Shown piece by piece: positions 1 to 33,341 of a DNA stretch of 33,341 nt (position 1 is the first letter of the stretch; every line of letters starts with the position of its first letter). The notes below the pieces were generated by a model. The model did no database searches. It was not told where the DNA came from and worked only from the letters and a program-made list of their open reading frames with translations. The translations under genes and the position numbers were made by a program. This stretch comes from Holophagales bacterium (GTDB taxonomy: Bacteria > Acidobacteriota > Thermoanaerobaculia > Multivoradales > Multivoraceae), in NCBI GenBank assembly GCA_009837085.1, contig VXUF01000116.1, positions 1 through 33,341 of the forward strand, in the 5' to 3' direction.

Positions 1-55
1 CGGCCTTGCGGCCGGCGCGTCTCCCTGGCCGCCTGCGGCGGCAGCCGGCGAGGAC
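1..55 (-). repeat. Structured repeat family 1, copy A (truncated by window edge)
   Basis: Hairpins CGGCC-TTGC-GGCCG (1-14) and GCCGCC-TGC-GGCGGC (28-42); aligns with copy G. Confidence 0.75.
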
Positions 56-1510
56 TTCCTTGACTACCCGCGCCTTCTCGACGCCGGTCAACCGGGCGTC
101 GAGGCCCTGGTGCCGGTAGGTGAACCGCTCGTGGTCGATGCCGAACAGGTGCAGCACCGTGGCCTGGAAGTCGTGGATGTGCACCGGGTCCTTGACGATG
201 TTGTACGAGAAGTCGTCCGTCTCGCCGTGGACGACGCCGCCCCTGACCCCGCCGCCGGCCATCCAGATGCTGAAGCAGCGCGGATGATGGTCGCGGCCGT
301 AGTTCTCAGCGGTGAGGGCCCCCTGGGAGTAGATCGTGCGTCCGAACTCGCCGCCCCAGATGACCAGGGTCTCGTCGAAGAGACCGCGCTCCTTCAGGTC
401 CTGGATCAGCGCCCAGGCCGCCCGGTCGACGTCGCGGGCCTGGGCAGGCAGCACCGTCGGCAGGAGGGAGTGGACGTCCCAGCCGCGGTGGTAGATCTGC
501 ACGAAGCGCACGCCGCGCTCGACCAGACGCCGGGCCATCAAGGCCGCGTTCTGGAACTTGCCGGGCTCCCGGGCTTCCTCGCCCCAGCGTTCCCAGGTGC
601 TCTCCGGCTCACTCGAGAGGTCCGCCATCTCCGGCACCGAGGACTGCATGCGGAACGCCATCTCGTACTGCTCGATGCGGGCCAGGGTCTCCGGGTCGCC
701 GACCTGGGCGTGGCGCAGCCGGTTCAGCTCGCTCATGCCGTCGAGCACCCGTCGCCGGACATCCGGCGAGACGCCGTGTGGATCCTTGAGGTAGAGCACC
801 GGCTCGTCGCCGGTCTGGAGCCCTACGCCTGCGTACTCGGGGGAAAGGAAACCGGCGCTCCAGAGCTTCGCCGAGATCGCCTGGAGGCCCGCCGCCGGGT
901 GGCTGCGCTCCGCGTTCATCACGACGAAGGTGGGCAGATCCTCGTTCAGGCTGCCGAGGCCGTACGCGAACCAGGAGCCGATGCACGGCCGGCCCGGGAT
1001 CTGCTGGCCGGTCTGGATGAAGGTGATGCCCGGCTCGTGGTTGATCGCGTCGGTGTGCATCGAGCGGATGACCGCGATGTCGTCAGCCATGCTCGCGGTG
1101 TGGGGCAACAGTTCGGAGAACCACGCCCCGTTCTCGCCGTGCTGTGAGAACTCGAAGACGGACGGGGCGATCGGGAAGCGCGACTGGCCCGAGGTCATCG
1201 TCGTCAGTCGCTGCCCCTGCCGGATCGAGTCGGGCAGGTCCTGGTCGAAGTACTCCTTCATTCTCGGTTTGTAGTCGAGCAGGTCCATCTGCGGCGGCGC
1301 GCCCATCATGTGGAGGTAGATGCACTGCTTCGCCTTCGGCGCGAAGGGCGGCAGGTCGGGCAGGCCGCCGAACCGGTCCCTGGCTGCGGGGAGAGCGAAA
1401 GCGTCCTCGGCGAACAGGCTGGCCAGCGCCAGTCCGCCGATGCCTCGCGCGGCCGTACCGAAGAACTGGCGCCTGGTCTCGGCTCGAACGGTTTCCTTGA
1501 ATGGGTCCAT
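1..1510 (-). CDS. DUF1501 domain-containing protein (3' end runs off the window)
   Basis: Minus-strand frame from ATG at 1510 (MDPFKETVRAETRRQFFGTAARGIGGLALASLFAED...) open to position 1; contains DUF1501-like stretches (IYLHMMGAPPQMDLLDYKP, VIWGGEFGRTIYSQG, RDHHPRCFSIWMAGGGVRGG). Lies directly downstream of a PSD1 gene, the usual partner. Confidence 0.85.
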   Translation of the reverse strand, partial: MDPFKETVRAETRRQFFGTAARGIGGLALASLFAEDAFALPAARDRFGGLPDLPPFAPKAKQCIYLHMMGAPPQMDLLDYKPRMKEYFDQDLPDSIRQGQRLTTMTSGQSRFPIAPSVFEFSQHGENGAWFSELLPHTASMADDIAVIRSMHTDAINHEPGITFIQTGQQIPGRPCIGSWFAYGLGSLNEDLPTFVVMNAERSHPAAGLQAISAKLWSAGFLSPEYAGVGLQTGDEPVLYLKDPHGVSPDVRRRVLDGMSELNRLRHAQVGDPETLARIEQYEMAFRMQSSVPEMADLSSEPESTWERWGEEAREPGKFQNAALMARRLVERGVRFVQIYHRGWDVHSLLPTVLPAQARDVDRAAWALIQDLKERGLFDETLVIWGGEFGRTIYSQGALTAENYGRDHHPRCFSIWMAGGGVRGGVVHGETDDFSYNIVKDPVHIHDFQATVLHLFGIDHERFTYRHQGLDARLTGVEKARVVKEVLAGCRRRRPGRRAGRKA

Positions 1511-1526
1511 TCCCTAAGGCCTCCGG

Positions 1527-4500
1527 CTACTTGTTCAGGGTCTCGTCCAGGTTCATCAACTGGCTCGCCAACATCGTCCAGGCCGCCGACTCGTCGAATG
1601 GCAGGCCGGCGTCATGGGCCGACTCACCAACATCGACGAGCTGCCTGGCCGCCGCTTTATCGGCGCTGTAGAGGTCGATCAGGCCCTCGTACGTCCGTCG
1701 TGCCACCGTCCGCTCCGAGTCGTCGAAGTCCCGGGCCAGCAGCCGGGTCGTGAGGTAGTCGAGCCGGCGGTCGAAGTCGTCACCGGCCTCGCGCATCGCC
1801 CGCTGGGCGAGGAAGCGCGACGCCTCGACGAACTGCGTGTCGTTCATCGTGACCAGTGCCTGGAGCGGCGTGTTCGTCCGTTCGCGGCGCACCATCGAGT
1901 GCTCGCGGTTGCCGGCGTCGAAGATGGTCATCGACGGCGGCGGCGCGGCGCGCTTCCAGAAGGTGTAGAGGCTCCGCCGGTAGAGCTTGTCCCCCGAGTC
2001 CTGCTGGTAACGGGACGTGTTGCTCGCGTTCATCGCCACCCGCTCCCAGTGCCCTTCCGGCTGGTACGGCTTGACGCTCGGACCGCCGATCGTGCGCACC
2101 AGGAGGCCGCTGGCGGCGAGCGCCGTGTCACGGACCATCTCGGCGTCCATGCGGAAGCGGGGGCCGCGCGACAGCAGGCGGTTGTCGGGATCCTGCTCCA
2201 GCTTGTCCGGCGTCAGGGTGGCCGCCTGCCGGTACGTCGACGACGTCACCAGCCGCCGGAAGAAGCCCTTGACGTCCCACTCCGACTCCCGGAACTCGGT
2301 CGCCAGGTAGTCGAGGAGGTCGGGGTGCGTCGGCACGTCGCCCTGGGCGCCGAAGTCCTCGCTGGTCGTGACGAGCCCGGTGCCGAAGACCTGCTGCCAG
2401 AAGCGGTTGACGGTGACTCGCGCCGTCAGCGGGTTCGTCTCGTCCACCAGCCACTGGGCGAGGCCCAACCGGTTGCGGGGCAGGTCTTCCGGCATCGGCG
2501 GCAGCGCGGCCGGCGTGCCCGCCAGCACTCGCTCACGCGGCTGGTCGTAGTTTCCCCGGTACAGGACGTGGGCCGCCGCCTCGCTTCCAGGAAGCTCCTG
2601 CATCACGTGCGTGACGGTGCCGCGGCGGCGGAGTTCGCGCCACTCCGCTTCGATCTCGAGCCGGCGGGAGGCGAGCCGGCGCCACTCGTCGTCGTGTGTC
2701 TTGAGGTAGGAGCGTCGCAGCGCCTCGCGCTCGGGGGTGTCGAGTGCCACCGGCGCCTTGGCGGCAGCCGTCCGGAGCGCACTCCATTCCGAGACGACCT
2801 TCGCTTCCTCTACGGACAGGACGCGGTCGAAGACGCGCACGTCGGCGACGGCGCCGCCGGCCAGCGTCCGCGGCTTGCCGTCGTCCCTCACGTCGCCCCG
2901 CCCGAGGTAGAACGGCCGGTCGGTGCGGATGCGGCCCTCGACCTTCCTGAAGTACTCGCTGCCCTGCTCGGGAACGCGACCACCGTCGCGGTAGATGTGC
3001 ATGCCGCCGCGTTCGCCGGAGCCGTCGTAGGTGGCGACGATGTGGGTCCACTCGCCGGGAGTGAGCCGCTGCGTGTTGTTCGGGTTGATCAGGATGCTGG
3101 TGACGCCCCGGCCGGGTCCCGCTCGATCGCCGTAGAGGCCGAAGTAAAGCTCCCGTGCAGCCAGGGTCATCGCCCAGCCGCGGTTGCCGTCGGTCGGGTC
3201 GTACTGGCTCGCGATCGTGTAGGTGCCCTCGGCCTCCGGCATGCGGACCCAGAGGGCCAGCGAGAACGGCGAGTCCGTGTCGAGTTCGAGGTTCGGCAGC
3301 TCGACCCAGGACTCTCCGTCGAAGAGCACCGCGGGCAGATCTTTCGGGCCGGGCTCGATGCGGATCCCCTGTGACGAGGCGAGCGGCTGCCGTTCGCCCT
3401 TCAGGATCGCGGCCGGCTCCTCGCCGTCGAGGTCGAGCCGCAGGAGCTCGGAGGCCGTCCCCAGCGGAGCTTCGATGGACTGGTGGGCGCCGGCGCCGAG
3501 CCACTCCTCGAACGCCGCCTCCATCGCGTCCGGGCGTTCCGCCATCGCGTCCTCGATCTCGCCGACCTCCTCGCGCAGGCGGTACCAGTTATCGCGGTCA
3601 TCTTCGTGGGGCACCACCAGGGTCGGCGGCGGGTCGGAGATGTTGCCGTCCATGACGTACTGGGTCGTGTTCCGGAAGAACGCGGTCAGCGCGTAGAACT
3701 CGCGCTGGCTGATCGGGTCGAACTTGTGGTCGTGGCAGGTCGCGCAGCCGACGGTCATCCCCATGAAGACGCTGCCGATCGTCTCCGCGCGGTCCTTGGC
3801 GTAGATCGCCTCGTACTCCTCGATGACGGCGCCGCCCTCGTTCGTCGTGATGTTGTTGCGCTGGAGGCCGGTGGCGATCAACTGGTCGAGGGTCGGATCC
3901 GGCAGCAGGTCGCCGGCGATCTGATCGACCGTGAACTCGTCGAACGGCTGGTTCCGGTTGAACGCCTTGATCACCCAGTCGCGGTAGGCGTACATCTCCC
4001 GGTAATTGTCGATGTGGATGCCGTGGGTGTCGCCGTAGCGGGCCGCGTCCAGCCAGTAGCGGGCGCGGTGCTCGCCCCAGTGGGGCGAGTCGAGCAGACG
4101 GTCGACGAGGCGCTCGTAGGCCCCTGCTTCGGTGTCGTCGAGGAAGGTCGCGAGCGTGCCCGGATCGGGCGGAAGTCCGGTCAGGTCGAGGGCGGCGCGC
4201 CGGGCCAGGGTGTGGCGGTCGGCCTCCTCGGCGGGCGTCAGTTCCTCCGTTTCGAGCCGCGCCAGGATGAAGCGGTCGAGCGGATCGCGGGCCCAGGCAT
4301 CGTCGTCGACCGCGGGCGGCGCCGGCCGCTCGATGGCGGCGAAGGACCAGTGCTCGTCCCAGGGCGCGCCCTGCTCGATCCAGCGCGTAAGGGTCCCGAT
4401 CTGCTCGTCGGAGAGTGACTTCTGCGACACCTCGGGCGGCATCCGCCGCAGCCGGTCCGCGTGGTTGATGCGCTCGACCAGCAGGCTGGCGCCTGTGTCG

Positions 4501-4778
4501 CCGGGCACGACCGCGGGACCGCGCGGTCGGTTGCTGCGTCCCGCGGGAGGCCGCGCACTGAAAGCGCCGTCCCGCGTGTCGAGCCTCAGATCGGCTTCGC
4601 GGGTCGCCTCGTCGGGCCCGTGGCAGGCGAAGCAGTTGTCGGAGAGGATCGGCCGGACATCGCGCTGGAAGTCGACGGCGGGCGCCGGCTCGGCGGCGGC
4701 GGCCCACAGCGAGGCCGTAGAGCCGCAGGCCGCGATTGCCAGCGCCGTCAGGAACAGGCGGGACACTCTATGAAGCAT
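1527..4778 (-). CDS. PSD1 and planctomycete cytochrome C domain-containing protein (PSCyt1-DUF1549-LamG-DUF1553)
   Basis: ORF 1527..4901 (-); likely start [18 protein letters not shown] at 4778. Contains [32 protein letters not shown]...DLTGLPPDP, a LamG-like segment ([23 protein letters not shown]), and C-terminal DUF1553 ([34 protein letters not shown]). Confidence 0.9.
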
Positions 4779-4801
4779 GGAGGTAGTAGAGGATAGACCA
4801 C

Positions 4802-5344
4802 ATGAACATGATCGAAGAAGTCCTGTCGTTCTGGTTCGAAGAGAGCGGCCCCGAGCAGTGGTGGACCCGCGATCCGAGGTTCGACGCGGAGATCCGGTCA
4901 CGGTTCGGAGCGCTTCACGACCGGGCGGTCCAGGGGGCGCTGCACGGCTGGCGGGATACGCCGGAAGGTCGTCTCGCCGAGATCATCGTGCTCGACCAGT
5001 TCTCGCGCAACCTCTACCGCGAGGACCCGCGCGCCTTCGCGGCCGACGCGATGGCGTTGGCGCTGGCCCAGGAGGCGGTGCGGATTGGCGCCGATCAAGC
5101 TGTTCCGCCGGTCCAGCGGCAGTTCTTCTACATGCCCTACCAGCACAGCGAGTCGCCGCGGATCCACGAGATCGCGGTCCAGTTGTTCGAGAGCCTCGAC
5201 GACCCGGAGAGCCTGGACTTCGAGCGGCGGCACAAGGCGATCATCGATCGCTTTGGGCGCTACCCACATCGCAACCGCGTCCTCGGCCGCTCTTCGACGC
5301 CAGAGGAGATCGCGTTCCTTCGGGAGCCCGGGTCGTCGTTCTGA
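4802..5344 (+). CDS. DUF924 family protein
   Basis: MNMIEEVLSFWFEESGPEQWWTRDPRFDAEIRSRFG...IIVLDQFSRNLYREDPRAFAAD...FFYMPYQHSES; characteristic DUF924 motifs. Confidence 0.88.
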   Translation: MNMIEEVLSFWFEESGPEQWWTRDPRFDAEIRSRFGALHDRAVQGALHGWRDTPEGRLAEIIVLDQFSRNLYREDPRAFAADAMALALAQEAVRIGADQAVPPVQRQFFYMPYQHSESPRIHEIAVQLFESLDDPESLDFERRHKAIIDRFGRYPHRNRVLGRSSTPEEIAFLREPGSSF

Positions 5345-5401
5345 GGAGCGGGCCCGGAGGTCTCTGTACCCGCGAGGCGACCGCGTAGTACGTTGGCGAC
5401 G

Positions 5402-5908
5402 ATGGCAACCCGAAGGGCCTTCCTCACTGCGGTCGGGGTCACAGTACCGGTCTTGGCGTCCACCTTGGCCTGCTCGACGGCGATCGTGACGACGCCGCCG
5501 TCCGCTCCGGCCCAGGCACCGCCAGCGGCGGCAGAGCCTGAACCGGCCGCACCGCCGGCCTCCGTGCTCGACGGCATCTTCACCGAAGCACAGGCGGAGC
5601 GAGGTCGGGCCGCCTACGACGCGCAATGCGCCGAATGCCACGGCGAGGGCCTGGGCGGCGGCGAAATGGCGCCGGGTCTGACCGGCGTGGCGTTCAGGTT
5701 CCGCTGGCGCGGGCTCAAGGTGGCGGACATCTACACCAGCGTCCAGTCGACCATGCCGCCGGAAGAACCCGGGACACTTGGCGACCAGGCGTACATCGAC
5801 ATCGTCGCGTTCCTGCTGAGCGCCAACGGGTACCCCGCGGGCGCTCGGGAGCTGACCGCGGACCTGGTGCTGCTTCAGGGAGTAGCGGTCGAGCGCATGC
5901 CGCCGTAG
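5402..5908 (+). CDS. c-type cytochrome, exported (lipoprotein-like)
   Basis: MATRRAFLTAVGVTVPVLASTLAC N-terminus; heme motif CAECHGEGLGGGEMAPGLTG; candidate distal Met in STMPPEEPGTLGDQAYIDIVAFLL. Confidence 0.85.
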   Translation: MATRRAFLTAVGVTVPVLASTLACSTAIVTTPPSAPAQAPPAAAEPEPAAPPASVLDGIFTEAQAERGRAAYDAQCAECHGEGLGGGEMAPGLTGVAFRFRWRGLKVADIYTSVQSTMPPEEPGTLGDQAYIDIVAFLLSANGYPAGARELTADLVLLQGVAVERMPP

Positions 5909-5919
5909 CGTCCGCGGAT

Positions 5920-7692
5920 CTACGGTGCCGAGTACTCCAGCGCGAAGACGAACAGGTTGTTCGCGAACCCGGGCTTGAGCTCGGGCGTCAGCCGCAGGAA
6001 GCTCGACGTGGTGGCCGAGATGCCGGTGCTGACCGCCACGTACTGGGTGCCGTCAACGGCGTAGGTGATCGGGTAGCCGGTAACCGGCGCGCCGAGATTC
6101 ACCTCCCACAGCACCTCGCCCGTCTCCTGGCTGTAGGCCTTGAAGCGGCCGTTCACGTCGCCGCCGAAGAGCAATCCGCCGCCGGTGGCGACCAGCGAGG
6201 TCGTCGAGGCGCGCTGTTCGTGCAGCCAGACTGTCTTGCCGGTTTCGGCGGAGATCGCGTAGACGGTGCCGAGGTTCTCCGTGCCGGGCGCCAGTTCGTG
6301 GCGGACGCTCAGGGCGTAGTAGGGGTGGGACGCGCTCGGGTCGGTCGTCGTCAGCGTCGGCATGCACATGTTGCGCAGCGGGTAGTACAGCGTGTTCGTC
6401 TCGGGGCTGTAGGCGCCGGCCTCCCAGTCCTTGCCGCCGTGCATGTTCGGGCAGATGAGCCGCTCCTCCTCCAGCGCATGGAAGATGACCTCGGGATTCT
6501 CGGTCGCCTTGCCGGTCTCGCCGTCGATGCTCTGGATGACGTTCTGGTAGACGGTCGGCCGCGCCCACAGGAACTCGCCGGTCTCCCGGTCGATGGAGTA
6601 GACGAGGGCCGTCTTGCCGGGGATCCCCGTGATCACCTTGCGCACCTCGCCGGGCTCGACGTTCGGGTTGATCCAGGCCACCTCGTCGGGATCCGGCGTC
6701 ACCGCGGTGTCGACGATCAGGCGTTCGAACGGATGGTCGAGATCCCAGTGGTCGTTCATGTGCTGGTAATGCCAGACGATCTCCCCGGTGTCGCCGTCGA
6801 GAGCGAGCGTCGAGTTGTGGTACAGGTGCGTCCTGTCCGTTCCGCCCAGCATGAACTTGGGCGCCGGCGCCGTGACCGAGGTGCCGGCGAAGACCAGGTT
6901 GAGCTCCGGGTCGTAGCTCGGAGGCATCCAGGACCCGACGTGGACCCGCTTCTCGAACGGCACGTCGCCCCAGGTCTCGTTCCCCGGCTCGCCGGGGGCG
7001 GGAATCGTGAGGCGCCTCCACAGCTCCTCGCCGGTCAACGCGTCGTGGGCCGTGATCACGCAGGCCTCGGGCCCGGCGCGCGGCGAGCAGCTGCGGCCCG
7101 AGAACGCCTTGCCGTTGCCGATGATCGGGCCGGCGCCCTGAAGCGCGGGATGGACCGTGTAGTCGAGGACCATCGTCTCCCAGACCATCTTGCCGGTCTC
7201 GGCGTCGAGCGCGAAGAGGTGGTCGTCGACGCTGGTGTCGATGATCAGGTTCGCGTAGATGGCGATGTTCCGGTTGTTCTGGGACAGGAAGCCCCCGACG
7301 TAGTCCTTCGCGTCCTCGGGGATCTTTCGGCGGTGCTCCCAGATCAGATCGCCGGTCGCGGCGTCGAGCGCCTGGATCACGTCGTTCGGATTCGGCATGT
7401 ACATGACGCCGCGGTAGGCGAGCGGCGTGCCCGTCTGGCTGCCGTCGTTCAGCGACCGGGTCCACACCATCCGCAGGTCGCCGACGTTCTCCGGCGTGAT
7501 CTGGTCGAGCGGGCTGTAGCCCCAGCCGTTCGCGGTGCGCCGCCACATGAGCCAGTCCCCGGGCGCCGGATTCTCGAGCATCTCGTCGGTGACCGGGACG
7601 AACGCGTCGCCGGACTGGGCGTGTGCGGCCGGGCCGACGAGGGCCGCGGCTGCGACCGCGGCGACGAGTAGGTAGTGGAACCGATTCGGCAT
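5920..7692 (-). CDS. PQQ-dependent dehydrogenase-like beta-propeller quinoprotein
   Basis: Signal peptide MPNRFHYLLVAAVAAAALVGPAAHAQ; repeated propeller motifs (ALDAATGDLIWEHR, ALDAETGKMVWETM, AISAETGKTVWLHEQ, AYSQETGEVLWEVNLGAPVTGYPITY). Confidence 0.88.
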   Translation of the reverse strand: MPNRFHYLLVAAVAAAALVGPAAHAQSGDAFVPVTDEMLENPAPGDWLMWRRTANGWGYSPLDQITPENVGDLRMVWTRSLNDGSQTGTPLAYRGVMYMPNPNDVIQALDAATGDLIWEHRRKIPEDAKDYVGGFLSQNNRNIAIYANLIIDTSVDDHLFALDAETGKMVWETMVLDYTVHPALQGAGPIIGNGKAFSGRSCSPRAGPEACVITAHDALTGEELWRRLTIPAPGEPGNETWGDVPFEKRVHVGSWMPPSYDPELNLVFAGTSVTAPAPKFMLGGTDRTHLYHNSTLALDGDTGEIVWHYQHMNDHWDLDHPFERLIVDTAVTPDPDEVAWINPNVEPGEVRKVITGIPGKTALVYSIDRETGEFLWARPTVYQNVIQSIDGETGKATENPEVIFHALEEERLICPNMHGGKDWEAGAYSPETNTLYYPLRNMCMPTLTTTDPSASHPYYALSVRHELAPGTENLGTVYAISAETGKTVWLHEQRASTTSLVATGGGLLFGGDVNGRFKAYSQETGEVLWEVNLGAPVTGYPITYAVDGTQYVAVSTGISATTSSFLRLTPELKPGFANNLFVFALEYSAP

Positions 7693-7760
7693 CGAGAACA
7701 CCTCTTCCTGTCTGGGTGGAGCCGTAGAGTATGGCCCAGCGCCCGCTAAGCTTGCCGGCA

Positions 7761-10586
7761 ATGCCACACAACAAGGTCGCCTTCGCTGCGGCTGCCGTCG
7801 CGGCAGCCGCCCTGTTCGCCCTGTGTCCGCCCGCCGCGGCGCAGGAAGCCGGCGACCTCGCCGCCGACGATGTCGTCTCCCTCCTCGTCCGCCTCGGCGT
7901 GAACGACGCCGCCGCCCGCGACTGGGACGGCTCCGTCGAGATCTCTGGCGGAGAACTGCTCGGAGTGCGGAATTGGCGTCCCCGGCCGGGCGAGGAAGTG
8001 TCCGGCAGCACCTGGAAGCTGGCCAGCTATCAGGGTCCGAACTTCACCCCCCGCGCCATGCACGATACGCAGACGGTCGGTCCGGTCGAGTACGTCCGAT
8101 CGCCCGGACTGGTCGTCGACGTGCGGGGCAACGGCGGCACGCGCCTGATGTTCGCCACCGCCAACGGCGAGTTCGAGGTCCGGCTCGCGGATGTCTCGGT
8201 CGGCCGGCGGCTGCGGTTCCTGGGCGGCGACGTGACGGTCGAGCGCGTGCCCGGGGTCGAGCGGCTGACTGCCGACGACTACCAGAACGACTTCGCGACG
8301 ATCCTCGGCAGCGACGGCGACGAGGTCTGGGCCGCCTGGCTCGGCTATCGCGACAACGCGAACGAGGTGCTGGCGCGGCGGTTCGACGGACAGGGCTGGG
8401 GACAGGTCCAGACCCTGACGGAGCAGCCCGGCGATCACTTTCTCGTGAAGATGGGCCGCGACGGGGAGGGCCGCCCCTGGGTCGTCTACTCGGCTCAGGT
8501 CGAGGGCAACTGGGATCTCTACGCGCGCGTCCTCGACGGCGAGTCCTGGTCGGCGGCGGAACGGCTGACCGAAGCGCCGCAGCCGGATGTGTTTCACAAC
8601 CTGGCGACGGACGCCGAGGGGAATCTCTGGGTGGTCTGGCAGGGCTTTCGCGACGGCGCCGCCGACATCTTCGCCCGCCGCTACGACGGCGAACGCTGGT
8701 CCGAGGCGGAGCAGGTCTCGTCATCGGCGGCGAACGACTGGGAGCCGGTGATCGTCGCCGACTCGAAGGGCGGCGTGTACGTCGGCTGGGACAGCTACGG
8801 CGCCGGCAACTACGACGTGCTGGTCCGACGCTGGGCCGGCGGCGAGTGGGGCGAGGAGATGGCGGTCGCCTCGACGGCCAAGTATGAGGCGCACATCAGT
8901 CTCGCCGTCGACGGGCAGGACCGGGTCTGGGCGGCGTGGAACGAGAGCGGTGTCAACTGGGGCAAGGACACCGGCTGGGTGCTCAATCGGGAGGGCACGC
9001 GGCTCTACGAGTGGCGCACGATGAACGTCGCGGTTCACGACGGCTGGGAGTGGCGGTCGCCGGCCGCGGACATCAACGACGCGTTACCCGAAGAGCTCCA
9101 GGGCTACAACGACTTCCCCGTCCTCTTCCCGGACGGCGACGGACGCATCTGGCTTCATTTCCGGCACCGGACCACCCGCCAGGCCGACATCCTCAGCGAG
9201 TCCCCGGCCCACCGGGCCGCCTGGGAGGTCTGGAGCACGACGCTCCAGGGTGACCGCTGGCTCCGGCCGCAACACATCCCGATGACGCGCTTCCGGCAGG
9301 ACGCCCGCTGGGGGCTGGCCGCGGACGGCAACGGCGACGTCTGGGCGTGCTGGCCGACGGACAACCGGGACTACTCGGGTTTCCTGTTCGAGCACGCCGA
9401 CGTCTACGCCGCGAAGCTGCCGCGCTTGATGACGAAGGTCGTGCCGCCGAAGCTGGTGGCCCTGGTCGTCGACGACGTGCCGGGATACGTGATCCACGAG
9501 AACGAGGCGGAGGACCTGGAGCGAATCCGCAACTACGAGATCGAGTCCGAGGGCAAGACGTACCGCATCTACCGCGGCGACACCCATCGCCACACCGAGA
9601 TCTCGATGGACGGCAACAACGATGGCTCGCTGATCCAGACCTACCGCTACGCGATGGATGTCGCCTCGCTCGACTTCCTACTGGCCAGCGAGCACAACTT
9701 CCTGGGCGGCCCGGACATCGAGTACATCAACTGGCTCCTGCACCAGACGGTCGACGTGTTCTCGGTCTCCGGCCGCTTCCAGCCCTTCTACGGCTACGAG
9801 CGGAGCATCTCCTTCCCCGACGGGCACCGGAACATCCTGTTCGCGGAGCGCGGCAAGCCGACTCTGCCGGTCACCGAAGCGGAGCGGACCCACGAGGAGG
9901 GCGCGGCGAGGCTCTACGAGTACCTGAAGGAGCACGACGGCATCGCGATCTCCCACACGTCGGCTTCGAGCATGGGGACCGACTGGCGCGACAACGATCC
10001 CGAGGTCGAACCCCTCGTCGAGATCTACCAGGGGGATCGGGTCTCGAACGAGTACGAGGGCGCGCCGCGGGCCGCCCGCACGGGCAACCTGCGCTCAGCC
10101 CCGGGAGGCTTCCGGCCGGAGGGCTACGTCTGGAACGCCTGGGCCAAGGGCTACAAGCTGGGCGTGCAGGCCGCGTCGGACCACCTCTCGACCCACATCT
10201 CCTACGCCGCCACGATCGCCGAGGAGTTCACGCGCGAGGGGATGCTCGAGGCGATGAAGAAGCGCCACAGCTACGGCGCGACGGACAACATCATCCTCGA
10301 CTACCGGCTGCGGACCGGAGGCAGGGAGTACCTTCAGGGCGACATCCTGACCGCGGACGGCGACTTCCGGCTCAGCGTCCGCGTCATCGGCACGACGCCG
10401 ATCCGCCAGATCGACATCATCCGCGACCAGACCTTCCTCTACAACCGCCAGAATCTGGAGGCCGACGTCAGCCTCGAGTTTGCCGACGCCGACGTCGAAC
10501 CTGGCGAGCACCTGTACTACGTGCGGGTGATCCAGGTCGACGGCAACATGGCCTGGTCCTCGCCGATCTGGGTGACCGTCGAGTAG
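7761..10586 (+). CDS. Exported propeller-like N-terminus + DUF3604 domain protein
   Basis: MPHNKVAFAAAAVAAAALFALCPPAAAQ signal; repeats such as DIFARRYDGERWSEAEQVS / DLYARVLDGESWSAAERLT; C-terminal DUF3604-like YRGDTHRHTEISMDGNNDGSLIQTYRYAMDVASLDFLLASEHN. Confidence 0.82.
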   Translation: MPHNKVAFAAAAVAAAALFALCPPAAAQEAGDLAADDVVSLLVRLGVNDAAARDWDGSVEISGGELLGVRNWRPRPGEEVSGSTWKLASYQGPNFTPRAMHDTQTVGPVEYVRSPGLVVDVRGNGGTRLMFATANGEFEVRLADVSVGRRLRFLGGDVTVERVPGVERLTADDYQNDFATILGSDGDEVWAAWLGYRDNANEVLARRFDGQGWGQVQTLTEQPGDHFLVKMGRDGEGRPWVVYSAQVEGNWDLYARVLDGESWSAAERLTEAPQPDVFHNLATDAEGNLWVVWQGFRDGAADIFARRYDGERWSEAEQVSSSAANDWEPVIVADSKGGVYVGWDSYGAGNYDVLVRRWAGGEWGEEMAVASTAKYEAHISLAVDGQDRVWAAWNESGVNWGKDTGWVLNREGTRLYEWRTMNVAVHDGWEWRSPAADINDALPEELQGYNDFPVLFPDGDGRIWLHFRHRTTRQADILSESPAHRAAWEVWSTTLQGDRWLRPQHIPMTRFRQDARWGLAADGNGDVWACWPTDNRDYSGFLFEHADVYAAKLPRLMTKVVPPKLVALVVDDVPGYVIHENEAEDLERIRNYEIESEGKTYRIYRGDTHRHTEISMDGNNDGSLIQTYRYAMDVASLDFLLASEHNFLGGPDIEYINWLLHQTVDVFSVSGRFQPFYGYERSISFPDGHRNILFAERGKPTLPVTEAERTHEEGAARLYEYLKEHDGIAISHTSASSMGTDWRDNDPEVEPLVEIYQGDRVSNEYEGAPRAARTGNLRSAPGGFRPEGYVWNAWAKGYKLGVQAASDHLSTHISYAATIAEEFTREGMLEAMKKRHSYGATDNIILDYRLRTGGREYLQGDILTADGDFRLSVRVIGTTPIRQIDIIRDQTFLYNRQNLEADVSLEFADADVEPGEHLYYVRVIQVDGNMAWSSPIWVTVE

Positions 10587-10587
10587 C

Positions 10588-10977
10588 TCAGCCTGGAGAC
10601 GCGACGAGCAGCCCCGCCTCTTTGGCGGCGGCGCTGAGCCGCCGGTCGTAGGTCACCAGTGCGTTGAGTTCTTCCAGCGAAAGTGCCGTGGCGAGGTGAA
10701 TGGCGTCCAGGCTTCGCAGTAGCGGTGGGTCCAGGGATGCAGCGCTGGCGATGACTGCTCCGTCCACGGCGACCAGCACGATCCTCTCGAGTACCTGGTC
10801 GGCATAGCGCAGCACGGCTGGTCTGTCGTTCGTCCGGCGCAGCGCTCGAAAGACCTCGACCCGCGCGAGGCCGCTCGACACATGGCCCTCGTGCTCGGCC
10901 AGGTAGGCGCGGAGTGCGTTCGACTCCGGCTCCGCGACGACGAGCTTGATGATGGCTGAGGAATCGAGGTAGATCAC
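10588..10977 (-). CDS. PIN-domain toxin, VapC family
   Basis: MIYLDSSAIIKLVVAEPESNALRAYL...RVEVFRALRR...LDAIHLATALSL...LVTYDRRLSAAA: acidic PIN motifs in order. Confidence 0.85.
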   Translation of the reverse strand: MIYLDSSAIIKLVVAEPESNALRAYLAEHEGHVSSGLARVEVFRALRRTNDRPAVLRYADQVLERIVLVAVDGAVIASAASLDPPLLRSLDAIHLATALSLEELNALVTYDRRLSAAAKEAGLLVASPG

Positions 10978-10983
10978 CGACGC

Positions 10984-11277
10984 TCAGAGTCGGTCTTCGC
11001 GCTCGGCGATGATGGCGTCGCTCGCCGCCGTCGACGGCTTGCCGGTGGGCGGCGGAAGATCGAGCACGTTCCCTGCCGGCATGGTCGCCCGCCCCTGAGC
11101 TACGAGTCGCTCCACGGGAGACAGGTCTCCCCCGAGCGGTATGAGCAGGGCGACGGGCCGACCACGGTCGGTCACCTCGAACCGTTCGCCGCGATGGATG
11201 CGCCGAAGGTAGACGCTGAGGTTCTGACGTAGCGCCCGGATACCCACTTGCGACGTCCCGACATCGGTTCCAGCCAT
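10984..11277 (-). CDS. Phd/YefM/VapB-type antitoxin
   Basis: MAGTDVGTSQVGIRALRQNLSVYLRRIHRGERFEVTDRGRPVALLIPL; stop is 6 nt upstream of the PIN toxin start. Confidence 0.82.
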   Translation of the reverse strand: MAGTDVGTSQVGIRALRQNLSVYLRRIHRGERFEVTDRGRPVALLIPLGGDLSPVERLVAQGRATMPAGNVLDLPPPTGKPSTAASDAIIAEREDRL

Positions 11278-11326
11278 GATGACGCACACGGTAGCACATT
11301 GCCGCAGCGCCGTGGCGAACGCGTGC

Positions 11327-12523
11327 CTAGTGGTCTCGCTCGTAGTGCTGCCGGAGCAGATCCTTGCCGTAGTCGTTACCGTTCGGCGTCCGCACCACGG
11401 CGTGGATGTGCTGGCGGATGGGAGCGCGGCCTTCGACCAGGTGACGGATGCCGACGGGCCGCTGGTGGTCGAACTCGATCAGGATGACCGGGCTGTGGAT
11501 GCGGTAGTAGAAGACGGCGTCCTCGTCCGTGGCGCCGATCCAGGCGAAGTGGGTCTCGTCGAGATGGGTCTTGACCTCTTCCATCCGCACCCTGGCGTGG
11601 TCCTCGCGCATGTTGTGGACGTAGAGACGGATCAGGTCGAGCAGTTGCGCCCGGGCGTCCGCTGACACCTCGGCGGCGGGGATGCCCGCGTAGTCGAGCA
11701 CGATGTTGTCGCTGAAGGCCTCGCCGAGGTTGTTGTTGCCGTCCTTCGAGGTCTTGATGACGGCCCTGGTGCGCTGCTCCGGCGTGAGGGAGCGGATCAG
11801 GGCCAGACCCTGGTTCTGCTCCCGCTGCATGATTACCGTGCCCTTGTACTTTCCGGACTCGGCGATGACCGGTTCCGAACCGACGAACAGGGGTGTCATC
11901 ACGACCTGATCGCCGAGCACGAAGTAGTTGATGATCAGGTGATGGCCGTCGACCTGCCAGCCCCAGGGCTGATCGGCGGAGGGCTTGCCCATCACGGTGA
12001 TCCAGTACAGCCACTCGTTGTACTCGGCGAAGTTGTTGTCGTTCAGTTCGCCCAGCGTCCGGTTGAGGTTCATGATGTCGCGGCTCAGCTTGAGTCCGTC
12101 CGCGCTGAGCGAGGCGCGCATCAGGCCGAAGGCTGCTTCGCGTTGAGCTTCGTCCATCTCGTCGAAGCCGACGCCCTGGCGCACGTAGAAGTGCTGGTTC
12201 ATCCACTTGCGCCACTCGTCGTCGTCGACCGCGAATGTCGTCTTCGCGCGCTGTTCGGCCGAGAGGGCTGCCAGGAACTTCTCGGCGGCCAGCCGGACCG
12301 GTTCGGTCGACACGCCTGTCGACTCGATCCTGTAGAGGCCGCGCTGGAGGCCTGAGCTGGCGTGAATGCCGACGTAGGGATCATCAGCGAGACGGGCGTC
12401 TATCTGACGGCTGCGTTCCCGCATCCGGTCGGCGCGGTCGCCGGGGCGCTGGGCTAGGGCGGCGGAGGCCGTCAGCAGGGCGAGGGTGATTGTGAGGAGA
12501 TAGCTAGTCATGGTGCTTCGCAT
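11327..12523 (-). CDS. DUF3500 domain-containing exported protein
   Basis: Signal peptide [84 protein letters not shown] typical of DUF3500. Confidence 0.82.
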
Positions 12524-12540
12524 CGTAGCGCCTGGCGGAG

Positions 12541-12586
12541 CCGGCGCTGGCGCGCCGGATGCCGGCGGGACGCCGGCGCACCCAGT
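12541..12586 (-). repeat. Structured repeat family 1, copy B
   Basis: Reverse complement reads ACTGGGTGCGCCGGCGTCCCGCCGGCATCCGGCGCGCCAGCGCCGG. Confidence 0.88.
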
Positions 12587-12613
12587 GGCCGGCGCACCGA
12601 CTCTTTGGTGCTC

Positions 12614-13984
12614 CTAGCCGAACAGGTAGCCGAACAGCCAGTCGAACTGGTCGGCAAGCACGACGTAGCGGATGACCAGGAGCGCCATCGCGGCCTCGAA
12701 CACGAACACGACCCAGATGCCGACGTAGGTCAGGCGGCGCGGCCGGATCCGTGGGTCCATCCGCGTGCGCTGCAGCCACAGCGTGGCGCCGGCCTGAATG
12801 GGCAGGAAGATCGCCGAGGTCAGGCCACCGACCATGATCAGGATGACGAAGTCGGTGACGAAGTAGTAGATCCCGAAGGCGGCCAGCGGCAGGCAGACCA
12901 GGTAGCCCCGGATGATCTTCTTGCGCAGCGCCAGGTTGGAGCGCTCGATCAGCCCCATCTCCATCAGGTAGTCGGGGATCGAGCGGCCACCGCCACCGGC
13001 TCCCGAAAGCACGGTGGAGAACAGGATGCAGAAGGCGCCGATCGCGAAGATCCACACCGCCCACAGGCCGAGGGTCTGGGTGAAGATGTTGGAGAGGGCC
13101 CCGATTGTCTCGTCGTTTCCCTCCGGCGTCAGCCCCATCTTGTTCAGCACCCCGGCGCCGAGGATGTAGTAGGGGATCGTGGCGCAGGTGACGATGAGCA
13201 GGGCGAGCCAGACGTCGGTGTGCAGCACGCGCATCCAGCCGCGTGCGTGGGACTCCCAGGCCGGGTCGCTGCGGTCGGCGCCGAGCAGGCTCGGATAGCC
13301 CTTCTCGATGCACCAGTAGGTGTAGGACGAGATGTCGCCCGAGGTCGTGCCGGTGTAGCCGTAGGCGGAGAGGGCCAGGGCCGCGACGGCGACGAACAGA
13401 GTCATGTCCGGCTTCATGCCGCCGAGGATCTCGCCGGGCGACGTGCGGAACTCCGTGAACTGCATCGCGATCAGGCAGACCAGGGTGCAGAACGTGAAGG
13501 CGAGGACCAGCGGCAGCATGACCCGCTCCAGCCACTTGTAGGAGCCGGTGCCCAGGATGATCGAGCAGACGACGGCGATGAGTCCGGTGCAGAGAACGCC
13601 GTCGAGTTCGATGTTTCCGAGCGAAGCGAGGAAGGACATCGACTGGCCGGCGCCGCCGATGATGCCGCCGAGGCCCATCGTTCCGGGAACGTAGGCGATC
13701 AGCCCCAACCAGATCGGCCAGGAGATCCTCCAGATGCGTCCCGGCAGCCGGTTCATCGCCCGCAGGTAGGTGTCGCCCGACTCGATCGTGTAGCGGGCCA
13801 TCTCCGCCTGGATCAGCGACTTGCACCAGCAGGAGAGGAGCATCCACCAGAGCAGGGTGAAGCCGGCGACCGCGCCCAGGCTCGTCGTCAGCACCAGCTC
13901 GCCGGAGCCGATCACGGCGCCGGTGACGATCAGGCTCGGTCCGAGGTACTTCAGCCGCTCCCGGAAGGTCGCCGGCGGGGCCAC
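12614..13984 (-). CDS. Nramp family divalent metal transporter-like membrane protein
   Basis: Multi-TM; RLKYLGPSLIVTGAVIGSGELVLTTSLGAVAGFTLLWWMLLSCWCKSLIQAEMARY. Start is GTG at 13984; no in-frame ATG found near the N-terminus, so the start is uncertain. Confidence 0.78.
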   Translation of the reverse strand: MAPPATFRERLKYLGPSLIVTGAVIGSGELVLTTSLGAVAGFTLLWWMLLSCWCKSLIQAEMARYTIESGDTYLRAMNRLPGRIWRISWPIWLGLIAYVPGTMGLGGIIGGAGQSMSFLASLGNIELDGVLCTGLIAVVCSIILGTGSYKWLERVMLPLVLAFTFCTLVCLIAMQFTEFRTSPGEILGGMKPDMTLFVAVAALALSAYGYTGTTSGDISSYTYWCIEKGYPSLLGADRSDPAWESHARGWMRVLHTDVWLALLIVTCATIPYYILGAGVLNKMGLTPEGNDETIGALSNIFTQTLGLWAVWIFAIGAFCILFSTVLSGAGGGGRSIPDYLMEMGLIERSNLALRKKIIRGYLVCLPLAAFGIYYFVTDFVILIMVGGLTSAIFLPIQAGATLWLQRTRMDPRIRPRRLTYVGIWVVFVFEAAMALLVIRYVVLADQFDWLFGYLFG

Positions 13985-14116
13985 GGCCTCGCCGTGGCGG
14001 ACGGTGTACGGATCGAGTACTTGATTGGCCAGAAGGGACTTCCGGAGCGTCGAAGGGCGCTTCGCAAGCGCCGGTCTGGGGTTTGGGCCGGAGGGAGGGT
14101 ATCAGCGAAGCCGGGG

Positions 14117-15136
14117 CTACGGCTGCTTCTTGCTGGCCTCCTCTTCGAGCAGCCGGGCGCCGCGGAGCATGTTGCCCATCGAGTAGTTCCCCTCGTGGCA
14201 GGCGTACTCGTAGAGCCTCTTGTCCGTCCGGGGCCAGGGCAGGGAGCCCGTGTATGGGGCGGTGTAGTCGGAGTCCTCCACGGTGAACTCGTAGAACAGC
14301 GTGTCCGCGTCGAGCCGCTTGAAACGTTCGACGACGCGCAGGCCGTCGTGGGGAACATGCGGGGCGCGCAGGAAGTTCGTCGTCTCGACGACCAGGGTGT
14401 CGTCCTCCCACCAGCCGACCGAATCACCGCCGAACGAGCGGTACTCCTGCGGCGCGTGCTCGGAGTCGAGGCGGACGATCCGGGTCCAGTGCATCCACTC
14501 CACGTGGATCGCCACGTGGGTGTCCGTCTGCGTGATCGTCTTCAGGTTGTTGTAGGCGGAAGGCCGGACCGGCACCGTGGGGCCGCCGGCGTAGAGGCAG
14601 CGCGTGCCCAGGGTCTGGACCTCCGGCTCGTCGTAGAGGTCCTCGCCGGTCTCGAGCCACCACGCCCCGCCCGGGTTCCGGTTATAGGCGCCGAGGCCGC
14701 GCGGCGTGAGCGCCCGTCCGCGGTCCGTCTTGGGCGGCAGCCGGCCGTCGGGAGGGTCCGTGATGATCGAGTTGCGGTACTTGCCGTCGATCTGGAACGG
14801 GATCGTCCCGAAGTCGAACCAGAACGGGTTGTGGCCGCCGATGTTGCTGCGATGCCCGTCGCCGCCGACTGGCGGCGCCTTGCGGTCGGGGTCGCTGGGG
14901 ATGTCGGCCTGGGCTCTGCCCGCCTCGGTCGCGGCTGCGATCCCGTGCGCGTCCTCCGCGCTCATGTAGGGATCGTCGCCGTACTTCGGATCACGCATCA
15001 TCGGTGTGCGGGTGGCGATGTCGTAGGTGCCCGAGAGGTCCGGCCGACCGCTCGCGATGCGGGGAATGTCGTCCTGGGCGACGGCCGCGACGGGAGCGAC
15101 CAGGATCGTTGCGGCCACGAGGAGTTGGATGCGCAT
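14117..15136 (-). CDS. Conserved exported protein of unknown function
   Basis: Signal peptide MRIQLLVAATILVAPVAAVAQ; DLSGTYDIATRTP..., GWWEDDTLVVETTNFLRAPHVPHDGLRVVERFKRLDADTLFYEFTVED, a pattern I associate with uncharacterized exported proteins of Acidobacteriota and relatives. Confidence 0.7.
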   Translation of the reverse strand: MRIQLLVAATILVAPVAAVAQDDIPRIASGRPDLSGTYDIATRTPMMRDPKYGDDPYMSAEDAHGIAAATEAGRAQADIPSDPDRKAPPVGGDGHRSNIGGHNPFWFDFGTIPFQIDGKYRNSIITDPPDGRLPPKTDRGRALTPRGLGAYNRNPGGAWWLETGEDLYDEPEVQTLGTRCLYAGGPTVPVRPSAYNNLKTITQTDTHVAIHVEWMHWTRIVRLDSEHAPQEYRSFGGDSVGWWEDDTLVVETTNFLRAPHVPHDGLRVVERFKRLDADTLFYEFTVEDSDYTAPYTGSLPWPRTDKRLYEYACHEGNYSMGNMLRGARLLEEEASKKQP

Positions 15137-15157
15137 CGGCTGTTCCCCCTTGTTGCT

Positions 15158-17179
15158 CTAAGGAGCCTCGCTCTCCGGCAGGGCGAAAGCGATTAACTCC
15201 GCCGGCTCGGTCATGCCGCCGCCGGTGACGGCGATGTACTGCCGCCCGTCCTGCACATAGCTGACCGGAGCGCCGTGCAGCGCGCGCTCCGTGAGCACCT
15301 CGGCCAGCAGTTCGCCGGTGAACTTGTCGTAGGCCTGGAGCGAACTGCCGAGCACCGTCGAGCGGTCGTTGTAGACCTCGAAGCGCGCGGCATGCGTGAC
15401 GACGAGCGTCTTCGTGACCAGGATGCCGCCCTCGGTCACCGCGCTCGACGAGCGTCCGCCCAGGGGCCCCAGGTTCAGGTGGCGAATCGCGGGATGGTTG
15501 CGCGGCCCGTCGCCGAGCGGCGCCTGCCAGGCGATGTCGCCCCGGTTCAGGTCGATCGCCGTGATGCGACGGTACGGCGGCTTGAGCAGCGGCAGGCCGC
15601 GCGGCCCGGCCGTCGACACGCGGTCGAGCACATAGGGCCAGAAGCTCCGCGCTCCGTCCGGCTCGACCAGTGCCATCCCCGAGGGCCGGGTCGACGACTG
15701 CACGTAGAGCATCCCGGTCTCCGGGTCGGCCGCGGCCCCCGGATGGTTGGCCCCGCCGCCCGCGCCGGGCACGGCGAGGATCGCCTCCTTGCCGCCCTCG
15801 CCGCGGCGGATCAGCGGCATGAACATCGGCCCGAGGATGAACTTCTCCGCGAGTTCGAGCGCCTCGGCCCGCAGCTCCGGCGTGAAGTCGATCAGGTCGT
15901 CCTCGCTGACTCCCTGGCGGTCGAACGCCGGCGGCTTCGTCGGGAACGGCTGGGTCTTCGCCAGCTTCTCGCCCGGGACCGTGCTTTCCCAGGGAACGGG
16001 CCGCTCCTCGATCGGCCACACCGGCTCGCCGGTCGCGCGGTCGAAGACGTACGTGAAGGCGGTCTTCGAGACCTGGGCGACCGCCTTGATCAGCTTGCCC
16101 TCGACCACGATGTCGATCAGGTTCGGCGCCGAGGCGATGTCGTAGTCCCAGACGCCGTGGTGGACCGTCTGGAAGTGCCAGACCCGTTCGCCGGTCGCGG
16201 CGTCGACGCAGATCAGGCTCTCCGAGTACACGTTGTCGCCGTGCCGGAGCCCGCCGTAGTAGTCGCTGGTCGGCGTGCTGGTCGCCAGGTAGACGTAGCC
16301 CAGCTCCTGATCGGCGGTCATCGGCGCCCATACGTTCGCGTTGCCCGTGATCCTCCACGAGTCGTTCTCCCAGGTCTCGACGAACTCCTCGCCCTCCTGG
16401 GGGATCGTGTGGAAGCGCCACTTGAACTCGCCGGTCCGCACGTCGTAGCCGCGCACGTGGCCGGGCGGGTTGTTGTTCTGGAGCGGGAAGTCGTAGATGC
16501 GCGAGCCGACGACGATCGTGTCCCCGACGACGATCACCGGCTGGCCGTGGCTGATGTTGCGGAGCACGATGTTCTCGCGGCCGAGGTTGCGGGACAGCTC
16601 GACCACCCCGTCCTCGCCAAAGCCGCGGTCGGGCAGCCCGGTGGCGGGGTCGACCGAGATGAGCTGCTTGCCGATCGTGGCGATGAACAGGCGCTCCTGC
16701 TCGCCGTCGGTCCAGTACTCGAGGCCGCGGGTGTAGTAGTTGTTCTGGGCCGGCTTGCCGCGCTCGTAGCTCTTCGGGTCGTAGACCCAGAGTTCCTCGC
16801 CCGTCGCGGCGTCGAGCGCCGCGACCTGGCTCAGCTCGGTCGGGATGTAGAGGCGTCCGTCGATGACGATCGGCGAGGACCGGAACACCTGCCGCCGGTA
16901 TGGCGAGTTCGCCTCGATCCGCGAATCAGCGGACGACCACTTCCACGCCGGTTCGAGCCGGCCGAAGTTCGAGCCGTCGATCTGGTCGAGCGCCGTGTAG
17001 CGCGTGAAGCCGTCGTCCCCGCCATGATGGCGCCACTCGCCGTCCTCGGCGCCGTACTGTGCCTGGGCACCGGTGCAGAAGAGCAGGACGCCAAGAGCCG
17101 CAACGGCAGCCGCCCGTCCTGTGGACCCTTCGCCCGAAGCGAGGCCTCTGGGGGAGCAGCAGAGAAGTTGAAGGCGCAA
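15158..17179 (-). CDS. PQQ-binding-like beta-propeller dehydrogenase (quinoprotein glucose/alcohol dehydrogenase family)
   Basis: YGAEDGEWRHHGGDDGFTRYTALDQIDGSNFGRLEPAWKW, AALDAATGEELWVYDPKSY, FDRATGEPVWPIEERPVPWE, PVSYVQDGRQYIAVTGGGM. The track's start at 17179 is TTG; true start uncertain. Confidence 0.87.
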   Translation of the reverse strand: MRLQLLCCSPRGLASGEGSTGRAAAVAALGVLLFCTGAQAQYGAEDGEWRHHGGDDGFTRYTALDQIDGSNFGRLEPAWKWSSADSRIEANSPYRRQVFRSSPIVIDGRLYIPTELSQVAALDAATGEELWVYDPKSYERGKPAQNNYYTRGLEYWTDGEQERLFIATIGKQLISVDPATGLPDRGFGEDGVVELSRNLGRENIVLRNISHGQPVIVVGDTIVVGSRIYDFPLQNNNPPGHVRGYDVRTGEFKWRFHTIPQEGEEFVETWENDSWRITGNANVWAPMTADQELGYVYLATSTPTSDYYGGLRHGDNVYSESLICVDAATGERVWHFQTVHHGVWDYDIASAPNLIDIVVEGKLIKAVAQVSKTAFTYVFDRATGEPVWPIEERPVPWESTVPGEKLAKTQPFPTKPPAFDRQGVSEDDLIDFTPELRAEALELAEKFILGPMFMPLIRRGEGGKEAILAVPGAGGGANHPGAAADPETGMLYVQSSTRPSGMALVEPDGARSFWPYVLDRVSTAGPRGLPLLKPPYRRITAIDLNRGDIAWQAPLGDGPRNHPAIRHLNLGPLGGRSSSAVTEGGILVTKTLVVTHAARFEVYNDRSTVLGSSLQAYDKFTGELLAEVLTERALHGAPVSYVQDGRQYIAVTGGGMTEPAELIAFALPESEAP

Positions 17180-17190
17180 CGGCTTTGCTC

Positions 17191-17244
17191 ACTGGGTGCG
17201 CCGGCGTCCCCGCCGGCATCCGGGCGATGCCGCGAAGCGGCGAG
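17191..17244 (+). repeat. Structured repeat family 1, copy C
   Basis: ACTGGGTGCGCCGGCGTCCCCGCCGGCATCCGGGCGAT followed by hairpin GCCGC-GAA-GCGGC (17229-17241). Confidence 0.88.
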
Positions 17245-17299
17245 CCCGAGTGCCACTAGCATAGAAGGCGATGAAGTCCTCAACCCTCCCGATCAGCCG

Positions 17300-18382
17300 A
17301 TGAGAGCGGGATCGCTCCCGGTGGCCCTGTCCCTGACCGCCTCGATCACCGCCCTGGCCTGTGCGCCCCCCGACACCGAACCTGTCGCCGACTCCGACTC
17401 ACAGCCCGACACCGCCGCCGCTCCGGTTCGCGTCGAACGGCTCCTCGACGCGCCCATCATCGGCCCGGAACTCGACCCGAGCATCGGCGAGAACATCCAG
17501 GGACCGTCACTGATCCGCGTGCCGGACTGGGTCTCCGAGCCGCTCGGCAGGTACTACCTCTACTTCGCCGACCACAAGGGTCACTACATTCGGTTCGCCT
17601 ACGCCGACGACCTGCTCGGGCCGTGGTCGATCCACGTGCCCGGCAGCCTGCAGATCGAGCACTCCCACTTCCTGGTCGAGCCGCCGGAGGTGACGCCCGA
17701 GATGGTCGCCGAGTGGGAGGAGCGCCGCGGCCTGAAGCTGTCGCACGACGTCCAGAAGGAGATCACCGCGACCCACATCGCGTCGCCGGACGTGCACGTC
17801 GACGATGAGAACCAGCGGATCGTCATGTACTTCCACGGCCTCGAGGACGTGGGCAGGCAGATATCGCGGGTCGCCACTTCGACCGACGGCATCGACTTCG
17901 AGGCTCAGCCCCAGTCACTTGGCCGCACCTACATGCGGATCTTCCACTACGGCGGGTTGACCTACTCGCTCGCCATGCCCGGCCAGTTCTACCGCTCGAC
18001 CGATGGCTTCACCGACTTCGAAGAGGGCCCGCTGCTGTTCAACCCGGACATGCGCCATTCGGCCGTGCTGCTCCGCGGCGACACGTTGTGGGTGTTCTGG
18101 ACGCAGGTCGGCGAGGCGCCGGAACGGATCCTTCTGAGCAGCATCGACCTGTCCGGCGACTGGATGGACTGGACCGAGTCCGAACCGGTCGAGGTGCTCC
18201 GGCCGGAACGCGACTGGGAGGGCGCCGACGCCCCGCTCGAGCCGTCCGTTCGCAGCACCGCCTACGGACAGGTCAACCAGTTGCGCGATCCCGCGATCTA
18301 CGAGGAGGACGGCCGCGTCTTCCTCCTCTACGCCGTCGCCGGCGAGAGCGGCATCGCGATCGCCGAGGTCTTCCTTGACTGA
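17300..18382 (+). CDS. Lipoprotein with GH43-like five-bladed propeller
   Basis: ATG 17300: MRAGSLPVALSLTASITALAC lipobox; GPSLIRVPDWV...GRYYLYFADHKGHYIRFAYADDLLGPWS, ...LRDPAIYEEDGRVFLLYAVAGESGIAIAEVFLD. Confidence 0.68.
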   Translation: MRAGSLPVALSLTASITALACAPPDTEPVADSDSQPDTAAAPVRVERLLDAPIIGPELDPSIGENIQGPSLIRVPDWVSEPLGRYYLYFADHKGHYIRFAYADDLLGPWSIHVPGSLQIEHSHFLVEPPEVTPEMVAEWEERRGLKLSHDVQKEITATHIASPDVHVDDENQRIVMYFHGLEDVGRQISRVATSTDGIDFEAQPQSLGRTYMRIFHYGGLTYSLAMPGQFYRSTDGFTDFEEGPLLFNPDMRHSAVLLRGDTLWVFWTQVGEAPERILLSSIDLSGDWMDWTESEPVEVLRPERDWEGADAPLEPSVRSTAYGQVNQLRDPAIYEEDGRVFLLYAVAGESGIAIAEVFLD

Positions 18383-18392
18383 GGAGGTCACA

Positions 18393-18482
18393 CACTGGGT
18401 GCGCCGGCGTCCCAGCAGAGCGAGGCCTTCGGCCTCGCGCGTCTCTCCCGGAGGGCCGACGAGGACGTCGGCGCACCCAGTC
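18393..18482. repeat. Structured repeat family 1, copy D (core at both ends, inverted)
   Basis: ACTGGGTGCGCCGGCGTC ... GACGTCGGCGCACCCAGT ends flank hairpin CGAGGCC-TTC-GGCCTCG (18421-18437). Confidence 0.88.
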
Positions 18483-18502
18483 TGTAACTCCCTCGACGTC
18501 TC

Positions 18503-18606
18503 ACACTGGGTGCGCCGGCGTGTCATCCGCGCGCCCGATGACGGGCGCGCGGACTGTGACGCGTGTGGCGCGGATCCGCGCCACACGGGTTCCCGCCGGC
18601 ATCCGG
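18503..18606 (+). repeat. Structured repeat family 1, copy E (with two long perfect palindromes)
   Basis: ACTGGGTGCGCCGGCGT, then CCGCGCGCCCG-ATGA-CGGGCGCGCGG (18527-18552) and CGTGTGGCGCGG-AT-CCGCGCCACACG (18562-18587), then CCCGCCGGCATCCGG. Confidence 0.88.
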
Positions 18607-19919
18607 TTCTGTTCCGGCTTCTCGCCGTCGCCTCAGTCGCCGCCCTGGCCGCCTGCGCCCCAAGCCCGCGCGCCATCGACGGCGCCGGCACCATCACGAT
18701 CGCCGGCGCCACCCTGATCGACGGCACCGGCGCACCGCCGGTCGAGGACGCCGTCGTCATCGTCCGCGGCGACCGGATCGAACGTGCCGGTTCACGCGAC
18801 GACGTGCCGGTACCAGAGGGCGGGGAAGTCGTCGACGCCACGGGCAAGTTCCTGATCCCCGGTCTCGTCGACCTCCACAACCACTACCGCGACGGTCTGG
18901 AGGAGTGGTCCTGGGCGTTGCAACTCCACGCCGGCGTGCTTACCGTCCGCAGCCTCGGTTCCGACCACGGGCAGACGCCCGCCATGATCGGAGAGGCGCG
19001 TGCCGGCAACGTGCCGGCGCCTCGCATCTTCACCGCCGGGGTCGGCTTCACGCACCCCGAGGGCTTCCCGCCGGGCAAGCTGGGTCCGGCCAGCGAGGAG
19101 GAAGCCCGCGAGATGGTGCGCGAACTAGCCGCCCAGGAAGTCGATCTGATCAAGATGTGGGTCGACACCTTCCTCGACACGCGGCCGAAGATCGAGCCGG
19201 AGATCCGCTCCGCGATCGCCGACGAAGCCGCTCAGCACGGCATCCCGGTTGCCGCGCACGTCTTCTTCGAGAACGACGTCTGGCAACTGGTCGACGCTGG
19301 GGTCCGCTTCTTCGTCCACGGCGTCCGCGACCGGGAGGTCGACGACGAGTTCGTCGCCATGGCGCTGGAGAAGGGGCTCTCGTTCGCGCCCGCTCTCGGC
19401 CAGGCCAAGACCTTCTGGTGGGTCGCCGAGCACCCCGAGTTGCTCGACGACGAGGAGTTCCGGGCCGGCATCCAGCCGGCGGCGTTCGAGAGACTGCTCG
19501 ATCCCGAGAACCGGGCCGCCATGCTGGAGAGCGAGTCGACCGCCAGGCGCCGCGTCGCCTACGACTACGTGACGAAGTTCGTCCGCCGCATGAACGAAGC
19601 CGGAGTCGCGCTCACCGTCGGCTCCGACAGCGGCGCCGGCACTATCGCCTACGGCTGGGGCACCCACCATGAACTGGAAACCCTCGTCGAGGACGCCGGC
19701 TTGACGCCGCTCGAAGCCCTGGCGGCCGCCGGCGCCGCCGCGGCCTCTGAAGTCACCGACGACCCCGACTTCGGCTCGGTCGCCGAAGGCAACGCCGCGG
19801 ACCTCGTTCTGCTCTCCGCCGACCCCCTTGCGGACATCCGCAACACGCGGCGGATCGATCGCGTGATGCAGGCGGGCGTGTGGCTCGAACGTGGGCTGCC
19901 AGAGTTCCCGCAGCCGTGA
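18510..19919 (+). CDS. Amidohydrolase family lipoprotein (metal ligands present)
   Basis: Part of ORF 18375..19919; LLAVASVAALAAC lipobox, IPGLVDLHNHYRDG, LIKMWVD, PVAAHVFFEN, FFVHGVRD, TVGSDSGAGT. No in-frame ATG precedes the signal peptide; the nearest in-frame GTG (18510) lies inside a repeat. Confidence 0.8.
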   Translation: MRRRVIRAPDDGRADCDACGADPRHTGSRRHPVLFRLLAVASVAALAACAPSPRAIDGAGTITIAGATLIDGTGAPPVEDAVVIVRGDRIERAGSRDDVPVPEGGEVVDATGKFLIPGLVDLHNHYRDGLEEWSWALQLHAGVLTVRSLGSDHGQTPAMIGEARAGNVPAPRIFTAGVGFTHPEGFPPGKLGPASEEEAREMVRELAAQEVDLIKMWVDTFLDTRPKIEPEIRSAIADEAAQHGIPVAAHVFFENDVWQLVDAGVRFFVHGVRDREVDDEFVAMALEKGLSFAPALGQAKTFWWVAEHPELLDDEEFRAGIQPAAFERLLDPENRAAMLESESTARRRVAYDYVTKFVRRMNEAGVALTVGSDSGAGTIAYGWGTHHELETLVEDAGLTPLEALAAAGAAAASEVTDDPDFGSVAEGNAADLVLLSADPLADIRNTRRIDRVMQAGVWLERGLPEFPQP

Positions 19920-19942
19920 GCAACGACCAGTAAGCCCGCGGC

Positions 19943-20647
19943 TCAGTCGGCGGGCGGGTCGCCGGTCCCGGATACCGCCAACCGCCACCCCAGGAGCCCC
20001 ATGTAGACGATCCCGCTGGCGGACATCAACCCGAACACTGGAGCGAGTCTCAGTTCCAGCGTGTTCGAATGCCATGCGGCGATGAACAGCGCCAGCGAGC
20101 CCAGTGCCAGCGCCGCGACGATGCCGTTCAGCACCGGCGGCAGGCGCAGCGGCTCCGGTCGGGAGACGAGGCCGAGGGCCAGAACCGCCATCCCGGCATA
20201 GCCGGCGACGCTGCCCGTGAAGTGCAGACCCCATACCGTGCGCTGCATGCCCAGCGCCGAGTCCAGCCATTGCGCCGACTGCTCCGGGTCGGGCCCCAGC
20301 GCCGCCTCGCCCATGCCGATCAGCATGTAGTCGAAGCCTCGCATCACCATCTGCAGAGCCGCACCAACCGCCATGCCGAGCAGGCCGAGCCGCGGCACGG
20401 GGGCGGTGTACCGCCGCAACGTCACGATGCCGTTCAGCATGAGCAGGGCGCCCAGGACGAGGACGACCGCCACGGTGTAGGACAGGGTGGCGTTGCGCGC
20501 CATCGCCAGCGTCAGGTCCGCCAAGCTTGTGCTGGGGACGGTATCCACCATGCCGCGGCCTGGTGAGAACGCGTAGCCGACAGCCACCGCCACCGTTCCA
20601 AACAGCAGCGAAAAGCCGCCAAGTCTTGCTTCGGTCCAGCGCGTCAT
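19943..20647 (-). CDS. Multi-TM integral membrane protein of unknown function
   Basis: MTRWTEARLGGFSLLFGTVAVAVGYAF...; several hydrophobic helices; in-frame ATG at 20647. Confidence 0.65.
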   Translation of the reverse strand: MTRWTEARLGGFSLLFGTVAVAVGYAFSPGRGMVDTVPSTSLADLTLAMARNATLSYTVAVVLVLGALLMLNGIVTLRRYTAPVPRLGLLGMAVGAALQMVMRGFDYMLIGMGEAALGPDPEQSAQWLDSALGMQRTVWGLHFTGSVAGYAGMAVLALGLVSRPEPLRLPPVLNGIVAALALGSLALFIAAWHSNTLELRLAPVFGLMSASGIVYMGLLGWRLAVSGTGDPPAD

Positions 20648-20703
20648 GTGGAGGTCCTTCTCGTGTAAGCGGCCCTTGCCGATGTGCACCCGTCCGGAGT
20701 CGG

Positions 20704-21984
20704 TTAGCGGCACTCCGCCGACATCACCTCCGACTCGATGATCACGCCACAGATGTGGCTCGTGTACTCGAACGGGTCGCCGTCGAAGAGGGCGAGGTCG
20801 GCGTCCTTGCCGACCTCGATCGAGCCGACGCGGTCGTCGATGCCGAGAATGCGGGCCGGGCTCAGCGTGATTGCCTCCAGCGCCCGTTCCATGCCGAGGC
20901 CGTTGGCGGCGGCGATGGCCGCTTCCCAGAGCAGGACGCGGGTCTTGGGCACGTAGCCCTCGAAGCCGGTCTGGATGGCGAACGGGATACCGGCGTCGGC
21001 GAGCTGTGCGGCGGTCTCGTAGGAGCCGTTGCGGACCCGGCTCATCGTCGGGTGGAGCAGGACCGGCACGCCGGCCTCGCGGATCTCCTCGAGCAGCAGG
21101 TAGGACTCGGCGGCGCTGTCGAGCACGAGGTCGAACCCGAACTCCTGCTGCAGGCGGAGCGCCGAGGCCATCTCGGCCACGGTGTTCGCGGTGACCAGCA
21201 GGGAAAGTTCGCCGTCGAGCACCTGGCCGAGTGCTTCCTTGGAGAGGTCCCTGGGCGGCGGCTGGGGTGACGGCTTCGCGTCGCCGTCCTCCTCGCCGTC
21301 ACCGCTGTCTCCTCCGTTCTCGTCGCCGCCGGCCTCTTCCGCCTTGCGGACCTGGTCGAGGTAGGCCTGGGCGCCGTGAAGGGCGGACCGGAGCATCGCC
21401 ATGCCCTTGGCCGACGTCCCCGGCGACTGAAAGTTCGAGGACACCGCGTTGCCGAGCGTCGCCGCGAGCATCCGCACGGGCATCAGGGTGGCCTGTTCGA
21501 CGTTGCGGCCCCTGGTCTTCGCGATCATCGTCTGGCCGCTGACGAGGGCCCCCGGGCCGTGGCCCGTGTGGAGCGTCGTGACGCCGTATGAGCGGACCCA
21601 CTCGACCAGGGTCTCGTTCGCGTCGTAGGCGTCGATCGCCCGCAGGTCGGGCTGCAGCGGCGACGAGCGTTCGAGCTGATCCTGGTCGCGCACCGGTCCG
21701 ACGTTGCTGTTCAGGGCGCCGGAGAGGCCGACGACCGAGCGGGCGTCAACGAGTCCGGGCGTGACGACGGCGGCTTCGAGGACGTCCACACCGTCCGGGA
21801 TGTCCGCCTCGGCCGCTGGGCCGATCCACTCGATCTTGCCGTCGGCGCCGGCGATGACGACCGCGTTCTCGATCGGCGCGCCGGACACGGTGTGGAGGGT
21901 GCCGGCCCGGACCGCGACCTGCGCGACTGCGGAGCCCGTCGTCGCGGCGACGAGCAGGGCGGCGAGGGCTGTTTCGTTCTTCAA
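20704..21984 (-). CDS. Amidohydrolase-fold protein lacking canonical metal ligands (putative pseudoenzyme)
   Basis: Collinear with the upstream paralog (SGQT, EEFGF/QEFGF, RALGLEDRVGSLEVGKDAD / RILGIDDRVGSIEVGKDAD) but HxH replaced by RSV (GLVDARSVVG) and later His/Asp ligand positions missing. Confidence 0.78.
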   Translation of the reverse strand: MKNETALAALLVAATTGSAVAQVAVRAGTLHTVSGAPIENAVVIAGADGKIEWIGPAAEADIPDGVDVLEAAVVTPGLVDARSVVGLSGALNSNVGPVRDQDQLERSSPLQPDLRAIDAYDANETLVEWVRSYGVTTLHTGHGPGALVSGQTMIAKTRGRNVEQATLMPVRMLAATLGNAVSSNFQSPGTSAKGMAMLRSALHGAQAYLDQVRKAEEAGGDENGGDSGDGEEDGDAKPSPQPPPRDLSKEALGQVLDGELSLLVTANTVAEMASALRLQQEFGFDLVLDSAAESYLLLEEIREAGVPVLLHPTMSRVRNGSYETAAQLADAGIPFAIQTGFEGYVPKTRVLLWEAAIAAANGLGMERALEAITLSPARILGIDDRVGSIEVGKDADLALFDGDPFEYTSHICGVIIESEVMSAECR

Positions 21985-23330
21985 TGCGACTCCCTCTCTA
22001 GCAACTGACGCATCATCTCGTCTTCGTGGGCGGTCGTCGTGTAGACCTTGTAGCCGCCGACGGCGTACTTGCGGTGGTCCGGGTTCGCCCGGTCGTAGAT
22101 CATCGTCCCCTCGACCCAGGTCTGCTCGACCTTCGTGTAGACGCTGAGCGGGTCGCCGGAGAGGATGACGAAGTCGGCGTCCTTGCCCACCTCCAGCGAA
22201 CCGACGCGATCCTCGAGCCCGAGCGCCCGCGCCGGGGCGAGGGTCAGCCCCTCGATCGCCTTCTCGCGCGACATGCCGTAGCGCACCGCGATCGCGGCGC
22301 CCCGGGCGAGGAGGCGCGAATCGGTCACCGAGTCGTCCGTGTTGAAGCTGACGTCGACGCCTGCCTGCTCCAGGATCGCTCCCATCTCCATGTTCCAGCC
22401 CATCGTCTCTTCCTTGCCGCCCGGCGTGTCGATCCAGGTGATGGACACCGGCACGTCCGCGGCTGCGAGTTCCTCGGCGACCTTCCAGGACTCGGTCCCG
22501 TGCTGGGCGACGACCCGGAACCCGAACTCCTCCTTGAGCCGCAGGACGGTGGCGATGTCGTTGTGGCGGTGGGTGTGGTGCTGGACGATCCTCCTGCCGT
22601 CGAGCACCTCGACCAGGGCCTCCATCCGCAGGTCGCGCCGCGCGGGCTCGTCGCCGTTCTCGTCGTCCTCGTCCGCCTCGGCGGCGGCCATCTTCTCGCG
22701 GTACTCCACGGCCTCGTGGTAGAGGTTGCGGACCAGGGCCGCGGACTTGGCGCGGGTGCCGGGGAAGGGCGGCTGGCCGATGGAGTTCGTGCCGTTCGCC
22801 ATTTTGAGGCCGCCACAGATACCCGTCAGCGGATCGTCGCAGAAGAGCCAGTCCTCGATCGTTCGGGCGCCGTCGCGGAGCTTGACGTAGACGGTCTGCC
22901 CGGACATGAGGTGGCCCGATCCCGACATCATGTTGACCGTCGTGATGCCGCCGGCGCGGGCTCGCCAGATGCTGTCGGAGGCGATGTCGATCGAGTCCAG
23001 ATTGCGCACGTCGGGATGCAGCGGTGAGGAGCGGTCGCCGCCGGAGACCGAGCCGATGTGCGAGTGGGTGTCGACGAGCCCGGGCATCAGCACCTTGCCG
23101 CTGACGTCGTGCTCGACGGCGCCGCGGGGCGTGCGCGCGTCGGCACCGCCGACCTCGGTGATCCTGCCGCCCTGGACGATGAGGACGCCGTCGTCGATCG
23201 GCTCTCCACTGATCGGTAGCAGCCGCGCGCCGCGGAAGACGTGGGGGTCGTCCTGCGCGGCGGCGGGCATGGCGGCGAGGAGTGCCGCCGGCGCGACGGC
23301 CAACAGGAACGAGGCGGGACGTTTTCTCAT
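21981..23330 (-). CDS. Amidohydrolase (imidazolonepropionase-like), exported
   Basis: Signal peptide MRKRPASFLLAVAPAALLAAMPAAAQ; GLVDTHSHIGSVSGGDRSSPLHPD, IVQHHTHRHNDI, VVAQHGTESW, SFNTDDSVTDSR, RVGSLEVGKDADFVILSGDPL. Confidence 0.87.
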   Translation of the reverse strand: MRKRPASFLLAVAPAALLAAMPAAAQDDPHVFRGARLLPISGEPIDDGVLIVQGGRITEVGGADARTPRGAVEHDVSGKVLMPGLVDTHSHIGSVSGGDRSSPLHPDVRNLDSIDIASDSIWRARAGGITTVNMMSGSGHLMSGQTVYVKLRDGARTIEDWLFCDDPLTGICGGLKMANGTNSIGQPPFPGTRAKSAALVRNLYHEAVEYREKMAAAEADEDDENGDEPARRDLRMEALVEVLDGRRIVQHHTHRHNDIATVLRLKEEFGFRVVAQHGTESWKVAEELAAADVPVSITWIDTPGGKEETMGWNMEMGAILEQAGVDVSFNTDDSVTDSRLLARGAAIAVRYGMSREKAIEGLTLAPARALGLEDRVGSLEVGKDADFVILSGDPLSVYTKVEQTWVEGTMIYDRANPDHRKYAVGGYKVYTTTAHEDEMMRQLLERESH

Positions 23331-23340
23331 ATGCGTTTCC

Positions 23341-24459
23341 TTAGCGCCGGAACGACGGGTCGAGGTGGATACGGTACAGCGCTTCGCGCGGGCGGTCGCC
23401 GTTGCGGCTGCCGCCCCAGAGGACGTGGACGGCGATCTGGTCGCCGGTTGGACTCCAGGCCAGATCGCCGACGTAGGTGTGGCCGAGGCTGCCCTCGGAG
23501 GTTGGGTCGTTGAAGAACGTGAGCCGGCGCTTGTTCGAGCCGTCCGCGTCCATCAGCCACAGCTCGCGACGTGCTGAGGAAGGCACGATCTGATCGGGCT
23601 CGGTGCCGCGGATCCCGGCGTTCGAGGTGAAGGCGAGGTGCCGGCCGGTGGGCGACAGCCGGGCGTACTCGTCAGCGCCGCTCCGGGAGTGGGTAAGGCG
23701 TTCGGGCTCGCCGCCGTCGAAGCGCAGCCGGTAGAGGTCGAGCGTGTCGGGCGACTGTCCAGGCTCCAGGTTCGCCGCGACCAGGGCGCCGCGATCGTCG
23801 GGCGTGTAGCCCTGGGGAACGATCAGCGCGTCGACCGGCGCGGCGTGCGTCCGGACCCTGCGCAGCTTGGGGATGCCGCTGCGGTTGACCTGGAACTGGG
23901 CGCTGCGCAGTTGCCAGGCGCCGTAACGTCCCTTGCGCGCCTTGATCCGCTCGCTCCACAGCAGCCGGTCGCTGTCGAAGGCGAAGTGGGGGTCGAGCAC
24001 CGCCGAGCCGCTCGCCGCGAACCGGGTGAGCAGGGTGAAGTGCTTGCCCCTGCGGTCGATGTCGTAGAACTCGCTGTGCAACGCCCGGTCGGGCGTCAGG
24101 AGCTGCAGCGGATCGGCCACGAACCTGAGCCGCTTCGGGTGGCTCTGGACCTGCACGACGAGCCGCTCGCCCGAGGGGTGCCACGCGGGGTTCATCGCGT
24201 TGTCCTTGCGCAGCGCGTACATGTCGCACGTCAGGCAGCGCTCGGCCAGGAGGTCGGTGGAGGTGATGTAGACGTCGTAGCGGCCGTCCTCTCCGGCCTT
24301 GTCGTAGGCCAGCCAGTCGCCCTGGCGGGACCAGTCGACCCGGGCGCCGCCCTCGATCCAGCGTTCGATGCGGACCACCGGGTTCGACTCCGGGTCGGCG
24401 GCCGGCGCCGGTGCCGCCATGCCGGCCAGCAGGATGCAGATCAGGCGGTAGCCGACCAT
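23341..24459 (-). CDS. TolB-like PD40 beta-propeller protein, exported
   Basis: Signal peptide; PD40-type repeats (ARVDWSRQGDWLAYDKAGEDGRYDVYI, NPAWHPSGERLVVQV, ARLSPTGRHLAFTSNAG, DLAWSPTGDQIAVHVLWGG). Confidence 0.78.
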   Translation of the reverse strand: MVGYRLICILLAGMAAPAPAADPESNPVVRIERWIEGGARVDWSRQGDWLAYDKAGEDGRYDVYITSTDLLAERCLTCDMYALRKDNAMNPAWHPSGERLVVQVQSHPKRLRFVADPLQLLTPDRALHSEFYDIDRRGKHFTLLTRFAASGSAVLDPHFAFDSDRLLWSERIKARKGRYGAWQLRSAQFQVNRSGIPKLRRVRTHAAPVDALIVPQGYTPDDRGALVAANLEPGQSPDTLDLYRLRFDGGEPERLTHSRSGADEYARLSPTGRHLAFTSNAGIRGTEPDQIVPSSARRELWLMDADGSNKRRLTFFNDPTSEGSLGHTYVGDLAWSPTGDQIAVHVLWGGSRNGDRPREALYRIHLDPSFRR

Positions 24460-24500
24460 CGCCGAAAGGCTAGCAGCGGGCGGGAGCCTGCGCGGCAGAA

Positions 24501-24546
24501 ACTGGGTGCGCCGGCGCCCTCGCTGGCATCCGGCGCGTAGCGCCGG
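24501..24546 (+). repeat. Structured repeat family 1, copy F
   Basis: ACTGGGTGCGCCGGCGCCCTCGCTGGCAT + hairpin CCGGCGC-GTA-GCGCCGG (24530-24546). Confidence 0.88.
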
Positions 24547-24585
24547 CTTCTGGACTCCTGCCGCGCAGGCTCTTGGCGCGTCCGG

Positions 24586-25740
24586 TCAGTTCGAGGCGAC
24601 GCCGGTCAGCGGGCGTTCGGCCCGCTCGCGCGGGGAGCTCGGCGGCGCCTCGCGCGGCACGGCTGGCGTCTGCCACTCCGGGAAGAATTGCCGGTACCAG
24701 CGCCGCAGCCGGACGACGGGCCCGTCGTCGCGGCAGAGGGTCGGGTGGGTCGTGTAGGTCTTGTTCTCCCAGATCTGGATGTCGTGCCGCCATTGGGAGA
24801 TCCAGTTGCCGACGACGTACCACACGAGCAGGCGCGGCATCCGGCGGTCGGCGAACCAGTGGAAGTCGACCTGCTGCTCGAGCGGCGCGACCGGAAGGTG
24901 GGTCTGCACGATCTCGACGTCGCCGGCGCCAGGGATCGTGATCCGGAAGTTGATGATGCTGGCAGGTCCGGTGCACGTGACCCGGGCGCTTGCGCGGGTT
25001 CGTTCGAGACGGCGGCCGCGAAGCTTGAGCACGGTCTCGTCCAGGAAGTACAACCTCCAGGGCCGCTCATCGTCCAGCTCCCAGCCCGGCGTGTGCTCGA
25101 GCTGGACGCCGGGAACGGGAATCTGCGTCCACGGGACCGTCATCTGGCTGTGGATGTACTTGAAGTGGGCGAAGTCGGCCGTGTTCTCGAGGAACTCGAC
25201 GATGTGCATGCGAATGCGGCCGGCGTCGTGGTGCCCGCGGTAGACGAAACTGCCATCGTCGACCTCATGGATGCGGGGAACCGGGTAGGGGACGTCGTCG
25301 CCGGCTCGCTGGTTTGGTCCGGCGGCCCGGTGATAGAGGAAGACCTGCCCGTTCACGTCCTGGACGGGGAAGCTCTCGGCCGCGACGCGGGACGGCACGC
25401 TGTCGCTGTAGGGCACGCGGGCCGCCCGGCCGTCGCCGGTGAACTGCCAGTTGTGGAACGGGCACTCGATGCGGTCCTCGCGGACGCGGCCATGCCGGAG
25501 ATTGGCGCCCAGGTGGGGGCAGAACGCCTGCATGGCGTGCACGTCGTCGCCGTCTTTGCTCCGCCACACGACCACGGCGCGGCCGAGGCACTCCACGTAG
25601 CGGATCTGCCCGCGCCGTAGCGACCTCGAAGTCGTGAGCCGGTACCAGCCGTCCGGATAGGGATGGGGATAGCCGGCGAGACGCAGGTCGTCGGATGTGG
25701 TGGGTTCCCGGCGCCCTGAACGGCGAGTCCTCAAGCCCAT
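24586..25740 (-). CDS. Rieske [2Fe-2S] non-heme iron oxygenase, KshA/Neverland(DAF-36)-like
   Basis: Rieske CPHLGANLRHGRVREDRIECPFHNWQF (CxH...CxxH); mononuclear Fe motif EFLENTADFAHFKYIH (Dx2Hx4H). Confidence 0.85.
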   Translation of the reverse strand: MGLRTRRSGRREPTTSDDLRLAGYPHPYPDGWYRLTTSRSLRRGQIRYVECLGRAVVVWRSKDGDDVHAMQAFCPHLGANLRHGRVREDRIECPFHNWQFTGDGRAARVPYSDSVPSRVAAESFPVQDVNGQVFLYHRAAGPNQRAGDDVPYPVPRIHEVDDGSFVYRGHHDAGRIRMHIVEFLENTADFAHFKYIHSQMTVPWTQIPVPGVQLEHTPGWELDDERPWRLYFLDETVLKLRGRRLERTRASARVTCTGPASIINFRITIPGAGDVEIVQTHLPVAPLEQQVDFHWFADRRMPRLLVWYVVGNWISQWRHDIQIWENKTYTTHPTLCRDDGPVVRLRRWYRQFFPEWQTPAVPREAPPSSPRERAERPLTGVASN

Positions 25741-25756
25741 GACGGACTCTCAGCCG

Positions 25757-26830
25757 CTACGAGGAGACCGAACCGCCCGGTTTGCGCGCGTGGATCAGGA
25801 AGGACGGCGTGAAGATTCCCGCCACGCCGGCCTCGACGAGGGAGTCGGCCGCGACGTTGAGGATGCGGGCGGCCTCGCCGGTGCCGGCGGGCGCGATGCG
25901 CAGCAGCTCCAGCAAGCTGGTCGCCCTGGCCGTGAACCATCGGCCGGCGGGAATCCGCCCGAGTGACGCGAGCGAAAGGTCACGGCCCTGGAGCGACCGG
26001 TACCAGGGAGCGTCCGGGTCGCACTCAAGCGCCTGGTCACGGCTCGAGAGAATCTCGAAACCGACGGCTCGAACGAGGTCGAGTTGGCTGGAGGTCGTGA
26101 GCAGGTTGGGCGTCGCGTTTCCGAACTCGAGTCGGTCCCGAATGTCGCGATGGACCGGGTCGTGCTCGTCGAAGTCCTCGGTCAGGCACCAGTCGATCAG
26201 AGCGAGTTCACCTCCCGGCCTGAGCAGCCGGTAGAGCTCCTTGAAGCAGAGGGTCTTGTCGGGCGCGTGGCAGGTCGATTCGAACGAGTACGCGGCATCG
26301 AAATGGCCGTCGTCGAGGGGCACGTCCATGAAGCTGGCGAGCAGGAAACCGCATGTTTCCTGAAGGCCGGCGCGGTGCAGCGATCGCTGGCCTCTCGCGA
26401 TCTGGTACGCGTTGAGGTTGATCCCCGTGATGCTGGCCCCGGTGGAACTCGCGATGGTGACCAGCGGCCCGGCGACACCGCATCCGATGTCGGCGACCTT
26501 CGTTCCCGGCCCGAGGGACAGGAGTTCGCCGATGCTGATCTCGTGACGGCGGACGGCGCTTCGAAGGCTCTCCCCGGAACGGCGTGGTGAGAAGTGGAAG
26601 GACTGGCCCCAACCGTACTCGTAGAACTTGGTGACGACATCGTAGAAGCGACTCACCATCTGCGGCTGATCGTGAAGGGCTCGATCACCCTCCCGGGCCG
26701 CGACCATCTCCTTCAGTTCGAGGAAATCGTCGAGCGCCTCTCTCAGGTCGCCGCCGCTGTTTGCCGAGACCGGACGACGATGCGGGGCTCCTTCGGTGCC
26801 ATGAGTGTCGATTCGCGCTGGCTCTGCCAT
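25757..26830 (-). CDS. SAM-dependent sterol 24-C-methyltransferase-like protein (SMT/ERG6 family)
   Basis: VVTKFYEYGWGQSFHFSPRRSGESLRSAVRRHE, KVADIGCGVAGPLVTIASSTGASITGINLNAYQIARGQ, AAYSFESTCHAPDKTLCFKELYRLLRPGGELALIDWCLTEDFDE..., GFEILSSRDQALECDPDAPWYRSLQG: the SMT regions in order. Confidence 0.85.
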   Translation of the reverse strand: MAEPARIDTHGTEGAPHRRPVSANSGGDLREALDDFLELKEMVAAREGDRALHDQPQMVSRFYDVVTKFYEYGWGQSFHFSPRRSGESLRSAVRRHEISIGELLSLGPGTKVADIGCGVAGPLVTIASSTGASITGINLNAYQIARGQRSLHRAGLQETCGFLLASFMDVPLDDGHFDAAYSFESTCHAPDKTLCFKELYRLLRPGGELALIDWCLTEDFDEHDPVHRDIRDRLEFGNATPNLLTTSSQLDLVRAVGFEILSSRDQALECDPDAPWYRSLQGRDLSLASLGRIPAGRWFTARATSLLELLRIAPAGTGEAARILNVAADSLVEAGVAGIFTPSFLIHARKPGGSVSS

Positions 26831-26900
26831 GTGCGTTCTGCTACCTCCCCCCAAGAGCCTACACCCGGGTCGAAATCGGGCTGCTAGCGTCCTTCCGCCC

Positions 26901-28031
26901 ATGCGCCGGTTTGCGGCACCTACGCTGATCGCCCTCTGGATCGTCGGTTCGGCGCCCTTTCTGGGTCGCCTCACCCGGTGGATTCAGGAAGATGTCGACC
27001 GTTCGCTTCTGGTGATCGTGCCGACGATCCTGTTCTGGGGCGCGGTTGCGGCCGTCGTGGTTTGGGTGGTTCGCTCGGCACGACGCCTGCGGCGGAAGAA
27101 CTGGATCGCGATGGCGCTCGGTCTGCTCTGGGCGGCCGTCCAGGCGACGGCGCTCGCCCGCGGACGTCCGGAGGAATCCGCCCTCGAGCGGATGCACCTT
27201 GTGCTCTACGGAGTCGTCGCTCTGCTGCTCTACCGGGCGTTGCTCCGGGGCGGTCGGTCGGCCGTCGCGGCCGCCTTTTCGGCCGCCGTTCTGACGTCGC
27301 TCGTCGGGCTGGCCGACGAGTTCGTCCAGTGGCTGGTCTGGGTCCGCGCCGGCGACTTCTACGACTGCCTGCTGAACGCCTCGGCCGCCGGCTGCGGGGT
27401 CGTCTTCGGGGCGGGCCTGTTCGGATTCGACACCCAGGCCCCGTCTCTCCAGGAACGCCGCGCGATTGCCGTCCTGTGGGTCGTCCTCGCCGTGGCGTCG
27501 GTCGGCCTCGTCGGCCTGACGAACCTCGGCCACCGGATCAGCGACCCGGAACTCGGCAGCTTCCGCAGCTACTACAGCGCCGGGCAACTCGAGCGCCTGA
27601 ACCAGAACCGGACCGCCCGCTGGCCCGCGAAGCAGCCGCCGACGCCGCCCTTCCAGCCCTGGCACATCGAGGACCACTTCCTGTCCGAGGCCGCCTGGCA
27701 CGTCCAGGCCCGCAACGAAGCCTTCGACGCGGAGGACTGGCCGACCGCCGCGGCCGAACAGGCGATTCTCAGCCGCTACTACCCGGCCGTGCTGGAAGAA
27801 GTCCGGAATCCCGACGGCAACCTGCGCCACGCCTTTCCGCCGGACCGGGTGCAGCGTCTCCAGCGGGAGGGCGTTGTCCCCGTACCGACTTACGAGAGTG
27901 CTGCGGGCGGCAACAGGATCTGGATCTGGCCGGGCTTCGTGGCACCTGCCTTCTTTCTTCTCTCCCTCCTCGTCGCGGTTCCTCTGTTCATAGTCCGGCC
28001 GTCGCGCGGCACATCCGCGAACACTCTCTAG
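26901..28031 (+). CDS. VanZ-like membrane protein with C-terminal extension
   Basis: ATG 26901; ERMHLVLYGVVALLLYRALL...VGLADEFVQWLVWVRAGDFYDCLLNASAAGCGVVFGAGLF is VanZ-like. Confidence 0.72.
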   Translation: MRRFAAPTLIALWIVGSAPFLGRLTRWIQEDVDRSLLVIVPTILFWGAVAAVVVWVVRSARRLRRKNWIAMALGLLWAAVQATALARGRPEESALERMHLVLYGVVALLLYRALLRGGRSAVAAAFSAAVLTSLVGLADEFVQWLVWVRAGDFYDCLLNASAAGCGVVFGAGLFGFDTQAPSLQERRAIAVLWVVLAVASVGLVGLTNLGHRISDPELGSFRSYYSAGQLERLNQNRTARWPAKQPPTPPFQPWHIEDHFLSEAAWHVQARNEAFDAEDWPTAAAEQAILSRYYPAVLEEVRNPDGNLRHAFPPDRVQRLQREGVVPVPTYESAAGGNRIWIWPGFVAPAFFLLSLLVAVPLFIVRPSRGTSANTL

Positions 28032-28048
28032 GGTCCGCCAGTGCGGTC

Positions 28049-28116
28049 GCCGCTTTCGCGGCGCGTCTTTCTGGCCGCCTTCGGCGGCAGCCGGCGGGGA
28101 CGCCGGCGCACCCAGT
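28049..28116 (-). repeat. Structured repeat family 1, copy G
   Basis: GCCGC-TTTC-GCGGC (28049-28062), GCCGCC-TTC-GGCGGC (28074-28088), then CCGGCGGGGACGCCGGCGCACCCAGT. Confidence 0.88.
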
Positions 28117-28130
28117 GTGCAACGACGTCC

Positions 28131-28313
28131 AGTCTTGCGGCTGGGTCCGGAGGGAGGGTCCCGGCGGGCTAGAGACGAGCGACTGCCCACGTTGCTGCAT
28201 CAACCGACATCGAGTCGGAGCGAAGTCGACCGAAGCGAACCCCCATCCCTCCACTTACCAAGAGGGGGTGAGCGTCCGTCCGGGACCCTCCCCTCCGGGC
28301 CCAGCCGCAGACG
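28131..28313. repeat. ~185-bp inverted-repeat element (arms about 28-29 nt, loop about 115 nt)
   Basis: 28137-28164 GCGGCTGGGTCCGGAGGGAGGGTCCCGG pairs with 28280-28308 CCGGGACCCTCCCCTCCGGGCCCAGCCGC (one substitution and one 1-nt indel). Confidence 0.82.
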
Positions 28314-28325
28314 GGTCGCCAAGGA

Positions 28326-29435
28326 TCAGTCGCAGCCTTCGCGGGTCTCTTCGATGAGGCCGTCGACGACGGCGTGGAGGTTGCCCTCCTCGGCGCGGGC
28401 GATCTGGCGGTCGGCGCTGGTACCTTCGGCGAGGATCGTGTGGACGTACTCGGCTTCCTTGCGGACGCCGAGTTCGTCGAGCACGTCATCGACGAACTCG
28501 AGGAGTTCCAGGGTCAGGAACCGTAGCGGTACTTCCTCGCCCTTGCCGAAGTCGATCAGCTTGCCGTCGATGCCGTAGCGCATGGCGCGCCATTTGTTCT
28601 CGTAGATCAGGTGGCGCGGATAGCGGCGCCACGCCTGGTTGTTCCTGCGCAACCGGATCAGTTTGGCCACGATCGCCATCAGAAGCGCTGTGAGGCACAG
28701 CGCTTCGTCGATCTTCGTGCACACGTCGCAGACGCGAAACTCGATCGTCGGGAACTTGGGGTGGGGCCGGACGTCCCACCAGATCTGGGTCGGCTCCTCG
28801 ATGCACTTCGTCTGCACCAGGACGTCGACCAGCCGCTCGTACTCGGCATAGGACCGGAGCGAAGGCGGCAGGCCGGAGCGGGGCAGGCTCTCGAAGATCA
28901 CGGACCGATAGGACTTGAGCCCGGTGTCCCGCCCCTGCCAGAGTGGCGAGCTCGTCGACAGCGCCAGTAGGTGGGGAAGGAAGTAGAGCGACTGGTCCAT
29001 GATGTCCATTCGCAGGTTGCGATCGGGAATGCCTATGTGGACGTGCATGCCGAAGATCAGCAGTCGCCGTGCAACGTCGCCGAAGGTCTCCTGCATCGTG
29101 ACGTAGCGCTCCGCCTCCGTGACGTCCTGTTCCTGCCAGGAGGAGAACGGATGGGTGCTGGCGGCCGCGATGCGGAGGCCGTTCCGCGACGCCAGGTGCC
29201 CGATCGAGCGCCGCAGCCGGATGAGCTCCTGGCGGGCCTCGTCGATCGAGCGGCAGACCTCGCTGCCGACCTCGACCTGGCACTGCAACTGCTCCGCCTT
29301 GATCTGCTCCTGGAGCACGATCTGTCCCTGCTCCAGGAACTCCTGGATGAAGGGCTTCAACTCCCGGGTTTCGGGGTCGATGATCTGGTACTCCTCCTCA
29401 ATGCCGATCGTCAGCTCGGGGAGCTTGGTCTGCAT
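28326..29435 (-). CDS. ybdK: Carboxylate-amine ligase, YbdK/GCS2 family
   Basis: ELTIGIEEEYQIIDPETRELKP, CQVEVGSEVCRSIDEARQEL, HVHIGIPDRN, WWDVRPHPKFPTIEFRVCDVCT, ENKWRAMRYGIDGKLIDF. Confidence 0.9.
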   Translation of the reverse strand: MQTKLPELTIGIEEEYQIIDPETRELKPFIQEFLEQGQIVLQEQIKAEQLQCQVEVGSEVCRSIDEARQELIRLRRSIGHLASRNGLRIAAASTHPFSSWQEQDVTEAERYVTMQETFGDVARRLLIFGMHVHIGIPDRNLRMDIMDQSLYFLPHLLALSTSSPLWQGRDTGLKSYRSVIFESLPRSGLPPSLRSYAEYERLVDVLVQTKCIEEPTQIWWDVRPHPKFPTIEFRVCDVCTKIDEALCLTALLMAIVAKLIRLRRNNQAWRRYPRHLIYENKWRAMRYGIDGKLIDFGKGEEVPLRFLTLELLEFVDDVLDELGVRKEAEYVHTILAEGTSADRQIARAEEGNLHAVVDGLIEETREGCD

Positions 29436-29518
29436 GGTTCTTCTCCGGTGTAGGGAGGCCGTCTCCGGGCAGGGATGGAACAAGCGTATCCGGCTGCTTT
29501 GATACCGTGCCTCCCGCG

Positions 29519-31303
29519 ATGAGCCGGCTCGCGACCATTGCCTCGCGTCCGCTCGCTCGCCGCCCGGTTGCAGGCGCTCTGGTCGGCGCGTTCCTGCTCG
29601 GCGTTTCCTGCGCGGGGCCCGAGGCGGTACGAGAAGCTGCTTCGGGACAGTCGTCCTGGGGTCTCGGCGGTACGGCGCCGGCGGCTGAGGGCGCACACGG
29701 CATGGTCGTCAGCGGCCACGGCCTCGCCTCCGACGTCGGCGCCGCGGTTCTGGAACAGGGCGGAAACGCTATCGACGCCGCCGTAGCCGTCGGCTTCGCG
29801 CTCGCCGCGGTCCTGCCCGCCGCCGGCAACATCGGCGGCGGCGGGTTTCTGGTCTATCGGCCGAACGACGGCGAAGTCCGTGCGCTGGACTACCGCGAGA
29901 AGGCGCCGGGTGCGGCGACCCGCGACATGTTCCTGGACGATGAAGGCAAGGTCGCGGAAAGCGCGGTGATCGGCCACCTCGCGGCCGGAGTGCCGGGTTC
30001 GGTGGCGGGTCTCTGGGAGATGCACCGCGCGTACGGATCCCTCCCGTGGAGCGACCTGGTCGCACCGGCGGTCGAGTTGGCCCGGAGCCACGAGATCGAC
30101 GAGCCGCGATCGCGGAGTCTGGAGTCGGCCGCGCCACGCCTCAACCGGTTCCCGGCCAGCGCGATGCAGTTCCTGGTCGACGGCGAGGCGCCGCCGCCGG
30201 GCGCGATGCTGGAACAGCCGGAGCTCGCGGCCACGCTTCAGACCATCGCGGACCAGGGTCCGGACGGCTTCTATCGCGGCCGCGTGGCTGACCTGATCGT
30301 CGCCGAGATGGAGCGGGGCGGGGGACTCATCTCGCACCAGGACCTCGAGGACTACGCGTCGGTGTGGCGCGAACCGGTCGAGGTCGGCTATCGCGGACAC
30401 ACGATCTACTCGATGCCGCCGGTTTCCTCCGGCGGCCTGACCCTGGGCCTGATCCTCAACATCCTCGAGGGCTGGGATCCCCTACCCCCGTTCGGCAGCG
30501 CCGACCTGATTCACCTGGAGGCCGAAGCCATGCGGCTCGCGTTCCGGGACCGGAACACCCTGCTCGGCGACCCGGACTTCGTCGACGTACCGCGCGGGCA
30601 GTTCGAGTCGCAGGACTACGCCGACGGGCTGCGGGCCCGGATCGATCCCGAGAGAGCGCGGCCGCTGCCGCCGATCGAGGTCGCGCCGCCCGCGGAGAGC
30701 ACCGAGACGACCCACTACTCCGTGGTCGACCGCTGGGGCAACGCGGCGTCGGTCACGACGACGATCAACAGCGGCTTCGGCAACGCCGTCACCGTCACCG
30801 GCGCCGGTTTCCTGCTGAACAACGAGATGGACGACTTCGCCGCCTCGCCGGGTCAGCCGAACCAGTTCGGGCTGGTCGAGGGCGAGAACAACGCCATCGT
30901 CCCGGGCAAGCGGATGTTGTCGTCCATGACCCCGAGCATTGTGCTCGACCTCGAGGGCGAACTGATGATGGTCGTCGGCACGCCCGGCGGCCCGACGATC
31001 ATCACCACCGTCTACCACGTGATCTCGAACGTCATCGACCACGGAATGGGGCTGCGGCATGCGGTCGAGAGTCCGCGGGTGCATCACCAGGCGTGGCCGG
31101 ACCGGGTGTTCTACGAGGAAGGCGGTCTTGCCGCCGAGACGCTCGAGGATCTCGCGGCGAGGGGCCACGAGCTCGTCGAGCGCGGCCTGAGCGGGGACGT
31201 GTCCGCGGTCCTGGTAGAGGGGTCGAGCCTGCTTGGCGTGGCGGATCCGCGCCGGGGCGGCGACGTCAGCGCACCAAGAGGAGACGCGCCCGCGGGCGGG
31301 TAG
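29519..31303 (+). CDS. ggt: Gamma-glutamyltransferase
   Basis: AAVLEQGGNAIDAAVAVGFALAAVLPAAGNIGGGGF; catalytic-Thr region ETTHYSVVDRWGNAASVTTTIN; FLLNNEMDDFAASPGQPN; PGKRMLSSMTPSIV. Alternative GTG start at 29507. Confidence 0.92.
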   Translation: MSRLATIASRPLARRPVAGALVGAFLLGVSCAGPEAVREAASGQSSWGLGGTAPAAEGAHGMVVSGHGLASDVGAAVLEQGGNAIDAAVAVGFALAAVLPAAGNIGGGGFLVYRPNDGEVRALDYREKAPGAATRDMFLDDEGKVAESAVIGHLAAGVPGSVAGLWEMHRAYGSLPWSDLVAPAVELARSHEIDEPRSRSLESAAPRLNRFPASAMQFLVDGEAPPPGAMLEQPELAATLQTIADQGPDGFYRGRVADLIVAEMERGGGLISHQDLEDYASVWREPVEVGYRGHTIYSMPPVSSGGLTLGLILNILEGWDPLPPFGSADLIHLEAEAMRLAFRDRNTLLGDPDFVDVPRGQFESQDYADGLRARIDPERARPLPPIEVAPPAESTETTHYSVVDRWGNAASVTTTINSGFGNAVTVTGAGFLLNNEMDDFAASPGQPNQFGLVEGENNAIVPGKRMLSSMTPSIVLDLEGELMMVVGTPGGPTIITTVYHVISNVIDHGMGLRHAVESPRVHHQAWPDRVFYEEGGLAAETLEDLAARGHELVERGLSGDVSAVLVEGSSLLGVADPRRGGDVSAPRGDAPAGG

Positions 31304-31313
31304 CGGGCCGCGA

Positions 31314-33341
31314 ATGAACGGCCGGCGAATCTTCGCCGCGGTGACAGTAGGTCACCTCGGCATCGACATCTTCAACAGCATGGGGCCGGTGCTGCTGGCC
31401 TTCCTCCAGGCGCCGCTCGGTCTCAGCGCGGCCCAGATCGGCCTCGCGGTGGGACTGTTCCAGGTTCTGGCCGGTACCACGCAGCCGGCCTTCGGCTGGT
31501 TGGTCGACCGGATCGGCAGCCGTTTCCTGGGCCCGTTCAGCGTCGCCTTCAACTTCGCCTGCATGGGCCTGGCCGTCGCAGCCGCCGCCGCGACGCAGCG
31601 ATTCGTCCTGTTTCTCATTCCGTTCGCGTTGGCCGCGGTTGCTTCGGGCGCCTTTCATCCGCTGGGGGTGATGCACTCCAGTACGGTGAACCTGGCCCGC
31701 TCGGCCACGTTCACTGCCATCTTCTTCTTCTGCGGTCAGCTCGGGCTGACGACCGGGCCGGTCCTGGCGGGACTGGCTCTCGATCGGGCGGGGTTGAACG
31801 GGATCTACTGGCTCCTGCTCCTCGCGGCGCCCGTGCCGCTGTTCATGGCCTTCGCGATGGGGCCGCGACGGGTTCACCCGGCGCCCGCGACGTCGCAGGC
31901 GAGCGAGGATCGGACCGGCGCCGCCGATGTACGGGCTGGCCGCCGGCGACCCGTGCGTGGCGGCGTCATCGCCCTCCTCGGCCTGGTCTTCGCCAGCCGC
32001 TCCTGGGCCATGTTCGGAACGATGGCGTTCCTGCCCCTCCTGCTGAGTCAGAGGGGATACAGCTCCGTGGCTCAGGGGTCCGCCAGCGCGCTGTTCCTGC
32101 TGGGAGGCGCCGTGACCGCGGTCTTCGCGGGCGCCTGGGCCGATCGTTGGGGTCGCCGGCCGGTCGTCTTCCTGACCACGCTGCTCGGTGCCCTGCTGCT
32201 GGGCGTGCTGCCCGGATCCGGGGGCTGGATCTTCGCCGTCGTACTGCCCTGCGGAGCGCTGCTGGGAGCAGCGCACTCGATCCTGATCGTCATGGCTCAG
32301 GAGTTGCTGCCGTGGCGTCGGGGTCTGGCTTCGGGGACGGCGCTCGGATTCCTGTTCGCGACGGGCGGGATCGCGACCTGGGGTATCGGAGGGCTTGCGG
32401 ATCGCTTCGAACTCGCGTCGGTGTTGCAGGCCGGCGCCGTAGTCGGCCTCGTGTCGGCCTTCGCTTCGCTGCTTCTGCCGAAGCAGGAGCCGACCCGTCT
32501 GGCGGCCGCGCCGGCGGTAACGGCGGTGCTGGTCGCGGCCGTCGTCGGGCTGACCGTGTTGTCTCCGAGCCCCGCCTCGGCGGGTCTGAACGGCGAGATC
32601 AACGGCCAGGTGCGCGACGCGGCCACCGACGCCCCCCTGCCGGGAGCCGAGATCAGGATCACTGGCGATCAATTGCACAGCACCCAGATCGTTCGCGCCG
32701 GTCGCGGCGGCAGCTTCCGGGCGCCCGGTCTGCCGCCGGGCGACTACTACGTCGAGGCGACGATGGACGGCTACGCGACCTCCGTCGTCGAGAACCTGAT
32801 CCTTGTTGTGGGCGGCGTGCTGCGGGTCGACTTTCACATGAGGGCCGGCAGCGCGTCGGCGCTCGACCTCGTCTCCTCGCCCTTGCTCGACGTTGTCACC
32901 GGCAGCGACGGGAACGTGCTCGCAGGTGACGACCTCCGGCTGCTGCCGGGCGCGGTGGCGGCGCTCAACCTGGACCTGGCGTCCGGCCTCGACGCGCTGG
33001 ACCCGGACGTCGCGGTCAACGGCTGGCCGCCCGGCTTCGTCGTCTACCGGATCGACGGACAGGAGAGCGCCCTTCGCGAACCGGGATCGGCCGCCATCGA
33101 TCCTCGCTGGGTGGATCAGGTGCGAGTCTGGACGATGGAACTGGCGGCGACGATGGCCGGGCCCCACATCGACCTGATCACGCGCTCAGGAGGGACCGAC
33201 TGGCGGGTGAACGGCGGCTGGTCGACGGTCGAGCCGCTCGACAACGGCGATCGGCGACCCCAAAGCCAGGAAGCTGGCCGAAAAAAACCCGGCCGGGGCC
33301 TGGGCCCGGGCTCCGCTCTGGCGGTACCATCGATCCGCCAT
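31314..33341 (+). CDS. MFS transporter fused in frame to carboxypeptidase-regulatory-like and TonB-plug-like segments (open to window end)
   Basis: ATG 31314, 676 codons without stop (hence absent from the ORF track). MFS N-part (VGHLGIDIFNSMGPVLLAFLQ..., GAWADRWGRRPVVFLTTL); then signal-peptide-like TAVLVAAVVGLTVLSPSPASAG, GEINGQVRDAATDAPLPGAEIRITG...GGSFRAPGLPPGDYYVEATMDGYAT, then VVYRIDGQE...IDPRWVDQVRVWTMELAATMAGPHIDLITRSGGTDW. Confidence 0.75.
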   Translation, partial: MNGRRIFAAVTVGHLGIDIFNSMGPVLLAFLQAPLGLSAAQIGLAVGLFQVLAGTTQPAFGWLVDRIGSRFLGPFSVAFNFACMGLAVAAAAATQRFVLFLIPFALAAVASGAFHPLGVMHSSTVNLARSATFTAIFFFCGQLGLTTGPVLAGLALDRAGLNGIYWLLLLAAPVPLFMAFAMGPRRVHPAPATSQASEDRTGAADVRAGRRRPVRGGVIALLGLVFASRSWAMFGTMAFLPLLLSQRGYSSVAQGSASALFLLGGAVTAVFAGAWADRWGRRPVVFLTTLLGALLLGVLPGSGGWIFAVVLPCGALLGAAHSILIVMAQELLPWRRGLASGTALGFLFATGGIATWGIGGLADRFELASVLQAGAVVGLVSAFASLLLPKQEPTRLAAAPAVTAVLVAAVVGLTVLSPSPASAGLNGEINGQVRDAATDAPLPGAEIRITGDQLHSTQIVRAGRGGSFRAPGLPPGDYYVEATMDGYATSVVENLILVVGGVLRVDFHMRAGSASALDLVSSPLLDVVTGSDGNVLAGDDLRLLPGAVAALNLDLASGLDALDPDVAVNGWPPGFVVYRIDGQESALREPGSAAIDPRWVDQVRVWTMELAATMAGPHIDLITRSGGTDWRVNGGWSTVEPLDNGDRRPQSQEAGRKKPGRGLGPGSALAVPSIRH
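33281..33310 (-). terminator. Possible rho-independent terminator for a minus-strand gene entering from the right
   Basis: Minus strand: CCCGGGCCCAGGCCCCGGCCGGG followed by TTTTTTT; about 7-bp GC stem with one bulge. Confidence 0.45.

Follow-up and report, generated by a model that had tools for sequence, protein, structure and literature searches.

A putative polyprotein joining an MFS transporter to a TonB-type outer-membrane receptor in one genus of Acidobacteriota

By reading a 33,341-nucleotide stretch of a Holophagales draft genome (hereafter the window), we identified a gene that most probably encodes a polyprotein, with a probability that we put at about 80%. Its product consists of a 12-transmembrane (TM) major facilitator superfamily (MFS) transporter, an internal signal peptide and a complete CarboxypepD_reg/TonB-type outer-membrane receptor; the cleavage of the polyprotein, the location of its products and their joint function are predicted from sequence. 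The two halves share one frame, with no stop between them, in 21/21 species genomes of the genus, and are separate neighbors in three other genera of the family.

Results

The window corresponds to bases 1–33341 of a 46,429-base scaffold in a draft genome of 164 contigs. The frame 31314–33341 is open end to end, with no stop in the ORF reading of the window, as the initial annotation had stated (Table 1). Being intact in 21/21 congeners, the frame goes far beyond what chance would give. That annotation also recognized a 12-TM-type MFS, a signal-peptide-like hydrophobic segment and a carboxypeptidase-regulatory-like fold, all three of which were recovered by our analysis. Assignment of the first half to the MFS is based on a significant PF07690 match and on 12 TM segments by hydropathy: averaged over 21 orthologues, residues 15–388 form 12 peaks, and a 13th peak, the strongest of the protein, lies at 398–416. 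AlphaFold2 models built from a shallow alignment (pLDDT 42 for residues 1–558 and 30 for the mature receptor) were unusable and do not confirm the 12 TM segments. Sequence searches of the PDB returned weak matches only, the best being carboxypeptidase D for the N-terminal domain, and none for the MFS; a search of plasmids gave no match.

Table 1. Features of the fusion gene and its surroundings, in window coordinates.
Feature	Position	Strand	Evidence
Gamma-glutamyltranspeptidase gene, on the strand of the fusion gene and ending 10 nt before it	29507..31303	+	PF01019, 538.7 bits
MFS transporter half, residues 1–388	31314..32477	+	PF07690, 101.1 bits (cut-off 33.4); 12 hydropathy peaks
Linker/n-region of the internal signal peptide, residues 389–404 (PKQEPTRLAAAPAVTA), positively charged	32478..32525	+	Third-position-biased substitutions; dN/dS
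Internal signal-peptide core, 13th hydrophobic segment, residues 398–416	32505..32561	+	Hydropathy maximum 2.23
In-frame GTG, codon 405, judged an ordinary Val codon	32526..32528	+	GTC in 2/21 species; no Shine-Dalgarno
Predicted signal peptidase I site A-S-A / G, residues 421–423	32574..32582	+	Substitution pattern, 21 genomes
CarboxypepD_reg domain, residues 429–509	32598..32840	+	PF13620, 61.2 bits (cut-off 32.3)
Diverged plug of TonB-receptor type with the first portion of the receptor, extending past the window	32874..33254	+	hhalign
Contig-tip artefact, outside the gene, ~87 nt	about 33255..33341	.	Repeat past the gap; match to C37

The initial annotation saw the frame run off the right edge of the window, and the gene does continue there, while the last ~87 nt of the window do not belong to it. 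A 10-N scaffold gap begins at base 33342; past it, the assembly repeats 33230–33254 and then runs colinear with the relatives, and the tip has a 46-nt match to another contig (C37:15668–15713). For these reasons we regard 33255–33341 as a tip artefact. The real gene of this genome continues on the far side of the gap as far as scaffold position 35373 (C87:35373), where it closes with ...RLQF-stop, so that the full gene holds two 10-N gaps, one at the window edge and a second further in.

A TonB-plug-like region had been proposed downstream of the CarboxypepD_reg domain. The Pfam Plug model gave no match, but a comparison of profiles did align the region: compared by hhalign with CarboxypepD_reg TonB receptors of these bacteria, the profile of the mature receptor (residues 1–278) scored a probability of 99.7% (E 8e-27), over the CarboxypepD_reg domain, the plug and the first strands of ordinary TonB receptors. 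The TonB receptor barrel (PF00593) was detected at E<=0.01 in 9/15 members, the first member not being among the matches, and reached 37.5 bits in L054 (cut-off 27). Complete relatives without a frame disruption end in ...LRLQF, a C-terminal aromatic beta-signal that also closes the gene of this genome. These sequence features mark the second half as a complete outer-membrane receptor of TonB type, with a predicted beta-barrel and a C-terminal Phe.

The strongest alternative, although an unlikely one, is that one frame gives two products: translation of the receptor would also begin independently within the frame, at GTG 32526 or a codon close to it, and the fusion would be a by-product of stop-codon loss. 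This GTG had been suggested as the original start of a separate receptor, and codon 405 is indeed GTG in 18 and ATG in one of the 21 species; in the remaining two, however, it is GTC. A conserved internal start or Shine-Dalgarno sequence was found in none of the fused genomes (21 species), in contrast to the free-standing receptors of the genus, 11/11 of which carry a Shine-Dalgarno sequence of at least four matching bases, mostly six or more. Initiation at GTG 32526 would in addition leave the signal peptide without positive charge. The sequence upstream of the GTG also evolves as protein: in the 16 codons tested (389–404), 46 of 72 parsimony changes fall at third positions (p about 1e-7), and dN/dS over residues 389–401 is 0.24. 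Judged by this substitution pattern, the linker is coding sequence that would be translated with both halves as one protein. Since no stop follows the MFS, every ribosome that finishes it would enter the receptor, and the fusion protein would be made whether or not an internal start were used. We therefore do not retain GTG 32526 as a receptor start.

The receptor's former signal peptide persists in the fusion as the 13th hydrophobic segment, ending in AxA / G or Q. Signal peptidase I recognizes the pattern A/V - anything - A, with A and V both accepted at –3. Across the 21 orthologues the sequence of the signal-peptide core drifts and its hydrophobicity is kept. Position –1, before Gly/Gln424, is Ala in 21/21 with zero changes; position –3 is Ala or Val, with one change (A to V) on the tree; and position –2 has taken ten different residues in 9 changes, including Trp, Tyr, His and Arg. 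This pattern matches the specificity of signal peptidase I and indicates that a predicted cleavage site is under selection. It bears on a second alternative, in which the fusion stays whole, either as an inner-membrane transporter with a periplasmic receptor domain, as the initial annotation had considered, or as a bridge between both membranes. The uninterrupted frame would suit such a protein. However, an uncut protein would have no reason to keep an AxA site with the exact pattern of signal peptidase I, which argues for cleavage, and the receptor retains its TonB-type barrel and C-terminal Phe. A bridge would have to cross the periplasm with the roughly 200 folded residues between TM13 and the barrel, which seem too few for that distance. 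With a complete outer-membrane receptor behind a selected signal-peptidase site, we consider an uncut fusion very unlikely and a cleaved polyprotein the better reading.

The fusion is a property of the whole genus, many members of which come from sponges. Over the part of the gene in the window, the fused congeners show 75–96% protein identity, and complete fused proteins are mostly 1306–1324 aa long (usual range about 1,310–1,325 aa). The gene of L050 is cut by a contig end. The named GTDB records hold 18 fused loci, all from metagenome-assembled genomes, which apparently represent the same species genomes as the 21 and were counted once. This MFS is present as one copy in each of the 21 genomes (E <= 1e-30), which leaves no separate copy as a backup. 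Among 396 sampled Acidobacteriota, no further fusion of this MFS turned up; in G053 and G474, long open frames near MFS relatives resembled fusions and proved to be separate or stand-alone genes.

These data also address two further alternatives. That the fused gene is a pseudogene on its way out is highly improbable: G009 does have a frame disruption in the receptor half (L053), where the usual sequence is lost ~70% into the receptor and the frame runs to 1419 aa, and this may be real or an assembly error, but the gene is intact in the remaining complete relatives, and dN/dS of 0.12–0.24 in both halves, outside a variable loop and the signal peptide, indicates purifying selection. An assembly or sequencing artefact in this metagenome-assembled genome (a lost stop or an indel), to which the artefactual contig tip close by might point, can be dismissed, because every congener shares the junction, 20 other genomes in all, including the nearly closed G019 (1 contig) and G010 (3 contigs).

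The three sister genera of the same family, each represented by one genome, have the MFS and the receptor as separate, adjacent genes. In G022, the TTG start of the receptor overlaps the MFS stop (TTGA) and is preceded by GAGGAGGTG; in G021, the receptor starts about 20 bases past the MFS stop, with AGGAGG before it; and in G023, it starts about 65 bases downstream of the MFS. A convergent DNA ligase D gene (ligD) adjoins the locus in the fused genus, G022 and G023, which identifies these as one locus. The nearest MFS in family f18, from the same class, stands without an adjacent receptor. Because the sister genera keep separate adjacent genes, one fusion event at the base of the genus accounts for the distribution, as reconstructed from these genomes. 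The stop-loss fusion raised by the initial annotation thus stands as an evolutionary event and falls as a sequencing error.

The gamma-glutamyltranspeptidase gene lies directly upstream of the fusion in G017 and G014 as well, and the two genes probably form an operon. This neighbor hints, weakly, at an amino-acid or peptide substrate. In the sister genera, a gene that by eye resembles glutamate-cysteine ligase is found a few genes away, in place of gamma-glutamyltranspeptidase, and a gamma-glutamyl theme common to fused and sister loci is possible.

In 8/21 genomes, the first ~32 nt of the fusion gene are repeated upstream at a spacing of exactly 59 nt (G006, G009, G011, G013, G015, G016, G017 and G018; loci L010, L026, L019, L021, L027, L015, L018 and L009, respectively). 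There is one upstream copy, except for two in G017 and a second, weaker one in G009; in the window, the start motif is single, at 31314. Each repeat is a mini-ORF of 19–20 aa (MNGRRIFAAVT...), with its stop codon overlapping the start that follows. A search for the pattern gave no occurrence outside this locus. The repeats are possibly a leader or a translation-coupling device.

Discussion

A model consistent with our data is that ribosomes translating the MFS run on into the receptor, a step that follows directly from the missing stop. The MFS would enter the inner membrane, its C-terminus facing the cytoplasm; the former receptor signal peptide would follow as TM13, and Sec would carry the remainder into the periplasm. 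Signal peptidase I would then cut after Ala423, as the selected AxA site suggests, so that the MFS would retain an additional TM stub, and the freed receptor would be handed to BAM and reach the outer membrane. The predicted outcome is that an outer-membrane receptor and its inner-membrane partner are made in a coupled manner, at a ratio of about 1:1. If cleavage were slow or regulated, the nascent receptor would be temporarily tethered, and transporter and receptor would be positioned opposite each other across the envelope; we think this variant quite improbable.

The closest parallel is FbcH of Bradyrhizobium japonicum, the cytochrome b / c1 precursor, in which a multi-TM protein is made together with an exported partner and signal peptidase cuts an internal signal peptide. 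As in FbcH, one frame here joins two membrane proteins, encoded by separate genes in relatives of the fused genus, and contains an internal signal peptide with a conserved cleavage motif, which in our case is read from the sequence. Unlike FbcH, whose two products form one complex and both remain in the inner membrane, the fusion consists of a transporter and a receptor, and one of its products would be an outer-membrane beta-barrel. The receptor half also resembles the Oar-like CarboxypepD_reg TonB-dependent receptors that are common in these genomes, with which it shares the CarboxypepD_reg domain, a plug-like region, the beta-barrel and the C-terminal Phe. It differs from them in lacking its own start or Shine-Dalgarno sequence, in being the C-terminal part of an MFS polyprotein and in having a plug that has diverged beyond the reach of the Pfam model. 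Adjacent MFS and TonB receptor pairs, which serve uptake through both membranes, are a further point of comparison: just this arrangement is present in the sister genera, with the two genes overlapping or closely spaced, whereas the fused genus has a covalent fusion in place of translational coupling. Our literature search found no paper on an MFS/TonB-receptor fusion.

A polyprotein that serves two membranes is unusual. If the predicted cleavage is true, this would be a natural polyprotein with products in different membranes of the bacterial envelope, the cytochrome b/c1 precedent being confined to the inner membrane, and it would test whether an inner-membrane protein with many TM segments can deliver an outer-membrane protein as its tail. 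The fusion illustrates how overlapping genes can become a single gene with both proteins apparently still working. It also ties a receptor to one transporter, a partnership of a kind that is usually hard to assign.
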